Shown: positions 1-64,000 of the stretch, piece by piece
Layout of the letters: each line of letters opens with the position of its first letter
Numbering within the stretch: position 1 is the stretch's first letter
Made by a program: the position numbers and the translations under genes
Assembly (NCBI GenBank): GCA_937927915.1
Contig: CALGKB010000011.1
Span: 1-64,000, forward strand
DNA from: an uncultured Pseudanabaenaceae cyanobacterium
GTDB lineage: Bacteria; Cyanobacteriota; Cyanobacteriia; Pseudanabaenales; Pseudanabaenaceae
Direction of reading: 5' to 3'
DNA length: 64,000 bases
Notes under the pieces: model-generated
What the model saw: the letters and a program-made list of their open reading frames with translations, nothing else
The model's database searches: none
Told to the model about the DNA's origin: nothing

Positions 1-21
1 AGCCAGGATCAAACTCTCCAT
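1..21 (-). rRNA. rrs: 16S rRNA, 5' end only (partial)
   Basis: The reverse complement of the first bases reads GGAGAGTTTGATCCTGGCT, the universal start of bacterial 16S rRNA (the 27F primer site). The gene is transcribed leftwards and nearly all of it lies outside the window. The exact mature 5' end cannot be fixed. This also shows that the glycine-rich ORF listed from base 21 is spurious. Confidence 0.9.
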
Positions 22-174
22 TGTGCCCCACTAGGGCTAATGAAGTTCTCTCAAATTTCCTTGACAGGGTGGGTGTGTATTCCTTTGTCTTGGTCCCGGG
101 TGCTGCGCCAAATCGCGCTTTACTAATATCTAATATCCTTAAAACAATTGTCAAGAGGTCCGAGAAAATTTTTT
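22..174. promoter_or_regulatory. Divergent intergenic region, rRNA / Rrf2
   Basis: About 150 bases separate the 16S 5' end (leftwards) from the Rrf2 gene (rightwards). It must hold the end of the rRNA leader and probably the rrn promoter on the minus strand. I could not assign convincing -35/-10 boxes or a boxA antitermination site, so this is a positional call only. Confidence 0.4.
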
Positions 175-576
175 GTGCGCTTTTCCCGTCGATCGGTTTA
201 TGCTCTGCAGGCAATGTTGGCTTTGGCGGAGGGGGGGGTGTTGTCGGTGGGGACGCTGGCAAAGGGAATGCCGAGGGCTTTTCTGGAGAAGATTCTGCTG
301 GATTTACGGCGAGCGGGTCTGGTGGAGGCGGTGCGGGGGGCAAAGGGGGGGTATCGTCTGGCAGTGCCGGCGCGGGAGATAACGGTGGAACAAATTTTGC
401 TTGCCCTGGGGGAGGAGTGGCAGGTGCCAGGGGAGGGGTCTTTTATGGGACTGGTGGAGAGACGGATGGCAGAGGTGGTGCGGCGATATGTGGCGGGGCT
501 GACGCTGGCGGATTTGTATTGTGATTGGCAGAGCTGGCAGGCGCAGCAACGGGGGGAGGGGGAGTTTACGATCTAG
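175..576 (+). CDS. Rrf2-family transcriptional regulator
   Basis: The product is a 133-residue winged-helix regulator of the Rrf2 family. The N-terminus RFSRRSVYALQAMLALA matches the family's opening helix, followed by a recognition region and the wing segment VRGAKGGYRLA. The three-cysteine cluster that holds the [2Fe-2S] centre in IscR-like members is absent (only one Cys, near the C-terminus), so it probably does not bind an Fe-S cluster in the IscR way. I prefer the GTG at 175 over the listed TTG at 148, because family members start directly before this helix. The gene runs divergently from the 16S rRNA gene and overlaps the 3' end of the HEAT-repeat gene by 11 bases. The regulated genes are unknown. 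Confidence 0.8.
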   Translation: MRFSRRSVYALQAMLALAEGGVLSVGTLAKGMPRAFLEKILLDLRRAGLVEAVRGAKGGYRLAVPAREITVEQILLALGEEWQVPGEGSFMGLVERRMAEVVRRYVAGLTLADLYCDWQSWQAQQRGEGEFTI

Positions 577-1225
577 GGTGCTTGGCGAGGGAGAGGTTGG
601 CGGCGAGGGCGACTTGGGGATGGGGGTCTTTTGCTAAGTATTTGAGGGCGGCAAGGCTTTTGGGGGAGGGAAGGTTGCCCAGGGCTTCTGCTAGGCGTTG
701 GCGGGTTAACCAGTCGGGGGATTGGGCGAAGGGTAGTATGGCTTCGATCGCTGCAGGGTTTCCTATCTCTCCTAGGGCGGCGATGGCGGCTTGATGGAGG
801 AGGGTTTCGTCGCTTTTGAGAGCGGTCAGGAGTGCTTCTACAGCTCGATCGTCCCCTAGGTTGCCTAGGGATACGGCGGCGCTAAAACGGACTAGCCATT
901 CGGTGTCTTCATAGAAGGCGCGCAGGAGGGGGGTAAAGGCTCGCGGGTCTTGTAGATAGCCGAGGGCACCGGCGGCATCAGCCCGAATGCTGTAGTCGGG
1001 GTCAGTCTCCAGGATTTTGACGAGGGTGGGGAGGGATTGGGGTGTAGGTTTGATCCCCAGGGCAAAAACTGCCATTGCGCGTACCTGCAAACTCTCATCA
1101 TTGATGAGTTCTAAAATTAAGGGGGCAGCTGTCTCGGCGGGTACATCTTTGAGAAAAGCTAGCCCCAGTAAACGATCGCGGGTGTAGGGACTGCGAATTT
1201 TACTCTTGATCTCGTCTAGATTCAT
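566..1225 (-). CDS. HEAT-repeat protein (NblB/phycobilin-lyase-like)
   Basis: The 219-residue protein is built almost wholly of HEAT-like helical repeats, seen as recurring blocks such as VRAMAVFALG, IRADAAGALG, VRFSAAVSLG and LHQAAIAALG about 31 residues apart. Cyanobacterial proteins of this type include NblB and the CpcE/F-like bilin lyases, which handle phycobilisomes, but the repeats alone do not prove that role. The ORF track starts 17 codons earlier; I chose the ATG at 1225 (MNLDEIKSKI) because the upstream residues do not look like repeat protein. It is oriented away from rbcL. A general protein-binding scaffold is the alternative. Confidence 0.7.
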   Translation of the reverse strand: MNLDEIKSKIRSPYTRDRLLGLAFLKDVPAETAAPLILELINDESLQVRAMAVFALGIKPTPQSLPTLVKILETDPDYSIRADAAGALGYLQDPRAFTPLLRAFYEDTEWLVRFSAAVSLGNLGDDRAVEALLTALKSDETLLHQAAIAALGEIGNPAAIEAILPFAQSPDWLTRQRLAEALGNLPSPKSLAALKYLAKDPHPQVALAANLSLAKHPRS

Positions 1226-1543
1226 AGCTAGTACCAATGTTAGGAGGACTGTAAAAGGAGGGGGGGCAGGGTGCACCTATCCGATGCAGGAAATCTTAAG
1301 TAATCTTTCCTATTTACAATAGGTAAAAGTTATAGTTAGTAATCACATAAGTATTTCCTATATAAATATAAACATTTGCCAAACTATAAATTCATGTATA
1401 ACTGGTAAGATTAACGACACGGACTAGGGATGAAGGCGGTGTACTTATTATCGATCGTTATAGATGCAATAAGCGTTGGCAACCGTCTCATCTTACAATT
1501 GTTATATTTTTGTCCGCAATTTTTTTAGTCAAGGAGCGTTGCT
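1226..1543 (+). promoter_or_regulatory. rbcL upstream region
   Basis: This AT-rich stretch between the divergent HEAT gene and rbcL must carry the RuBisCO operon promoter. A clear Shine-Dalgarno AAGGAG lies at 1531-1536, seven bases before the rbcL ATG. A dyad CTTATT...AATAAG (1444-1473) with an 18-base spacer could be an operator for a LysR-type regulator such as RbcR, but the match is weak. A TTGCCA/TATAAC pair at 1376-1402 has only 15 bases between the boxes, so I do not call it as a promoter. No ORF is supported here. Confidence 0.45.
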
Positions 1544-2974
1544 ATGGCGTATTCACAAACTGCATCCAAGCCCAAGGCGGGCTATCAAGCTGGGGTAAAG
1601 GACTATCGATTGACCTACTATACCCCTGACTACACTCCCAAGGATACAGATATTTTGGCGGCTTTCCGTGTCACTCCCCAGCCTGGTGTACCCCCAGAAG
1701 AAGCAGGGGCAGCGGTGGCGGCGGAGTCCTCTACGGGTACTTGGACGACGGTGTGGACGGATTTGCTCACGGACCTCGATCGCTATAAGGGGCGTTGCTA
1801 CGACATTGAGCCTGTGCCTGGGGAGGATAACCAGTACATCTGCTATGTAGCTTATCCCCTCGATCTGTTTGAGGAGGGGTCAGTGACCAATATGTTTACC
1901 TCCATTGTGGGGAACGTATTTGGTTTTAAGGCGCTCAAAGCTCTGCGGTTAGAGGATTTGCGGATTCCTGTGGCTTACCTCAAGACGTTCCAGGGTCCGC
2001 CCCACGGGATTCAGGTAGAGCGGGATAAGTTGAACAAGTATGGTCGTCCTCTCCTGGGTTGCACGATCAAGCCGAAGCTGGGTCTGTCAGCAAAGAACTA
2101 CGGTCGGGCTGTGTATGAGTGTCTGCGGGGGGGTCTGGACTTCACTAAGGATGATGAAAATATTAACTCCCAGCCCTTCATGCGCTGGCGCGATCGGTTC
2201 TTGTTTGTACAAGAGGCTTGTATGAAGGCGCAGGCAGAGACGGGGGAAATCAAGGGTCACTATTTGAATGTGACGGCTCCCACCTGTGAAGAAATGCTAA
2301 AGCGGGCGGAGTTTGCCAAGGAAATTGGTGCCCCCATCATCATGCACGACTACCTGACTGCTGGGTTTACGGCTAATACCACTTTGGCGCGCTGGTGCCG
2401 TGATAACGGTATGCTCCTGCACATCCACCGCGCTATGCACGCGGTAATCGACCGCCAGAAGAATCACGGTATCCACTTCCGGGTGTTGGCGAAGGCACTG
2501 CGGATGTCCGGCGGTGACCATATCCATACTGGTACGGTGGTTGGGAAGCTAGAGGGGGACCGCGCTGCTACCCTTGGTTTTGTTGACCTGTTGCGGGAAA
2601 ACTACATTGAGCAGGATAAATCCCGCGGTATTTACTTCACCCAAGACTGGGCTTCTATGCCTGGGGTAATGGCAGTAGCTTCCGGTGGGATTCACGTCTG
2701 GCATATGCCTGCCCTGGTGGAAATCTTCGGTGATGATGCTGTCCTCCAATTCGGCGGTGGTACTTTGGGTCACCCCTGGGGGAATGCACCAGGAGCTACG
2801 GCTAACCGGGTGGCGCTGGAAGCCTGCATCCAAGCCCGCAATGAAGGGCGCAGTCTGGCACGGGAAGGGAATGAAATCATCCGCGAAGCAGCGCGCTGGT
2901 GCCCTGAACTGGCTGTGGCTTGCGAAGTGTGGAAGGAAATCAAGTTCGAGTTCGCCACTGTGGATACGCTGTAA
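1544..2974 (+). CDS. rbcL: RuBisCO large subunit, form IB
   Basis: The product is the 476-residue catalytic subunit of ribulose-1,5-bisphosphate carboxylase/oxygenase, which fixes CO2 in the carboxysome. Diagnostic motifs are all present: TIKPKLGLS (active-site Lys175 in spinach numbering), GLDFTKDDE with the carbamylated Lys201, GTVVGKLEG (loop 6, Lys334) and HVWHMPAL. The length and the N-terminal [20 protein letters not shown] segment are typical of the cyanobacterial/plant form IB enzyme. The start is fixed by AAGGAG at 1531-1536. It heads rbcL-rbcX-rbcS, with rbcX 21 bases downstream. Nothing unusual is seen in the protein. Confidence 0.99.
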
Positions 2975-2995
2975 GACCCTGCTAGGGGGTGGGTT

Positions 2996-3376
2996 ATGGA
3001 CATCAACCAAGTTGCCAAAGCGACAACTAAAACGCTCATCAGTTATCTGACCTACGAGGCGATGCGGATTGTGGCAATGCAACTGGACCAAACTAATCCC
3101 CCCCTTGCCTACTGGTTACGCCGCTTTTCTTCGACGGGGAAACTCCAGGATGGGGATGCCTACCTCGAGGAAATGCTGCAGGCAAACCAGGAAATTGCCT
3201 TTCGGTTGATGGTGGTGCGGCAACACCTCGCCCAGGAAATTGCTGACTTTTTGCCAGAAATGCTCCGATCGGGGGTAGAGCAATCTAATACCAAACTCAG
3301 ATGCGCCCATCTCGATCGGTTAGTTAACACAACTGCTGATAACATCCCTGAGTGGGAGAAACTAGACCAAGAATAA
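2996..3376 (+). CDS. rbcX: RuBisCO assembly chaperone RbcX
   Basis: RbcX is a small helical homodimer that clamps the C-terminal tail of RbcL and helps the L8 core form before the small subunits add on. The 126-residue length, the N-terminus [22 protein letters not shown] and the position between rbcL and rbcS identify it. The gene starts 21 bases after rbcL behind a G-rich ribosome binding region (AGGGGG), and rbcS follows after 10 bases, so the three genes are almost certainly co-transcribed. Its presence fits a beta-cyanobacterial form IB arrangement. Confidence 0.97.
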
Positions 3377-3386
3377 GGAGATAACT

Positions 3387-3716
3387 ATGCAAACACTACC
3401 CAAGGAGCGTCGTTACGAAACTCTGTCCTATTTGCCCCCCATGAGCGATGTGCAGATTGCCAAGCAAATTCAGTACATCCTCGACCAGGGCTACTTCCCC
3501 TGTATTGAATTCAACGAAACGGCAGAACCCACCGACTACTACTGGACGATGTGGAAGCTTCCTATGTTCAATGCTACTTCTGCTCAAGAAGTCCTCAGTG
3601 AAGTACAAGCCTGCCGATCGACCTATCCCAACTGCTTTATCCGCGTAATTGGCTTTGACAACATCAAGCAGTGCCAGGTGGCTATGTTCATTGTCCACCG
3701 TCCCAACCGTATCTAG
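3387..3716 (+). CDS. rbcS: RuBisCO small subunit
   Basis: The 109-residue small subunit caps the L8 core to give the L8S8 holoenzyme. Recognisable segments are [13 protein letters not shown] at the N-terminus, [27 protein letters not shown] and the C-terminal VAMFIVHRP. Length and sequence are typical of cyanobacterial RbcS. It has its own AAGGAG Shine-Dalgarno, ten bases before the ATG, and closes the rbc operon, with a terminator-like hairpin 13 bases downstream. Confidence 0.98.
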
Positions 3717-3729
3717 GTAATCTCTTCTT

Positions 3730-3752
3730 CCCCCTGCCGCGGGGGGATTTTT
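3730..3752 (+). terminator. Terminator-like hairpin after rbcS
   Basis: CCCCC (3730-3734) can pair with GGGGG (3741-3745) around a six-base loop, followed within two bases by a short T run. This is a plausible intrinsic terminator for the rbcLXS operon, although the T run is short (five). Confidence 0.5.
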
Positions 3753-3788
3753 GCCCCTAGAATAGGAACTGGTAGAGAGGATAGGTCT

Positions 3789-4046
3789 ATGTCTAGTGCG
3801 CCTGTAGTTGCCCCAGCTGCTGCCCCCACCTTTGATACTACAGTTCCTAGTGTCAAGCGCATCCACAACCTGATCAAAGACAAGCAGGAAATTGAAGTAA
3901 AGTTGGTGACAGGGGATAGTTACAAAGGCACAGTTAAATGGATTGACCCCCACTGTCTATGCATTGATCTGGTGGGGGAAGAGAAGGGACAGAGTATGGT
4001 GATCTGGCTGACCGCCGTTGCCTTTGTCAAGTATCGCTCTGTCTAA
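3789..4046 (+). CDS. hfq: Hfq-like RNA-binding protein (cyanobacterial type)
   Basis: The 85-residue product has an Sm-like fold signature: LPS-like start (VPSVKRIHNLIKDKQEIEVKLVTGD), then YKGTVKWIDPHCLCI and a terminal strand IWLTAVAFVKY. This matches the divergent Hfq of cyanobacteria, which in Synechocystis is needed for type IV pilus function and binds the pilus ATPase rather than acting as a classical sRNA chaperone. The first 15-18 residues (Ala/Pro-rich) are an extension not expected of the core. It follows the rbc terminator and precedes a hairpin; it is probably a single-gene unit. Confidence 0.85.
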   Translation: MSSAPVVAPAAAPTFDTTVPSVKRIHNLIKDKQEIEVKLVTGDSYKGTVKWIDPHCLCIDLVGEEKGQSMVIWLTAVAFVKYRSV

Positions 4047-4074
4047 AAATTTCTCTACTCCTGGGCTTGCTTTT

Positions 4075-4101
4075 GGCGGGAAGATAGTCTATCTTTCTGC
4101 C
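4075..4101 (+). other. Stable intergenic hairpin downstream of hfq
   Basis: GGCGGGAAGATA and TATCTTTCTGCC form a 12-bp stem (two G-U wobbles in RNA) with the three-base loop GTC. No T run follows, so it is not a standard terminator. It could stop or protect the hfq 3' end, or act in the leader of the next gene, whose ATG lies 20 bases further on. Confidence 0.5.
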
Positions 4102-4121
4102 TCTGTGGTAAATAGCAGATT

Positions 4122-4328
4122 ATGAGTTTGGTTCTCCCTCCTCACCAAGGTAAGCTGGAAGAGTACTTACTAGCTTCCCGCATCATCAATCGGGAACAGT
4201 TAGACGTGGCAAAGCGAATGCAAATCAGACAGGAGGCACCCCTCCTGATGGTGCTCTATCAGTTGAGCTTTATTAACATCCAGCAGTTCAGTCAAATTTT
4301 AGACTGGTGGCTGCAGGCAAGTCTGTAG
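4122..4328 (+). CDS. DUF2949-like small cyanobacterial protein
   Basis: The 68-residue protein resembles the DUF2949 family, which is found mainly in cyanobacteria and has no known function: a short helical protein with the pattern L.EYLLAS..I...QL..A.......PLLMVLYQL..I...QF..ILDW. No membrane segment or catalytic motif is seen. The start is the only in-frame ATG that fits the family length. Its last 30 bases overlap the 3' end of the convergent gene on the other strand. The family assignment is from pattern memory, not a search. Confidence 0.65.
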   Translation: MSLVLPPHQGKLEEYLLASRIINREQLDVAKRMQIRQEAPLLMVLYQLSFINIQQFSQILDWWLQASL

Positions 4329-4790
4329 TGCCGCCGCGATCGCTTGCCTTTGTTCTTCGTCATAGCCCCACTTTTGGTAGAAGGATTCGTACTCCCCGTT
4401 GAGCATTCTCTCCAGGATGGGAACGGTGTCAGGGTGATGTACCTGCTGTAGGAGGTAGCGACAGCGTCTTTGTACCCGATCGGAACTGTTTGCCATATCC
4501 AAATGGCCGTTGCGCCGATGGGTAATCGCCATTGCTGTAGACATGACTAGGTTTTTTACCAAGAGTTCGGCGGTGTGGGGGGGTGCCTGCTCTAGTGCCC
4601 GCAGAATTGCAGGGGTGGGGTGGTCTGCTAGGTGCCAATCCCCCGTTAAAAATGACACAAAGAAACCCCGTGCCCCGTTTTCTGTCGCCAGCAATTCCTG
4701 CACCGCTTGCTCTAGGTCGGTAGGGGTGACCTCCGATCGCTGGAGTAGGTTTTCTGTCTGGGCAATGGCTTCCTCAAAAGAAATGCTCAT
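4299..4790 (-). CDS. Conserved cyanobacterial protein of unknown function
   Basis: I recognise this 163-residue soluble protein only as cyanobacterial in style. It is mostly helical, begins MSISFEEAIAQTENLLQRSE, contains the central segment GARGFFVSFLTGDW and a region rich in Arg/His (AITHRRNGHLDMANSSDRVQRRC), and ends with a Gln/Ala-rich helix. There is no signal peptide, membrane segment or obvious active site. It overlaps the DUF2949-like gene by 30 bases tail to tail and runs divergently from the Nudix gene 51 bases away, so the two may share a promoter region. Confidence 0.65.
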   Translation of the reverse strand: MSISFEEAIAQTENLLQRSEVTPTDLEQAVQELLATENGARGFFVSFLTGDWHLADHPTPAILRALEQAPPHTAELLVKNLVMSTAMAITHRRNGHLDMANSSDRVQRRCRYLLQQVHHPDTVPILERMLNGEYESFYQKWGYDEEQRQAIAAALQTCLQPPV

Positions 4791-4841
4791 AGTTTCCCCC
4801 TTTACCTCCTACAATTTTAGGACGGAAGGATGTAGTAGAGC

Positions 4842-5273
4842 ATGGCGTTTACAGAAACTATTCGGGTTTTGGCGTTGGGTCTGATTCGGGACCACGATCG
4901 TTTATTTGTATCCGAGGGCATCGATCGGCAGAAAAACCAGAAATTTTATCGCTTTTTGGGGGGGGGTGTAGATTTTGGCGAACCAAGTGCCGTCACCCTA
5001 GAGCGGGAATTCCAGGAGGAGCTGGGGGCGGCTCTGAAAAACATCACCTATCTCGGCTGTCTGGAAAACATTTTCACCTATGAGGGCAGGAAGGGGCACG
5101 AAATTATCCAACTCTACCGCTGCGACTTTGCCGACGATCGGTTTTATCAATTGGAGGAAGTGACTTTCAAGGAGGGGGAGCGCCAGAAACGGGCACTGTG
5201 GCTACCGATCAGCGACTTTACGATGGGGGATCTAATCCTCTATCCGACGGGGGTATTCAAATATCTAACGTGA
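4842..5273 (+). CDS. Nudix hydrolase
   Basis: The 143-residue enzyme has a complete Nudix box, GGVDFGEPSAVTLEREFQEELG, fitting GX5EX7REUXEEXGU, which binds the divalent metal and cleaves nucleoside diphosphates linked to another group. Substrate cannot be told from the sequence. The glycine codons just before the box contain a run of nine G (4958-4966), a possible slippage site. The stop codon TGA overlaps the GTG start of the LD-carboxypeptidase gene, indicating translational coupling. Confidence 0.9.
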   Translation: MAFTETIRVLALGLIRDHDRLFVSEGIDRQKNQKFYRFLGGGVDFGEPSAVTLEREFQEELGAALKNITYLGCLENIFTYEGRKGHEIIQLYRCDFADDRFYQLEEVTFKEGERQKRALWLPISDFTMGDLILYPTGVFKYLT

Positions 5274-6130
5274 AGCAACCCCCCTTTTTAGCGCCGCCCC
5301 AAGTAATCAAAGCAATTGCCCCTGCCGGAGTAGTGACTGCAGAACCAGCGTTAGCACAAGGCGTGGAAATTTGGCAAGCCCAGGGTTACAGATTAGAGTT
5401 GCCCGGCACACGGACTCCTTGGCATTATTTGGCAGGCAGGGATGGGGAGAGATGGCAGGAATTAGCAGAGAGTTGGGGGCAATATCCCGCCCTCGTAGTG
5501 GCAAGGGGGGGCTACGGCACCATGCGGCTACTCTCCCACCTGGGGGAACTGGGGGAAGGATGTCCCTGGGTGATTGGCTTTTCCGATGCCACAGCCCTCC
5601 TGTGGTCTTTAGCTACCCACAAGCAAATCATGTCTATCCATGCCCCCGTCCTCCTCACCTTAGCAGAGACAACTGCAGCTGCCCAGGCGGTATTGTTTGA
5701 CCTGCTAGGGGGCAGATTAAAAAATTTCACTCTCCAGGGCTTACCTTGGCACCAGGGCAGAGCAGAGGGCAGGCTCCTCCCCGGCAATCTGACAGTGGCA
5801 ACCCACCTGTTGGGCACCCCTTTTATCCCCCCCTGGCAGGACATCATTCTCGCCCTGGAGGATGTGGCTGAACCCCCCTATAAAATCGATCGCATGTTAA
5901 CCCAATGGCACTTGAGCGGCTATCTGCAGCAGGTAAAAGGCATTGCCTTAGGGGACTTTGGCAGTCACCCCCTCATGGACACCATTCTGGAGGAGCGTTT
6001 ACAAAACTTAGGCATACCTGTAGTGGCACACCTATCCTTTGGTCATATTGCGGGGAATTTCCCGTTGGTGGTGGGGGCAAGATGTATACTGGATGGGGAT
6101 AGGGGGGAACTATCTTGGTACTTAGATTAG
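5270..6130 (+). CDS. LD-carboxypeptidase (S66 family)
   Basis: S66 peptidases trim the terminal D-Ala from tetrapeptides of recycled peptidoglycan (LdcA) or cleave related substrates (MccF). The Ser-Glu-His triad can be placed: Ser in IGFSDATAL, Glu in ALEDVAEPPYKIDR, His in LSFGHIAGN, together with the ARGGYGTMRLL segment. I chose GTG at 5270 over the listed ATG at 5198, giving 286 residues, because the extra N-terminus lies inside the Nudix gene in another frame and the S66 fold starts at VIKAIAPAG. The GTG overlaps the preceding TGA. No signal peptide, consistent with a cytosolic recycling enzyme. Confidence 0.9.
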   Translation: MKQPPFLAPPQVIKAIAPAGVVTAEPALAQGVEIWQAQGYRLELPGTRTPWHYLAGRDGERWQELAESWGQYPALVVARGGYGTMRLLSHLGELGEGCPWVIGFSDATALLWSLATHKQIMSIHAPVLLTLAETTAAAQAVLFDLLGGRLKNFTLQGLPWHQGRAEGRLLPGNLTVATHLLGTPFIPPWQDIILALEDVAEPPYKIDRMLTQWHLSGYLQQVKGIALGDFGSHPLMDTILEERLQNLGIPVVAHLSFGHIAGNFPLVVGARCILDGDRGELSWYLD

Positions 6131-6160
6131 AAATTTAGGCTAAAGTGGAAGGTAAGGATT

Positions 6161-6769
6161 GTGGGGTCGGCAATGGAAGGCTTTAACCCTTATGAGCTGC
6201 TAGGTATAGATGAAGATGCCGCTTTTGAAGAGGTGACAGCGGTACGAGACCGCCTACTGCAGGCGGCAGCAGATGACCCAGTGGAGTTGGAAAGGATAGA
6301 GGCTGCCTACGATGCCATTTTGCGCGATCGTTTACGGGCAAGAATTGAAGGTAAGATTGCTGTCCCCGATCGAATTCGCTATGCAGAGCGCTCCCTCAAT
6401 GACCTCCTAGGGGAGCCAACTACCGACTTCCAGCCCTTACCATCACCTTCCTGGCTGGCTAACTTTTGGGAACGCCCCCGTTGGGGAGATGTACTAACCA
6501 CAGTGTTAGTCTACAGCGGGTTGGGAGTTGTGGGTTACCTAGTGCCTGCCAATATCAGTCTCAGCCTGTCTTTGGGTTTGATCGCAGGGTTTTATTTACT
6601 GCATCGCAAGGCAAATCGCTTTGGGCGGACGTTGTTGTGGTTGGCAGTTGCCCTGGCAGTGGGCATAGGGATGGGTTACAGTTTAACCCAGGTAGGGGGT
6701 GCGCTACAGGTCAACCTGCTGCTGGCAATTCTCTTTTGTCTGTGGTTGGTCACTACCTTCTGCCGCTAG
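6161..6769 (+). CDS. CPP1-like (J-like) membrane protein
   Basis: The 202-residue protein has an N-terminal J-like segment (NPYELLGIDEDAAFEEV...RIEAAYDAILRDRL, residues 7-60) without the HPD motif of true J-domains, and about four hydrophobic segments after residue 105. This layout matches the CPP1/DUF3353 family, whose plant member stabilises protochlorophyllide oxidoreductase in chloroplasts. Either the GTG at 6161 (preceded by AAGGA) or the ATG at 6173 could be the start. The stop abuts the purE ATG, so the two genes are probably co-translated. Confidence 0.8.
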   Translation: MGSAMEGFNPYELLGIDEDAAFEEVTAVRDRLLQAAADDPVELERIEAAYDAILRDRLRARIEGKIAVPDRIRYAERSLNDLLGEPTTDFQPLPSPSWLANFWERPRWGDVLTTVLVYSGLGVVGYLVPANISLSLSLGLIAGFYLLHRKANRFGRTLLWLAVALAVGIGMGYSLTQVGGALQVNLLLAILFCLWLVTTFCR

Positions 6770-7261
6770 ATGAGCCAGTCACCCCTAGTCAGTATTATCA
6801 TGGGGAGTGATTCCGACCTGCCCACGATGGAGGGGGCTATTAGTATCTGTCGCGAATTTGCTGTCCCCTTTGAAGTCCAGATTGTCTCTGCCCACCGTAC
6901 ACCGCAGCGCATGGTGGAATTTGCCCAAACTGCCCATACCAGAGGAATTAGGGTGATTATCGCCGGGGCAGGGGGAGCAGCCCATTTGCCAGGTATGGTA
7001 GCTTCCCTTACACCTCTGCCAGTAATTGGTGTCCCCGTTGCTGCCACAAAGTTGCAGGGCGTGGATGCCCTCTACTCCATTGTGCAGATGCCCAAAGGTA
7101 TTCCCGTTGCCACCGTTGCCATTGACAATAGTACCAATGCCGGCTTGCTGGCGGTGCAAATTTTGGCGACAGAACGATCGGACTTGTTGCAAAAGGTACT
7201 AGACTACCGCCGCCAGTTGGCAGCCCAGGTGGAAAGCAAACAAAATCACCTAAAATACTAG
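6770..7261 (+). CDS. purE: N5-carboxyaminoimidazole ribonucleotide mutase, class I
   Basis: PurE moves the carboxyl group of N5-CAIR to C4 in purine synthesis. The 163-residue length and motifs [21 protein letters not shown] (catalytic His) and [13 protein letters not shown] are those of the bacterial class I enzyme. The ATG follows the previous stop without a gap. The gene is in a rightward run that continues to tatC, and no purK lies beside it. Confidence 0.97.
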
Positions 7262-7292
7262 CGCAAGTCTTAAAATAGCCACAGTCTGTGCT

Positions 7293-7802
7293 ATGACCTT
7301 GTCCATGCCTAAGTCTCCTCCCCAGATGATTGTCATCTTCCCCGACGGAGAGCTGGCTTTTGATGCCTACCGCTTTCTGCAGATTAACGGTATCTCCCCC
7401 GAAAATATGGTGCTAGTGGGAAAAGGGTTTAGTAGTCCGGAGTACCTTGGCTGCCTCATGCCTCCCCATAGAATTGCCCGCCAGACGGCGATCGGGGGTA
7501 TGGTGGCGGGGCTACGTATTGGTCTTATCTTGGCGTTAGTGGTGGCGGGGGGACTGTTATATCTGCGGTTGTTGCTGTGGTACTTGGTAGTGGCAGTGGC
7601 GGCGGGGATCATTCTCACCTTGGGAGCGGTGGGGGCAACCCTAGGCTGGCTATTTGGTTGGTTGCATCGCAGTCATCTGTCAGCAAAATGCCGGCAATAT
7701 CTCAACCAGGGGCAATATCTGTTGCTGTTGGAGGGGTCAGAGGCAGTAATTCGGCGGGGACGGGAAATTCTCCACTCCTACGGCAGCCGCTACGATTTCT
7801 AG
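7293..7802 (+). CDS. Small membrane protein with GSP17M-like N-terminus
   Basis: The 169-residue protein begins with a soluble stretch resembling the heat-induced GSP17M-type domain (VIFPDGELAFDAYRFLQ...MVLVGKG), followed by two or three hydrophobic segments rich in Gly/Ala/Leu at about residues 65-125, and a cytosolic tail (LLEGSEAVIRRGREILHSYG). Function is unknown. It ends three bases before the SpoIID-like gene, so it belongs to the same transcription unit. The domain resemblance is a judgement by eye. Confidence 0.7.
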   Translation: MTLSMPKSPPQMIVIFPDGELAFDAYRFLQINGISPENMVLVGKGFSSPEYLGCLMPPHRIARQTAIGGMVAGLRIGLILALVVAGGLLYLRLLLWYLVVAVAAGIILTLGAVGATLGWLFGWLHRSHLSAKCRQYLNQGQYLLLLEGSEAVIRRGREILHSYGSRYDF

Positions 7803-7805
7803 CCT

Positions 7806-9338
7806 ATGGTGAAGACAACACTCCTGGCTCTGAGTCTGGCATTGACATTCTCCCCTGCCCTGGCAGAAATTAATCCCATTCTCAAAGTGGGCATTGTACA
7901 ACGCTTTGGCAGACAGGGGGGGGATCGGCTCCTTTTAGAAGCTCCCCCAGGGGAGCAACTACAACTGCGCTTTGGGGGCAGGACAATCCCCACCCAACAG
8001 GTGAATTTTACTGTGGTGCCAGAACTTTTGCCCCAGCCCCAACTAGAGGAAAGGGTAGTTTTGAGCTATCACCGCAGTTTTGAAAATGCCCAAGCCAGTG
8101 CCCATCGCTGGCAGTCCCTCGGCATCAATACGGAGATTGTGCAACCCGATCGGTGGCAGGTGTGGGCAAAACGATCGGACTATGACAACCCTGTGGCGCG
8201 CCGCCTGCTGCTGCAGAAATTGCGCTTCCTTGGTAACAATGTGGCGCAGTTGGAGAGTCGGTGGCTGACTAGCAAGCCTGTTTTGCAGTGGGAAGTAAAT
8301 GGCACTACCTACAGGGGAACGACGGTCGACATCAGCACTAGGAATGGCATTGTCTTGGTCAACCGTGACCCCTATCCTGGCAGCTTCCGTCTGCAGCCCA
8401 ATGCCTTCGGCAGTTTTACCCTGGTCAATTTTGTGCCCCTGGAGACCTACCTGCGGGGAGTTGTGCCCCATGAAATTGGCTATCAGGCTCCCTATAGCGC
8501 TGTACAAGCTCAGGCTGTCCTTGCCCGTACCTATGCCCTTGCCAATCGCCACCGCTTTACGGTAGATGACTACGAAATCTGTGCCACGACCCACTGCCAA
8601 GTCTATGAGGGGTTAAAAAATACCAGCCCCCTTGCCGATCGGGCTATCCAGGAAACCAGGGGCAAAGTCCTCACCTACGGCGGCAAAGTGGTGGATGCCC
8701 TCTACTCCTCCACAACAGGGGGGATAACCGCCAACTTCCATGACCTCTGGGATGGGAATGACCGCCCCTATTTACGCGCTGTGTTTGATACAGTCACACC
8801 GCCCCCCAACCTAGACCTGTCTAGGGAACAGGACTTCCGCCGTTTTATCAATTTGCGCCGTGGTTTTAATGAAGAGGGCTGGCGGACTTTCCGCTGGGAA
8901 AAATTTAGTTCCTTGGAGGAAATGGCTACTACCCTGCGGGAGTTCCTGCGCAAGGCGGGGGATAATCGCACTAACTTTCAACGTATCCGATCGGTGGCAA
9001 TTACAGAGCGTTCCCGTTCAGGGCGGGTGTTGAAAATGGTGGTACAGACGGACGGGGGGACAATCACGATCGAGAAGGACGAAATCCGCGATGCTTTTCA
9101 TGCCCCAGGCAGCACCCTGTTTTATCTAGAGCCGCAGTTTAACGCTGCCCAGGAGCTAGTGGGCTACAAATTTGTAGGGGGGGGCTTGGGCCATGGGGTG
9201 GGTATGAGTCAGACCGGTGCCTACCGTTTAAGCAGGATGGGGTGGAGCTATGAGCGCATTTTAGCCTTTTACTTCCGTGGTACCACCTTAGAGACACTGC
9301 AACCCCAGATGATCGCGCTAGAATGGCAAAAGCCCTAG
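7806..9338 (+). CDS. SpoIID/LytB-domain protein, exported
   Basis: The 510-residue protein starts with a signal peptide ([20 protein letters not shown]) and carries a SpoIID/LytB domain in its middle and C-terminal parts: [43 protein letters not shown] and [16 protein letters not shown]. SpoIID of Bacillus is a lytic transglycosylase for peptidoglycan; cyanobacterial homologues are common but mostly uncharacterised. About 200 N-terminal residues precede the domain and contain a sporulation-repeat-like stretch. It probably acts on the cell wall in the periplasm. It lies directly upstream of tatC. Confidence 0.88.
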
Positions 9339-9348
9339 TAAATGCCCT

Positions 9349-10140
9349 ATGACTACGGAACTAGAAACGATCGTGCCCACCGAGAGCAAAGAAAATAGCA
9401 GTGGATTAGCAGAGGGGGGTTTTTGGGTCGGCAGGGGGGAGAACGATGTAGAGATGTCCCTCTTTGACCATTTGGAAGAACTGCGGCAGCGCATTTTTGT
9501 TGCCCTAGGGACAGTGGTGGTGTGTGCCATCGGCTGCTTTGTCTTTGCCCGCCACATTGTGGCTTGGTTGGAGATACCCGCCCAGGGGATTAAATTTTTG
9601 CAGCTTGCCCCAGGGGAATACTTTTTTGTCTCCCTCAAGGTAGCGGGTTACAGTGGATTGCTGCTGGCGGCACCGATGATTGTCTACCAGATTGTCAAGT
9701 TCGTGTTGCCTGGTCTCACCCGCCGCGAAAAGCAGATTGTCACCCCCATCCTCATTGGCTCTAGTACCCTCTTTGTGGCAGGGATTTTCTTTGCCTACTT
9801 TGTCCTCATTCCTGCTGCTCTACGCTTTTTTGTCAGCTACGGGGGGGATGTGGTAGAGCAGTTGTGGTCCATCGATCGTTACTTTGAATTTGTCCTCATT
9901 CTGCTGTTTGGGACGGGTTTAGCCTTCCAGATTCCTGTGATTCAGACCCTGCTGGGCTTACTGGGGGTAGTCAGTTCCCAACAGATGCTCACGGGTTGGC
10001 GCTATGTGGTGTTGGGGGCGGCAGTTTTGGGCGGTGTCCTTACTCCTTCCACTGACCCCACAACGCAGGCACTCCTGGCAGGGGCGGTAGGTGGTCTCTA
10101 TTTTGCCGGCATCGGCATGGTAAAACTCTTGGGCAAATAG
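9349..10140 (+). CDS. tatC: Twin-arginine translocase subunit TatC
   Basis: TatC is the six-helix core receptor of the twin-arginine export pathway in plasma and thylakoid membranes. The 263-residue protein has the family signature [15 protein letters not shown] before the first helix, [11 protein letters not shown], the central [14 protein letters not shown], and six hydrophobic segments. The first 35 residues are a charged extension ([14 protein letters not shown]...), common in cyanobacteria. The gene starts ten bases after the SpoIID-like gene. A probable Tat substrate, the superoxide dismutase, is encoded 33 bases downstream. Confidence 0.95.
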
Positions 10141-10144
10141 CCTC

Positions 10145-10150
10145 TATAAT
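10145..10150 (+). promoter_or_regulatory. Possible -10 box for sodA
   Basis: A perfect TATAAT lies 23 bases before the sodA ATG. No matching -35 box is seen 16-18 bases upstream, so a separate sodA promoter is possible but unproven; read-through from tatC is the alternative. Confidence 0.3.
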
Positions 10151-10173
10151 GCAGGCAAGCGTGGCAATCAGTT

Positions 10174-10896
10174 ATGAATCGTCGCAGTTTTCTCCTCTCC
10201 ACGATCGCTAGTGTAGCCCTATTGCCCCCCCTGGCAGAAGCCCAGGAAATTAAGTCCCTCTATACCTTGCCCCCCCTCCCCTATCCCTACGATGCCCTGG
10301 AACCCTATATCGACGAGGGCACTATGCGCTTCCACCACGATCGGCACCATGCCGCCTATGTTAACAACCTTAACAAAGCCTTGACCCCCTACCCTGAGCT
10401 GCACAACCTCTGTTTGACGGACCTGATCCAGAACCTTGACCAAATCCCTGCCCCCATTCGTACTGCTGTGAGAAACAATGGCGGCGGACACCTCAATCAC
10501 ACCCTGTTCTGGGCAATCATGACTCCCAACGGGGGAGGCACCCCCGCCGGAGCAATAGGAGAGGCGATTACAGCGGAGTTTGGTTCCTTTGCTCAGTTTC
10601 AAGAAGCCTTTGAGCAGGCGGGGTTGAGTGTATTTGGCAGCGGCTGGGTATGGCTAGTTAAAAACGGCGATCGCTTAGAAATTCTCACTACTCCCAATCA
10701 GGACAGCCCCCTCATGCAGGGGAAATATCCCTTGCTGGGCAATGATGTGTGGGAACACGCCTACTATCTCAAGTACCAAAACCGCCGCGGCGATTACTTA
10801 AAAGCCTGGTGGAATGTGGTCAACTGGGAAGTCGTCAATCACCGTTTTAGCCAAAAACCACTTGACCCCAAAAGTGCTAGCATTTATATTATCTAA
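10174..10896 (+). CDS. sodA: Manganese-type superoxide dismutase with Tat-like signal
   Basis: The 240-residue enzyme disproportionates superoxide. Metal ligands can be placed in [21 protein letters not shown] and [15 protein letters not shown]. The segment PNQDSPL carries the Gln typical of Mn enzymes, where Fe enzymes have a different residue, and WNVVNW also fits MnSOD. The first 23 residues, [23 protein letters not shown], form a signal peptide with an RRSFLL twin-arginine motif, so the enzyme is likely exported folded with its metal by the Tat system to the periplasm or thylakoid lumen. It lies 33 bases after tatC. Confidence 0.93.
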
Positions 10897-11167
10897 GCCC
10901 CTCTGCGGCGTGCGTGCCTACCTATAATGTTTGTTGATCTATGACAATTTTGTAAGGGGACTATCTTAATCTGACGGCAGTAGACCAATCCTAGTAATTG
11001 GAAACTTTAAGTCAGAGTGACGGTGCCCACCTGGTGTAACCGGGGTCAAAAACTGCGGTAAAACGGCGCAGCGGAGGGGTTTTTCCCTACTCCCCTTGCA
11101 GTCAAAGCAGTCAAGTCTGTTAGCATGGTTTTGGGGGGAAGGTTAGAATAGGGTCTGTTGTTTTCCT
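10897..11167 (+). other. Non-coding stretch, possible structured RNA or leader
   Basis: There is no ORF of note. A TATAAT sits at 10923-10928. CTGCG (11053-11057) pairs with CGCAG (11067-11071), and a short AGGG/CCCT hairpin with TTTTT in its loop follows directly. These could form a leader of the ABC-transporter mRNA or a small RNA. No tRNA, SRP RNA, 6S RNA or known riboswitch core was recognised. Confidence 0.25.
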
Positions 11168-12898
11168 GTGGGTGTATTGCGTAGTTCTTACCTTGCCCTC
11201 CTACCCTACATTAAAACCCAATGGTGGCTGTTAGCTAAAGCCCTCCTTTGCACGATCGTCTACATTGGTGGGATGCCCATTTTGGCGATGGTGTTTGGGC
11301 TGGTGTCAGAGGCAGTGGGGGAGGGCAGTATTAGCAAAATTACCACCGTATCGGGGTACACAGTCTTGCTATTTACAGTGCAGGGCTTTTGTCAGTACGG
11401 GCAGGATGTGATGATGGCAGAGGCAGCTTTGCAGGTGACCAAAAGTTTGCGGGTAGATGCCTTTGCCCACTTACAATCCCTGGATTTGAGTTATTTTGCC
11501 GAGGCGCGGGCGGGGGATTTGTCCTATCGCTTAACGGAAGACATCGATCGCATTGGGGAAGTGATGGCCAAGTTTTTCTATCAGTTTTTGCCCTCGGTGT
11601 TGCAGTTAATTTTGATTTTGGGGTATATGTTTTACCTCAATTGGATTCTCACTCTCACTGTTTTAATTGTTGCTCCTTTGCTGGCGGTGATTGTAGCCTG
11701 GTTTGGCGATCGGATGCTGCATTTGGCACGGCGCAGTCAAGACCAGGTGTCCACCCTTTCTGCCTTTTTGGCGGAGATTTTTAGTGGCATTCGCTTAGTG
11801 CGGGCATTTGGCGCCGAAGAGTTTGAAACCCACAGATTTCAGCAGGCAGCGGAACTGCACAGACAGAGTAAATATGCCACCGATCGGATTCGCTCTATCC
11901 AGTACCCCGTCGTCAGTTTGCTACAGGCAGTTGCTATTATCATCCTCATTTGGATTGCCGTGTGGCAGATTGCCCAGGGGGCGTTAGAGGTAAAAAACTT
12001 TGTCTCCTTTTGTGCCGCTGTCGCCCTCCTAATTGACCCCATTCGAAATGTGACTAATAACTACAACGAACTAAAACAGGTGCAGGCATCCACCGATCGG
12101 GTGTTTGAATTGTTTCAACTGCAACCAGCAGTAACAGAGCGATCGGATGCAGTGGATTTGGGGGCAATTCAGGGGAAGATTGAGTTTAGGGGGGTCTATT
12201 TCCAATATCCTGACCAGCGGGATTGGGTGTTAAAAAATATCAGCACTATCATCTACCCAGGGGAAATTGTTGCCCTAGTGGGGACATCGGGGGCAGGGAA
12301 AAGTACGCTCCTAAATTTGTTATTGCGTTTTTATGACCCCCAGCAAGGAAAAGTCCTCATTGATGACCAGGACATTAGGCAAGTTACCCTCCGCAGTTTA
12401 CGCCGCCAAATTGCCATCGTGCCCCAGGAAACCCTTCTTTTTTCCGGTACCATAGCTGCCAATATTGCCTTTGGTAAAACCCATATCGATCGGGCAGAGA
12501 TTGAGAGAGCCGCCCGCATTGCCAACGCCCATGATTTCATTATGGCACTGCCTCAACAATACGACACTTGGGTAGGGGAACGGGGAGTAAACCTGTCAGG
12601 AGGACAGCGACAGAGAATAGCCATTGCCAGAGCTGTTTTACACAACCCCAAAATTCTGCTGTTGGATGAGGCTACTTCTGCCCTTGATAGTGAATCGGAA
12701 GCCCTAGTGCAAGAAGCCCTACAACGCTTGATGGTCGATCGGACGGTATTAGTTATCGCCCACCGCCTAGCAACAGTGAAAAATTGCGATCGGATTTTTG
12801 TCTTAGAAAAGGGGCAGATTATTGAGTCAGGTAACCACCAGGAATTACTAGCCCTCAATGGTCGCTATAGCCAACTCCATGCCCTTCAGTTTTCTTAG
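11168..12898 (+). CDS. ABC exporter, fused permease and ATPase
   Basis: The 576-residue protein is a half-transporter of the MsbA/HlyB-like exporter class that works as a dimer in the cytoplasmic membrane. Residues 1-310 hold about six membrane helices. The ATPase half has Walker A GTSGAGKSTLLN, Q-loop IVPQETLLFSG, signature LSGGQRQRIAIARA, Walker B ILLLDEATSALD and an H-loop in VIAHRLATV. Substrate is unknown; lipids, polysaccharide units or peptides are all possible. It begins at GTG 11168, with a weak ribosome binding site. Its 3' end overlaps the convergent dedA remnant by 44 bases. Confidence 0.9.
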   Translation: MGVLRSSYLALLPYIKTQWWLLAKALLCTIVYIGGMPILAMVFGLVSEAVGEGSISKITTVSGYTVLLFTVQGFCQYGQDVMMAEAALQVTKSLRVDAFAHLQSLDLSYFAEARAGDLSYRLTEDIDRIGEVMAKFFYQFLPSVLQLILILGYMFYLNWILTLTVLIVAPLLAVIVAWFGDRMLHLARRSQDQVSTLSAFLAEIFSGIRLVRAFGAEEFETHRFQQAAELHRQSKYATDRIRSIQYPVVSLLQAVAIIILIWIAVWQIAQGALEVKNFVSFCAAVALLIDPIRNVTNNYNELKQVQASTDRVFELFQLQPAVTERSDAVDLGAIQGKIEFRGVYFQYPDQRDWVLKNISTIIYPGEIVALVGTSGAGKSTLLNLLLRFYDPQQGKVLIDDQDIRQVTLRSLRRQIAIVPQETLLFSGTIAANIAFGKTHIDRAEIERAARIANAHDFIMALPQQYDTWVGERGVNLSGGQRQRIAIARAVLHNPKILLLDEATSALDSESEALVQEALQRLMVDRTVLVIAHRLATVKNCDRIFVLEKGQIIESGNHQELLALNGRYSQLHALQFS

Positions 12899-13485
12899 TA
12901 GTGGCACTGTGCCAAAACCAAATAATCATTGCCAACAGGGCGAGGACAGCAAACCGCAACACATAGCTCACCAAATCCGAGAGGGGAATAAACTGACCAC
13001 AGAAGTAGGCTAGAGAAGTCATGGTCACGCCCCAGATGATTGCCCCCAAACTGTTAAAGAGCAAAAAACGGGGGTAGCTCATACCCGCAATACCCGCCAA
13101 AGGACCGGCAAATATCCGCAACAGCGCCACAAATCTGCCCCACAGGACCGCCCGATCGGCATTGGCATGGAAGTTCCCGCTCCACATGACCAGGGGGAAT
13201 GGCAAACCAGTGGGCTATTTTTGTGACCAGGGGAAGACCGCCCCACCGCCCCAGCCAGTAGCCACAGCTGTCACCGATGATTGCCCCCCCGATCGCGCTC
13301 AGCAACACCCCGCCATAACTCAACTCCCCGTTGCCCGCCAAAAAACCACCGATCAAAGTTAAAGTTTCCCCTGGCAGCGGGATACCAGCATTTTCCAGTA
13401 AAATCCCTGCCAAAATCACGCCATAACCGTAATGATGCGCCAGCTGCAAAAGAGTATCTAAGGCAAAAATTTCCGCCACAGCCAC
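12855..13485 (-). pseudogene. DedA-family membrane protein, frameshifted
   Basis: Two overlapping minus-strand ORFs make up one DedA protein. The upstream ORF (13485 to about 13190) gives the N-terminal half with GILLENAGIPLPGETLTLIGGFLAG and GDSCGYWLGRWGGLPLV, up to PPGHVER. The rest of the family sequence, GRFVALLRIFAGPLAGIAGMSYPRFLLFN, continues in another frame to 12855. The break is near 13180-13190 and corresponds to one extra base, or two missing, in the segment before the GRF motif. It does not sit in a homopolymer, so a simple run-length sequencing error is less likely. DedA proteins are lipid scramblase-like; this copy is probably inactive unless frameshifting occurs. Confidence 0.85.
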
Positions 13486-13604
13486 CTAAACTAAAACCAA
13501 GCTTTAACTTTCTTCATTATATTGTCATCCCTACGCCTGCTGAGCTTGTCTTAGAAAGACCCTCTTTCTGCTAACATCAAATCCACAGCGCCAGCGAAGT
13601 TACC

Positions 13605-13943
13605 ATGCAACTAGCAGAACTCTTAAAAAACCTCAAATTCAACGACCAGGGCTTGATCCCCGTTATTACCCAGGACTACCAAGACAACACCGTCCTGATG
13701 ATGGCATGGATGAATGCAGAAGCGATCGCTAAGACCCTAGAAACAGGGGAAGTACACTACTGGAGCCGATCGCGGCAGGAACTGTGGCACAAGGGGGCAA
13801 CCTCAGGGCACATCCAAAAACTCAAGCAATTTTTCTATGACTGTGATGGCGACACGCTGCTAGTCAAAGTAGAACAACTAGGGGGAATTGCTTGTCACAC
13901 AGGGGCGCGCAGTTGTTTCTTTACAGAAGTCAGCCTCGACTAG
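13605..13943 (+). CDS. hisI: Phosphoribosyl-AMP cyclohydrolase
   Basis: HisI opens the adenine ring of phosphoribosyl-AMP in histidine synthesis, using Zn2+ and Mg2+. The 112-residue protein has [24 protein letters not shown], the Asp-rich DCDGDTLL and the Cys motif [10 protein letters not shown]. It lacks the HisE pyrophosphohydrolase domain that is often fused, so hisE must be elsewhere. The stop codon overlaps the convergent GNAT gene by four bases. Confidence 0.96.
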
Positions 13944-14440
13944 TTATACCAGAACATCCCTTTAATCCCTTCCGGGTCAGGGCAAAAACCAAGGCGCTTA
14001 TAAAACTCCACCACATGGGCATCGGCAAATAAACTGATGTTACTGATGTCAGCACGGCGCAGCTCATTGATCAACTCCAGCATCAGTGCCCGCCCCAACC
14101 CCCGATTTTGAAATTCCGGATGGATTGCTACATCCCAGATCGTGGCATTGAAGGCGTGGTCAGAGGTAGCCCTGGCAAAGCCAATCAGGCGCTGATAGGA
14201 CCCACGAAAGTACCACAGGGAAGCCACCACAAAACTGTGTTGCAAAGCCTTTTTTACCTTGTGCAGAGGACGGCGTGACCAACCCACCGCATCGCAAAGT
14301 TCTTCCAGTTCGTAGAGGTCAATGTTTTTGTCCGTGCTGAAGTATATCTGCTCCGTATAGCCTGGCAACCGCCGCATCTTGGCTTTCTTTGCCGCTTCGG
14401 GAACTTCGGTGGTACTAAACAGGCTTTTCCAAAACACCAT
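13940..14440 (-). CDS. GNAT acetyltransferase, Ycf52/NSI-like
   Basis: The 166-residue protein is a GCN5-related N-acetyltransferase. The acetyl-CoA-binding motif is [22 protein letters not shown], followed by the [18 protein letters not shown] strand-helix. The segment [17 protein letters not shown] resembles the GNAT family encoded by the plastid gene ycf52 and the chloroplast NSI protein, which acetylates photosynthetic proteins. That link is from recognition of the pattern, so the substrate is an inference. The gene overlaps hisI by four bases tail to tail. Confidence 0.8.
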
Positions 14441-14469
14441 GATTGCCTAGTCTCTATGGATTGAGTGTA

Positions 14470-15684
14470 CTACGTCTGGTTGGTAATTGCGTATTTATCC
14501 TTGCCCCGCCCCAGGGCAAATTTCACCGATTCTGCCACATTGTCACTACAAGTGACCAAAAATACTGCTAAAGCAAGAAGAGAAATCAAACTGGCAATCC
14601 AGAACACCGTTACCAAGGGCACCCCCTTGGGCAACAACTGCATCACCCACCCCACCACACTGGCAGAAGTGGCAATGCCCACATCAAACCCTAACCAGGC
14701 TGTCCCCATCACCGTCCCCCGCTCTGGGGGAGAAGTCCGATCGGCTAACCAGGCAATCACCGTTGGAATGGCTGTCCCCGCTGCCACACCGTCGATAATC
14801 GCCCCCACCACGATCGCTTCTGAGGAAGTAGCAGTTGCCACGATGAGCATGGACAGGGCATAGCAGACTAGGGAAAAGGTGATAAAAATACCGCGACCAT
14901 AGCGATCACCCAGACTCGCTACCGGCAGGCGAAAGATAAATTGCGCCATCGAAGCAGCGGCATAAAAGGTACCCGCCCTCACCCCCAGTTGCAATTCCTC
15001 CAGCAGTTTGGGCAAGTAGGTACTGACAATGCCAAAGACCATCCCCACCGCTAGCAGGACAAAGGCAGGGGATCGCACCCTAGCTGTAGTGACTAATTCC
15101 CAAATGGGCAGAGGTTTTTGCTGGCAGGCAGGGCAGGGCGTGTAGACATCCTGGACAAAGAGAGTACAGACCAACCCAATCATGGCAAAAGTAGCAGCCA
15201 TGGCAAAGGCAGCCCCATACCCCCACTCCTGTCGGAGGGTGTCCCCTGCCCAGGGACCCAAACCCAAGCCCAAGGGATTGACCAAACTGAGAAACCCGAT
15301 CACCTGTCCCCGCTTCCCTGGCGGCGCTATATCCCCCATCAGAGCAGCATAGCCAGTAGCAAAGGAACCCACCGCCAAGGCATGGATCGGCCGCAGAGCA
15401 ATCACAATAGGGACATGGGGCAACAGCCCGTAGAGGAGGGGAATCGTTCCCGCAATTATTAAACCCAGCTGCATCGATCGTTTTCTGCCCCAGCGATCAG
15501 CCAAGCGCCCCAAAGCGCCGCGAAAGAGAATCAGCCCTGTGGCAAAAGCCGCCATCACCAAGCCTACATAGGCCTCTCCCCTCAACTCCTCTCCCACATA
15601 GAGGGGCATAATTGGCAGATTACACCCCATGCTAGACCAAAAAGAAAGACCAGCAATGAAAGCAAAGACAGCACAGACAAACAT
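14470..15684 (-). CDS. Major facilitator superfamily transporter
   Basis: The 404-residue protein has about twelve membrane helices and the MFS loop motif GRLADRWGRKRSMQLG between helices 2 and 3, repeated in weaker form as ASLGDRYGRGIFI in the second half. The central loop contains a CPAC motif (YTPCPACQQKP), unusual for this family. It resembles drug or multidrug efflux permeases; substrate unknown. The gene lies five bases downstream of the DEAD-box helicase gene on the same strand, so they may be co-transcribed. Confidence 0.85.
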   Translation of the reverse strand: MFVCAVFAFIAGLSFWSSMGCNLPIMPLYVGEELRGEAYVGLVMAAFATGLILFRGALGRLADRWGRKRSMQLGLIIAGTIPLLYGLLPHVPIVIALRPIHALAVGSFATGYAALMGDIAPPGKRGQVIGFLSLVNPLGLGLGPWAGDTLRQEWGYGAAFAMAATFAMIGLVCTLFVQDVYTPCPACQQKPLPIWELVTTARVRSPAFVLLAVGMVFGIVSTYLPKLLEELQLGVRAGTFYAAASMAQFIFRLPVASLGDRYGRGIFITFSLVCYALSMLIVATATSSEAIVVGAIIDGVAAGTAIPTVIAWLADRTSPPERGTVMGTAWLGFDVGIATSASVVGWVMQLLPKGVPLVTVFWIASLISLLALAVFLVTCSDNVAESVKFALGRGKDKYAITNQT

Positions 15685-15689
15685 GAGAA

Positions 15690-17087
15690 CTAACGTTTAG
15701 GACTACCCACAATCCTGGGGGCAGAATTATGATGACGACGGAGGGGCTTAGGCGGTTGCTTGGCCAAAATCTCCATCACTGCCTTTTCCGCCCGATCGGA
15801 TTGCATCTGGGAGTATGCCAACTGTAAAGCCGCTGCCGCTACTGCCTGGGGGTCATAAATCTCAGTCAGTTGAGAGACTAGAGGGAGAAAGGAGGCAAGG
15901 CGCTCCCCTGCCAGGGCATTGTGAATTTGGGTGGTAAAGCGGGCAATCCAACAGGCTTGTAATTGTTGCAGCGTGGGCATTTCGTAGATTTTAATCGGCT
16001 GTCCCGTCAGCTTCTCCAGTTGCTTGAGACGATACTTTTCCTTGGCGGTAATCAGGGAAATTGCCTTGCCCGTCCTGCCTGCCCTACCTGTGCGCCCAAT
16101 GCGGTGGATGTAGCGATCGGGGTCATCGGGCAAATCCACATTAAAGACATGGGTAAGTCCGTCGATGTCCAAGCCCCTAGCGGCAATATCCGTTGCCACA
16201 ATCCACCTCACCTGCTGAGTGCGGAATCTTCTGATCAACATTTCCCGCTGTGCCTGGGAGAGATTGCCGTGGTATTCATCCACCGAATGTCCCGCTTCCT
16301 GCAGGAGAGTATTCAGGCGGCTGGCAGCCTCCTTTGTACGCACAAAGATAATCGCTGACTCTGGCGCTTCCAACTCTAGGATCGGTAACAATGCCTCTTC
16401 CTTGCTGAGGTGGGAGGGGACAAAATAGGCCTGCTGCTCAATTTGCTTTTTGGTGACCGTATCGCTTTTAATCTGCACCGTAACAGGGTTTTGCAGATAG
16501 CGCTGCACCAGTTTTTGCACCGCCAAGGGCATCGTGGCAGAGAAAAAGGCAGACTGCTTAGCAGGGGGGGTAGCACTGAGAATCCTCTCCACATCCTCAA
16601 TGAACCCCATGTTCAACATCTCGTCCGCCTCATCCAGGACAAAATAGCGCAGATGCTGCAAGTCCAGGACACCCCGCTCCATAAGGTCAATCACCCGCCC
16701 CGGTGTACCCACTACCACCTGCACCCCCTGCTCCAATTGCTTGATCTGCCGATCGATGGACTGCCCCCCATAAACACAGGCAATGCGCGCTCCCCCTGGT
16801 TTGAGATTAAAGCTTTTTACCGCCTGCATCACCTGCAGTGCCAACTCCCGCGTGGGGGTAAGAATCATCCCCTGTAAATGGGGGTTTTTGGTATCGATCA
16901 ACTCCAACATAGGTAGAGAAAAGGCGGCTGTCTTTCCCGTCCCCGTCTGGGCTAGACCTAATACATCCCGTCCCATGAGTAAATGGGGAATTGCCTGGGC
17001 TTGAATGGGAGTGGGGCTGACAAAACCCAGGTGCTGTAAAAGTGCGACACGCTCTGCTGAAATACCAAGGTCAAGAAAAGTGGGCAT
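15690..17087 (-). CDS. DEAD-box RNA helicase (CrhR/DeaD-like)
   Basis: The 465-residue ATP-dependent RNA helicase shows all core motifs: Q motif with GFVSPTPIQ, motif I AQTGTGKT, PTRELA, TPGR, DEAD, SAT, ARGLDI and HRIGRTGRAGR. The C-terminal 100 residues are helical with a basic tail. Size and architecture fit the cyanobacterial CrhR helicase, which is induced by cold and redox state in Synechocystis. AGGAG lies nine bases before the ATG. The upstream 210 bases divide it from the divergent carB. Confidence 0.93.
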   Translation of the reverse strand: MPTFLDLGISAERVALLQHLGFVSPTPIQAQAIPHLLMGRDVLGLAQTGTGKTAAFSLPMLELIDTKNPHLQGMILTPTRELALQVMQAVKSFNLKPGGARIACVYGGQSIDRQIKQLEQGVQVVVGTPGRVIDLMERGVLDLQHLRYFVLDEADEMLNMGFIEDVERILSATPPAKQSAFFSATMPLAVQKLVQRYLQNPVTVQIKSDTVTKKQIEQQAYFVPSHLSKEEALLPILELEAPESAIIFVRTKEAASRLNTLLQEAGHSVDEYHGNLSQAQREMLIRRFRTQQVRWIVATDIAARGLDIDGLTHVFNVDLPDDPDRYIHRIGRTGRAGRTGKAISLITAKEKYRLKQLEKLTGQPIKIYEMPTLQQLQACWIARFTTQIHNALAGERLASFLPLVSQLTEIYDPQAVAAAALQLAYSQMQSDRAEKAVMEILAKQPPKPLRRHHNSAPRIVGSPKR

Positions 17088-17300
17088 AGTTGCTCCTGTT
17101 TGTGTTTACCGTTGCCCAGCCCTTCCTTGAGAGACGTCACTAAACTTCCACAGGTAGAACGGGCAAGTATTTTATCATACCCCATCATAAGGGATTTTGT
17201 TAAGTTGTGTAAAGACTACTGTCGTAAACTTGCTTACATACAGGGGTGGTGGGAGGGGGTAGAATTAACCTCTAACTGTAAAGCGTAGTTTGGAACCCCC

Positions 17301-20300
17301 ATGCCCCGTCGCAACGACATCCACAAAATTCTGCTCATTGGTGCTGGTCCCATCGTCATCGGTCAAGCCTGCGAGTTTGATTATTCCGGTACGCAAGCCT
17401 GCAAAGTCCTCAAGGAGGAGGGCTACGAGGTGGTGTTAGTCAACTCCAATCCCGCCACGATTATGACTGACCCCCGTACCGCCGATCGTACCTACATTGA
17501 ACCCATCACCCCGGAGATTGTAGAGCAGATTATTGCTAAGGAGAGACCAGACGCTCTCTTGCCGACCATGGGGGGACAAACAGCCCTTAATACAGCAGTG
17601 GCTTTGGCAGAAAGGGGAGTGCTAGACAAGTACGGGGTAGAGCTGATTGGGGCAAAACTGGAGGCAATCAAAAAAGCGGAAGACCGCAAGCTGTTCAAGG
17701 AGACCATGCAGCAAATTGGCATTAAGGTTTGTCCGTCGGGGTTAGCGACTACTATGGCGGAGGCTTGGGCGGTGGCACAGAGTATTGGCACCTATCCCTT
17801 GATTATCCGTCCTGCCTACACCCTGGGGGGTACGGGGGGCGGCATTGCCTACAACCAGGAGGAGTTTGAACAGATTGCCAGTGGCGGCTTAGAGGCTTCT
17901 CCCGTCTCCCAGATTTTAATTGAGCAGTCTCTCCTAGGGTGGAAGGAATATGAACTGGAGGTGATGCGGGATATTGCCGACAATGTGGTGATCATCTGCA
18001 GCATTGAAAACTTTGACCCTATGGGGGTGCATACGGGGGATTCAATTACAGTGGCACCTGCTCAAACCCTCACGGACAAGGAGTATCAACGGCTGCGGGA
18101 CTATGCCATCAAGGTTATGCGCGCCATTGGTGTAGAAACCGGCGGTTCTAACGTCCAGTTTGCCGTCAATCCAGAGGATGGGGAGGTGATTATTATTGAG
18201 ATGAATCCCCGTGTCTCCCGCAGTTCTGCCCTGGCTTCTAAGGCAACAGGCTTTCCTATTGCCAAGATGGCGGCGAAGTTAGCAGTGGGCTATACCCTCA
18301 ACGAAATTCCTAATGACATCACCAAGAAAACGCCAGCCAGTTTTGAACCGACCATAGATTACGTCGTCACCAAGATTCCCCGCTTTGCCTTTGAGAAATT
18401 CCCCGGCTCTGACCCCACCCTCACAACCCAAATGAAGTCCGTCGGGGAGGCAATGGCGATCGGGCGCACTTTCCAGGAGTCCATCCAAAAGGCTATCCGA
18501 TCGTTGGAAATGGGTAGGTTTGGTTTTGGTGCTGATGGGGAAGACCCTGTTTACTCTCTGGAGCAGATCAAAGCCAGCTTGCGTACTCCCAATCCCGATC
18601 GGTTGTTGATGATTCGCCAGGCATTTTTGGCGGGGCTGACGGTGGAGACAGTGGCAAATTTAAGCAAGATTGACCCCTGGTTCATTCAAAAATTGCGGGA
18701 AATCACCGACCAAGAGTTAGCCATCAGGGGTAAAAAGCTGGCAGAGATAACCGCTGAAGAAATGGCACAACTAAAGCGCATGGGCTTTAGCGATCGGCAA
18801 ATTGCTTTTTTGACCCAAACTAACGAAGACACCGTCCGTGACTATAGGAAAGAACTGGGGGTAATTCCTGTCTACAAAACAGTGGATACCTGTGCGGCGG
18901 AATTTGAGGCATTCACTCCCTATCACTACTCCACCTACGAATTAGAGACGGAGATCAGACCGACAGACAAGCCGAAGGTGATGATCCTGGGGGGCGGTCC
19001 CAACCGTATCGGGCAAGGGATTGAGTTTGACTATTGTTGTTGTCATGCTAGTTATGCGTTGCAGGAGTTAGGTTACGAAACAATCATGGTCAACTCCAAC
19101 CCAGAGACAGTTTCTACCGACTATGACACGAGCGATCGCCTCTATTTTGAACCCCTCACCCGCGAAGATGTGCTGAATATTATTGAGGCGGAAAAACCGA
19201 TCGGGATCATCATTCAGTTTGGGGGACAGACTCCCCTCAAGTTAGCCCTACCGCTGCAGAAGTATCTGCAAGCACATCCCGAATTGCCGACCAAAATTTG
19301 GGGCACTTCTCCGGATTCTATTGACATTGCCGAAGACCGCGAACGCTTTGAACAAATCTGTCAGGAATTGGGTATCCGCCAACCTGCCAATGGCATTGCC
19401 CGCTCATTTCCGGAGGCCCTAGAAGTAGCGCGTCGGGTGGGTTATCCCGTTGTTGTGCGTCCCAGCTATGTCCTAGGGGGGCGGGGGATGGAAATTGTCT
19501 ACACCGACAGTGAACTGGAAAACTACATGACCAGAGCGGTGTTAATTGAGCCAGAACATCCCGTCTTGATTGACCATTTCCTGGAGGGAGCGATCGAAGT
19601 GGATGTGGATGCCATTGCGGACAGTCAGGGGCATGTGGTGATCGGGGGGATCATGGAACACATTGAAGAAGCAGGGATTCACTCTGGGGACTCCGCCTGT
19701 GCCATTCCCACTTTTTCCCTTAGCAAATCCACCCTAGATACAATCAGGGAATGGACGATCGCCTTGGCAAAACGGCTGCAGGTAGTGGGGCTGATGAACG
19801 TGCAATATGCGGTGCAGGTAGAACGCAACGGCTATCACAAAGAGCGGGTGTTTATCCTAGAAGCTAATCCCAGGGCTTCCCGCACAGTGCCCTACGTCAG
19901 TAAAGCGATCGGTGTGCCTTTAGTCAACCTAGCAACTAAAGTGATGGCGGGTTACTCCCTGCCTGAATTGGGCTTTACACGGGAAGTGTTCCCCGATCGG
20001 GTTTCCATCAAAGAAGCGGTGTTGCCCTTTGCCAAATTCCCCGGCACCGATACGATTTTGGGACCGGAAATGCGATCGACGGGGGAAGTGATGGGCATTG
20101 ATACAGACTTTGGGCGCGCTTATGCCAAAGCCCAGATTGCCGCAGGACAGAATCTGCCCTTGAGTGGCACAGTCTTTATTTCCGTCAATGAGAGGGACAA
20201 ACGCAGTGTTACCAGTGTGGCGGAAGGCTTTGCTGAACTTGGTTTTCGCATCATTGCCACCGAGGGGACGTATCGCATACTGCAGCGCAACGGCATTCCC

Positions 20301-20567
20301 TGTCAGCAGGTCTTAAAACTACACGAAGGCAGACCCCACATCGGCGATGCTATCAGGAACGGACAGGTACAGCTAATAGTCAACACCCCCTCCGGCAGTG
20401 AAGCCCAGACCGATGCCCAGATGATCCGCCGTGCCGCCCTCCTGTACAAAATTCCCGTCGTCACCACCATTGCCGGCGCTAAAGCCACGATCGCTGCTAT
20501 CCGTGCCCTGAAGGAAGCTCCCCTCTCCGTGCAGCCAATTCAGGAATTTCAAAGAGTCATCAGTTGA
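17301..20567 (+). CDS. carB: Carbamoyl-phosphate synthase large subunit
   Basis: The 1088-residue enzyme makes carbamoyl phosphate for arginine and pyrimidines. Two homologous ATP-grasp halves are visible, each opening with a related motif ([19 protein letters not shown] near residue 12, [19 protein letters not shown] near residue 557), with ATP-binding segments [10 protein letters not shown] and GGRGMEIVY, and a C-terminal MGS-like allosteric domain ([14 protein letters not shown]...). Length is normal. The small subunit carA is not in this window. The stretch downstream (20568-20969) belongs to the promoter region of the arginine dihydrolase gene. Confidence 0.98.
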
Positions 20568-20734
20568 AAGAGACAGGCGGTAAAGACCCAGAAGCCTGGC
20601 TAACAAATCACTAGAGCCACAGACGAATATGTCTAGATTGAACTAAGAGGATAGCTCCCCGATCGATCGAACTGGCTTGCCTTTGCTACTCGTAAATCTT
20701 TCCTTTTACTTAAAAGAGAACATTTATTAAACTT

Positions 20735-20750
20735 TGTAGAAGAAAATACA
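20735..20750 (+). promoter_or_regulatory. Candidate NtcA-binding site
   Basis: TGTA-N8-TACA is a perfect match to the NtcA consensus GTAN8TAC, extended by one base pair on each side. It lies 219 bases before the arginine dihydrolase ATG. No TAN3T -10 box is found at the usual 22-base spacing, so the mode of action (activation or repression) is open. The rest of the 400-base gap shows no gene. Confidence 0.5.
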
Positions 20751-20969
20751 GACAAAACAGACATTGTTTTTTCTCCTGGAGAGACCCGCAGGAAAAACAA
20801 GCAGGATAGAAGAATAGGACAGTCAGACCTTGTGGTTTTGGTAGAGACTAGCTCCCTGCAAGGGAGGAATGGGAAATCCCCAGCTGTCAAAGTATATCAC
20901 TGTGAACATTATCCCCCCAGGAACCGAGATTATGCTATAGCTGATACTACGACTAAAGACAGACACTCT

Positions 20970-23060
20970 ATGACAATCCGCTACTTGATGTGTGCCCCTG
21001 ATTTCTACGATGTGGACTACGTGATTAACCCCTGGATGGAGGGTAATATCCACCGCTCGAACCAAACCAAAGCCAAGGAGCAATGGCAAGCCCTCTATGA
21101 CATCCTCAAGGAATTAGCCAGCATCGATTTAGTTGACCCCCAGCCTGGGCTGCCAGATATGGTATTTACAGCAAATGCCGGTTTAGTATTGGGGAACAAG
21201 GTTGTAGTCAGTCGCTTTTTCCACAGGGAAAGACAGGGGGAGGAACCCCACTTCAAGGCATGGTTTCAGTCCCAGGGCTTCGAGACCTTTGAGTTACCCC
21301 AGGATTTACCCTTTGAAGGGGCGGGGGATGCCCTCCTCGATCGGGAGGGACGTTGGCTGTGGGCTGGCTATGGCTTCCGATCGGAGTTGGACTCCCATCC
21401 CCTGATTGCGCAGTGGTTGGACATTGAAGTGTTGTCCCTACACCTGGTGGACAGTCGTTTCTATCACCTCGACACCTGCTTCTGTCCCTTAACGGGGGGC
21501 TATCTCCTCTACTATCCCGAGGCTTTTGACACTTACTCTAACCGTTTGATCGAAATGCGGGTACCGTCCAGCAAGCGTATTGCTATCAGCGAACCGGATG
21601 CGGTCAATTTTGCCTGCAATGCCGTCAATGTGGGACAGACAATAATTCTCAATAAAGCCAGTGACAGTCTCAAACAACGCCTAGGAGCTGTAGGGTTTAC
21701 AGTGATTGAAACACCCTTGACGGAGTTTTTGAAGGCAGGGGGGGCTGCCAAATGTTTGACGCTGCGCATCACAGAACCGATCGCGCCTGCTCCCCAGGAA
21801 GTCAGCCATGTGGAATCGACGGTGATTCAGATGCAGGGTCACCTGTTGGATACAGGGTTGATCAACCGTGCCTTAGATTTGGTCGTGGATGCGGGGGGCA
21901 GTTTCCAAGTCCTGGAGTTCAAGCTAGGGGTGCAAAAACAAAGTACCTCCGAGGCAAAAATCCGCGTCTCCGCCCCCGACGGGGAAATTCTCAAAACTAT
22001 CCTCAACCAGTTGATTGAGATCGGCGCTATTTTACCCAGGGAGACCGATCGGGATGCGCAGTTAGTTGCCGTTGAGCAAGCGGGGGTAGCCCCTGATGAT
22101 TTCTACGTGACGACCATCTATCCCACAGAAGTTAGGGTGAAGGGGGAATGGATTCGCGCCACACGCCAACGCATGGATGCCTGTGTAGTAGTCGATCCCG
22201 CAGCCAAAACCGCAGTATGCAAGTTGATCCGAGACCTGCAAGTGGGAGACCTCGTGGTCGTTGGGGTAGAAGGAATTCGCACTGCCCATCGTCCGGAGGT
22301 ACGGGAAAAAAGCAGCAAAGAATTTTCCTTTATGGGGTCTGGGGTTTCCAGTGAACGGCGGGTGGAATTGGTAGTGGAACAAATCGCCTGGGAGCTGCGG
22401 CAAATCCGCGATCGGGGCGGTAAGACCGTTGTTACGGCGGGACCAGTAGTTGTACATACAGGGGGCGCTCCCCATTTGGCTTATCTGATTCGGGAAGGGT
22501 TTGTCCATGCCCTGTTGGGAGGCAATGCCATTGCCGTCCACGATATGGAACAGGCGATCATGGGGACTTCCCTGGGGGTAGATTTGCAGCGGGGGGTGAG
22601 CGTCAGCGGCGGTCATCGCCATCACCTCAAGGTGATCAATCTTATTCGGCGCTATGGCGGCATCAAACAGGCAGTGGAGGCGGGCATTCTCACCTCTGGC
22701 ATCATGTACGAATGCATCAAAAACAACGTCCCCTTCTCCCTCGCTGGCTCCATTCGCGATGATGGTCCCTTACCGGATACAGAGATGGATTTGATCAAGG
22801 CGCAAAAGCACTACAGCGAACTGATCCAGGGGGCGGATTTAATCCTCATGCTCTCCTCTATGCTCCACTCCATCGGTGTTGGCAACATGACGCCGGCGGG
22901 GGTAAAACTGGTGTGCGTGGACATCAATCCCGCTGTGGTGACCAAATTGGCTGACCGCGGTTCCATCGAGTCGGTAGGTGTGGTGACAGATGTGGGCTTA
23001 TTTTTGAGCCTTTTGGTGCAGCAGTTGCAGAAGTTGGGGAGCGCTGTCTTCAACGTGTGA
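20970..23060 (+). CDS. Arginine dihydrolase with LOR/SDH domain (AgrE/ArgZ type)
   Basis: Proteins of this family (AgrE of Anabaena, ArgZ of Synechocystis) hydrolyse arginine to ornithine, CO2 and two NH3, and the C-terminal ornithine-cyclodeaminase-like domain can make proline from ornithine. The N-terminal half is a guanidino-group hydrolase: TIRYLMCAPDFYDV, MVFTANAG, FEGAGDALL and the nucleophile-type Cys in GGAAKCLTLRIT. The C-terminal half (from about residue 280) is the LOR/SDH-type domain, with GGAPHLAYLIREGFVHALLGGNA. The listed ORF starts at GTG 20832; I chose ATG 20970 (696 residues) because MTIRYLMCAP is the family start. A candidate NtcA site lies upstream. Confidence 0.92.
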   Translation: MTIRYLMCAPDFYDVDYVINPWMEGNIHRSNQTKAKEQWQALYDILKELASIDLVDPQPGLPDMVFTANAGLVLGNKVVVSRFFHRERQGEEPHFKAWFQSQGFETFELPQDLPFEGAGDALLDREGRWLWAGYGFRSELDSHPLIAQWLDIEVLSLHLVDSRFYHLDTCFCPLTGGYLLYYPEAFDTYSNRLIEMRVPSSKRIAISEPDAVNFACNAVNVGQTIILNKASDSLKQRLGAVGFTVIETPLTEFLKAGGAAKCLTLRITEPIAPAPQEVSHVESTVIQMQGHLLDTGLINRALDLVVDAGGSFQVLEFKLGVQKQSTSEAKIRVSAPDGEILKTILNQLIEIGAILPRETDRDAQLVAVEQAGVAPDDFYVTTIYPTEVRVKGEWIRATRQRMDACVVVDPAAKTAVCKLIRDLQVGDLVVVGVEGIRTAHRPEVREKSSKEFSFMGSGVSSERRVELVVEQIAWELRQIRDRGGKTVVTAGPVVVHTGGAPHLAYLIREGFVHALLGGNAIAVHDMEQAIMGTSLGVDLQRGVSVSGGHRHHLKVINLIRRYGGIKQAVEAGILTSGIMYECIKNNVPFSLAGSIRDDGPLPDTEMDLIKAQKHYSELIQGADLILMLSSMLHSIGVGNMTPAGVKLVCVDINPAVVTKLADRGSIESVGVVTDVGLFLSLLVQQLQKLGSAVFNV

Positions 23061-23110
23061 GTTAGTAGGGGGGATATGCTAATCTACAGCAGATAGTTCA
23101 TAGCGTTGGT

Positions 23111-24388
23111 ATGTCCCCTTCTCAACTCCTGGAATACGCCCGCCGTTGTGGGGCAGAAGCAGCAGAGGTCTACTATTCCGACTCCCACAGTGCCCCTGTC
23201 TATTTCGAGGCAAATCAGCTCAAGCAGTTGGAATTTGTCGATGCAACGGGGGTGGCATTACGTCTATGGCGGCAGGGAAAACCGGGCTTGGTGGTGGCTT
23301 ATGGCGACTATGACCCGCAGGAGGTGGTAGAGCGTGCCCTTGCCCTCAGTGACCTCAATGCCCCAGAGGAAATTTACCTCAACTCCCGTTACCAGGGGGA
23401 CTACCTGCCTACTTGGGGGGAAGCGGTCTCGACGGAGTCTCTGATAGAGCAGGGCAAAGCGGCGATTGCCCAGGTGCGTGCCCTCTACCCAGAAGTCCTC
23501 TGCAGTGGACAGTGGGAATGTAGTACCACGACAACGCGGCTGCTCAACAGCCAGGGTTTGGATGTTAGTTTTACGGAGACCAGCGTGGAAGCCTTCCTCA
23601 GTGGTGAATTGGTGCGGGGGGATGACTTTTTGCAAGTCTATGTAGCCCGATCGGGTAACAAGTTCTTTGAATTTAGTGATCTGGTCGATCGCTTAGGGCA
23701 GTACATCCAGTGGGCAGAACGGAATGTGCCAGCACCCCAGGGGAATGTCCCTGTGATTTTGACTCCCAAGGTAGCAGAGTTACTGTGGTCGGTGGTCTCC
23801 CTTGCCATGAACGCCAAGCAAGTGGAACAAAAATCTACACCTTGGTTAGAGAAACGGGGCAGTCAGGTAGTTGCCTCAGCCATCACTTGGCAGCAGTTAC
23901 CGCAGTTTGACCACTTTTATCTCCCCTTTGACGATGAGGGTACGCCTACCCAAACCTTTACTTGGATTGAGCAAGGGGTATTGCAGGATTTCTACACCGA
24001 TCGCAAACTGGCGGCGCAGTTAAACCTCACTCCTAGGGGCAATGGCTATCGTTCCTTGGCCACTTCTCCCACCCCTAGTTTGTTCAATGTCATTGTGGCA
24101 GCGGGGGACAAAAGTTTACAGGAACTGGTGCGCACGATCGATTGCGGTCTGTTAGTAGACCAAGTTTTGGGGGGCGGTGCTGGCATCAGCGGCGATTTTT
24201 CCGTCAATGTGGATTTAGGCTATCGCATTGAGGGGGGAGAGATAGTGGGTAGAGTCAAAGATACAATGATTGCAGGCAACGTCTATAATGCTCTCCAGAA
24301 TGTCGTCTTGGGCAACGATCGGGAATGGCAGGGCAATCTCTATACTCCCTCGGTAGTGGTGGAATTGGCGGTGAGCACCCGATCGTGA
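23111..24388 (+). CDS. TldD/PmbA-family protease subunit, PmbA (TldE)-like
   Basis: The 425-residue protein belongs to the TldD/PmbA family; in Enterobacteria the TldD-TldE heterodimer processes peptides such as microcin B17. The HEXXXH metal site of TldD is not present here, so this is the non-catalytic PmbA/TldE-type partner. Supporting segments are LEYARRCGAEAAEVYYSDS at the N-terminus, ILTPKVAELLW in the middle and GRVKDTMIAGNVYNAL near the end. Its TGA overlaps the GTG of rfaE2. The TldD partner is not in the window. Confidence 0.88.
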   Translation: MSPSQLLEYARRCGAEAAEVYYSDSHSAPVYFEANQLKQLEFVDATGVALRLWRQGKPGLVVAYGDYDPQEVVERALALSDLNAPEEIYLNSRYQGDYLPTWGEAVSTESLIEQGKAAIAQVRALYPEVLCSGQWECSTTTTRLLNSQGLDVSFTETSVEAFLSGELVRGDDFLQVYVARSGNKFFEFSDLVDRLGQYIQWAERNVPAPQGNVPVILTPKVAELLWSVVSLAMNAKQVEQKSTPWLEKRGSQVVASAITWQQLPQFDHFYLPFDDEGTPTQTFTWIEQGVLQDFYTDRKLAAQLNLTPRGNGYRSLATSPTPSLFNVIVAAGDKSLQELVRTIDCGLLVDQVLGGGAGISGDFSVNVDLGYRIEGGEIVGRVKDTMIAGNVYNALQNVVLGNDREWQGNLYTPSVVVELAVSTRS

Positions 24389-24840
24389 TAGACATTTTGC
24401 AACGGGAAATCAACACTCACCCTGAGCGATGGCGACCGCTGGTGTTGACCAATGGCTGTTTTGACATCCTCCATGCCGGTCATGTGCGCTATCTCACCGC
24501 TGCCCGTGCCCTTGGTCGCGCCCTGGTGGTAGGTCTTAACAGTGATCAATCCGTCCGACAACTGAAAGGGGAAACCAGACCGATCGTGCCCCAGGGGGAA
24601 AGGGCGGAAGTCCTCTTGGGTTTGAAGGCGGTTGATGCGGTAGTTATTTTTGAGGAGTTGACTGCCGATCGCTTGATCACGACTCTCCGTCCCGACATCT
24701 ATGTCAAGGGGGGGGACTACACCCCTGCTAATCTGCCAGAAGCCCCCACTGTCACAGCCATAGGCAGCAAGGTAGTAATAATACCGATCGAGATACCCAC
24801 TTCCACCACCAAAATCCTGCAACGCTTACACTGCTTGTAG
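24385..24840 (+). CDS. Nucleotidyltransferase, RfaE2 (HldE C-terminal domain) type
   Basis: The 151-residue protein is a cytidylyltransferase-fold enzyme with TNGCFDILHAGHVRYL (the HxGH nucleotide site), GLNSDQSVRQLKG and DIYVKGGDY. RfaE2 enzymes activate heptose-1-phosphate to ADP-heptose for lipopolysaccharide. Here it stands alone, without the kinase domain RfaE1. I chose the GTG at 24385, overlapping the pmbA stop (GTGA), over the listed 24325 start, because the family fold begins just after it. It overlaps the convergent hydrolase gene by 15 bases. Confidence 0.88.
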   Translation: MIDILQREINTHPERWRPLVLTNGCFDILHAGHVRYLTAARALGRALVVGLNSDQSVRQLKGETRPIVPQGERAEVLLGLKAVDAVVIFEELTADRLITTLRPDIYVKGGDYTPANLPEAPTVTAIGSKVVIIPIEIPTSTTKILQRLHCL

Positions 24841-25548
24841 GCAATAACTCCCAGCCTGCCAAAACTCCTGGATCACCCTACTAACTGCTTCTACCTGAAA
24901 ATGATGAAAGAAATGCCTGCCCTGGGGGAAAAGATAAAAACGATCGTTAGCTTTTAGCAAGGGTTGCCAGGTAGCCAGAGTATCAGGGTCACAGACAAAG
25001 TCGTCTTCACTGCCGCAGACCAAAAGGGGAACAGCTGTAGGTTCACTTTTCTGAAAGACAATCTGCAAGGGACTATGGGGATGGAAACCAAAAGCAAGGT
25101 CTTGCTCCAAGAGATTGACATAGAAACACAGTTCAGAGGGCGGTCGCTTGCCAAACAGATTGATCGCCATTTGTTGCAGCAGACAGTCACGGCAGATAGG
25201 CAAAAAATGCAAGTTAAAGTAATACTGCGCCATCCAATTCATTGCCATATTTCTCCCCACTGCTAGCAGGGTAAGGGACAACACCCGATCGGGAAACTTT
25301 TGGGCATACAAAAAGGCTAGCATTCCATTCACACTGTGACCAATGAGATGGACAGGGGGCAGAGGAGCAAGATAGTTTTCCAGGTTATACAACACCTCTG
25401 TTGTAGTAGTTGCCCTATCCATTTCCCCCTGCCTGTAAATCCACTGGGCGACGGAGTAATGTTGCCCCAAATGAAGTGCTAAGCTGACATCTAAGCGATC
25501 GTTGGTGGGACTAGTGCTAATAATGACCGCTGCTGGTTTATCTTTCAT
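24826..25548 (-). CDS. Alpha/beta hydrolase at end of isi operon
   Basis: The 240-residue protein has an alpha/beta-hydrolase layout: oxyanion region AAVIISTSPTND, nucleophile Ser in LIGHSVNGMLA (Asn where the usual GxSxG has the last Gly), acid in VCGSEDDFV and His in FPQGRHFFHH. The listed ORF starts 34 codons earlier in a hydrophobic stretch; ATG 25548 is better because it leaves only 11 bases of overlap with the upstream Cys-containing gene. It is the last gene of a leftward run beginning with isiA. The Synechocystis isi operon also continues past isiB; I cannot confirm that this is the same gene. Substrate unknown. Confidence 0.75.
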   Translation of the reverse strand: MKDKPAAVIISTSPTNDRLDVSLALHLGQHYSVAQWIYRQGEMDRATTTTEVLYNLENYLAPLPPVHLIGHSVNGMLAFLYAQKFPDRVLSLTLLAVGRNMAMNWMAQYYFNLHFLPICRDCLLQQMAINLFGKRPPSELCFYVNLLEQDLAFGFHPHSPLQIVFQKSEPTAVPLLVCGSEDDFVCDPDTLATWQPLLKANDRFYLFPQGRHFFHHFQVEAVSRVIQEFWQAGSYCLQAV

Positions 25549-25786
25549 AAAATCTTGGTTCAAAATCAGGACAATTGATAGCTTGGGGAGAAAGAGCATG
25601 AGAGGGATGCACAGTACATTTGAGACGATAATTACCCGTAAAATATACACAACGACTACAGGGAATACGATGTTGTTCCCTCACCCATTGCCAACCCGAT
25701 CGCAGGCTGCGCCAATAGCCATACAAAATAGTAATAACGATCGACCAAAAAGCTAGATTGTAAGCAATTATCCACAGCATTGTCAT
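25538..25786 (-). CDS. Small membrane protein with four-cysteine tail
   Basis: The 82-residue protein has one N-terminal membrane helix (LWIIAYNLAFWSIVITILYGY) followed by a soluble tail with the pattern CSRCVYF, then LKCTVHPSHAL and INCPDFEPR, i.e. four cysteines arranged CxxC...C...C with a nearby His. This could bind zinc or an Fe-S cluster. I do not recognise a named family. Its SD AGGGAGA is four bases before the ATG and lies in the 3' arm of a hairpin (25791-25816). It overlaps the hydrolase start by 11 bases, so the two are coupled. Confidence 0.7.
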   Translation of the reverse strand: MTMLWIIAYNLAFWSIVITILYGYWRSLRSGWQWVREQHRIPCSRCVYFTGNYRLKCTVHPSHALSPQAINCPDFEPRFYER

Positions 25787-25790
25787 TGAT

Positions 25791-25816
25791 TCTCCCTAAC
25801 CCCAGAGCAAGGGAGA
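25791..25816 (-). promoter_or_regulatory. Hairpin covering a ribosome binding site
   Basis: On the minus strand TCTCCCT and AGGGAGA form a perfect 7-bp stem around a 12-base loop. The 3' arm is the Shine-Dalgarno of the 82-residue gene. No U run follows, so it is better read as a possible translational switch or processing site than as a terminator. Confidence 0.45.
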
Positions 25817-25838
25817 GCAAAACTCCCCCTCTACCAAG

Positions 25839-25943
25839 TTAACTGAACATTAGATGAATGGCATTGAGACTAGCGACCATCATGTACGCCCACAGGGCAC
25901 AGAGCAGGCAGATAATCGCTACTTTGCTTTCATAGTGCATCAT
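25839..25943 (-). CDS. 34-residue single-helix membrane peptide in isi operon
   Basis: This ORF is below the length cut of the supplied track. It begins ATGATG eleven bases after the stop of the CP43-PsaL gene, with AGGA placed as ribosome binding site (overlapping that stop), and ends at TAA. The peptide has a short charged start (MMHYESK), one hydrophobic helix (VAIICLLCALWAYMMVASLNAI) with two Cys, and a tail HLMFS. Size and layout resemble low-molecular-weight photosystem subunits, but it matches none that I can recall (not PsaI, PsaJ, PsaM or PsbX by eye). The alternative is a chance ORF; operon position and spacing argue against that. Confidence 0.55.
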   Translation of the reverse strand: MMHYESKVAIICLLCALWAYMMVASLNAIHLMFS

Positions 25944-25954
25944 AGTCTGTCATC

Positions 25955-27451
25955 CTAGCCTAAAGGAAATAAACTCTGAATCTGCTCCCAATGCAACAGC
26001 AATCGATAGGCAAACACAGCCCCACCACAGCTCCCGACAAAGAACGCCGCCGTGAATTGACTCCATCCTTCCACTGTAGCCAGAGTTTCAGGCACATTGG
26101 GCACTGTGCGAGCAAAAGTAGGACGGGGTACAGTCACCAACTGCTTCTGGAAAGAGACAGTACCATAGGCAGAGAGAGCGATCGTCATCACCAATAACAA
26201 CGCCAGCGTCGCCAACAGACCAGAGGTGTAGGCAAAATCCGTATCACGGGCAGGATTCAGTTTCACAAAGGGACCAATTAGCCAATAACCATGTGCCATG
26301 CCGATTTCCAAACCTCTGGCAAAAGGTGAAAGACCAGCCCGATAGATAGGCAAACCCCGCAGAAAGGTGAGAGTAAAGTCAGAGGAATTGACAGGCGTAG
26401 CTAAATTGCCCACCTGGGGGTCATTGTCAAAGGGTCTTACCAAATCACCCTTGTTGAGGTCAAATACCCTCGCCTTAGCGCGAGCGCGAATAGCGTGCCA
26501 CACATGACCAGTGAGAAACAATCCCGCCAACACATAATGAAAAGTGGCTAACCAACCCCTGGCTGTAACTATGCCTGCTCCCGTCTGCCAAGTCTCCACA
26601 GGACCGTAAAAGACTTCAGGATAGACTGTATTGTTGTAGGTAACAAAGTAAGCTGCCAGCGCTCCCATGTATGCCAGAGCACCCAAACTGTAAGACAAAT
26701 AAGCCTCTCCGCTGTAGATGAGAACCGATCGTGCCCAACGGAAGGGCTGCGTGAGAATGTGAAAGATACCGCCACCAATGCACAAAAGACCGACATAGAT
26801 ATGACCGCCAACCACATCTTCCAGATTATTGACCGCTGCCATACCCCTACCATTGCCGATAACCCCAAATAGATAACCAAAAATGACAAAGGGATTGAGC
26901 GTAGGACTGGTAATTACGCGGACATCTTCCACCCTGGGGTCATACAAACCGCCCCAGAAGAGAGCTTTCGCTACAAGCAACAAGGCTCCTCCCCCTAGCA
27001 GCAAAAGATGAATACCGATGATAGTGGTCATTTTATCGCCATCTTCCCACTCATAGCCGAAGAAGCCCTCAAAGGTATTGCCAATGGGGAGTTTGTCTGA
27101 TTGCAACAGAGAATGGAATATACCCCCTGCCCCCAAAACAGCCGAGGAGACTAAATGCAAAACAGCAATGACAAAGAAGGGATAAGTGTCAACAATCACA
27201 CCCCCTTTACCTACCCCTACCCCCAAACTGGCAATATGAGGGAGAAGAATCAAACCCTGTTCATACATTGGTCGGGCGGCATCATAACGGGATAACTCAA
27301 ACAGAGTCATGGCTCCTGCCCACAGCACAATCAACCCCCCATGGGCAATATGGGCACCCAGCAGTTTCCCCGATAGTTCCGTCAGACGAGCATTCCCTGC
27401 CCACCAAGCAAACTGTTGCGGTTGTCTTTCGTAGGAAATTGTAGCTGTCAT
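25955..27451 (-). CDS. CP43'-like chlorophyll antenna fused to PsaL domain
   Basis: The 498-residue protein is an IsiA/Pcb-type chlorophyll-binding antenna of six helices (residues 1 to about 340; [61 protein letters not shown]) joined to a complete photosystem I PsaL domain (about 360-498; [62 protein letters not shown]). Such PsaL-extended antennae are known from some cyanobacteria and are thought to sit at PSI. I chose ATG 27451 over the listed 27481; AAGGAGAG lies ten bases before it. It follows isiB by 19 bases in the isi operon. Confidence 0.95.
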
Positions 27452-27470
27452 ACTTTCTCTCCTTTTTTGT

Positions 27471-27980
27471 TTACAGACCAAGCTCTTGTTTCAATTGGGC
27501 AGTCCAACGTTTTACCCGCTCTTCTGTCTTTTCGGGTTGGTTGTCTTCATCAATGGCAAGACCGACAAATTTACCATTGCGTACTGCCCTGGATTGATTA
27601 AATTCATAGCCCTCCGTTGACCAATAGCCAATAGTTTGACCACCCCGACTGCTGATTTTCTCCTCCAAAATCCCGATGGCATCCATAAAGTTATCCGCAT
27701 AGCCATACTGATCCCCCGTACCAAAGTAGGCAACCTTTTTACCAGAGAAATCCAGCTTGTCCAGGTCATCATAAATTGCCCCCCAATCTGATTGCAACTG
27801 CCCAATATCCCAGGTGGGACAGCCAAGGATTAAAACATCGTACTGTGTGAGTTCCTCCAGTTGGGTTTTAGAAATATCTTTACAGACAACTGCCAGTCCG
27901 TCTAACTCATCAACAATGAGGTCAGCGATCCCCTCTGTCTTACCCGTTGTGGTACCAAAAAATACCCCAATCTTAGTCAT
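27471..27980 (-). CDS. isiB: Flavodoxin
   Basis: Flavodoxin is the FMN protein that replaces ferredoxin as PSI electron acceptor when iron is short. The 169-residue long-chain flavodoxin shows the phosphate loop [12 protein letters not shown], the isoalloxazine loops around [12 protein letters not shown] and [15 protein letters not shown], and a C-terminal helix. A near-perfect Shine-Dalgarno (AAGGAGGT) overlaps the isiA stop and sits directly before the ATG. The order isiA-isiB is the classical iron-stress operon. Confidence 0.97.
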
Positions 27981-27990
27981 TTTTACCTCC

Positions 27991-29025
27991 TTAAACTTGT
28001 GCTAATACTGATTCCACTTTGCCTGTCCTGAAGTTAAAGCCCCAGGCTTGCAGAGCATGGAAAATATGTCCCTGCAGGAAGAAGAAACCGAGCCAGAAGT
28101 GCGCGTTGGCTAGCCATACCCTGTTCGTAAGACTACCATCTAAGCTGGCAAAATAGGGGAGAATTCCCATCTTAATCACCAAGGGATCGCCATAGAAAAC
28201 GATCGGATAAACAGTAGTATTAACTGTGACAAAGTAGGTAGCCACAAATGCCATCAAAGCTAGAGCACCCAGGCTATAGGAAAGATAAGCCTCCCCTGAC
28301 CAAATGAATAGCCTTTCTGTCCAGCGGTAGGGCTTTGTTAAAATATGAAAAATGCCACCGCCAATGCAAATTGTGCCAATCCAAATGTGCCCCCCTACCA
28401 CATCTTCTAGGTTGTCCACACTGGCAAGCCAATTTTTCCCGATCGCTCCCACCAAATAAGCAAAAATAATACCTGGATCGAGGGTAGGATTAGTAATTAA
28501 GCGGACCGTCCTAGCGATCGGGTCGTACAATCCCCCCCAAAACATAGCCTTGACAACTAACAATAAAGCCCCCAATCCCAAAACAATTAAATGGAAGCCA
28601 AGAATGTTAGTCATCTTGTTGGTATCTGCCCAGGTATAGCCATAGAAAGGCAAGTTTAACAAAGACTTCGGTCCCCGCAGAGCATGAAAGATACCACCAA
28701 AGCCCAGCACTGCCGAAGAGATCAAGTGCAAAACACCAATGACATAAAAAGGATAAGTAGAAACCACCGTGCCATCAGTGCCTATCCCCCACCCCTGCGT
28801 CGCCAAATGGGGCAAAAGAATCAAACCCTGTTCATACATAGGACGAGTGGGATCAAAATGGGCAATCTCAAACAAGGTCATCAGCCCTGCCCACAGCACA
28901 ATCAACCCTGCATGGGCAACATGAGCACCCAACAGTTGACCCGATAGGTTAGTCAGCCGCGCATTGCCCGCCCACCAAGGGATATTGCCGTCAACCATAG
29001 CCTGCATACGCTGTTCCATTTCCAT
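27991..29025 (-). CDS. isiA: Iron-stress chlorophyll-binding protein IsiA (CP43')
   Basis: IsiA is a six-helix chlorophyll a antenna that forms rings around PSI under iron limitation and can quench excess light. The protein (about 344 residues) has [31 protein letters not shown], conserved chlorophyll-binding His residues, [24 protein letters not shown] and the C-terminal [22 protein letters not shown]. It lacks the large lumenal loop E of CP43, as expected. Several start codons are close together (GTG 29028, ATG 29025, 29019 and further); I chose the first ATG, but a start ten residues before WWAGN is equally possible. It is the first gene of the isi operon. Confidence 0.95.
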
Positions 29026-29352
29026 CACTTATTGATAACCAAACTCAGTAGTCAGGATAGATATTACTAGCTGTGCTTTAGTTTATCAAGAGTCATTACT
29101 ATTAAATTTGTGTTAAGAACTGTTTCACTAGGAAGAAAAAACGGAAAAACGCCAGGTAGAACCCCCTGTCTACCCAGCTAGCCTACTCTATGAGAGGAAC
29201 AGTCATGTCTCACTTGACTAGTATAACCCTAGCATAGATGCAATTTACTTGCAATAGTTTTATTTAAAAAATTTTTCAGTTGGTTTAGGTAGACCATGGT
29301 TGCAATTGACGCGGACAGGGGGTAGTGATAAGGTAGGATGACCTGGTTCTAA
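29026..29352 (-). promoter_or_regulatory. isiA upstream region
   Basis: About 330 AT-rich bases without an ORF lie before isiA and must contain the iron-responsive promoter. An inverted repeat TGCAA-TTTAC-TTGCA is at 29239-29253, about 215 bases before the start codon; a long isiA leader is known in Synechocystis, so this may be near the promoter. No good 19-bp Fur-box match (GATAATGATAATCATTATC) was found by eye. Confidence 0.4.
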
Positions 29353-29743
29353 GGGATTGCCCGCTATGTGGGGTCAGTGGAAGTGGGCAAATTTGCCGAC
29401 CTCTTGTCTGTGGAAACCCGCCTTTTTGGGTGTCAAACCTGAGATGGTGCTCAAGGCAGGGGCGATCGCTTGGAGTCAGATGGGGGATGCTAACTCCCCA
29501 ACCCAGCCATATGCGCCCTATGTTTGCCAGCTATGGACGATTGATCGGTCAGACGTCTTTTACCTTTATGTCTAAAGTTAAGAGGTTGTCCCACAGATGT
29601 TAGGCTTACAAAGACGGGTGTTGCCTGTGGCAAATACGCGTTGTATTGGCAAGAAAGACCTCAAACTCAACGATGCTCTGCCGCAAATAGAAGTTGACCC
29701 TGAGACCTATGTAGTGCGGGCGGACGGGGAAATTCTCACCTGA
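29353..29743 (+). pseudogene. ureC: Urease alpha subunit fragment (C-terminal part), broken
   Basis: Translated in three frames, this stretch gives consecutive pieces of the UreC C-terminal region: [17 protein letters not shown], then [22 protein letters not shown] with QMGDAN, then [21 protein letters not shown], then [22 protein letters not shown] and [15 protein letters not shown]. At least three frameshifts and a small deletion (the ASIP of ...GDANASIPTPQP) break it, and the usual ending CEPA...MAQRYFLF is missing. About 430 N-terminal residues with the nickel ligands are absent. It is a relic of a urease gene, fused to the urtE fragment that follows. Confidence 0.85.
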
Positions 29744-30126
29744 AAACAATAGATAGAGAAACAGCCCTTACAGAAGTCTTTGCACTATTCCCTGTCCTAG
29801 AATCTATGCAAAATCGTCGTGGTGGCGACCTCAGCGGTGGACAACAACAGCAATTAGCGATCGGGCGAGCACTCCTAGGCAATCCCCAACTTCTGTTAAT
29901 GGATGAACCAACAGAGGGAATACAGCCTTCTATCATCTTAGAAATTGAGGCAGCAGTGCGCAATATTGTCAACAAAAGGGGAATTGGCATTTTACTTGTA
30001 GAACAGCATCTACATTTTGTCAAGCAAGCAGATTATTATTATGCTATGCAAAAAGGAGGGATAGTAGCCTCCGGCAACACTGCCAGCCTGACTAAGGAAA
30101 TTATTCAGTCCTATCTATCTGTTTAA
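29744..30126 (+). pseudogene. urtE: Urea ABC transporter ATPase fragment (UrtE C-terminus)
   Basis: An open frame of about 127 codons, without its own proper start, matches the second half of UrtE: FALFPVLESM, RRGGDLSGGQQQQLAIGRALL (ABC signature), LLLMDEPTEGIQPSII (Walker B) and ILLVEQHLHFVKQADYYYAM. Walker A and the first ~100 residues are gone, so no ATPase can form. It begins where the ureC fragment ends, suggesting one deletion joined the two genes. Unlike the ureC piece it has no internal frameshift. Its stop overlaps the convergent kinase gene by four bases. Confidence 0.85.
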
Positions 30127-31238
30127 CAAAGTAATTGCTGGTGTACCAAGGGCAATTTTACCCTCACCATAGTCCCTACATTAACAGTAGAATCGATCGT
30201 TATCTCACCGCCACACACATCCACACACATTTTTACGATCGATAAACCCAGCCCCGTGCCTGGAATATCAGCGACATTACTACCTCGCTGAAAGGCATGA
30301 AATATATTTTGCAGGGACTCAGGTGGAATACCAATACCTCTATCTTTGATGGTAAAAATCATCGCCTCAGAGGTAATCTCTAAGTCAAAAAATATAGTGC
30401 CACCCCCTGGGGAATACTTAACTGCATTAGAAAGTAAATTGCCGAGCATTCGTTGTAATATCATGGGATCTGCCAATACAACTACTTCCCTGGCAGTATT
30501 GGTACTAAAGTGAATATTATAGTTATCCCCTGCAGAATTTTGCACCTCATCTCGCAATTCCTGACAAAACTTAACTACGTCTGTCGGCACAGGATTTAAA
30601 GCTAAACGTTCTGATTCTAAGCGGTGCATTTCTAGCACATTGTCCAATAATTGCCGGATATTTTCTACGCCTTGGTGAATCCGATCGAAATACACCTGTT
30701 TGTGGGGATGGTCGATATTGGCAAAAGCAGCTTCTAAAATGTGAGCAGCAAAAGAAATTTGAGTAAGGGGAGAACGAATATCATGGATGGCGGTTGCAAA
30801 AAATTTGCTTTTAACTTGCCGTAACTCTTCTTCCTTTCTTAAAGCCAAAGCTAAGTTAGACTCTGCTTCATAACGGGTTAGAGCAATTTCAATAGCTACG
30901 TGGAGGTCTTTCTCTTGGAAGGGTTTGACAACATAGCCAAAGGGCTTAGCTTGACTGGCTCTTTGAATAGTTAAAACATCTGCATGAGCTGTTAAAAATA
31001 CAACGGGAACATTATATTTTTGGCGCAATATCTCTGCTAAAGTAATACCGTCCATTTCCCCTACCAAGCGAATATCGCAGAGAGCAAGACTGGGCTTATT
31101 TCGTTCTACTAGAGATAGGGCTTCTTCTGCTGTCGGTACGCTATCAAATACTTCGTATCCTAGGCGACAGATCGTGCTTTCTATGTCCATTGCCACCACC
31201 GCTTCGTCTTCCACAATTAAGATAGTAGGCTTGCTCAT
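30123..31238 (-). CDS. Response regulator-histidine kinase hybrid
   Basis: The 371-residue protein has an N-terminal receiver (residues 3-120: VEDEAVVAMD, phospho-Asp in LCDIRLVG, Lys in YVVKPF), then a histidine kinase: H-box ATAIHDIRSPLTQ, N-box NLLSNAVKYSP, G1 DRGIGIP and G2 GTGLGLSIVK. No membrane segment. This receiver-first order lets it act as an intermediate in a phosphorelay. Its ATG overlaps the TGA of the 1103-residue sensor gene (ATGA), so the two are coupled and likely act together. The input signal is unknown. Confidence 0.92.
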   Translation of the reverse strand: MSKPTILIVEDEAVVAMDIESTICRLGYEVFDSVPTAEEALSLVERNKPSLALCDIRLVGEMDGITLAEILRQKYNVPVVFLTAHADVLTIQRASQAKPFGYVVKPFQEKDLHVAIEIALTRYEAESNLALALRKEEELRQVKSKFFATAIHDIRSPLTQISFAAHILEAAFANIDHPHKQVYFDRIHQGVENIRQLLDNVLEMHRLESERLALNPVPTDVVKFCQELRDEVQNSAGDNYNIHFSTNTAREVVVLADPMILQRMLGNLLSNAVKYSPGGGTIFFDLEITSEAMIFTIKDRGIGIPPESLQNIFHAFQRGSNVADIPGTGLGLSIVKMCVDVCGGEITIDSTVNVGTMVRVKLPLVHQQLLC

Positions 31239-34200
31239 AGGCTTGCAGGAAAAGTAATTCTAAATTCTGTGCCCCGATCGTACCCTATTTCCAAGTTCCC
31301 CCGCAACTGTTTCACTAATCTCTCCACCAGACGTATTCCCAGAGAAGTAGAGCACTTGTGATGAAAATCTGGTGGCAAACCCACACCATTGTCTTTAACT
31401 TGGAGATGGTACTGCTCTTGACACAAGTAAAAGTTTATGGTCACTTGACCAGACTGCCGACCAACAAAAGCATATTTAAGGCAATTACTGACTAACTCAT
31501 TGACAATTAAACCACAGGGAATCAAGCGGTCCATTTCTAGTTGTAAATCTGTTACATTCAAAGTAAGATGAATATTCCTTCTATAGGCATTGTAAGTCTG
31601 CCAGAGATAATCGGTTAGTTCACGGAGATAGGTAGCAACAGCAATTTGACTGAGGTCATTCGATCGGTATAATCTTTCATGGATCAGTGCCATTGATTGA
31701 ATGCGGTTTTGGCTGTCTTGAAAAGCTGTTTTAACTGTTTCATCAGGGATAGTCTCTATTTGTAGTCTAAGTAAGCTAGAAATAATTTGTAGGTTGTTCT
31801 TTACACGGTGATGCACTTCTTTTAGGAGAGTTTCTTTCTGTCGCAACTCCGTTTGTAGGAGCGATAGTAATTCTTTTTCTTTGGCTAACTGTGCTTCCAA
31901 AAATTCTTGCGATCGTTTGAGGGCAGCTGTACGTTGGTCCACCAAGGCTTCCAATTCTGATTCAAAAATTTTCTGATCGGTCACATCTGTAATGATAGTA
32001 TCCCAGACAACAGAGCCATCATCCAACTTATGGGGAATACCTACGCCGCTAACCCATTTGAGCAAACCTTCTCTTGTACGAATGCGCCAATCATGCCGCC
32101 AAGTAGTCATTGTTTCTGCTGAATGTAAGATGCTAGCATGCATTTCTGGTATGTCTTCTGCTAGAACGGAAGCCCATAATTTATTGACATCACTTACAGC
32201 TTCTTCTGCAGGAACACCCCATAAGTCAACAGAGCCACGACTAATATATAGTAAACCATCCGAACCATCAGGATAGAGAATGTAGCGTAAAATTACACCA
32301 GGCAGATTGTTAGCAATGGTTTGGAATCTCTCTTGAGTAGCAATTAATTCTGCTTCAGATTCTTGCTTCTTAATCGCAATACTGACAATATCAGCTAGCT
32401 GTTCTATTACCTCTAATTCATACTGCTTGGGAGTGCGAGGCTGTTGAAAATAAACTGCTACTGTACCGAGTATCTGGTAATCTTTAGTCAAAATGGGAAC
32501 TGACCAACAGGAATACAGATTAAATTTTTGTATCACAGGTAGGCAAGGTTGACAACATTGCTCTGCAGCATTATCGCAAACTGCCACCGCTGCTTTACCA
32601 TAACGATCGCCCCTGCAAGCTACTATGCCATCTTGCAATCTCAAGCCATCCAGTGCCTGTAAATATTCAGCTGGCAATTTAGGAGATGCTTTACTCTTAG
32701 ATAATTTAACCTTGTTATCTTCCAATAGAAGAACGCAGCCCATCGAGTTATGAATTTCTTGTTCAATAATGTTAATAATTTCTGTAATCACTATATCTAA
32801 ATCTACACCAGTTGCTAGTAACTTAAGCAGATAGTTTTGATTTTTGAGGGAATTTTCTAAACACTTCCGATCGGTTATGTCAATAGTGATACCTGCTATA
32901 TAGTTGAGGGTATTGTTCTGATAAAAACTCTCTGCCTTGCATAATAACCATCTCAAGCCTCCATCTCGAAGCTTTACTCTAAACTCAATTTGTAAGGGGT
33001 TTCCCTCTGCCGCAGCCCTTAGCTTTTCTATGACCATATCCCGATCGTCGGGGTATAATATCTCCTCCAAAATAGCCAAGGAAGGCTCTATATAGTCTGG
33101 TAATTCTGTTAGTTGATATTTCTGTTTGCTCCACACAGTACGGTTATCTGCCAGATACCATTCCCAGGTGCCTAATTGGTTGAATTCTAAAATCATTTGT
33201 AAGCGTCTGTTGTTTTCCTCTAGGGCTATTTCTGCTAGTTTCCGATCGGTAATATCAAGTATAGAGCCATAGATTTTGACAGTCCGATCGTTCTGCCTTT
33301 GGACATTAGCAATAACTTCAATATACTTAACACTGCCATCAGGTAATAAGAGTCTTAGCTCACTTTTATCAGTTAAACCCAGCTCAATTTTCCGCTTCAG
33401 CAATTTGTTATAGAAATCAATATCTTTAGGATGAATTCTTGCTTCAATTTCTTGTCTACTAGGTGCTGTTGTCGCCACAGGAAAGCCAAAAATACGAAAG
33501 GTTTCCTCCGACCAAACTACCCGATCGGTTTCAGGTTCATACTCCCAATAGCCAACTTTAGCTAACCTTTGTGCTTCTGCTAGCATTGCCTGACTGCGTT
33601 GTAAATTGATTTCTAATTGCTTCCGATCGGTAATATCCTGCACCACCCCAAATAACTTGGTTACCCTCCCTTGTTGATTCTTAATCGGTTCAGCATTGCA
33701 AATTACAAACTTGTATTTACCACGCTTTGTGATAATTCCATGCTCAACCTTAAATCCTATTCCATCAGCTATAGCTCTGTGCAGTCTAGTCTCTATCTCT
33801 TGCCAATCAGTAGGGGGAATCATAAGCTTATATTCTTCTAAGCTAGGCTCGCCAGCCGATGGATCAATATCAAAAATTGAGTAGACTTGTTCCGACCATA
33901 CCAGTTTTCCTTCAGACAGTTGATATTCCCATACTCCTATCTTAAATGTTTTTTGTGCCTGAGTTAGAATCTGATTGCTTTGTTCTAATTTTTGCTTTTC
34001 GATCTCATACTCTCGAGCTATAACCCGTGATACCAGGAAAACTAAGCTGGAAAGGATGAGTAACGAAAAGTAAACATCATAGATGTTAGCATTTTGGGTA
34101 ACTATCTGAGGGGTAATAATATCTATAACTAAACAGAGTAAAACAAATGCTAAGTTAGTAAAAAGAACAATCAATTTACGATTTAATAAAAATGTAAAGT

Positions 34201-34546
34201 ACTGCACTAAAGCTACCAAGGTAAGGGGAACTCTCCCCAAAATTCCCCCGCTGCGCCACCAGATGACAAACTCAGAGAAATAAATTAAAATTAGCTGTGA
34301 TATAACGAGGAATTCAAACAAACGACGATGCAGAATATAACGACTAAGGCAAAATCCCACTAGGAAAGATATAGTATTTAGAATTGTAAACAATCTAACG
34401 TACAAGTCAAGATTTAAACTAAGATTAGCTACCAATCTTACCAGACTAAATACAAAACCTACGATGCAACAGATATGGAATACTCGCTGTTGTAAGCTAA
34501 AACTTTCCCGTGAGCCTATGAGCCAACTTAGTGTATTTTTTGCCAT
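31235..34546 (-). CDS. Multi-PAS/GAF membrane histidine kinase (HisKA_2)
   Basis: The 1103-residue sensor kinase has six or so membrane helices (about residues 22-170), a coiled linker, four PAS-type domains each ending in a DITDRK-like motif (residues ~195-560), a GAF domain (~570-750) with a cluster of cysteines (CRGD...CDNAAEQCCQPC), another PAS (to ~880), a coiled linker and a HisKA_2/ATPase module with LLKEVHHRVKNNLQIISSLLRLQ. PAS and GAF domains suggest several signals such as redox, light or ligands; no bilin-type motif is obvious. It is flanked by a CheY-like gene and the receiver-kinase hybrid. Confidence 0.9.
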   Translation of the reverse strand: MAKNTLSWLIGSRESFSLQQRVFHICCIVGFVFSLVRLVANLSLNLDLYVRLFTILNTISFLVGFCLSRYILHRRLFEFLVISQLILIYFSEFVIWWRSGGILGRVPLTLVALVQYFTFLLNRKLIVLFTNLAFVLLCLVIDIITPQIVTQNANIYDVYFSLLILSSLVFLVSRVIAREYEIEKQKLEQSNQILTQAQKTFKIGVWEYQLSEGKLVWSEQVYSIFDIDPSAGEPSLEEYKLMIPPTDWQEIETRLHRAIADGIGFKVEHGIITKRGKYKFVICNAEPIKNQQGRVTKLFGVVQDITDRKQLEINLQRSQAMLAEAQRLAKVGYWEYEPETDRVVWSEETFRIFGFPVATTAPSRQEIEARIHPKDIDFYNKLLKRKIELGLTDKSELRLLLPDGSVKYIEVIANVQRQNDRTVKIYGSILDITDRKLAEIALEENNRRLQMILEFNQLGTWEWYLADNRTVWSKQKYQLTELPDYIEPSLAILEEILYPDDRDMVIEKLRAAAEGNPLQIEFRVKLRDGGLRWLLCKAESFYQNNTLNYIAGITIDITDRKCLENSLKNQNYLLKLLATGVDLDIVITEIINIIEQEIHNSMGCVLLLEDNKVKLSKSKASPKLPAEYLQALDGLRLQDGIVACRGDRYGKAAVAVCDNAAEQCCQPCLPVIQKFNLYSCWSVPILTKDYQILGTVAVYFQQPRTPKQYELEVIEQLADIVSIAIKKQESEAELIATQERFQTIANNLPGVILRYILYPDGSDGLLYISRGSVDLWGVPAEEAVSDVNKLWASVLAEDIPEMHASILHSAETMTTWRHDWRIRTREGLLKWVSGVGIPHKLDDGSVVWDTIITDVTDQKIFESELEALVDQRTAALKRSQEFLEAQLAKEKELLSLLQTELRQKETLLKEVHHRVKNNLQIISSLLRLQIETIPDETVKTAFQDSQNRIQSMALIHERLYRSNDLSQIAVATYLRELTDYLWQTYNAYRRNIHLTLNVTDLQLEMDRLIPCGLIVNELVSNCLKYAFVGRQSGQVTINFYLCQEQYHLQVKDNGVGLPPDFHHKCSTSLGIRLVERLVKQLRGNLEIGYDRGTEFRITFPASL

Positions 34547-34574
34547 ATCCCTCCTGTTAAACTATTGTCTTATT

Positions 34575-34928
34575 CTAACCCTTAGTTAAGCGTTTTACCA
34601 GATCGATCAGTTGACGAGGATGGAATGGTTTACATAGAACACCATCTACTAAACTATTGACCTCTTCCTCTGGCGGAGAACCACTGCAAATAATAAACAC
34701 TGTGTTCTGCAAGTTGTCTGACTGCTGTAGCCTGTTGATAACTTCTATCCCACCCATGTCGGGCAAGTTGATGTCAGAGATTATAACTTCTGGCAGTTCT
34801 TTAAGAGCAGTTGTGATCCCCATGTTACCGTTGCTACACTTCAAGACAGTATAACCAGCGTCCGTTAAAATGAAAGCCATATCCGACCGAATGATGGGGT
34901 CATCTTCAATTAATACAATCTTGATCAT
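34575..34928 (-). CDS. CheY-like single-domain response regulator
   Basis: The 117-residue protein is a lone receiver domain: acidic pair VLIEDDPIIR, phospho-Asp in VIISDINLPDMGG, the Thr/Ser switch position in FIICSGSPPEE and conserved Lys in GVLCKPFHP. There is no output domain, so it must act by binding a partner or passing phosphate on. It starts the leftward two-component module and ends 28 bases before the sensor kinase gene. Confidence 0.92.
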   Translation of the reverse strand: MIKIVLIEDDPIIRSDMAFILTDAGYTVLKCSNGNMGITTALKELPEVIISDINLPDMGGIEVINRLQQSDNLQNTVFIICSGSPPEEEVNSLVDGVLCKPFHPRQLIDLVKRLTKG

Positions 34929-35005
34929 AACCCACTACTGCTAACTGATAAGTTAACTATCTAAATTGTACAGTTGCCAATATCTACCTGCCTAGGGTTA
35001 CAACA

Positions 35006-35521
35006 TTACTTAATATTCTGTAGCAAGTATTCATAGGCGGCTTGAATCTTTCTAAATTTTTCTGCATCCCCGCCCCGATCGGGATGGTTGCGTAATGCTT
35101 GGCGGCGGTAGGCTTGTTTTAGCTCTGCTATAGTAAACGGGTAGTCTAAATCGAGCATATCTAAGTAAGGTAAAAGTCGACGGGGTTTGGTTAAAAAATC
35201 AGCAAAATTCCAGCTGTTTTCTTTGACATAAAATCTGGTGCCAATCCCTCCTTCCCACTCAATGCTGCCTTTTTCTTCTAAAATAAAACGATCGAGTCCG
35301 ATGCGAAACGGTCTTCCCCATTGGTCACAAAATGCCTTGGCTTCTCCCAAATTAGGACGATATTCTCCCTCCGCAATCCAGACAGTGGTATCTGTTAACT
35401 CCAAAATCCGATGTTGTGCTACCCATAAAATACGCTGTTGTCGATAGGCATCAAAGCCCAAAGAAACTCCGTATAAAAACTTTAGCCCTTCCAAAGAATA
35501 GTTGATGGGTGTTGGTTTCAT
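35006..35521 (-). CDS. J-domain protein (C-terminal J-domain)
   Basis: The 171-residue protein carries a J-domain at its C-terminal end (about residues 128-171: FTIAELKQAYRRQALRNHPDRGGDAEKFRKIQAAYEYL) with the HPD motif that stimulates Hsp70 ATPase. The first 120 residues are a domain I do not recognise (YGVSLGFDAYRQQRILWVAQHRILELTDTT); this inverted layout is seen in several cyanobacterial proteins. It lacks the Gly/Phe and zinc regions of DnaJ. It probably recruits a DnaK to a specific client. It runs divergently from the ferritin-like gene, 100 bases away. Confidence 0.88.
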   Translation of the reverse strand: MKPTPINYSLEGLKFLYGVSLGFDAYRQQRILWVAQHRILELTDTTVWIAEGEYRPNLGEAKAFCDQWGRPFRIGLDRFILEEKGSIEWEGGIGTRFYVKENSWNFADFLTKPRRLLPYLDMLDLDYPFTIAELKQAYRRQALRNHPDRGGDAEKFRKIQAAYEYLLQNIK

Positions 35522-35621
35522 GGTATCAACTAATACGCATCTCTCCTATTTTATATCTCTGTGTAGAATTAAAGGAGGGAGGGATTTTGTATAATTGTAG
35601 AGTCATCATTCTGTAGCGACT

Positions 35622-36494
35622 ATGACTGTCACTTATCCTCGTAAATTTCGTAATCAGCTGAGCGCCTATGACATTTTGTCCCAGGTGGTCAAGAATCGGG
35701 AGCTGCATCTAGTCACCCTCAATCGCTATCGCTTTAATGAACAGCGCAGTTGTAAAGACCTGACCAATCTGATTGAAACCTTGAACGGTCAACCGCGGGA
35801 ATTGGTGAAAGACCTCTCCCATCATGTGAAAGAAGAGGCTAATCATGCGGAATGGTTGACGGACTTACTCTATGACCTCGGTGCCGATATTGGTACTCCC
35901 CCTGGGGTGTCTTACATCGATAACTTTGAACGTCTGCTGGGCTATTCTACTATTTCTGATAAAGAGACAGGTGTGATCGAAGCTCTGGCAGCAATCAATG
36001 TTACAGAAAAACGGGGTTGTGAGTATTTCTCTGCCCATATTAAGGTGTTGCAAGAGAATCCCAGTCCTGAAAATGATAAAATCCGTGCCACGCTCGAACG
36101 CATTATGCCAGAGGAAGCAGGTCATGTACGCTGGGGAAATCGGAAGTTGGCGGAAATCGCGAAACAAAGCCCTGCAATGAGACAAAAGGTGGAACAGGCA
36201 AAACAAAAGTACATGGCGATCGAGCAGGCGGCTTACGAGTCAGGGATGGATGTCTTGGCGGGGGCGGAATTGCGCCGCATTGATCACTTGCTCAGGATTG
36301 CGGAAACTTTGCCTGTATGGGAGCGTCCCCAGTATCTCCTCAAGAGTCTGCCTGATGCTATCTTTGATGGGGAGTTGCAAAAGACAAGATTGGAGTTACT
36401 ACAAAAGGCGTGGCAAAAAGACCCTGCCCACTTCTTCCAAAATCTCTTGCCCATGTTCCTGTCGGGCGAACTGTCTGTGAAGAAGTCTGCCTAG
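35622..36494 (+). CDS. Ferritin-like diiron protein
   Basis: The 290-residue protein has the ligand pattern of a four-helix diiron fold: E40 (RFNEQRS), E72-x2-H75 (KEEANHAEW), E129 (NVTEKRG) and E165-x2-H168 (PEEAGHVRW). Helices with these residues fill about residues 20-200; the remainder is helical without clear motif. Members of the superfamily store iron, reduce peroxides or act as oxygenases, so the reaction cannot be named. No signal or membrane segment. The gene ends exactly where the convergent GT2 gene ends. Confidence 0.8.
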   Translation: MTVTYPRKFRNQLSAYDILSQVVKNRELHLVTLNRYRFNEQRSCKDLTNLIETLNGQPRELVKDLSHHVKEEANHAEWLTDLLYDLGADIGTPPGVSYIDNFERLLGYSTISDKETGVIEALAAINVTEKRGCEYFSAHIKVLQENPSPENDKIRATLERIMPEEAGHVRWGNRKLAEIAKQSPAMRQKVEQAKQKYMAIEQAAYESGMDVLAGAELRRIDHLLRIAETLPVWERPQYLLKSLPDAIFDGELQKTRLELLQKAWQKDPAHFFQNLLPMFLSGELSVKKSA

Positions 36495-37919
36495 TTATTC
36501 TGCTGCCCATCCCAGTCGTCGTTTTAGGGCAATCCATTTCATCCGCAGTTGCCAAAACTTACTAGATTCCATCGCCCTTATGGTGTTTTCTGCCTGCTCT
36601 AGGGCGGTGTTTTTTTCTATTAGTGCTGCTAGTGTCTCCTGTAATTGTCTGGCTTTCTCATCCCGATCGTTTGTTATCTCTGTGTTTTCTGTCTGTAATC
36701 TTGCTACTGTTGTCTGCAGGTGGGCAATCTCTGCCTGTTGTGCTGCTACTAAGCTGTTGCTCTCTGCCAGTTGGGTTTGGGTTTGTTTGAGATTGCGATC
36801 GATGTCTTGCAACTGTTGTGCCAGGTCTTGTACTTGGGCAACGGTGGTTTGGTAGAGATGATGTACTTTCTCTAATTCTGTACGCAGGTCTTGTATTTTT
36901 GCTTCTGCCTGGGTGAGTGCCTGAAAGGTCTGTTGTGCTGCGATCAGTTGGGTATGGGCGGCTGTCAATTCTCTACCGAGGGCTTCTACCTGTGCTCCCA
37001 GTTGTTCGTTCCTATACCCTAGTTGGGCTACCTGGTGGTTGAGGTGTTGATTGTCCTGCCGCAATTGATAGAGTTCTGCTGTAAATTTGCTAATTTGTTC
37101 GTTACATTTGTCGGCGACAGTTTTCTTAATTTGGGGGGAGAGAAACTCATAGTCGCGGTGACTGAGGAGTTTGAAAAATAAACGCCAACTGTCTAACCAG
37201 GCGGTGGCTGTATTGCTATTAGTCTGACTAAATTGTTGCCGATGTATACGAAACTCTGCTAAGACCCGATCGCTAAACCCAATCTGATAGTGTCCCATGA
37301 TCCGCCACCACATATCTAAGTCTATCAGTTGCTGAAATTGGGGGTCAAAGTTACCTAGACGATCGAATACTGCCTTGAGGATGAGGGTGTTAGTTGGTTC
37401 GCCAATTTTATTCAATGGTTCCTCTAGTAGTTGCGGGTCTTGTAGGAGATGGTGACCATAATTAACAGTCTCCAACTTTGTCCATTTACTAGCTACATCG
37501 GCGTAAATATCTGCAATTTTAGTCTCATCACTAAACAGTAATTGTCTGCGGCAAAATACCATGCCCAACCTGCGATGGGGATTGTGTTCAAATAGGTTTA
37601 CTAGTTCCTCTACACACTCTGGATGTAACCGATCGTCCTGCAATAAAAACTTAATATATTTCCCCGCTGCCTGCTCAATACAATAGTTCCAATTCTTGCC
37701 TAGCCCTAAACGATCGTGCTGGAAAATGCGATAGGGAATTTCACTCTGACTCAAAATTTCCGTGGCAATGGCTAAAGTGCGATCGGTGGAGGCATCATCA
37801 CTAACAATAATTTCCAGGGGGCGATAGGTTTGGGCAAGAGCAGAGTGAAGGGCTTCCCCCAGAAAAGCAGCGCCGTTATAGGTGGGAATACAAATGCTGA
37901 CGAGGGGGGGCATAGTCAT
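36495..37919 (-). CDS. GT2 glycosyltransferase with long coiled coil
   Basis: Residues 1 to about 260 form a family 2 glycosyltransferase of GT-A fold (VSICIPTYNGAAFLGEALHSAL, IIVSDDASTDRT, LQDDRLHPEC, DLDMWWRI). Residues ~275-450 are one long coiled coil rich in Gln, Leu and Glu (heptads such as QVAQLGYRNEQLGAQVEALG), followed by a short basic end. Such fusions are used in cell-surface polysaccharide synthesis, where the coil may organise or measure. The ATG overlaps the stop of the HEAT gene, which belongs to a run starting at pyrH. Confidence 0.88.
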   Translation of the reverse strand: MTMPPLVSICIPTYNGAAFLGEALHSALAQTYRPLEIIVSDDASTDRTLAIATEILSQSEIPYRIFQHDRLGLGKNWNYCIEQAAGKYIKFLLQDDRLHPECVEELVNLFEHNPHRRLGMVFCRRQLLFSDETKIADIYADVASKWTKLETVNYGHHLLQDPQLLEEPLNKIGEPTNTLILKAVFDRLGNFDPQFQQLIDLDMWWRIMGHYQIGFSDRVLAEFRIHRQQFSQTNSNTATAWLDSWRLFFKLLSHRDYEFLSPQIKKTVADKCNEQISKFTAELYQLRQDNQHLNHQVAQLGYRNEQLGAQVEALGRELTAAHTQLIAAQQTFQALTQAEAKIQDLRTELEKVHHLYQTTVAQVQDLAQQLQDIDRNLKQTQTQLAESNSLVAAQQAEIAHLQTTVARLQTENTEITNDRDEKARQLQETLAALIEKNTALEQAENTIRAMESSKFWQLRMKWIALKRRLGWAAE

Positions 37920-38488
37920 TGAAAATACTTGAGGGCTTCCTGGACACGGGCGCGGAGGCGGGGAGAGGGGTCGTCTTGATATTGGTGCAGTAAATGGAGG
38001 GCTTCTTCCCGTTTGTGACTCTTGGCTAGGGGGGCTAAACTGCCGATCGCTGTCTCCCGCAAAATAGGGTCATCACGGTTGATGATTACCTGACAAGCTT
38101 CGTATAGTTCATCCCAGGCTTCTAGTTCAATCAGGGCGGCTAAAATGGAGGCACTCACTAACCAGTGGTCGTCGGTATGCACTGCCAATAAAAGATGGGA
38201 AGCGCTGGCTTTGCCAAACAGAGAGAGAGAGTTGGCTGCTTCTGCCCGCACGTTGGGGGTGTTATCTAATTTCATTAGTTGGAGGAGGGTGGCAAAGGAT
38301 TCGGGAGTTTGATGTTTGCCCAATTCCCGCGCCACAAAAGAGCGGACCAAAAATTCAGGGTCATTCACTTGCCGCAGCAACAAAGGGAGTGCTATCTCCG
38401 TCGGGCTGTTACCCAACGCCTGCACCGCTTTCAGCCGATACTGAAAATCCTCCTGCCTTAAATTGGCTTCAATCTCTGCTAGTTCCAT
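37916..38488 (-). CDS. HEAT-repeat protein
   Basis: The 190-residue protein consists of HEAT-like repeats (FQYRLKAVQALGNSP, FLVRSFVARELGKH, PNVRAEAANSLSLFG, LRETAIGSLAPLA) and has no enzyme motif. The listed ORF starts inside accC; the ATG at 38488, preceded by a G-rich Shine-Dalgarno, is chosen because the repeat domain begins right after it. The next gene (GT2) overlaps by four bases. Repeats of this sort in cyanobacteria often bind phycobilisome parts, but nothing here shows the partner. Confidence 0.8.
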   Translation of the reverse strand: MELAEIEANLRQEDFQYRLKAVQALGNSPTEIALPLLLRQVNDPEFLVRSFVARELGKHQTPESFATLLQLMKLDNTPNVRAEAANSLSLFGKASASHLLLAVHTDDHWLVSASILAALIELEAWDELYEACQVIINRDDPILRETAIGSLAPLAKSHKREEALHLLHQYQDDPSPRLRARVQEALKYFQ

Positions 38489-38522
38489 CTCTTTCTCTCC
38501 CCCCCTCTTCTCTTTCATCATA

Positions 38523-39887
38523 CTACAAACTAAACTCTGGGTTTCTTGCCATAAATTCGGTGACAAAATTGGTGAAAACTCTGCCACTCTGAAATTTCTC
38601 ATCCGCTAAAATGGCACGGTGAAAACCGATCGTGGTGGGTACGCCGGTGATGACACATTCGGAGAGAGCGCGTTTCATACGGACAATGGCAGCATGGCGG
38701 TCTGGTCCCCAAACTATCAGTTTGCCTAGCAGAGAGTCGTAATAGGGGGGAATTTCATAGTCGGTGTAGATGTGGGAATCCATGCGCACTCCTGGTCCCC
38801 CGGGGGGTAAATAACCGCGAATGATACCGGGGCTGGGGCGAAAGTTATGACGTGGGTCTTCTGCGTTGAGGCGACATTCAATGGCGTGTCCCCTGAGCAC
38901 CACATCCTTCTGGGTAAGGCGCAGGCGCTCCCCCAAGGCAACGCGAATCTGTTCTGCCACGAGGTCAATGCCGGTGATCATCTCCGTTACGGGGTGCTCC
39001 ACCTGAATGCGGGTGTTCATTTCCATAAAGTAGTACTTCTGGTCTTTGTCCAGTAAAAATTCGATCGTGCCCACTCCCACGTAGTTGATGCTCTTAGCCG
39101 CCTTGATGGCATCGTTGCCCATTTTGATTCTAAGATTTTGGCTAAGGGCAGGACTGGGGGCTTCTTCCAGGAGTTTTTGATGGCGGCGCTGTACGGAGCA
39201 ATCCCGTTCCCCTAGGTGAATGACGTTGCCGTAGGCATCTGCCAGGATTTGAAATTCAATGTGACGGGGTTCTTCTATGAGTTTCTCAATGTACACTCCC
39301 CCGTTGCCAAAGGCGGCTTCTGCTTCTCCCTGGGCAGCTTTTAAGAGAGTTCCCAGTTCCTCTGGTGTCCGCACAATGCGCATTCCTCTCCCTCCTCCCC
39401 CAGCGGTGGCTTTGAGGATGACAGGGTAACCAATGCGATCGGCAATTTTGCGGGCTTGCTCTTCACTCTCCACTAAGCCATCACTGCCAGGAATTGTGGG
39501 GATGCCTGCCCGTTGCATGGTCTTTTTAGCGGTGGATTTGTCTCCCATAGCAGCAATGGCGGCGGGGGATGGTCCAATAAACAGTAATTTGTGGTCGGCA
39601 CAGATTTCGGCAAAGCGGGCGTTCTCCGACAGAAACCCATAGCCGGGATGGATGGCAGTGGCTCCCCTGGTTAAAGCGGCGGCAATGATGTTGGGGATAT
39701 TCAAATAACTTTTGGAACTGGGGGCTTCCCCAATACAGACTGCCTCCGTTGCCAACTGTACTGGCAGGGAGTTCCGATCGGCTTGGGAGTACACTACTAC
39801 CGTCGGAATACCCAATTCTTCACAGGTACGCAGAATACGCAGGGCAATTTCCCCGCGATTGGCTATCAGGATTTTTGGTGTCGTCAA
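38523..39887 (-). CDS. accC: Biotin carboxylase subunit of acetyl-CoA carboxylase
   Basis: AccC carboxylates the biotin on AccB with ATP and bicarbonate in the first step of fatty acid synthesis. The 454-residue protein has [16 protein letters not shown] at the N-terminus, the ATP-grasp glycine loop [37 protein letters not shown] and [14 protein letters not shown]. Length is normal. accB is not adjacent. It overlaps the VOC gene by four bases (ATGA) within the leftward run pyrH-GT4-VOC-accC-HEAT-GT2. Confidence 0.98.
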
Positions 39888-40252
39888 GGCTCGTAGAGAA
39901 ATTCGATCGTGTTGTTGTCTAAGTCTCTACTATAAAACGAAGCGGTGCCGTCGCGATGCCCGTGAATTTCGCCCACAAATACCCCCGCTGCCTTTAGGCG
40001 TTGGTGGTGTGCCTCCAGTTCCGATCGGTCTTTGAACACAAAGCCAAAGTGGGGTCCCGCCCCGCGATAGTCAGGTCCTAGGAGGGCTAAACCATCCTCC
40101 CCTGCCTTGAGGTATGCCCAGTCCTGGTCTTGCCACACTAGCTCCATCCCCAGGAGTTTGTAGAATTCGATCGCCTTGGGAATGTCCTGGACACAGATGG
40201 CGGTGTGACCCATGCGGTTTAATTTCATGGCTGCTTGGTTTCTCTGACCCAT
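39884..40252 (-). CDS. VOC/glyoxalase-fold protein
   Basis: The 122-residue protein has the vicinal-oxygen-chelate fold: [25 protein letters not shown] opens the first beta-alpha-beta module and [21 protein letters not shown] closes the second, with a metal-ligand type His and Glu at the expected places. It could be a lactoylglutathione lyase, a fosfomycin-type enzyme or another VOC member; the sequence does not decide. ATG 40252 (eight bases after the GT4 stop codon) or ATG 40228 may be the start. Confidence 0.82.
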
Positions 40253-40261
40253 GTTTCTATC

Positions 40262-41326
40262 TTACAGATAACGGCGCAGGACTTCTAGGGTGGCTGTCCC
40301 CGTTTTCTGCCAGCTAAAGTTTTGCACCCGCTCTAACCCCAACTGGCGCAGGTGGCTACGCAAACTCTCCGATCGGGTCAGCTCTTTCATCTTGTCGGCA
40401 ATGTCGTCGATGTTGTAGGGGTCAACGAGGATTGCCGCATCACCAGCGGTCTCCGGCAGGGCAGAGAGGTTGGAAGTAATTACAGGGGTACCGCAAGCCA
40501 TGGCTTCTAAGACCGGCAAACCAAAACCCTCCCACAGACTGGGCAAGACTAGGGCGATCGCTTGATTCAAGAGGAGGCATAAATTTTCCCGCTCAATATA
40601 GCCAACGAATTTTACCCGTCCCCCCAGGTCTAATGCCGCCACTAAGCGCTCTAGGGCAGGGGTATACCGGCGGTCATAGCTACCGCTAATCCACAGCTCA
40701 TAGTCTCCCTTCACCTGCCGAAATGCCTGAATCAAACGGGGTAAATTTTTATGGCGATCGTGTCTGCCAATGTAGAGGAAATAGTTAGCGGCGGGTAAAT
40801 GTAAACAGTAAAAACGATCGGGGTCAAAGGCAAGGGGGATAACAGTAAGACGATCGGGTTTAATGTGAAAAAACTCCTGCACTTCCTGGGCGGTACTGTG
40901 GGAATTACAGAGGATATGGGTAGCCTGGTGCAGAATTTGGGGCACGACAAAGCGGAAATAGTTACTTAGGCGGGAAGACCAGGTGCCAAAGCGCAGGGGA
41001 ATGAGGTCATGCACAGTGACGATGTAGCGGCAGTTTTGCCAAAGAGGGGCTTCTGGAATGGGGCTAAACAGCAGCTGACTCTGGAGTTGGCGGTAGAGGC
41101 GGGGTAATTGCCATTGGGTCCACCACAGGCGGCGGGCATGTCCCCTCCATCCCTCTTGGGCAGTCATACGGGCAGGGGTGGGCAGTAACTGGGGAGCAGG
41201 GACAGGGAAAGGGGCAGCTACATAAGCCTCTAGGGTGTTCAGATAGGGCAAGAGGTTGAGAGCATAGGTAGCCAGTCCTGTGGGCTGCGGGTGCAGGAAG
41301 GCAAAGTTAACTAGTAGACCAGGCAT
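40262..41326 (-). CDS. GT4-family glycosyltransferase
   Basis: The 354-residue enzyme shows a GT-B fold typical of family 4: N-terminal domain with PTGLATYALNLLP, then the C-terminal nucleotide-sugar domain with FLYIGRHDRHKNLPRLIQAF, KFVGYIERENL and the E-x7-E type motif SLWEGFGLPVLEAMACGTPVI. It probably builds a surface polysaccharide; donor and acceptor are unknown. I chose ATG 41326, which overlaps the pyrH stop (TAATG), over the listed TTG at 41344. Confidence 0.9.
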   Translation of the reverse strand: MPGLLVNFAFLHPQPTGLATYALNLLPYLNTLEAYVAAPFPVPAPQLLPTPARMTAQEGWRGHARRLWWTQWQLPRLYRQLQSQLLFSPIPEAPLWQNCRYIVTVHDLIPLRFGTWSSRLSNYFRFVVPQILHQATHILCNSHSTAQEVQEFFHIKPDRLTVIPLAFDPDRFYCLHLPAANYFLYIGRHDRHKNLPRLIQAFRQVKGDYELWISGSYDRRYTPALERLVAALDLGGRVKFVGYIERENLCLLLNQAIALVLPSLWEGFGLPVLEAMACGTPVITSNLSALPETAGDAAILVDPYNIDDIADKMKELTRSESLRSHLRQLGLERVQNFSWQKTGTATLEVLRRYL

Positions 41327-42063
41327 TAACCGCGCAACATACAAAAATTGCCAACATAAGTCCCTACGGGTTCCCCCATCACTGCCCGCTTGATATTTCC
41401 TTTTTCTAACAGGTTGAAGACCACGATCGGTATATTGTTTTCTCGGCAGAGGGTAAAGGCGGTGGAATCCATCACTTTTAAGCCCTTGGCAATGACGGCA
41501 TCGTAGCTGATGTGATCAAAGCGGTGGGCATGGGGATTGTGGCGGGGGTCACTGTCATACACACCGTCCACGTTGGTGGCTTTGAAGATGATTTCCGCAT
41601 TGATTTCCGCTCCCCGCAGGGCAGCAGTGGTATCGGTGGTAAAAAAGGGATTGCCAGAGCCAGCCCCAAAGATGACTACCCGTTTATTTTCTAAATGGCG
41701 AATGGCACGGCGGCGGATATAGGGTTCTGCCACTTCCTGCATCTGAATTGCTGTGAGGACTCTCGTGGCAACGGGCTTTTCTAAGCGTTCTAGGGCATCC
41801 TGCAGCGTGAGGGCGTTCATTACTGTAGCAATCATGCCGATATAGTCCGCTGTCGCTCTGTCCATCCCCTGGGCAGCCCCCTGAATGCCGCGAAAGATAT
41901 TGCCTCCCCCCACCACGATCGCTACTTCTACCCCGTCCCTGGCGATTTCTGCTACTTCCTCGGCAATAGTTTGTACTACCTCTGCATCAATGCCATATCC
42001 ACGATTTCCCATCAAAGCCTCGCCGCTCAGTTTAAGCAAGATGCGTGAATATTTGTATGCCAT
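41326..42063 (-). CDS. pyrH: UMP kinase
   Basis: PyrH phosphorylates UMP to UDP in pyrimidine nucleotide synthesis and belongs to the amino acid kinase fold. The 245-residue protein has [36 protein letters not shown]-like segment and [14 protein letters not shown]. It is normal in length. In many bacteria frr follows pyrH; here a glycosyltransferase overlaps its stop codon and begins a coupled gene run. A small promoter gap separates it from pipY on the other strand. Confidence 0.97.
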
Positions 42064-42127
42064 GTTTTTTTGCTATTTGTTCCCCTACCATTACATCAGA
42101 TGGCGTTAATTTCGGCTAGGTGTTTCT

Positions 42128-42763
42128 ATGCGGGAAGTCCTGGAATCTATCCCCCCCCACGTCACCTTGGTAGCAGTGACCAAATTTGCCTCCCTGACAG
42201 CGATGCACCAAGCCTATGCCGCTGGCATCAGACATTTTGGCGAAAACCGCCTGCAGTCCGCCCAAGAGAAGTACCCCCACTTCCAAGCTTACCCCGACCT
42301 AACCTGGCACCTAATTGGACATTTGCAACGGAACAAAGTAAAAAAGGCTCTGCAGTTGTTTGACTGGATTCACTCCCTCGATCGTCTGGAGCTGGCGGTG
42401 GAAATCGATCGCTTAATTCCTGTGGTGGGCAAATCCCCCCAACTACTGCTACAGGTAAAACTTGCCCCTGATCCCGCTAAATTTGGTTGGGAGCCTGACC
42501 AACTGCTAGCTACTGTGCCCCAACTTCTGCAACTGCCCCATCTGCAGATTGTGGGACTGATGACCATCCTGCCCCAGGGTGTGGTGGGAGAAGCTGCCTA
42601 CGAGATTTTTCAACGCATTCACCCCCTCAAAGCGCAACTGGAAGCCCAGGGGTTACACCTCCCCCACCTCTCTATGGGTATGTCGGCAGATTACCAGGAA
42701 GCTATCCGTGCAGGAGCCACGATCGTGCGTATCGGCAGCAAGTTATTCAATGCAAAAACATAA
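42128..42763 (+). CDS. pipY: PLP homeostasis protein, YggS/PipY family
   Basis: The 211-residue protein is a single-domain PLP-binding barrel of the YggS/PROSC family, which keeps pyridoxal phosphate and amino-acid pools in balance. The PLP lysine lies in VTLVAVTKFAS; other family segments are HFGENRLQ, WHLIGHLQRNKVKKAL, LSMGMSADYQEAI and VRIGSKLF. In many cyanobacteria the gene follows pipX (NtcA co-activator); no pipX is seen here. The 3' end overlaps the PilZ gene by 17 bases. Confidence 0.93.
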   Translation: MREVLESIPPHVTLVAVTKFASLTAMHQAYAAGIRHFGENRLQSAQEKYPHFQAYPDLTWHLIGHLQRNKVKKALQLFDWIHSLDRLELAVEIDRLIPVVGKSPQLLLQVKLAPDPAKFGWEPDQLLATVPQLLQLPHLQIVGLMTILPQGVVGEAAYEIFQRIHPLKAQLEAQGLHLPHLSMGMSADYQEAIRAGATIVRIGSKLFNAKT

Positions 42764-43058
42764 ACCCACAGCGGTAAATATCCTTGTCGATTTCCTTTTT
42801 CCACACTAACTCTGCCATCAGGGGCAGCATATCCCCCACCTTGATCCGACAGCGTTGCCCTTCTGCAATCTGCATCTCCTTGGGCAGGCGAAATACCAGG
42901 CTACAGCCACCCTTGGGAGCCACATCTACCACGATCGCGGCTAGCTCTTCTGTAAATTTGTCCTTCTTTTGACTGAAGTCTAGAAATGCCACATCCCTAG
43001 GGTCTGGGGGAAAGCGCAGATAGCGACGGGCTTCGTTGTGGGGAATCGTCATAACCAT
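42747..43058 (-). CDS. PilZ-like domain protein
   Basis: The ~103-residue protein resembles a PilZ domain: an N-terminal RRYLRF stretch in place of RxxxR, a strand with DVAPKGGC in place of (D/N)xSxxG, and a closing strand YRCGFMFL. PilZ domains often bind cyclic-di-GMP; the motif is degenerate here, so binding is uncertain. I start at ATG 43058 rather than TTG 43112. It lies downstream of speA and the LapA-like gene on the same strand. Confidence 0.65.
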   Translation of the reverse strand: MVMTIPHNEARRYLRFPPDPRDVAFLDFSQKKDKFTEELAAIVVDVAPKGGCSLVFRLPKEMQIAEGQRCRIKVGDMLPLMAELVWKKEIDKDIYRCGFMFLH

Positions 43059-43133
43059 AGTACAGCTTGCTTGCCTTACTCCCAATTTTAGCAGAGGGGT
43101 AGCTAATCTCAATCCCTAGGGAGTTGCATTTTG

Positions 43134-43469
43134 TTAACGATCGATATACTCCACTTCAATCACATCATCTTCATCATCCTCTGTATAGTAGTAGTCATCT
43201 TCTTCCTCTTCCTCCTCGGCTGTTGTTGTATCTTTTTTATCTTCCTGTGCTTGTATAGGTTTGGTCAGCCACCTCTCTAACTGTTGCCAGAGAAAGGCAG
43301 AAAGACCACCACTGAGGAAGGCAAACAGCATCGCCACACTCAAGGGCAAAGGTAGGGAAGTCAAGCCCAAAAAAGTCACCCGTACAAAAGTGCCCAAGTT
43401 CTGCACGAGGATAATCATAATCACAAACAGCAAAATAAAGACAACAATTATACGGGGACTAAGAGTCAT
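43134..43469 (-). CDS. LapA-domain membrane protein with acidic tail
   Basis: The 111-residue protein has two membrane helices (about residues 5-24 and 40-62), with a sequence between them (VQNLGTFVRVTFLGLTSLPLPLSVAMLFAFLSGG) that fits the LapA/DUF1049 family linked to envelope assembly. The last 40 residues are nearly all acidic or Tyr (EEEEEEDDYYYTEDDEDD), presumably cytosolic. The gene begins two bases after speA ends, so it is co-transcribed with it. The role of the acidic tail is unknown. Confidence 0.78.
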   Translation of the reverse strand: MTLSPRIIVVFILLFVIMIILVQNLGTFVRVTFLGLTSLPLPLSVAMLFAFLSGGLSAFLWQQLERWLTKPIQAQEDKKDTTTAEEEEEEDDYYYTEDDEDDVIEVEYIDR

Positions 43470-43471
43470 AG

Positions 43472-45382
43472 TTAACTTAGGTAGGTATAGCTATTCAAAC
43501 TAGTCTCATAGTTTTGCAACAGGAGACGGGCTTCTGTCAGACTGATCTGTTTTTGTTGCAGGGCTTTTTCCGTCTGGCGGCGCATACATTCTAACAAACT
43601 CTCCCGATCGTACTGCACATACTGCAAAACTTCGGTCATGCTATCACCTTTGATGACATGTTCCACTTGGTAACCGCCAGGCGTGAGGTGAATATGTACA
43701 GCATCTGTATCGCCAAACAAGTTGTGTAAATCCCCCAAAATTTCCTGGTAGGCACCCGCTAGAAAGATACCCAAATAGTAGTGTTCCCCTGGCACAAAGG
43801 GATGCAATTCTAGCACCGACTTCACATCCCGCAGGTCAATAAACTTGTCAATTTTGCCGTCACTGTCACAGGTCAAATCCGCCAACGTCCCACGCCAGGT
43901 GGGTTCCTCATTCAAGCGATGAATGGGCATGATGGGAAAGAGTTGGTCGATCGCCCAGCTGTCCGGCACCGATTGAAAGACAGAGAAATTACAGTAGTAA
44001 ATCTTTGCCATGAACTTTTCTAAATCTTCCAGGTCGTCCGGCACATATTCCAACCCCCGCATGATCCCCAAGATGCGTTCACAGCACTCATAGTAAATGC
44101 GCTCTACCCTAGCTCTGTCCTTCAAAGAGATATAGCCAAAGGAAAACAAACTAGTCGCCTCTTCTTTGAACTGTGTGGCATCGTGGTAAGCCTCCTGGTA
44201 ATTCTGCTCCGAGATGTTCTGCAGTGTCTCGTAGATGTTTTTTAACACCAGGGGGTCATCCTCGGTGGGGGGCACGATCGGTTGCGTCGGTGTGCCGCTT
44301 ACACTCACCACATCCATAATCAAGACGGACTGATGGGCAGCAATAGCTCTGCCACTTTCACTGACGATCGTGGGGACAGGGATATTGTGTTTGGCACAGG
44401 CTTCTTTAATAGCAGCGACGACATCGTAGGCATAGTTTTGCATTGTGTAATTTTGGGAAGCATAGAAATTGGTTTGGGAGCCGTCGTAGTCCACCCCTAG
44501 CCCCCCCCCCACATCCATATACTGCATATTTGCCCCCAGGAGTGCCAACTGCACATAGATTTGGGAAGCTTCCCGCAGAGCATCCTTAATCACAGAAATA
44601 GAACTGATTTGGGAACCGATATGAAAATGCAGCAACTGCAACGTATCCAGCAGCCCCGCATCCTGCAAACGATCGACTACTTCCAAAATTTCATAGATGC
44701 TCAGACCAAATTTAGCGCGGTCTCCCGCCGATTCCCCCCAGCGTCCTGTGCCCTTGGTACTGAGTTTTGCCCGCACTCCCAGAATGGGTTTGATGCCCAG
44801 TTTGATCGTTGCCCGCAGGACTAAGTCCAGTTCCTCCAACTGTTCCAGGACAATAATGGGGGTCTGACCCAGCCTTTGGGAGAGCAATGCCGTTTCAATG
44901 TAAGCCGCATCCTTGTAGCCATTGCAAATCAATAGCGCCCCTGGGGTCTGCAACAATGCCAAGGCAATCAACAGCTCCGGTTTCGACCCTGCCTCCAAAC
45001 CAAACTGATAGGGCTTCCCAAAGCGCACCAGCTCTTCTACCAACTGTCTCTGTTGGTTGACCTTGACGGGATAGACGCCCCGATACACCCCGTTGTAGTT
45101 GTAGCGAGCAATAGCGCGGGCAAAGCAGGCATTCAAGCGTTCAATCCGATCGGCTAAAATATCGGAAAATCTCACCAGGAGGGGCAACCGCAGATTGCGC
45201 TGGCGCAAGTCCTCTACTAATTCATATAGGTCGATACAACCCCCCCGTTCCCCCGCCGGAGTCACCGTCACATGACCCGCCTCATTGATACTAAAGTAGG
45301 GTTCGCCCCAGCCCTTGATGCGATACAAGTCTTCACTGTCTTGAATTGTCCACTGTTTTTTTGCCAGGGCATACTGTACCAT
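43472..45382 (-). CDS. speA: Arginine decarboxylase (biosynthetic)
   Basis: SpeA turns arginine into agmatine, the first step of polyamine synthesis. The 636-residue PLP enzyme has the Lys in YPVKVNQQRQLVEE, HFHIGSQI, the phosphate loop GGGLGVDYDGS and SESGRAIAAH. Codons of the GGG triplet form a run of ten C on the plus strand (44501-44510). I chose ATG 45382, preceded by AGGAG at good spacing, over the listed GTG 45391. Together with the arginine dihydrolase at 20970, two arginine-degrading routes are encoded in this window. Confidence 0.96.
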   Translation of the reverse strand: MVQYALAKKQWTIQDSEDLYRIKGWGEPYFSINEAGHVTVTPAGERGGCIDLYELVEDLRQRNLRLPLLVRFSDILADRIERLNACFARAIARYNYNGVYRGVYPVKVNQQRQLVEELVRFGKPYQFGLEAGSKPELLIALALLQTPGALLICNGYKDAAYIETALLSQRLGQTPIIVLEQLEELDLVLRATIKLGIKPILGVRAKLSTKGTGRWGESAGDRAKFGLSIYEILEVVDRLQDAGLLDTLQLLHFHIGSQISSISVIKDALREASQIYVQLALLGANMQYMDVGGGLGVDYDGSQTNFYASQNYTMQNYAYDVVAAIKEACAKHNIPVPTIVSESGRAIAAHQSVLIMDVVSVSGTPTQPIVPPTEDDPLVLKNIYETLQNISEQNYQEAYHDATQFKEEATSLFSFGYISLKDRARVERIYYECCERILGIMRGLEYVPDDLEDLEKFMAKIYYCNFSVFQSVPDSWAIDQLFPIMPIHRLNEEPTWRGTLADLTCDSDGKIDKFIDLRDVKSVLELHPFVPGEHYYLGIFLAGAYQEILGDLHNLFGDTDAVHIHLTPGGYQVEHVIKGDSMTEVLQYVQYDRESLLECMRRQTEKALQQKQISLTEARLLLQNYETSLNSYTYLS

Positions 45383-45582
45383 TGCGCTCACTCCTTCGCG
45401 ACGATGACAAGCAAATTATACTAGCTCCCCTGTCTCCGTTTTGCCATATCTCTGGGGAAAGACTCTAGTGATGCGATCGCCATCACACAGCTGCTGGGAA
45501 ATTTACTTTGTCCCCAGTGCTAATAATGCGCAAATATTTCTCCCCTAATTTCTCTATGTGGTAGTATTAGGCAGACGATCGC

Positions 45583-47115
45583 ATGAGTGAAGGGACGAAG
45601 ATGAGCTGGAACGAGGGTTATGTATCAGAGATTGAATACACGTTTGGCTTCTACCGTGAACTAAGCCCCATCTGGATTGACTTCGCTACCCTTCTGCGAG
45701 GATTGAGACATGACTACAACTCGCACAATTTCACCTACTGTGAGTTAGCCTGTGGTCAGGGACTGACTACTGCTATCCTAGCTGCCTGCTACCCCCAAGC
45801 CCAATTCTATGCCACTGACTACAATCCCCAACACATTGTCACTGCTAGAGGACTGGTAGAAGGGGCAGGGTTGACCAATGTGCAGTTCTATGACGACAGC
45901 TTCAAGCAGTTTTTACACCGCGATTTACCCCAGTTTGATTTTATCTGTCTGCACGGCATCTACAGCTGGATCAGTGTAGATAACAGAAGAGCGATCGTCA
46001 GTTTCATCAAGGAAAAGCTCAAACCCGGTGGTGCTGTCTATGTCTCCTACAACTGTATGCCGGGCTGGGGGGCAGCTGCGCCTATGCAGTACCTGTTGCG
46101 CTGGCAGAGCAAACGATCGCCAGGGAATATCATGCAGAAGATGAACAGTGCTCTTGACTTGGTGAGCAAGATGATTGAACTAAATGCCCCCTATTTTGTC
46201 CAAAATCCCATTCTCAAGAGTCGCTATGAACGCTATTCTAAACAGGATCGTCTGTATCTCATCCACGAATACTTGAATGAGCATTGGCAAGCCCTCTACT
46301 TTGAACAGGTAGCGGCGGAGATGAATGATGCCAAACTTAGTTTTGTTGCCTCTGCTAGCATCTTGGATCAGATTGACAATGTCACGATCGCGCCCAACTT
46401 GATGCCCCTCTATAACGAGGTAACTAATCCTGTAGAAAAAGAACAGATGAAGGACTTCCTCACCAATGCCCAGTTTCGGCGGGACCTGTTCTATCGCGGT
46501 GTGGGTAAGCTCTCAGGAGGACAGCACCTGCAACAACTGCAACAGCAACGCTTTACCCTGATTGTCAATCCGAAAGAAGTAAAATATGAACATACCTTCA
46601 CCGCTGGCCAGGCGAAATTACAGGAAAACATCTACCAACCGATCGTGCAAATTCTCCAAGACAGTGTGCTCACCTTTGGCGAACTGCAGAACCAATTGAC
46701 GGGTATGACCCCCCAGAACCTGTTTCAAGCGATCGTTATCTTTACAGGGCTAGGTTATTTCCATCCTGTTCTCCCCCCAGAAGGCTACCAAGAACGCAAG
46801 GCAATCACAGATAGATTCAATCGATTTGTCATTGAACAGTCCCCCCACTCTGCCCAGTTATCCTTCCTGGCTTCCCCTGTGCTGGGAAATGGCATTCAGG
46901 TCAACCGTGTAGAACAGATGTTTATGTTAGCTATGTCCTATCAGAAGAGTCCGGTGGATTTCGCCTGGCAAATTCTGGCGAGTCAAAACCAAAAGATGAT
47001 TGTAGAAGGCAAGACCCTGGAAACCCCAGAGGAAAATGTTGCCCACTTAAAAAAGGTGTGGGAGGAATTCCGCAGCAGTCGTCTCCCTCTCCTACAGCGT
47101 TTGGGAGTCCTGTAA
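45583..47115 (+). CDS. SAM methyltransferase with regulatory domain
   Basis: Residues ~40-165 form a class I methyltransferase fold: motif I YCELACGQGLTTAILAA, ATDYNPQHI, FDFICLHGIYSWIS and LKPGGAVYVSYNCMPGW. Residues ~200-320 resemble the methyltransferase regulatory domain (PF10119), and the C-terminal 180 residues are a helical region that often accompanies it. Substrate unknown; small molecules or surface sugars are possible. ATG 45583 or 45601 can be the start. It ends one base short of the Ser/Thr kinase gene on the other strand. Confidence 0.85.
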   Translation: MSEGTKMSWNEGYVSEIEYTFGFYRELSPIWIDFATLLRGLRHDYNSHNFTYCELACGQGLTTAILAACYPQAQFYATDYNPQHIVTARGLVEGAGLTNVQFYDDSFKQFLHRDLPQFDFICLHGIYSWISVDNRRAIVSFIKEKLKPGGAVYVSYNCMPGWGAAAPMQYLLRWQSKRSPGNIMQKMNSALDLVSKMIELNAPYFVQNPILKSRYERYSKQDRLYLIHEYLNEHWQALYFEQVAAEMNDAKLSFVASASILDQIDNVTIAPNLMPLYNEVTNPVEKEQMKDFLTNAQFRRDLFYRGVGKLSGGQHLQQLQQQRFTLIVNPKEVKYEHTFTAGQAKLQENIYQPIVQILQDSVLTFGELQNQLTGMTPQNLFQAIVIFTGLGYFHPVLPPEGYQERKAITDRFNRFVIEQSPHSAQLSFLASPVLGNGIQVNRVEQMFMLAMSYQKSPVDFAWQILASQNQKMIVEGKTLETPEENVAHLKKVWEEFRSSRLPLLQRLGVL

Positions 47116-47116
47116 G

Positions 47117-48616
47117 CTACCTCACTTGGATAACGCGCTGCACCTCGACGGGAGGAGCTGCCAAAAACAGAGCGAGGGAGTAGCTACTTTGATTTAGGGT
47201 CGGTCTGATTTCCACAATGTACTCCCCCCCCTTGGGCAAAAGATCATCGTAGCTAGTAATGTTGGTGCTCAAGGGATTTTCCCCCGGTGCTAGCAGATTG
47301 ACAGTGATGCCGTCCCCCTGCGCCTTCAGCCTCAATCTTTGGTCGGGCTTAGCGGTAAACTTGTAGCGTATAATCTGCCCCTTCAAGATGTTCCCCTGCA
47401 GTTGTGTCTCTTGGTCATCGACGAGATTGACACTGTTGTTGATAATTTGCGCTTCTGTCGGAACAGCAGGATTGACAGGTGTTTTCTTCCCAGGTTCAAC
47501 GCTGGGCTGCGGTTTTTCATCTTTGATCACTAGAACCTCTTTCTGGGGCGTACTTCTGCCTAAAATTAAAAACCCGATCGCTGATATGACACACAACAGA
47601 CCAATGATCAACAGACCTGCCCCTGCACTGGACTGCACCTGCACCTTCGTAATTTGAGTTTTGGGCTTGACTGTGGTAGCTCGCGTACGAGGACTGATCA
47701 CGGGCTTGCTATCGGGGGCAACTAAAAAGGCATTGAGGGCTTGCTGTACCTCCTTCACAGATTGATACCGATCGGTAAAACGGTAGCGCACCATACGCCT
47801 CAACACCATTGCCAAACCATTACTCACCTTTGCCTTATCTCGCCAGATAATTTCCCCTGTATCGGGGTCAGTGGGCAAATCCTGGGGGTCAATCCCCGTC
47901 AAGGCACGAATGGCAACCATCCCTGCCGCATAAATATCACTGGTATAGTTAGGACGACCCGCACACTGTTCACTGGGCATATAGCCAGGCGTACCGATCG
48001 TAACCGTAAACCGCGACTGCCCATCCACTATTTCTAGCTTGGCATTTTCATCGGTCATCGCCCGCACCGCCCCAAAGTCAATCAAGACCAGCTTATTATC
48101 GCTATGACGACGAATGAGATTTTCTGGCTTAATATCGCGGTGAATGACATTTTCCGCGTGGACAAACTCCAACACATTCAAAATATCTTTCAAAATCTTG
48201 ATTACCTCTGGCTCCGACAACTGTCTGCCCCGGGGCTTTTCTTGGCTGGCTTTGGTAATATCTGCAGCAGTAATTTCTGTATCTGGCTCTGGTAAGGGCG
48301 CTTCTAAATCCTTGTTGAGGGGCGTCCCCTCGATATACTCCTGCACCAGGAAAAACTCATTGTCCTCCTCAAAATATGCCAACAGCTGGGGAATTTGGTC
48401 ATGCTTGCCCAGTCGCTCTAACGTCTCTGCCTCCGCTGCAAACAAACGCCTGGCTTCCCGAATAAACTCCGGATCATTGCTCGCCGGCTTCAGCTGCTTG
48501 ACCACGCATAAAGGAGACCCCGGTCGCCGTTGGTCCCGAGCTAGATAGGTGCGCCCAAAACCTCCCTTGCCCAGTACCTTCAACAATTTGTAGCGATTAT
48601 CTAAAACCTTACTCAT
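47117..48616 (-). CDS. Membrane Ser/Thr protein kinase
   Basis: The 499-residue protein begins with a Hanks-type kinase (residues ~8-290): glycine loop GKGGFGRTYLARD, VVKQLKP (ATP Lys), HRDIKPENLI, DFGAVRA and GTPGYMPSEQ. A membrane helix follows at about residue 338 (GLLIIGLLCVISAIGFLIL), then a ~100-residue outer domain resembling a pre-peptidase (PPC-type) beta-sandwich (LQGNILKGQIIRYKFTAKPDQ). It could sense an envelope signal. It runs divergently from bicA. Confidence 0.92.
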   Translation of the reverse strand: MSKVLDNRYKLLKVLGKGGFGRTYLARDQRRPGSPLCVVKQLKPASNDPEFIREARRLFAAEAETLERLGKHDQIPQLLAYFEEDNEFFLVQEYIEGTPLNKDLEAPLPEPDTEITAADITKASQEKPRGRQLSEPEVIKILKDILNVLEFVHAENVIHRDIKPENLIRRHSDNKLVLIDFGAVRAMTDENAKLEIVDGQSRFTVTIGTPGYMPSEQCAGRPNYTSDIYAAGMVAIRALTGIDPQDLPTDPDTGEIIWRDKAKVSNGLAMVLRRMVRYRFTDRYQSVKEVQQALNAFLVAPDSKPVISPRTRATTVKPKTQITKVQVQSSAGAGLLIIGLLCVISAIGFLILGRSTPQKEVLVIKDEKPQPSVEPGKKTPVNPAVPTEAQIINNSVNLVDDQETQLQGNILKGQIIRYKFTAKPDQRLRLKAQGDGITVNLLAPGENPLSTNITSYDDLLPKGGEYIVEIRPTLNQSSYSLALFLAAPPVEVQRVIQVR

Positions 48617-48701
48617 ATCACCCCTAAGCTCTTGCCTATAAGACTACCCCGATCCCATAAATAATTGCTCAGTCCTATCTTACACTTACAACTTATAGAC
48701 T

Positions 48702-48721
48702 TAAATCTATGTTAAGATTTA
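48702..48721 (+). promoter_or_regulatory. Inverted repeat upstream of bicA
   Basis: TAAATCT-ATGTTA-AGATTTA is a perfect 7-bp inverted repeat 81 bases before the bicA ATG, in an AT-rich intergenic region (48617-48802). It may be an operator, for example for a LysR-type carbon regulator (CcmR/CmpR class), but I could not fit the known site consensus, and chance in AT-rich DNA cannot be excluded. Confidence 0.4.
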
Positions 48722-48802
48722 GAAATATAGATAATACACTACGATAGATTTTTCTCTAAAGCTGGTAAGTTTATGATTGTTAAATCTCTATAAAAATTTT
48801 CT

Positions 48803-50470
48803 ATGGCGATCACCAATCTGATCAAGTTCAACAACTTGCGCAACGACATCTTGGGGGGGATGACAACGGCGGTTGTGTCTGTCCCTCTGGCACTGACCTT
48901 TGGTATGGCAGCTTTGCAAAGCCCCATTGCTGGTCTCTACGGGGCAATCTGTGTAGGATTATTGGCGGCGTTGTTTGGGGGTACACCCACCCTCATCTCG
49001 GAGCCGACGGGACCTATGACGGTTGTGATGACCTCTGTGGTAGCGGGGCTGACAGCCAGTGCTGGTGACCGTGAAACAGGGATTGCTATGGCATTTACGG
49101 TGGTCATGCTGGCGGGGTTATTTCAAATTTTGTTTGGCTTCTTCAAATTAGGTAAATATATTACTCTGATGCCCTACAGTGTAATTTCTGGCTTCATGTC
49201 AGGGATTGGGGTCATCCTAATTATTCTGCAAATTCCCGCCATCTTAGGACAGAAAGCACCCAAAGGGGGGGTAATGGGGGTTATTCAAAACTTACCAGAT
49301 TTATTGTCCAATGTTAGCCTGCCTGACCTCATTTTAGGGGCATTGACTCTCACTATAATTTTTCTTATTCCTGCGAAGTGGAAGCGCTATTGTCCGCCCC
49401 AATTGTTAGCATTAGTTTTGGGCACGATCATCTCCCTAGTGGCATTTAATGGCACTGATATTCGCCGCATTGGGGAAATTCCTGTGGGCTTACCAGAGTT
49501 TCGGTTTCCGGTATTTAGTCCTGAACAAGCTAACCGAATTCTGGTAGATGGATTAGTGTTGGGAATGTTGGGTTGTATTGATACTCTGTTAACAGCTGTA
49601 ATCGCTGATAGTTTAACCCGTACCCAGCACGATTCCGATAAAGAACTGATTGGGCAGGGAATTGGCAATTTAGTCTCTGGCTTCTGCGGTGGCTTACCGG
49701 GTGCTGGGGCAACTATGGGGACAGTTGTAAACATTCAGACAGGGGCAAAAACAGCGGTTTCTGGTATTTCCCGTGCCCTAATTTTGTTGATCATTGTGTT
49801 AGGGGCAGCTCCCCTCATGCAAAATATCCCTATGGCAGTGTTAGCAGGAATTGCCGTCAAAGTTGGGATTGACATCCTCGATTGGAGCTTCCTCAAGCGT
49901 GCCCATGTGGTTTCCTTGCGGGGTGCTCTGATTATGTACGGAGTGCTAGCTCTGACGGTGTTAGTGGACTTAATCGTGGCAGTGGGAGTAGGGGTATTTA
50001 TTGCCAATATCCTGACCATTGAAAAGCTATCTAATCTACAGTCCCAGGAAGTAAAAACTATCACTGATTCCGATGACGATATGCCCCTTAGCCCCTTGGA
50101 AAAAGAACTGCTCAATCAGGCTAAAGGTAAGGTACTATTGTTCTACTTGAGTGGTCCCATGATTTTTGGGGTAGCAAAAGCAATCGCGCGGGAACATAAT
50201 GCTATGCAGAAGGTAGACACAATTATTATTGACTTGGGGGATGTACCCATGCTGGGTGTTACAGCGTCGCTGGCGATCGAGAACCTCATCAAAGAGGCAG
50301 TGGAAGAGGGGAGAAATGTATTTGTAGCGGGGGCAAAGGGATCAACTAAAGTACGCCTACAGCGGTTGAGAGTGTTGGATTTGATCCCCCCTGAAAATCA
50401 AGTACCTGACCGCAGAATTGCTTTGGAAACTGCAGTGGCTAGTCTGAGAACTGCTAATGTTGCTGTTTAG
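48803..50470 (+). CDS. bicA: Sodium-dependent bicarbonate transporter BicA (SulP family)
   Basis: The 555-residue SulP transporter has a membrane part of about 12-14 helices (residues 1-410) and a C-terminal STAS domain (~440-545, LFYLSGPMIFGVAKAI, DVPMLGVTASLAIEN). Close resemblance to Synechocystis BicA is visible in GGTPTLISEPTGPMTV, LGCIDTLLTAVIADSLTRTQ and GQGIGNLVSG..GGLPGAGATMGT, so bicarbonate is more likely than sulfate. BicA is a low-affinity, high-flux Na+/HCO3- symporter of the CO2-concentrating mechanism. The gene overlaps the next (MrpC-like) by 14 bases, placing it at the head of a Na+/H+ antiporter operon. Confidence 0.93.
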   Translation: MAITNLIKFNNLRNDILGGMTTAVVSVPLALTFGMAALQSPIAGLYGAICVGLLAALFGGTPTLISEPTGPMTVVMTSVVAGLTASAGDRETGIAMAFTVVMLAGLFQILFGFFKLGKYITLMPYSVISGFMSGIGVILIILQIPAILGQKAPKGGVMGVIQNLPDLLSNVSLPDLILGALTLTIIFLIPAKWKRYCPPQLLALVLGTIISLVAFNGTDIRRIGEIPVGLPEFRFPVFSPEQANRILVDGLVLGMLGCIDTLLTAVIADSLTRTQHDSDKELIGQGIGNLVSGFCGGLPGAGATMGTVVNIQTGAKTAVSGISRALILLIIVLGAAPLMQNIPMAVLAGIAVKVGIDILDWSFLKRAHVVSLRGALIMYGVLALTVLVDLIVAVGVGVFIANILTIEKLSNLQSQEVKTITDSDDDMPLSPLEKELLNQAKGKVLLFYLSGPMIFGVAKAIAREHNAMQKVDTIIIDLGDVPMLGVTASLAIENLIKEAVEEGRNVFVAGAKGSTKVRLQRLRVLDLIPPENQVPDRRIALETAVASLRTANVAV

Positions 50471-50810
50471 TAGTACGGCAATAGTTAAGGCATTGGTGCT
50501 GGCGACCGTCACGATCGGTTTCTCGGGCATTTTGTGGAAGAAAAACTTGCTGATGAAGATTATTGCTATGGATGTGATGAGTACGGGGGTGGTGGCATTT
50601 TATGTCTTTATCGCCGCCCGCCGAGGGTTAATCGCCCCTATTTTGTCTGACCGATCGGGTTTGGACTATGGCGATCCTGTACCCCAAGCGGTAATTCTCA
50701 CAGCAATTGTGATTGGATTATCAATCCAGGCGTTGATGTTGGTGGGGGCAATCAAACTGGCTAAGGACCATCCCACTTTAGAAGTAAGCGAAATTGAGGG
50801 TAGGGAATAG
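50457..50810 (+). CDS. mrpC: Mrp Na+/H+ antiporter subunit C
   Basis: The 117-residue protein is a three-helix MrpC/MnhC subunit homologous to NuoK of complex I: KNLLMKIIAMDVMSTGVVAFYV, then DPVPQAVILTAIVIGLSIQALML, the signature of this family. It begins inside the last codons of bicA and its TAG shares a base with the start of mrpD. It is part of the multi-subunit Mrp antiporter in the plasma membrane. Confidence 0.9.
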   Translation: MLLFSSTAIVKALVLATVTIGFSGILWKKNLLMKIIAMDVMSTGVVAFYVFIAARRGLIAPILSDRSGLDYGDPVPQAVILTAIVIGLSIQALMLVGAIKLAKDHPTLEVSEIEGRE

Positions 50811-52234
50811 TGGTAAACTTCACAGTTATCTTCATTTTCTTACCCTTTTTATTAGGTTTCATCGCCTACCTTCTGCCGAAGACCGATCGGTTTTTAGCCA
50901 CTGCTGCCAGTCTTTTGTCAATTATTTTTAGTGCTGTAGTCCTAATTACCCGCCAGGAATTTAACTTGGTTTTAATGGGGAATTTTGGGGTCAGCCTAAC
51001 CGTAGATAATCTGAGTGGCTATTTTATATTAACTAATGGCTTAGTGACCCTGGCGGTAGCGATTTATGGCTGGTTGAAGTCCAAGACTCCCTATTTCTAC
51101 ACCCAACTGACTATTCTGCATGGCAGCGTCAATTCTGTTTTTTGCTGTGCCGATTTTATTACCCTCTATGTAGCCCTAGAAGTGATAGGCATAGCCACAT
51201 TTCTGTTGATTTCCTATCCCCGCCATAACCGATCGATATGGATAGGCTTGCGCTATCTTTTACTGAGTAATACGGTGATGTTATTTTACTTGGTGGGGGC
51301 AGTTTTAGTATTTCAATCCCAGGGTTCCTTTGCCTTTGCGGCTTTGCAGAATGCCTCTGTAGAAGCTATGGTTTTGATCCTGCTGGGTCTCTTGACAAAA
51401 GGGGGAATATTTCTATCGGGAATGTGGTTGCCTTTGACCCATGCCGAATCCGAGAGTCCTGTGTCAGCCACTTTGTCAGGAATTGTGGTAAAGACTGGTA
51501 TTTTTCCGATCATCCGCTGCGCCCAGATGGTAGAAGAATTGGCACCGATCGTGGAAATTTTTAGTACAGGCACTGTCACCCTTGGTGTAGTTTTAGGGAT
51601 GTTTTGTACCGATATTAAGCGCATATTTGCTTTTAGTACAATTTCCCAATTGGGATACGTGCTTATTGGCAGTGAGGGAGCTGGTATCTATGCCTTAGCC
51701 CACGGCGTAGCAAAAGCAGGATTGTTCTTAACCAGTGGCAGTTTAGCAACCCGACAGATAGGTAGCATTCCTCCTATTTCTTTCTCTAATTGGTTAGTAT
51801 TGGCAGTATGTAGCTTATCAATTATGGGTTTACCAGGGCTAGTAGGATTTGGGGCTAAGGAATTAGTTCTAGCTCATCTTCCTCAGTGGCAAAATTGGTG
51901 GTTAAACCTCTGTAGCATTGGTACAGTTATTATCCTATGTCCCGTTTTACTAATTCCTTGCCAAGGTAAAACCCTAGAGAAAGAAAGTAGCCCTGGTCTC
52001 TTCCTCGCCGCTGTCACAGTAATTGCTAGCTTGCTGTATCCTCATGCCTACAAATGGGACAAAATTATTAAAACGGTGGCTACAATTGCCCTGGGGTTGG
52101 GTATTTACTATCGAGGGTGGCGGCGCTGGCAATGGCAATATAATTCCCCCTTGGAGCAGCTAGAAAATCTTTTGAGTTTGCTGACTATTGTTGCCGTTTT
52201 ATTGTTTACTATTCTCGCCTATGAACTACCTTAA
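50810..52234 (+). CDS. mrpD: Mrp antiporter large subunit, MrpD-like
   Basis: The 474-residue protein has about 14 membrane helices and belongs to the proton-pumping-type antiporter subunits shared by MrpA/MrpD and NuoL/M/N. Recognisable are TILHGSVNSVFCCADFITLYVALEVIGIATF, the conserved helix LLGLLTKGGIFLSGMWLPLTHAESESPVSATLSGIVVKTG (key Lys and His) and IKRIFAFSTISQLGYVLIG. It starts with GTG at 50810. It is the only full-size subunit of this type in the cluster. Confidence 0.92.
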   Translation: MVNFTVIFIFLPFLLGFIAYLLPKTDRFLATAASLLSIIFSAVVLITRQEFNLVLMGNFGVSLTVDNLSGYFILTNGLVTLAVAIYGWLKSKTPYFYTQLTILHGSVNSVFCCADFITLYVALEVIGIATFLLISYPRHNRSIWIGLRYLLLSNTVMLFYLVGAVLVFQSQGSFAFAALQNASVEAMVLILLGLLTKGGIFLSGMWLPLTHAESESPVSATLSGIVVKTGIFPIIRCAQMVEELAPIVEIFSTGTVTLGVVLGMFCTDIKRIFAFSTISQLGYVLIGSEGAGIYALAHGVAKAGLFLTSGSLATRQIGSIPPISFSNWLVLAVCSLSIMGLPGLVGFGAKELVLAHLPQWQNWWLNLCSIGTVIILCPVLLIPCQGKTLEKESSPGLFLAAVTVIASLLYPHAYKWDKIIKTVATIALGLGIYYRGWRRWQWQYNSPLEQLENLLSLLTIVAVLLFTILAYELP

Positions 52235-52595
52235 TTTATTGCTCAGGTTATTGATTTGGTTTTTACTCACTGCTGACTTAAGTCTTGCCAATATCGTCAT
52301 TGGTTTGGCAGTAGTATTAGTCTTACCTAACAGAAAAGGGCGGGCAACACTAGGGGATTGGCTCCGGGTAATAGGGAACATCCTTATCTCCATACCCCTT
52401 GCCTATGTAGAGGCTCTGGAAATGATTTTCTTTCCCCACTCAGCGGAGGAAGTGACCTTAGAAAGGGTGAGAGTTAATCGTATTCCTGCCCTCATTTTCC
52501 TAGATATATTTGTGATTACATTTACCCCCAAAACGATCGTCCTTAACTATCGTGACGATGGCTACTATGAAGTGCACCGGGTGAAACGGCAATGA
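52221..52595 (+). CDS. mrpE: Mrp antiporter subunit E
   Basis: The ~124-residue MrpE subunit has two N-terminal membrane helices (YLNLLLRLLIWFLLTADLSLANIVIGLAVVLVL) and a soluble tail (RVRVNRIPALIFLDIFVITFTPKTIVLN) typical of the family. I use ATG 52221, which overlaps the end of mrpD by 14 bases, instead of the listed 52188, because MNYLNLL begins the first helix. The stop overlaps the mrpF start. Confidence 0.88.
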   Translation: MNYLNLLLRLLIWFLLTADLSLANIVIGLAVVLVLPNRKGRATLGDWLRVIGNILISIPLAYVEALEMIFFPHSAEEVTLERVRVNRIPALIFLDIFVITFTPKTIVLNYRDDGYYEVHRVKRQ

Positions 52596-52843
52596 CTGTA
52601 GTTTTAATGCTTATGCTGGCAGTTCTCCTGATTCCCATTTATGTAGGAGCTAGGGACCAAGACGTATGGCAAAGAATGTTGGCTTTTTGTAGTATTGCCA
52701 CCAAAACATCGATTATGATTTTAGTAATCGCAGTGATTCGCAGTGATTGGGCAATCGGGGTAGTAGGGGTGCTAATTCTCAGCTTAGGTAACGCTGCTTT
52801 GATGTTGTTGGCACATATTCTACGGCGGTTAAATGAGCTATGA
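52592..52843 (+). CDS. mrpF: Mrp antiporter subunit F
   Basis: The 83-residue protein has three membrane helices and the pattern of MrpF/MnhF (DVWQRMLAFCSIATKTSIMILVIAVI, SDWAIGVVGVLILSLGNAALML). It overlaps mrpE and mrpG by four bases each, as is usual in this operon, so translation of the small subunits is coupled. Confidence 0.88.
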   Translation: MTVVLMLMLAVLLIPIYVGARDQDVWQRMLAFCSIATKTSIMILVIAVIRSDWAIGVVGVLILSLGNAALMLLAHILRRLNEL

Positions 52844-53118
52844 AAGAATTTATTAGTTACACCTTGATTTCTCTGGGCTTAGTGTTTTGGTTGTGGGGGA
52901 CTTTACCCCTGTTGGGCAAACGATCGGTATTGTTCAAACTGCATAGTCTCTCGGTGTCGGACACTTTAGGTTCTATGGCAATCACCGTTGGTTTATTAGT
53001 ACATTTTCCCGCGGATTGGTCCCTGTTATTTTTGGCATTAATTTCCTTGGCAATTTGGAACACAATTTTAGGCTACGTCTTAGCTTTTTGTTCGCGGGGA
53101 GGGCAGAAAGATGGATGA
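52840..53118 (+). CDS. mrpG: Mrp antiporter subunit G
   Basis: The 92-residue protein is a three-helix MrpG/MnhG subunit: LGLVFWLWGTLPLLGKRSVLFKLHSLSVSDTLGSMAITVGLL is close to the family motif in which a helix is followed by a conserved Arg/Leu-His-Asp segment. It overlaps mrpF by four and the next gene by eight bases. Confidence 0.88.
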   Translation: MKEFISYTLISLGLVFWLWGTLPLLGKRSVLFKLHSLSVSDTLGSMAITVGLLVHFPADWSLLFLALISLAIWNTILGYVLAFCSRGGQKDG

Positions 53119-53626
53119 GTTTTATATAGTCCCGATCGTGTTTTTGTTACCCCTTAGTGCTGTGATGGTGGTGATGCAGACAAATCCCTATACTGCCTTG
53201 GTAATGCGGGGTATTTTAGGGGCAGTTTCCGCATTGGTATACGCCTTGCTGGGAGCGGCGGATGTCTCTCTTACCGATGCCTTAGTGGGAACCATGTTAT
53301 CAATTACCCTCTATGCCATTGCTGTGCGGTCTTCTTTGAGCATGAGGATTGGGGCAATCAAATTAGACAAAAATGACCCTCTACTTGTTCCAATTGCGAA
53401 ATCCTTGAGCAAATACTTTATGCGTTTGGAAATAGTGGAGTTTCCCGATGGGGATCACCTCAACTCTGCCCTAGAGAAGGGGGAAATTCACTGTAAATTC
53501 GATCGCCATGAAACAGAGGGGTGTAAATTATTAATTCGTGTACCGCGCTTGTACGAAATTCTCACTGCTGCAGGTATACCCAATTTAAGTATTGTTTTGT
53601 TGGAGAAAACAGGGGCTGGACTATGA
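53111..53626 (+). CDS. MrpA C-terminal-like (DUF4040) subunit with soluble tail
   Basis: Residues ~5-80 are three membrane helices matching the DUF4040 part found in the C-terminal region of MrpA and in hydrogenase subunit MbhD (MRGILGAVSALVYALLGAADVSLTDALVGTMLSITLYAIAVR). Residues ~85-171 form a soluble domain (KLDKNDPLLVPIAKSLSKYFMRLEIVEFPDGD...LYEILTAAGI) that I do not recognise. In cyanobacteria MrpA is typically represented by this separate short protein. It overlaps mrpG and the following mrpB. Confidence 0.82.
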   Translation: MDEFYIVPIVFLLPLSAVMVVMQTNPYTALVMRGILGAVSALVYALLGAADVSLTDALVGTMLSITLYAIAVRSSLSMRIGAIKLDKNDPLLVPIAKSLSKYFMRLEIVEFPDGDHLNSALEKGEIHCKFDRHETEGCKLLIRVPRLYEILTAAGIPNLSIVLLEKTGAGL

Positions 53627-54285
53627 AAATTCTTGCAACTATATGTGGTTTTCTTATCTGTTGGCAGCTAGTATCTATTGCTACTAATACTGATTATGAC
53701 CCAGGGTTTGACATCGTAGGAGTCATCGCTAAATTTGCAGGTATTCCAAACACGGTCTCTGCTATTATTCTCCACAATCGCCTGTACGATACTATCTTTG
53801 AAGTGACAGTATTTACAATTGCCATTATGGGGGTTGGCTACTTACTGGCAAACGAATCCCCTGTAGAAAAGGTCTACCAATTTACTGATGCCCCTTCTAT
53901 CGTTCTAGCCCGCTTGGGAGCGACAATTGCCACCCTAGTAGGGATTGAGTTAGCTATTAGAGGTCACTTGAGTCCTGGGGGAGGTTTTGCCGCTGGTGTA
54001 GCAGGGGGGACAGCGATCGGTCTCGTGGCAATTACTTCCTCTAGGGAATACATGGAAAAAATTTACAAGCGTTGGCAAGCTAACACTCTAGAAAAAGTTT
54101 CTGTTACCATATTTATAGTCCTCGCTTTACTAAGTTTAGTGGGCGTACAGTTAATTTATGGTAAGTACGGCGATCTATTTAGCGGGGGTTGGATTCCCAT
54201 CTTAAATATCCTAGTGGCGGTAAAAGTTGCTCTGGGTTCTTGGTCAGCCATTTTCTTATTTATTCGCTATCGGGGGCTATTATAG
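53623..54285 (+). CDS. mrpB: Mrp antiporter subunit B
   Basis: The 220-residue protein combines an N-terminal helix pair with the MrpB/MnhB domain in the second half: GIELAIRGHLSPGGGFAAGVAGGTAIGLVAIT carries the conserved G-H-x-x-P-G-G-G-F motif. About six membrane helices in all; the N-terminal ~90 residues resemble the MbhE/MrpA-tail region. It is the last gene of the bicA-mrp cluster and abuts the convergent DUF3318 gene. Confidence 0.88.
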   Translation: MKILATICGFLICWQLVSIATNTDYDPGFDIVGVIAKFAGIPNTVSAIILHNRLYDTIFEVTVFTIAIMGVGYLLANESPVEKVYQFTDAPSIVLARLGATIATLVGIELAIRGHLSPGGGFAAGVAGGTAIGLVAITSSREYMEKIYKRWQANTLEKVSVTIFIVLALLSLVGVQLIYGKYGDLFSGGWIPILNILVAVKVALGSWSAIFLFIRYRGLL

Positions 54286-54900
54286 TTACTCGGCATCGGG
54301 GGGGACAGCCACCTGGGAAATTCCTACCAGGGAACGTAAATTCTGGCAGCGTATTAACTCTATAAAGTTGGGAATTTGTCTTCCCTCCAATTTAGCTACA
54401 TCTTGGATACCTTCCAGTAAACTCTTGGCGGCTACAACGTCAGTATAACCCCGTCTCTGTGCCACCCGAATTGCCTCACTGTCTGATTCCAAAAAGACCT
54501 TAGTGCCCTTGCTTCGCCCCTCGATTTGTTTGAAGGCAATAGCTATTAACAAAACCCCCACTCCTAAACCTGTAATATCCCCCTCAATTGCCTCCCAAAT
54601 TGTGCCTGCCAAGCCAAACAAACTCACCAGCTGGTATGTGCCCCATTGAAAGTAGCGTGTCTGCTGTCGCCAGGAAACTTCCGCTAAAAACAGCAAATCC
54701 CGTTCATTGACAGGCAGATTAAACCAGTAACGAAAGTTAATCTTAATTTGAGTATCAGGTCGCCAGGGTAGGATGGGGGTACTGCTGATAACCTGGGCTT
54801 GGTCAGGGCGCTGGGTGACGATCGTGTGCATCCGCCAGGAGGCGGGCAGTAAATCCATGAGGCGGTTAATTTCACTACTGGGATGTGTAACGGAATCCAT
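54286..54900 (-). CDS. DUF3318-like cyanobacterial protein
   Basis: The 204-residue protein resembles the DUF3318 family of cyanobacteria: EINRLMDLLPASWRMHTIV near the start, then RDLLFLAEVSWRQQTRYFQWGTYQL, a membrane-like stretch (LVSLFGLAGTIWEAIEGDITGLGVGVLLIAIAF) and GYTDVVAAKSLLEGIQDVAKLEGRQ. Function unknown. The mrpB gene ends on the base before it. The family name is from memory of the opening motif. Confidence 0.65.
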   Translation of the reverse strand: MDSVTHPSSEINRLMDLLPASWRMHTIVTQRPDQAQVISSTPILPWRPDTQIKINFRYWFNLPVNERDLLFLAEVSWRQQTRYFQWGTYQLVSLFGLAGTIWEAIEGDITGLGVGVLLIAIAFKQIEGRSKGTKVFLESDSEAIRVAQRRGYTDVVAAKSLLEGIQDVAKLEGRQIPNFIELIRCQNLRSLVGISQVAVPPDAE

Positions 54901-55012
54901 ACAATTTGTGTACGCCGGATGATCAATTGTTGCATTTTCTATAGAAATACATCAATGCGTTTCCCTGGGGCTAGAGATGGGGCAAAATTACCTCAGTTAC
55001 TGGTGTAGTCCT

Positions 55013-55639
55013 ATGAAATTGTCTCACATGTCTCACACTGTTGGCACAGAGATCGATACGAGGTCGCGCATCTTGCAGTCGGCACAGAAACTGTTTGCCG
55101 AGCAGGGCTTTGATGCTACCACGACTAAAGACCTTGCCAATCATGCGGGGGTAGCCGAGGGGACTCTGTTCCGCTACTTCAGTAACAAGAAGGCAATTTT
55201 AGTGGAAGTGGCAACCCAGGGGTGGATTAAGATGCTCACAGACTTATTGACCGAGTTGAGCGAGATGGGCAGCTACAAAGCGATTTCCCAGATGATGTTG
55301 CGCCGCATGACCCACCTGAAGGAAAACCACGACCTGATGAAGGTGTGCTTTATGGAAGCCCAATTCCACCCTGAACTGCGGGACAAAATCCAATCGGAGG
55401 TGATCGCTAAAATGACGGAAATTGCCGAGGTTTACTTTGCGGAAGCCATCGCTAAGGGGGTTTACCGTGCCTCCCTTGACCCCAAAGTGATTGCCCGCGT
55501 GTTTGTGGGGATGTTCGCCGTCGCCGGTTTCAGCAATGAGACCATGACTACCGACCCCCTGGAGCTACGCCTGATGGCAGAAGGGATTGCCGACATTTTC
55601 CTCAATGGGGTGCTAGTGCAGCGTACCTGTGATAGGTAA
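55013..55639 (+). CDS. TetR-family regulator
   Basis: The 208-residue protein has a TetR DNA-binding domain (RSRILQSAQKLFAEQGFDATTTKDLANHAGVAEGTLFRYFSNKKAILVEVA) and an all-helical ligand domain. I prefer ATG 55013 to the listed 54977. TetR regulators often control their neighbours; the HLIP gene starts 75 bases after its end and the DUF3318 gene runs divergently upstream. Ligand and target are unknown. Confidence 0.93.
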   Translation: MKLSHMSHTVGTEIDTRSRILQSAQKLFAEQGFDATTTKDLANHAGVAEGTLFRYFSNKKAILVEVATQGWIKMLTDLLTELSEMGSYKAISQMMLRRMTHLKENHDLMKVCFMEAQFHPELRDKIQSEVIAKMTEIAEVYFAEAIAKGVYRASLDPKVIARVFVGMFAVAGFSNETMTTDPLELRLMAEGIADIFLNGVLVQRTCDR

Positions 55640-55664
55640 ATCTTTCATTGGAGATATGGCAGTT

Positions 55665-55682
55665 TGTGTAAGGTTTTGTTAA
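55665..55682 (-). promoter_or_regulatory. HLR1-like site upstream of HLIP gene
   Basis: Minus-strand TTAACAAAACCTTACACA resembles the RpaB site HLR1, two (G/T)TTACA hexamers four bases apart; each hexamer has one mismatch. It ends 32 bases before the HLIP ATG. HLIP genes are established RpaB targets, which raises the prior, but the match is imperfect. Confidence 0.3.
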
Positions 55683-55714
55683 ATTATCTTTATCGAATTC
55701 AGTGAAGTTATTCT

Positions 55715-55930
55715 ATGCGTCAGCGCACCAGTATTGTAGACGATCGTGGTTTGATTAACAACTTTGCCTACGAGCCGCCCATGTACATTGATGACGAACC
55801 CCGCTTCGGTTTTACAGAATTTGCGGAGAAGTGGAACGGGCGTTTTGCTATGATTGGCTTTGTTTTGTTATTGGCAATTGAAGCGGTGACAGGGCACGGC
55901 TTGGTGAGCATTATACGATCGATTTACTGA
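55715..55930 (+). CDS. High-light-inducible protein (one-helix CAB-like)
   Basis: The 71-residue protein has the HLIP core FAEKWNGRFAMIGFVLLLAIEAVTGHGL, one membrane helix with the ExxNxRxAMxGF chlorophyll-binding motif of the Lhc family. HLIPs (ScpB-E) bind chlorophyll and carotenoid, protect during photosystem II assembly and take part in chlorophyll recycling. The ~35-residue hydrophilic N-terminus is typical of cyanobacterial forms. A candidate HLR1 site lies upstream. Confidence 0.95.
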   Translation: MRQRTSIVDDRGLINNFAYEPPMYIDDEPRFGFTEFAEKWNGRFAMIGFVLLLAIEAVTGHGLVSIIRSIY

Positions 55931-55971
55931 TTTTGGCGCTAGACTAAACGGGAAGTTGTGTGTAGCTTCCT

Positions 55972-56688
55972 ATGGTCAACCGATGGCATTTGGACACCCT
56001 AGCTGTTTTAGTTTGGGGTGTTTTGTTTTTGCAGTTGTGGCTGACGGGCAAACTGTTTTTGTTGATTCATCCTAACTACAAGTGGCTAACGATCGGGGCA
56101 GGCTTTTGTCTTTTGGCTTTGGGAATTGTTCTGTTAGTAACACCCAGGCAGAGTAGGGGAAATCACAGCAATTTGCTGCCTCCAAATTGGAGTAGTGGAC
56201 TGTTATTGGTGACGGGAGTTTTAGGCTTACTCATACCACCTCGCCCCTTTGCCAGTGCAGTTGCTGTTCAACGGGGTATTGAAGATAATTTTGCGCTAGT
56301 AAGAGGAGTGCAGACTTTTCGCCGTAGTAACAAACCAGAACAGCGGACAATTGTGGAATGGGTACGCACTTTGAATGTCTATCCTGAACCTGATGCCTAT
56401 AGGGGACAAAAAGTTGATGTCACAGGTTTTGTGGTGCATCCTGCTAGTTTCCCCCCTGCATATTTTTTGGTTTCACGGTTTGTAATTACTTGCTGTGCTG
56501 CTGATGTCTATCCTGTAGGTTTATTGGTGAAATTAAAAGAAGGCGATCGCAGTCAATATAATCCCGATCAGTGGTTGCGGGTTAAGGGGGAGATGGACAC
56601 GATCGAGTGGCAGGGGAAGCGTAAGTTAGCAATCATCCCCCAGGAAATAACACCTATTCCTGCACCTAAAAATCCCTACGAGTTTTAG
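55972..56688 (+). CDS. TIGR03943-family membrane protein
   Basis: The 238-residue protein has three N-terminal membrane helices (to about residue 90), then an outer domain ending with a conserved segment DVTGFVVHPASFPPAYFLVSRFVITCCAADVYPVGLLVK, which fits the TIGR03943/DUF1980 family. Members usually sit beside a DUF318 (YraQ-like) permease, which is not present here. The CC pair may bind a metal. The next gene, rlmD, starts one base after its stop. Confidence 0.8.
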   Translation: MVNRWHLDTLAVLVWGVLFLQLWLTGKLFLLIHPNYKWLTIGAGFCLLALGIVLLVTPRQSRGNHSNLLPPNWSSGLLLVTGVLGLLIPPRPFASAVAVQRGIEDNFALVRGVQTFRRSNKPEQRTIVEWVRTLNVYPEPDAYRGQKVDVTGFVVHPASFPPAYFLVSRFVITCCAADVYPVGLLVKLKEGDRSQYNPDQWLRVKGEMDTIEWQGKRKLAIIPQEITPIPAPKNPYEF

Positions 56689-56689
56689 T

Positions 56690-58072
56690 ATGGCAAAAAT
56701 CATTTCACAGTTAGAAATTACCAATATGGGCAGGGAAGGTATTGCCTACGGTTGCAGTGAGCAGGGCAAAAAAATCTATGTGGAAAATGGGGTGGTAGGG
56801 GATATTTGTGATGTGCAGATTTACCAAAAACAAAAGGGGAATTACATAGGCAAGGCAATTTATTTTCACAAACGATCGGATTTACGGCAGGAGCCAGTAT
56901 GCGCTCATTTTGGTTTATGTGGTGGTTGTCGCTGGCAGTTTGTCAACTATGGGCAGCAGTTACTCTGGAAACAGGAATTAGTGCAAGAGTTGTTTACTGG
57001 TATAGTCAATGTACCGATTCCCCCTGTCCTGCCTGCTCCTCAAACTTTGTTTTATCGTAATAAATTGGAGTTTTCTGCCACAAACGATCGGTGGTTGACA
57101 GCAGCAGAATTAGAGCAAGCAATTGGGGATAAAAATGCCTTGGGTTTCCATGTACCCCACCGTTGGGGAAAGATATTTCAGGTAGACAAATGTTATCTAC
57201 AGCCTGACCCCAGTAATCCAATTCGCTTAGCAGTGCAAAGAATAGCTATAGAATTAGGCATGACTTTCTACAATCCTGTGACGCAACGGGGCACTCTGCG
57301 CAATGTGATAATTCGCACTAGCTCCCTGGGAGAAGTGATGGTGATTATTGTTTTTTATCCCGATCAGCTAGAGCTACAAACTGCCCTGTTATCTCAGCTA
57401 CAGCAAAAATTTCCTGCTATTACCTCCCTTTACGCAGTGCACAATGCCAAAGCTAATGACAGTATTTATGACTGTGAATTGTCTCTATTTGCGGGTCAGC
57501 CCTATATCGTAGAAAAAATTGGCGACCTCAGGTTTGCTATCACTCCCAAATCCTTTTTTCAGGTCAATACTAGTCAGGCAGAAAGGTTATTCCAGGTGGT
57601 TTTAGATTTTGCTGCCCTAAAGAGTAATGAAATAGTCTATGACCTCTATTGTGGTACAGGGGCGATCAGTCTAATTGTTGCCCGCCATAGTCGCAAGGTA
57701 GTGGGGATAGAACTAATTCCCGATGCCATAGGAGATGCCCAATTTAACGCCACATTAAATCAGATTACTAATGCCGAGTTTCTAACAGGAGACTTGCAAA
57801 CAATTCTCACACCAGAGCTAATCTCCCACCAGGGTCAACCTGATGTAGTAATTACTGACCCCCCCCGATCGGGTATGACTAACAAGGTGCTTAGCCGGTT
57901 GTTAGCAATGTCCCCTCGCCAAATTATCTATGTCAGCTGTAATCCAGCTACTCAAGCTAGAGATGTACAAATTTTAAGCAGCAAATATCGTGTGACAAAA
58001 ATACAACCTGTGGATATGTTTCCCCAAACTCCCCATGTGGAAAATGTGGTTTTACTAGAAGCTATTGCCTAG
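56690..58072 (+). CDS. 23S rRNA (uracil-C5)-methyltransferase, RlmD/RumA type
   Basis: The 460-residue enzyme methylates uracil C5 in 23S rRNA (or tRNA) using SAM. It has a TRAM-like N-terminal domain, the [4Fe-4S] cysteines in CAHFGLCGGCRWQ, a SAM motif YDLYCGTGAISL, DPPRSGM and the catalytic Cys in YVSCNPATQARD. Which position it modifies (1939, 747, or tRNA U54) cannot be read from sequence. The 3' end overlaps the convergent hydrolase gene by 18 bases. Confidence 0.92.
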   Translation: MAKIISQLEITNMGREGIAYGCSEQGKKIYVENGVVGDICDVQIYQKQKGNYIGKAIYFHKRSDLRQEPVCAHFGLCGGCRWQFVNYGQQLLWKQELVQELFTGIVNVPIPPVLPAPQTLFYRNKLEFSATNDRWLTAAELEQAIGDKNALGFHVPHRWGKIFQVDKCYLQPDPSNPIRLAVQRIAIELGMTFYNPVTQRGTLRNVIIRTSSLGEVMVIIVFYPDQLELQTALLSQLQQKFPAITSLYAVHNAKANDSIYDCELSLFAGQPYIVEKIGDLRFAITPKSFFQVNTSQAERLFQVVLDFAALKSNEIVYDLYCGTGAISLIVARHSRKVVGIELIPDAIGDAQFNATLNQITNAEFLTGDLQTILTPELISHQGQPDVVITDPPRSGMTNKVLSRLLAMSPRQIIYVSCNPATQARDVQILSSKYRVTKIQPVDMFPQTPHVENVVLLEAIA

Positions 58073-59077
58073 GAAAGTACCACACCAATCTAAAATGCGA
58101 TTCCAACCCCACCAACAGTCTTGATCCCCGTATGCCCGCTGACATCTAGGGGAGCTAATTAAGCCTACATGACCGCCATAACGGGTTACCAGCAATTTAA
58201 TCTGGGCATTGTCACGACAGGCAGCGATCAAGTCGGGCACGATCGTGGGGTCAAAGAGGGGGTCATCCTGGGGATAGATAATCAAAGTTGGTTTGTTTAA
58301 GTGGGGCAAAAAGGGTAAGGGGCTGCTGCGGCGATAATATTCCTCTACACTGCTAAGACCCAGACGGGGTACAACTAATTCCTGGTCATAGCCCCAAATG
58401 CTGTTAGCCCGCTCGATCGCTATTTTCTCTAAAGCCCCTGGATGAGTATGATAAAGTTGCCAGGCGAGGGTCTGCAATTCCCTAGTGATGCGCTGCTCGA
58501 TCGCTCTGCCCCAAAAACTACTACAGAGGTAACGGAGGGAACGGGCAGCATCCAAATTGGGGGAAATGACGGCGGCACCGGCAATTTCTGAGATACCTTG
58601 GGCTTCTTTTGCGCCCCAGAGGGCTAGCTGTCCCCCCAGGGAATACCCCAGGAAAAAGAAGGGCGGTGGACAACCGTAACGTTGCCCCTGCTGGGCAATA
58701 TGGACAAAGTCTGCCCCTTCGTAGAGACCATCGGACGTCAAAGTAGGGGAGAGTAAACCTGTTACCCCATGTGCCCGCCAGTCAAACAGAACCACTGCTA
58801 TACCCTGGGCATAGGCCTTTGCCCCCAAGACCCGCAGATAGCCCTGATTCTCTAAACTGCCCGTAATGCCATAGGTGGCGATCACTGTCCCCCTTGCCCC
58901 CGGCGGTATTCCCACCCAACCGTAGAGTGGTACCCCCCCTTGCCCCCTGAAAACGATCGATCGATATTCTGGTTCGGGCACGGCAATAGTGGCACGCCAG
59001 CGCTGGGAGGTGACTAGGGCAGCCCAAAGGGTCATGCCAAGACCACTGCGTAAAAACCTCGGTGGGCTGTAGGTCAT
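58055..59077 (-). CDS. Alpha/beta hydrolase, YheT-like
   Basis: The 340-residue hydrolase has a nucleophile elbow GYSLGGQLAL, acid DDPLF in IYPQDDPLFDPT and His in TRYGGHVGLI, matching YheT/ABHD-type esterases. The first ~30 residues could be a signal or membrane anchor (GLGMTLWAALVTSQ). Substrate unknown. Its ATG overlaps the stop of the PAS-kinase gene, so the two are co-expressed. Confidence 0.85.
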   Translation of the reverse strand: MTYSPPRFLRSGLGMTLWAALVTSQRWRATIAVPEPEYRSIVFRGQGGVPLYGWVGIPPGARGTVIATYGITGSLENQGYLRVLGAKAYAQGIAVVLFDWRAHGVTGLLSPTLTSDGLYEGADFVHIAQQGQRYGCPPPFFFLGYSLGGQLALWGAKEAQGISEIAGAAVISPNLDAARSLRYLCSSFWGRAIEQRITRELQTLAWQLYHTHPGALEKIAIERANSIWGYDQELVVPRLGLSSVEEYYRRSSPLPFLPHLNKPTLIIYPQDDPLFDPTIVPDLIAACRDNAQIKLLVTRYGGHVGLISSPRCQRAYGDQDCWWGWNRILDWCGTFLGNSF

Positions 59078-60558
59078 AGTTGCGGTGCTAGGGGTAAGGT
59101 GAGTCTAAAGGTAGTGCCCCCTTCTGGATTGCGGAGGACATCGATCCTGCCTTGACAAACTTCCACACACTTTTGTACTAAACTCAAACCCAGTCCCGAC
59201 CCATGAATTCCCTGTACATTGCTGCCGCGAAAAAAGGGTTCAAAAATATGCTTTACCTCCCCTTCAGGAATGCCAATCCCCCGATCGGATACCGTAATTT
59301 CCATGCTGTTGGCTTGCCTAGCTACTTTCATAAACACATCGGACTGGGAATATTTGAGGGCATTGGTCAAGATTTGCTCCAAAATGCAGCTTAATAGACG
59401 GGGGTCACTGATAAAAGAGGAATCGGTTTCTTCAGGATAAAAGTTAATAGATTGATGGTTGTAAATGTTCAATTTTTCAATCACATCCTGACAGAGACTG
59501 TTGATGGGAATCATCTGCCAGTTAGGCACAAAAAAGTTGGTCTTAATTTGGTAGATAGTAATAATATTATCAATGGTAGTAAGAATGCGATCGGAGGCAC
59601 TTTTTAGACGCATAATATTGCGCTTGAGTTTGGGATTTTTGTCGATCGCCTCATGATTTTCCAAAGAGCTAATGGCAATTGCCATCACATTCAAGGGAGT
59701 ACGAAATTCATGGGAGATCATGGCAAAGAAATGTTGTTGCAGTTCATTGATCTCCTGCTCCTGCCTCAGAGCTAATTGGATAGCTTCCGCATGTTTCCGA
59801 TCGGTGACATCTCGCACAATCATCATCACTTCTTCTTCCCCACTGGGCACGAGGCGCATTTCGTAGTAGGTTTCTCCTTCGGGATAGCTAAACTCTAAAG
59901 TTTGCTGCTGTTGAGTAGTGAGGGCAATAGTGATTAAGCGCAGCAACCGATCGCTGATCGCTAAAAAGCAGGGAAAACTACTAATATGGGGATAGATAGA
60001 AGGCTGGGTTGGCAAGGGCAGACGGGAGTGGATATCGAGAAACATCCCCTCGCGATTGACCACAAAAATAGAGTCAGGGATACTCTCAAGGAGGGCACGA
60101 CTGCGGCTTTCAAATTTCTCTAGGGTCTCTTCAATTAACACCTGCTCCGTAATATCGCGCCCTATGCTCAGTACTTCCCCCCCCCTAGTGAGATACAACT
60201 GCCAAACTTGCCAACGCACTTGCTGGTCCGGCAAAACAATGCGACATTTAATATTTACCTGGGGGGAAAACAAACTGAGGTCACCTATTTTCTGAGCTAC
60301 CCACTCCCGATCTTCCTTATAAATGTAGTCAAACAGACTCTTATTTTCGACAGGCTCGCGGTCACACTGAAATAATTTTTCTACCGCCGGGTTGGCATAG
60401 GTAATTTTGTAGTCAGCCTTTGACCAACAGAGGATTAACTCCTGCTGATTTTCCACAATCGAGCGGTAACGTTCTTCCCCTTTGCCACCCTGTCGGGAAC
60501 GCCAATATAACCAACCCCAAGTTGCTAATAACCCTAATGCCAGTAGCCCTGACCACAT
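59074..60558 (-). CDS. PAS-domain histidine kinase, membrane-anchored
   Basis: The 494-residue kinase has one N-terminal membrane helix (LLALGLLATWGWLYW), two PAS domains (~30-140 and ~150-260, ending with IGRDITEQ and MIVRDVTDRK), then HisKA with AMISHEFRTPLNVMA, N-box LTNALKYSQ, G1 DRGIGIP and G2 GSGLGLSLVQK. No receiver domain and no regulator next to it. A phosphorelay partner must be elsewhere. Confidence 0.92.
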   Translation of the reverse strand: MWSGLLALGLLATWGWLYWRSRQGGKGEERYRSIVENQQELILCWSKADYKITYANPAVEKLFQCDREPVENKSLFDYIYKEDREWVAQKIGDLSLFSPQVNIKCRIVLPDQQVRWQVWQLYLTRGGEVLSIGRDITEQVLIEETLEKFESRSRALLESIPDSIFVVNREGMFLDIHSRLPLPTQPSIYPHISSFPCFLAISDRLLRLITIALTTQQQQTLEFSYPEGETYYEMRLVPSGEEEVMMIVRDVTDRKHAEAIQLALRQEQEINELQQHFFAMISHEFRTPLNVMAIAISSLENHEAIDKNPKLKRNIMRLKSASDRILTTIDNIITIYQIKTNFFVPNWQMIPINSLCQDVIEKLNIYNHQSINFYPEETDSSFISDPRLLSCILEQILTNALKYSQSDVFMKVARQANSMEITVSDRGIGIPEGEVKHIFEPFFRGSNVQGIHGSGLGLSLVQKCVEVCQGRIDVLRNPEGGTTFRLTLPLAPQL

Positions 60559-60577
60559 ATTTCTCTATAGTAGTAAG

Positions 60578-60611
60578 CTAGGAGTGGAAAGCTAGTAACC
60601 CCACTCCCTAG
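60578..60611 (-). other. Inverted repeat between ilvC and PAS kinase
   Basis: CTAGGAGTGG and CCACTCCCTAG form a 10-bp stem with one bulged base and a 13-base loop, in the 58-base gap between ilvC and the kinase gene. No U run follows on the minus strand, so it may be a weak terminator, an mRNA processing site or an operator. Confidence 0.4.
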
Positions 60612-60616
60612 TTAGT

Positions 60617-61615
<999 letters not shown>

Positions 61616-61779
61616 CTACTCCTATAGTGTGTTAATTGAGTGTAGCGAAAAGGTGGGGGCATAGAGTGGAAGATTTAGTTATATTGCCCTGGCAGCGGTG
61701 TGATCGTGAGGGGGAGAAAGTTAAACATGTGTTTCATCGATCTAAACTGAGAATAATTTAGTTTTGACAAAAGACTGCG

Positions 61780-62289
61780 ATGCTCGATCGTTTTTCTATC
61801 TCTCCTCTCATTCGGTTTACTCTTTTGCTGTTGTATGTTGCTCTTTTATTGCCGTTGCTCTTCCTACCACAGTCGCCATCCTGGATGGGACTAGCTCTAG
61901 TGGCAGGGGGAGTCCTGCTGTGGGGGGCGCTGGGAGAACAGGTGATCTTGACGGAGGCAGCGATTGAGTTGCGCTATCCCTGGTGGCTGCGGTGGCTGCG
62001 ATCGGGTTGGGTGTTGCCTTGGGCAGAGATTGTGGCATTGCGTCCGCGCACGACGGGACAGGGGGGATTGGTGTATTACTTGGTGGATAGGGCAGGGAAT
62101 GGCTATCTGTTACCAATGCGCATGGCGGGGTTTGCTCGCTTTGTCGGTTGGGTGGAAAAACAGACAGGGATCGATACTAGGGATGTCCGTCCCTTGGCAC
62201 AGCCCTGGATGTATGTGATCCTGCTCACCTTTTCCTTTATTTTGTTGTTGTTTGATATTCTTTTGCTCCTCAGTCGCCCCCATGCCTAG
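61780..62289 (+). CDS. Small membrane protein of unknown function
   Basis: The 169-residue protein has two N-terminal hydrophobic helices (about residues 13-55), a ~80-residue soluble middle (LTEAAIELRYPWWLRWLRSGWVLPWAEIVALRPRT) that looks like a small beta-domain of the PH-like type, and one C-terminal helix (VILLTFSFILLLFDILLLL). I do not recognise a family. Its last bases overlap the bioD start by eight bases. Confidence 0.6.
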   Translation: MLDRFSISPLIRFTLLLLYVALLLPLLFLPQSPSWMGLALVAGGVLLWGALGEQVILTEAAIELRYPWWLRWLRSGWVLPWAEIVALRPRTTGQGGLVYYLVDRAGNGYLLPMRMAGFARFVGWVEKQTGIDTRDVRPLAQPWMYVILLTFSFILLLFDILLLLSRPHA

Positions 62290-62965
62290 TTTGTTGATTA
62301 CAGGTTCTGATACCAGTGTCGGTAAAACGATCGTGACTACGCTGCTTGCCAGTTATTTACTGGGTCGTCATCCCCAAAAAGTGGCACTGTATAAACCTGT
62401 GCAATCGGGCAAGGGGGATTGGGAGTATTACGCCGAACAAATTGCCCCCTACCAACCGCGAGAGGAAATCTGTGCCCAGAAATTTGTGCTGCCCTTGGCG
62501 GTCCCCCTAGCGGCGGAAAGGGAGGGAAAAACAGTGGATTGGCAGTTGCTGCAGCAGGGCTATCAAAGGTTGCTGGCAAAATACCCCATCGTTTTGGTGG
62601 AGGGAGCAGGAGGAATCGGTTCCCCTGTCACCTGGGAATGGACAGTGGCAGATATGGCGAGGGAATGGCAGATACCTACTGTTATTGTGGTGCCCGTGAA
62701 GTTGGGGAGCATGACGCAAGCGGTGACTGCCTGTGCCCTGGCGCGAGAGGCTAAGGTGGATGTGCGGGGTATTATTTTCAATTGCGTGCACCCCTATACG
62801 GCGGAGGAAATCTATGACTTTGTCGTTCCCGATCGTCTGCCTTTGCTGACCCATGCTCCCATCCTTGGCTATGTGCCCTCCCTAGCAGCTCCCCCCACCC
62901 CCTCGGAGTTAGCCCAGATTATTGCCAACCTTGACCTGCAGACTATGGGCTTACAGGAAATCTAG
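62282..62965 (+). CDS. bioD: Dethiobiotin synthetase
   Basis: BioD closes the ureido ring of biotin from diaminopelargonic acid, CO2 and ATP. The 227-residue protein has the P-loop TGSDTSVGKT, the substrate Lys in LYKPVQSG, VEGAGGIGSP and PVKLGSMTQ. I chose ATG 62282 over the listed 62252, since MPSLLITGSDT is the family start. Other bio genes are not adjacent. It supplies biotin needed by AccC in this window. The 3' end overlaps the convergent gene by 15 bases. Confidence 0.95.
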   Translation: MPSLLITGSDTSVGKTIVTTLLASYLLGRHPQKVALYKPVQSGKGDWEYYAEQIAPYQPREEICAQKFVLPLAVPLAAEREGKTVDWQLLQQGYQRLLAKYPIVLVEGAGGIGSPVTWEWTVADMAREWQIPTVIVVPVKLGSMTQAVTACALAREAKVDVRGIIFNCVHPYTAEEIYDFVVPDRLPLLTHAPILGYVPSLAAPPTPSELAQIIANLDLQTMGLQEI

Positions 62966-64000
62966 CAACCGTCTAGCAATTGCCAAAGACCCCCCTGCTT
63001 CCCCCACTCTGGCTTTGCCGTTCCGTTGACAGGCTTGTAAATACTCCCGATCTTGCAGGATTTCCGGTATTGCCCTTGCCGCCTGGCGCAGCGTCTCCTT
63101 GGTAGCCGGTTCTGTCCCGATCGTGCGCACTGAGAGGCCAAGTAAGCGGTTCTGAGCCTCAGCAAAGCGATAGTTAAATTGGGGACCCCTGCCTGGTATC
63201 TGAATGACGGGCTTGCCTAGACCGACTGCCTGTTCCACTGCTGTCCCCGCCATGCCTAGCACAATCTGGCACTGGTGCAAAATCTGGGCAAAGGCAGTGC
63301 TGGAATAATAAACCTTGACCTCGCCCTTGCCCAAAACCCCTGGAGCAGGGATAGACCAACCGATGGGGGTGACAAAGGAGGATAAATTCTCCGCTAAAGC
63401 AGGTACTAGTGCTGCCCACCCCTGCACGGGAAACCCCACTTCCTGCTGCAGAATTTCTATTACCTCTAACTGCAGTGCCAAATTATAGCCACACTCCGGC
63501 AGCCGACTGCCTGGCAATAGGGCTACGATCGGCAAAGAGGAGTCAAGCTGCAGTTCCTGCCCCCCCTCTAGGAAGTCCATGATGGGATAGCCATGAAATT
63601 CTGCCTTCCCTAAGCCCTGCCTCTGTAAATCTAGGGCTGAACAATGGTCACGGGTAAAGACAATCTCACAACGGGGGTGCCCCAAACCCCACTGTGCCAG
63701 CCAGGGCAACCGCAACTGCCCCTCATAAAATGCCGAGGAGGAGACCAAAAACACGGCAAAAGGACAACCCGTCAGCAACGCCGCCAAAATTACCACCACG
63801 TCCCCCACCGCTACAACAAAATCTCCCCTGAAGCGATAAAGAGCTGCCATTTGTTGCCACAGCAGGGGTAGCAAGCCCGATCGCACATCCCGCCACAGCT
63901 GGTCATAGCCCATGTAGAGAAACCCCCCCGACGGCAGCGACAGGGTAGGCGCAATTATAGGCACCCCCAAGCGCCGATAGGATTTCCCCTCCCCCACGAT
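62951..64000 (-). CDS. Lipid-A-disaccharide-synthase-like protein (partial)
   Basis: The frame stays open to the window edge (IVGEGKSYRRLGVPIIAP at the end), so the true start lies beyond base 64000. The visible ~349 residues resemble the cyanobacterial LpxB-related family TIGR03492: VAVGDVVVILAALLTG, GYPIMDF, ALLPGSRLPECGYNL and IVLGMAGTAVEQAVGLGKPVIQIPG, the last being the nucleotide-sugar region of the GT-B fold. It probably transfers a sugar in glycolipid or outer-membrane synthesis; the substrate is not known. Confidence 0.85.
   Translation of the reverse strand: MVGEGKSYRRLGVPIIAPTLSLPSGGFLYMGYDQLWRDVRSGLLPLLWQQMAALYRFRGDFVVAVGDVVVILAALLTGCPFAVFLVSSSAFYEGQLRLPWLAQWGLGHPRCEIVFTRDHCSALDLQRQGLGKAEFHGYPIMDFLEGGQELQLDSSLPIVALLPGSRLPECGYNLALQLEVIEILQQEVGFPVQGWAALVPALAENLSSFVTPIGWSIPAPGVLGKGEVKVYYSSTAFAQILHQCQIVLGMAGTAVEQAVGLGKPVIQIPGRGPQFNYRFAEAQNRLLGLSVRTIGTEPATKETLRQAARAIPEILQDREYLQACQRNGKARVGEAGGSLAIARRLLDFL

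Follow-up and report, generated by a model that had tools for sequence, protein, structure and literature searches.

Directly downstream of a gene for a CP43–PsaL fusion antenna, the stretch of DNA analysed here (64,000 nucleotides from an uncultured member of the Pseudanabaenaceae, referred to below as the window) carries a short reading frame, ORF34, that is a real gene, its coding frame being held by purifying selection in the window genome and in both congeners. Since its frame, start, stop, ribosome-binding site (RBS) and peptide are all kept in both congeners, we conclude that it encodes a real membrane microprotein. As to the role of this protein, we see about an even chance that it would be a lineage-specific single-pass thylakoid microprotein, made from the isi mRNA and packing against photosystem I (PSI) or the PSI–IsiA complex.

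Results

ORF34 occupies positions 25943..25839 on the minus strand (stop included) and encodes 34 amino acids in 34 codons, ATGATGCACTATGAAAGC...ATGTTCAGTTAA = MMHYESKVAIICLLCALWAYMMVASLNAIHLMFS, with ATGATG at its start and AGTTAA at its finish. Its ATG begins 11 nt beyond the TAG stop codon of the fusion gene (25955-25957), and a reading of the sequence gives an AGGA ribosome-binding core (25953..25956, minus strand) that overlaps this stop; the ORF lies exactly in the place given in the initial annotation. The product had been described there as a one-helix peptide, and both the hydropathy profile, which has one hydrophobic stretch and a maximum of 2.4 over 19 residues, and the AlphaFold model, in which a helix is predicted over residues 2-33 (pLDDT 91), agree with this description. 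Together with the sequence itself and the comparison of congeners detailed below, these analyses support the assignment as a single-helix membrane protein. In being short, with one membrane helix and no large extramembrane part, ORF34 has the form of the low-mass single-helix photosystem subunits. Gene finders readily overlook single-helix proteins of ~30 residues, and several of those in the two photosystems came to notice only late. Nine nucleotides past the ORF34 stop, a G+C-rich hairpin can be read directly on the minus strand (GGGGGAG-TTTTG-CTCTCCC, 25811..25829); it is not scored as an intrinsic terminator in the window, and its counterpart in the congener G387 (L133:5988-6008) has a T run and is scored as one.

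The comparison set consisted of the window genome (G000, 2.4 Mb) and both congeneric genomes on hand, G386 and G387. In G387, whose fusion is 91% identical to that of the window at the protein level, ORF34 is found at the identical +12 position after the fusion, and 29/34 residues are identical to the window copy (MMHYESKAAIIFLLGALWAYTMVASLNAIHLMFT), while the copy of G386 has 24/34 identical residues (MTHYEIKATIIFLLGALWAYTMVASLNATHLFFG). There are no indels among the three copies, start and stop are kept, and an RBS lies upstream in 3/3 congeners (TAGGA also in G387, TAGGAGGA in G386). The initial annotation had made its reading depend on conservation of the frame and the peptide in close relatives, and both are kept in G386 and G387. 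Most of the change is synonymous and falls on third positions, with 2/4/8 substitutions at codon positions 1/2/3 between the window and G387, and 7/6/19 and 7/4/18 in the other two pairs, and the NG86 method gives a dN of 0.06 versus a dS of 0.67 for the window and G387. The probability that random substitution yields equally few amino-acid changes without a stop, in a test that takes no account of base composition, is 0.003 for the window and G387 and <5e-5 for the other two pairs, and the constraint holds in the three genomes over a nucleotide divergence of up to about 30%. An arrangement of this kind is also rare at gene ends: when 499 ends of ORFs of >200 codons from 68 sequences were filtered for an ATG-initiated ORF, 28-60 aa long, that lies no more than 150 nt away and has a TM-like stretch, such an ORF was present at 9/499 ends, and together with an RBS core at 3/499, the three survivors being ORF34, a 37-aa ORF of the relative UBA999, and a true PsaJ in another genome (recognised by eye). 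Within the peptide, His3, Asn27 and His30 are kept in all three congeners. The two Cys residues to which the initial annotation drew attention are present in the window peptide as Cys12 and Cys15, but both congeners have Phe and Gly instead, which leaves the Cys residues as a detail without weight.

The minus-strand order of genes in the window is isiA, isiB, the CP43–PsaL fusion, ORF34, an ORF for an 82-aa protein, and an isiC-like hydrolase. The isiA-like gene encodes a CP43-type antenna (27991..29028, minus strand, PF00421), and isiB a flavodoxin (27471..27980, minus strand, PF00258). The IsiA2-like fusion antenna (25955..27481, minus strand, with a probable start at 27451) combines PF00421 with PF02605, and its best PDB match is chain 1 of 7y3f, which is IsiA2 of the Anabaena PSI–IsiA complex (E 4e-198). 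The block ends in the window and in G387 with the isiC-like alpha/beta hydrolase (24826..25650, minus strand, PF00561), whose probable start is downstream of the GTG at 25650. A putative sigma-70-like promoter upstream of isiA (TTGATA-17-TAATAT, 29061..29089, minus strand) is the same in G387 and is a consensus match only, of background frequency. G387 carries the entire block of six genes, isiA-isiB-fusion-orf34-orf82-isiC, in the same order (window 24826-29028, L133 2781-6979). The flanks of the block differ, with a TonB receptor and dnaN in G387 and urease/urea-transport fragments and an rfaE2-like gene in the window (recognised by eye), so that the six genes seem to have travelled together. 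Short adjoining plus-strand ORFs upstream of isiA (29597-30126), which we take to resemble the C-terminus of urease alpha and that of a urea-type ABC ATPase, are remnant-like. A strong hairpin with a T-run (GCTGGGTAGACAGGGGGTTCTACCTGGC GTTTTT, 29151-29178, minus strand) is situated upstream of the isiA promoter and is kept in G387 (L133:2627-2656) within ~60 nearly identical bases, though the next genes differ. In Synechocystis, isiA, isiB and sll0249 are co-transcribed and iron-induced, and the adjacent ssl0461 is iron-induced as well (PMC3516471), and in Anabaena PSI, PsaL is replaced by an IsiA that bears a PsaL-like C-terminal domain (PMC9938196).

The 82-aa gene (25538..25786, minus strand) follows ORF34 in all three congeners and is the sole neighbour of ORF34 that is common to them. 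As read from its sequence, the protein has one TM helix and a Cys motif, IPCSRC...LKCTVHP...CPDFE in the window and IPCxRC...LKCTVHP...CxDFE in its general form, and it is without match in Pfam, NCBIfam and PHROGs. The family is widespread in cyanobacteria (101/145 relatives), and in about a dozen other genomes its members are encoded at a distance of up to 9 kb from a CP43–PsaL fusion, which makes the 82-aa gene itself an isi-neighbourhood gene. To judge by its position, ssl0461 probably corresponds to the 82-aa gene and not to ORF34.

G386 has retained ORF34, under constraint, at a locus that has no antenna gene. ORF34 and the 82-aa gene adjoin there, between secD-secF (recognised by eye) and an unrelated gene, and a search of this MAG, which is about 90% complete, for isiA, isiB and the CP43–PsaL fusion did not find them, so that the position in the isi block is conserved in the window and G387 but not in G386. 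The absence of the antenna genes may be an assembly gap. With ORF34 kept in G386 and none of these genes found, the protein would need no antenna role in that genome, within the limits of its 90% completeness. The 30 nt before the G386 ATG match the end of the window fusion and the ORF34 leader at 21/30 positions (TTCCTTTA.G.TAGGA), with at most 19 matches for unrelated ATGs in the fetched loci; the local p of this match is 0.004 versus the window and 0.48 versus G387. A possible promoter of G386, TTGATA-17-TAGTAT, resembles the isiA promoter (p about 0.04). A deletion of the antenna genes ahead of ORF34 would explain both the leader match and the promoter resemblance, each of which is weak, the former finding no support in the comparison with G387, and we raise a deletion scar ahead of the retained ORF34 as a suggestion only. 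The region before ORF34 in G386 (L150:7080-7200) contains TVNDRGFIVPGLGN, which we take to resemble the C-terminus of a uracil phosphoribosyltransferase, a possible gene remnant at the point of rearrangement.

A search of 386 genomes of the phylum with the single sequence and with a four-row profile gave the window's own genome as the only clear ORF34 match, and the weak matches (E 4e-4 and above) were mostly partial and lay on longer or stop-interrupted frames. With ORF34 HMMs, applied near the 82-aa homologues and in all fetched loci, no further copy was found outside the three congeners and UBA999. The suggestion that ORF34 is a general companion of PsaL-fused antennae did not hold up, as it was not found at about 50 other CP43–PsaL fusion loci (Nostocales, Leptolyngbya-like, Xenococcus and other lineages), where its place is taken by a flavodoxin, a hydrolase, an 82-aa homologue or nothing. 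UBA999 (G392), which belongs to the same family, has a 37-aa one-helix ORF (MLYSQKVLQTYLLGILFASAVTTMISWLHFVMLSFSI) between the fusion and isiB at locus L008, with GGAGG ahead of its ATG. Ungapped alignment with the congeners reveals a common M, Y, K, V, LL(G), L, A and a late His; the match to His30 needs this ungapped alignment, and MAFFT puts the His elsewhere. The p values of the similarity in shuffling are 0.001 versus G387 and 0.03 versus the window, and a three-sequence HMM built without the UBA999 ORF does not pick this ORF out, scoring it with only 4.5 bits, at rank 126/27363. The 37-aa ORF is alike in position and form, and its homology with ORF34 is suggestive only.

ORF34 has no match in Pfam (E up to 10), NCBIfam, PHROGs or PDB chains, and an hmmscan with four homologues at E up to 10 was empty, with no PsaJ family among the Pfam results. 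Identity with PsaI (PF00796), PsaM (PF07465) or PsaK (PF01241) was rejected, the matches of the genome over cut-off being located on contigs C5, C1 and C7, as was identity with PsaX (PF08078), for which the window genome has no match at E up to 1. PsaK had been considered on account of a weak profile match (E 0.1) in the PsaK of another genome, G395, and was dismissed because the window genome has a normal PsaK elsewhere. PsaX is found over the family cut-off in none of G000, G386, G387 and G392, and PsaI and PsaM are present there. IsiX of the LoLiP antenna is a different thing, namely a protein of the IsiA type whose C-terminus bears a long extension, and a 'PsbK' that could be taken as an earlier case of a one-helix partner of IsiA is a single mention in a legend and probably a misprint for PsaK (PMC12808642). 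As the Psa profiles, Pfam, NCBIfam, PHROGs and PDB are all without match, ORF34 represents an unnamed family, and it is in form only that it belongs to the known kind of one-helix photosynthetic microproteins. The initial annotation is supported in part: its membrane microprotein is real and conserved, and the role suggested there, as an antenna-tied subunit of PSI or PSII, is a conjecture that has against it the missing match to any known small-subunit family, the failure to see ORF34 beside about 50 other CP43–PsaL fusions, and the G386 locus without antenna.

Discussion

According to the mechanism that we propose, the isi mRNA (isiA - isiB - CP43/PsaL fusion - orf34) would carry ORF34, which would be translated from its own RBS on the fusion stop codon and made along with the antenna in iron starvation. 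The helix would pack in the membrane against PSI or the PSI–IsiA supercomplex, like other one-helix PSI subunits, and His30 and Asn27, as well as His3 at the other end, could be chlorophyll or subunit contacts. PSI is favoured as the partner because of the neighbouring genes, with ORF34 immediately following the fusion gene in 2/3 congeners, and because there are many one-helix PSI subunits. The retention of ORF34 in G386, where no antenna gene was found, would make the PSI core a likelier docking partner than the antenna. A narrower version, which we put forward tentatively and consider unlikely in its entirety, has ORF34 as a PSI-docking one-helix iron-starvation subunit that would have arisen beside the CP43–PsaL antenna in Pseudanabaenaceae-like cyanobacteria and would have been kept in the sister species after a deletion of the antenna operon; it would bind the PSI core and possibly chlorophyll via His30 or Asn27.

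The main rival explanation is a joint role with the Cys-rich 82-aa protein that is independent of the antenna, such as membrane-protein assembly, the handling of redox or metals, or quality control under iron stress, so that the vicinity of the antenna would be incidental. We regard this as possible, albeit with clear doubts. The two genes are adjacent in 3/3 congeners, including G386 with no isi genes found, and the 82-aa homologues near the fusions of other genomes are in line with such a role. However, the 82-aa family is widespread and ORF34 is not, and the 82-aa protein therefore does not need ORF34. Furthermore, a terminator-like hairpin separates the two genes in G387, the 82-aa homologue of UBA999 is on another contig than the fusion and the 37-aa ORF, and G386 has a second 82-aa copy without an ORF34 neighbour.

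ORF34 could also be a dedicated subunit of the CP43/PsaL-fusion antenna or of a PSI-monomer–IsiA complex, and useless without it. That ORF34 follows the fusion immediately in the window and G387, as a similar ORF does in UBA999, would fit this, but most fusions are without a downstream counterpart, and ORF34 is conserved at the antenna-free locus of G386; we thus consider a dedicated role improbable, and reading ORF34 as an antenna subunit is a guess. It is very improbable that ORF34 is spurious or decaying, be it a hydrophobic spacer frame or what is left of a once larger gene, as one might think of an ORF so short, narrowly distributed and without family match, since codon-position bias, zero indels and the kept start, stop and RBS contradict this across three genomes that differ at up to about 30% of their nucleotides here. 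Equally improbable is a toxin-like or signalling peptide, small and hydrophobic, with no connection to photosynthesis, which would suit the size, the single hydrophobic helix and the free-standing G386 copy with its strong RBS but not the location within a photosynthesis operon in 2/3 genomes.

ORF34 is a concrete and conserved candidate in an iron-starvation operon, and G386 provides a natural experiment that can separate a part of the antenna from a component acting with PSI or another partner. If ORF34 is in PSI, the iron-stress form of the complex gains a subunit.

Among known systems, PsaI, PsaJ, PsaM and PsaX are like ORF34 in having 30-45 residues and one membrane helix and in being coded near other PSI genes, but they have no sequence match with it, and PsaI and PsaM of the window genome are encoded elsewhere. 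The IsiA2 with PsaL-like domain in the Anabaena PSI–IsiA structure (7Y3F) is of the same kind as the product of the gene next to ORF34, which makes a PSI context plausible, whereas that structure contains only known PSI subunits and one unassigned chain at the PsaK position (PMC9938196), and the fusion loci of Nostocales, unlike the window, are without an ORF34-like ORF. SliP4 of Synechocystis, with 37 aa, is similar in size and is described as stress-induced and as affecting photosynthetic electron flow; it differs in being high-light-induced and without a link to isi, and the likeness is one by description only (PMC12850537). In its setting, ORF34 resembles ssl0461 of Synechocystis, a small gene at the end of the isi cluster that is induced by iron starvation (PMC3516471).

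Follow-up and report, generated by a model that had tools for sequence, protein, structure and literature searches.

A bicarbonate importer gene overlaps a cyanobacterial-type mrp cluster in a Pseudanabaenaceae genome and forms a predicted operon with it

The window analysed here is a stretch of 64,000 nucleotides (contig CALGKB010000011.1, assembly GCA_937927915.1) from an uncultured Pseudanabaenaceae cyanobacterium, whose genome of 2.40 Mb in 13 contigs is 98.9% complete. The list of open reading frames and the sequence itself place eight genes on the plus strand between positions 48803 and 54285: bicA, mrpC, mrpD, mrpE, mrpF, mrpG, a short form of mrpA (mrpA') and mrpB. The features are:

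48617-48802, + strand: presumed promoter and 5' leader, between a kinase gene and bicA; the only intergenic region of the block
48803-50470, + strand: bicA, predicted Na+/HCO3- symporter (SulP/SLC26 plus STAS), 555 aa; NF050096, structures 6ki1/6ki2, ligand residues
50457-50810, + strand: mrpC, 117 aa; NF005620, 166.6 bits (cut-off 91), and PF00420
50810-52234, + strand: mrpD, 474 aa; NF005564, 557 bits (cut-off 439), and Glu/Lys residues
52221-52595, + strand: mrpE, 124 aa; PF01899 recognised in 8 of 9 homologues of the alignment, with a weak match (E 0.001) for the window protein itself
52592-52843, + strand: mrpF, 83 aa; position and conservation
52840-53118, + strand: mrpG, 92 aa; PF03334, 56.3 bits (cut-off 23.4)
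53111-53626, + strand: mrpA', 171 aa; PF13244 and NF005628, 190 bits (cut-off 151)
53623-54285, + strand: mrpB, 220 aa; NF009219, 333 bits (cut-off 179), and PF04039

Neighbouring genes overlap at all seven junctions: by 14 bp at bicA/mrpC (50457-50470, from the mrpC ATG at 50457 to the end of the bicA stop codon TAG at 50468-50470), 1 bp at C/D, 14 bp at D/E, 4 bp at E/F, 4 bp at F/G, 8 bp at G/A' and 4 bp at A'/B. The D/E overlap is that obtained with the mrpE ATG at 52221; the TTG at 52188 given in the reading frame list is a less likely start. An earlier note on this DNA had described both the overlap of bicA with mrpC and the run of overlaps through mrpD-E-F-G-A'-B to position 54285, and both descriptions are correct; its word 'fused' is not, as it is the genes that overlap, while each encodes a protein of its own and there is no protein fusion. 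On the 5' side lies a Ser/Thr-kinase gene (47117-48616) divergent from bicA, and on the 3' side a convergent DUF3318 gene (54286-54900) that directly adjoins mrpB; the two isolate the block and leave 48617-48802 as the single stretch of intergenic DNA, where the main promoter is to be expected. Further along the window, the small reading frame at 55715-55930 resembles, by eye, a high-light-inducible (Hlip) protein.

The region 48617-48802 is partly conserved in the sister genome G226 (CTCTAAA, TAAGTTT and, near the start codon, CTATAAAAATTTT). The palindrome AAATCT-N6-AGATTT 5' of bicA was considered as a regulator site and dropped, since it is not conserved in G226. The RbcR consensus ATTA(G/A)-N5-(C/T)TAAT has no match in 48617-48802 with up to one mismatch, and its count across the whole window is at chance level; with the motif absent and the palindrome not conserved, no regulator is claimed. 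Promoter- and terminator-like matches are no more numerous in the region than expected from shuffled sequence and were given no positive weight. The earlier note had named a strong promoter and terminator at the boundary of bicA and mrpC as grounds for rejecting its reading. Neither was seen: there is no intergenic DNA at this junction, and a sequence scan found no terminator-like site. The block is thus a predicted single operon in which we infer co-transcription of all eight genes. The tight bicA/mrpC overlap would also allow translational coupling, of which it is no proof.

The window BicA scores above the NCBI curated equivalog cut-off (NF050096, 903.2 bits against 880, residues 1-547) and has a SulP membrane domain (PF00916, 12-379) and a C-terminal STAS domain (PF01740, 440-534). 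The closest solved structures are 6ki1 and 6ki2, annotated merely as 'low affinity sulfate transporter', which we take to be the structure of Synechocystis BicA. HCO3- and Na+ are bound in Synechocystis BicA by T69, D258, T262, G300, A301 and T302 (PMC13249358), and in an alignment with a one-residue offset in the mapping all six letters are kept in the window protein (T69, D260, T264, G302, A303, T304). The window BicA is, by prediction, a Na+-dependent HCO3- importer.

Among the Mrp proteins, MrpC, MrpD, MrpA' and MrpB pass curated NCBIfam cut-offs and MrpG passes its Pfam cut-off. A Pfam profile search gave no convincing match for MrpF, which shares 66-88% identity with the product of the gene in the corresponding place of other cyanobacterial mrp clusters. 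MrpD is the only antiporter-like (NuoL/M/N-type) subunit encoded in the cluster; in an alignment with structures of the Mbh and complex I type, its proton-path Glu and Lys residues are conserved. MrpA' consists of an MbhD domain and an additional C-terminal domain and lacks the NuoL-like half of canonical MrpA, and the gene at this place is likewise short in the other cyanobacterial clusters examined. With no full-length MrpA with NuoL-like domain, as in group 1/2 Mrp, in the cluster (A' has 171 aa and MbhD only), its predicted products class it as cyanobacterial-type Mrp (CPA3) rather than canonical group 1/2; cyanobacterial mrp clusters are described as irregular in order and content (PMC5703873). 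Beyond MbhD, the C-terminal domain of MrpA' has a weak NlpA-lipoprotein-like match (79-128), and the N-terminal extension of MrpB, in front of the MnhB domain, aligns with C-terminal MrpA models, as if a part of MrpA had moved.

In the whole genome one BicA scores above the cut-off, and there is one distant SulP paralogue; MrpC is encoded once, and so is an above-cut-off MrpD. Neither an SbtA nor a member of the NMT1_2 family, to which CmpA and NrtA should belong, was found in this 98.9% complete genome, so that BicA is likely its only known HCO3- transporter and probably the sole representative of the three known cyanobacterial kinds. Two CO2-uptake proteins of the ChpXY/Cup type are encoded in the genome; a ChpXY/Cup gene adjoins an NdhD-like gene at 80468-83049 of the same contig, about 26 kb past the operon and outside the window. 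There are also four PF00999 antiporters, one of which, on a different contig, is an NhaS3 orthologue with 63% identity.

The sister genome G226 has the whole bicA-mrp block with the same flanking genes, and the junction of bicA stop and mrpC start is conserved. Among the matches listed, only these two genomes have a bicA-mrpC overlap; the next-tightest spacers measure, according to the choice of start codon, 9-36, 14 and 35-53 bp. The window's gene order and strand recur in Gloeomargaritales VI4D9 (L065), Anabaena sp. UHCC 0204 (L108) and the genomes G135 and G222, and the other bicA-(nhaS3-)mrpCDEFGAB clusters among the matches listed differ in having a spacer of at least 9 bp or nhaS3 in between. 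The locus is a compact example of a gene neighbourhood that is widespread in cyanobacteria, and what is peculiar to the window and G226 is the tightest bicA-mrpC junction among the matches listed, together with the encoding of NhaS3 elsewhere in the window genome. We rejected the idea that the linkage compensates for a missing SbtA: an above-cut-off SbtA is present in 11 of the 17 tested genomes with direct linkage. The six without one are the window genome, G226, G048, G049, G096 and G120; with only six of 17, the absence of SbtA is common to the window genome and G226 but no rule for the bicA-mrp arrangement.

How frequent such linkage is was judged from BicA loci of genomes sampled across the class (156 loci among the matches listed, 147 of them judgeable); as the matches listed are the top-scoring ones, low-scoring BicA proteins, for example those of alpha-cyanobacteria, are under-represented in all counts. 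Mrp genes follow bicA on the same strand in 57 of the 147 loci among the matches listed: 34 have the order bicA-nhaS3-mrp, 22 have bicA-mrp and one has the mrp genes 5.9 kb away. The gene between bicA and mrpC in the bicA-nhaS3-mrp clusters is of the PF00999/CPA2 type. NhaS3 without Mrp follows bicA in a further 24 loci, a P-type ATPase in two and no tested cation exporter in 64, so that NhaS3, Mrp or both are found after bicA in 81 of the 147 loci among the matches listed. Since there is usually one mrp cluster per genome, chance would place it just 3' of bicA in far less than 1% of genomes, and the arrangement seen in 57 of 147 loci is not a chance one. The gene after bicA is thus very often a Na+/H+ antiporter from one or both of two unrelated families, and linkage that recurs in the forms bicA-nhaS3, bicA-nhaS3-mrp and bicA-mrp would hardly arise unless the combination were selected for. 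Nor do these frequencies support the rarity implied by the earlier note.

Several loci of the survey have other neighbours. In two loci of the window's own family (L157 in G272 and L158 in G219) a P-type cation ATPase of 898-922 aa lies almost directly 3' of bicA; a role as Na+ pump is not supported, as the best models for L158 are Ca2+ ATPases of the PMR1/SERCA type, below cut-off. The next gene after bicA in L177, L288 and L294, on the strand of bicA, encodes a protein that looks like SbtA, which would place two Na+-dependent HCO3- transporters side by side, and L177, L188 and L220 have, by eye, a divergent LysR-type regulator 5' of bicA. Locus L156, from a genome of the window's genus (G296), encodes a BicA that is 66% identical to that of the window and has a convergent gene after bicA; mrpC was not found in this genome, whose assembly is fragmented, and the operon may thus not be universal within the genus.

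In the BicA tree, the window and G226 proteins group with five BicA proteins of the Gloeomargaritales type (f17) with 100/99 support, all five directly linked to mrp, and a tree that unites the BicA proteins of the entire family of the window in one clade is rejected (p-AU 1.2e-6). The Mrp proteins of the window do not group with those of f17 but sit on a long branch elsewhere, in a quick tree with long branches; a joint horizontal transfer of the whole cassette is not supported, as the Mrp proteins fail to follow the BicA grouping. Mapped on the BicA tree, neighbour labels change 46 times overall, and for direct Mrp linkage there are 13 changes, of which well-supported branches force at least five: the arrangement next to bicA was lost and/or remade many times. 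This bears on the view that the block is a relic, an old bicA-nhaS3-mrp cluster that was trimmed in this lineage, has no regulatory meaning and persists through drift or co-inheritance. That bicA-nhaS3-mrp is the commonest linked form among the matches listed fits such a history, and the NhaS3 orthologue on another contig would agree with a loss of nhaS3 from the middle of the cluster or its relocation from there. However, links were repeatedly broken or remade, and the junction is tighter than that of all other direct bicA-mrp loci among the matches listed and conserved with G226; we consider a mere relic very improbable.

The reading that we prefer, with a probability of roughly three in four (0.77), is that the block is one transcription unit for a self-contained Na+ cycle of bicarbonate uptake. 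HCO3- would enter together with Na+ via BicA, and the seven-gene Mrp complex, by its predicted activity, would exchange Na+ for protons at the expense of the proton-motive force and so uphold the Na+ gradient. The sum of the cycle would be a net uptake of H+ and HCO3- powered by the proton-motive force, and the imported protons could neutralise the alkali that remains after dehydration of HCO3- to supply Rubisco with CO2. In its favour we count the overlap chain, the conservation in G226, the BicA ligands, the MrpD residues, the lack of a detectable SbtA or CmpA/NrtA-type protein in the genome, the recurrence of the linkage and published data from Nostoc sp. PCC 7120. In that organism bicA and an NhaS3-like antiporter gene form the operon all1304-all1303, with a separate mrp operon (all1837-all1843), and upon a CO2 step-down the two operons are up 8.7-fold and 5.4-fold, respectively (PMC7699953); bicA, the NhaS3-like gene and the mrp genes fall into one expression cluster (PMC4915528). 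Nostoc thus resembles the window in having bicA co-operonic with a Na+/H+ antiporter and Mrp co-induced with bicA at low CO2, but the linked exporter is NhaS3-like (CPA2) with mrp apart, whereas in the window Mrp is linked and NhaS3 is encoded elsewhere. Regulation of the window block by low CO2 would be expected by analogy.

Against the Na+ cycle we count that this Mrp lacks the NuoL-like half of MrpA, that 64 of the 147 BicA loci among the matches listed have no adjacent tested cation exporter, so that linkage is not required, and that, with four other antiporters of the PF00999 family in the genome, the main Na+ exporter may be one other than Mrp. In Synechocystis, moreover, the Mrp-like complex is proposed to support Na+-driven HCO3- uptake but is co-regulated with SbtA rather than BicA (PMC4390856), and BicA is constitutive (PMC13249358). 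The mnh/mrp genes slr2006-slr2013 of the NdhR regulon thus share with the window the proposed tie of Mrp to Na+-driven HCO3- uptake (PMC4390856), and differ in their duplicated C and D subunits (PMC5703873), in the SbtA co-regulation and in that no linkage to bicA is reported (PMC4390856).

Mrp could instead serve general Na+ and pH homeostasis in a module for alkaline or saline conditions, which would include BicA since HCO3- is the main carbon source at high pH; pH or salt, and not carbon, would then control both, and their fluxes would not be specially coupled. Anabaena mrpA and Aphanothece mrp have been tied to Na+ and alkaline pH (as cited in PMC5703873), and in one study the Synechocystis mrp-operon and nhaS3 transcripts were up at pH 10 (PMC12382314). 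The mrp cluster of Aphanothece halophytica (mrpCD1D2EFGAB) has the same cyanobacterial C-D-E-F-G-A-B order as the window and mediates Na+/H+ antiport in E. coli (likewise cited there), but it has two mrpD genes, and linkage to bicA is not reported in the text consulted. However, mrp and bicA of Nostoc rise on a CO2 step-down (PMC7699953), and a pH or salt module alone leaves the varying identity of the bicA-linked exporter (NhaS3, Mrp or both) unexplained, and we regard this explanation as rather unlikely.

The overlap also invites closer forms of coupling. If BicA and Mrp formed a physical complex, Na+ could be handed over locally and the ratio of the proteins be fixed by translational coupling, for which the gene overlap is unusually tight; combinations of Mrp-family membrane modules with other modules are known, as in Mbh and complex I. 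Most BicA loci among the matches listed have no directly linked Mrp, though, and the published structure shows BicA as a homodimer (PMC13249358); we consider such a complex extremely unlikely. A bolder version, in which obligatory coupling (translational, possibly in a complex) turns BicA and Mrp into a de facto H+/HCO3- symporter that is the lineage's only means of HCO3- uptake and replaces SbtA and BCT1, appears improbable to us.

For the preferred reading of a Na+ cycle, the part of the earlier interpretation that stands is that bicarbonate importer and Na+ exporter would be made together, which is well supported by the overlap chain, the single 5' intergenic region and the recurrence of an antiporter in 81 of 147 loci among the matches listed. 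The 'stoichiometric linkage' it also proposed has to be given up, because co-transcription fixes neither protein nor flux ratios. Nor is the functional coupling of Mrp and bicarbonate uptake a new idea: it has been proposed before (PMC4390856, PMC4915528, PMC7699953). Our literature search found no paper on bicA-mrp linkage or on the antiporter-after-bicA pattern, but key earlier work was outside its reach and we do not claim the pattern as unpublished.

The data provide comparative-genomic support for the long-standing, tentative idea that cyanobacteria rely on Mrp and NhaS3 antiporters to power the Na+-dependent uptake of bicarbonate. For the engineering of carbon-concentrating mechanisms they suggest co-expressing bicA with a matched Na+ exporter. 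Should a culturable relative exist, this small-genome lineage, in which no HCO3- transporter other than BicA was detected, would offer a clean test.
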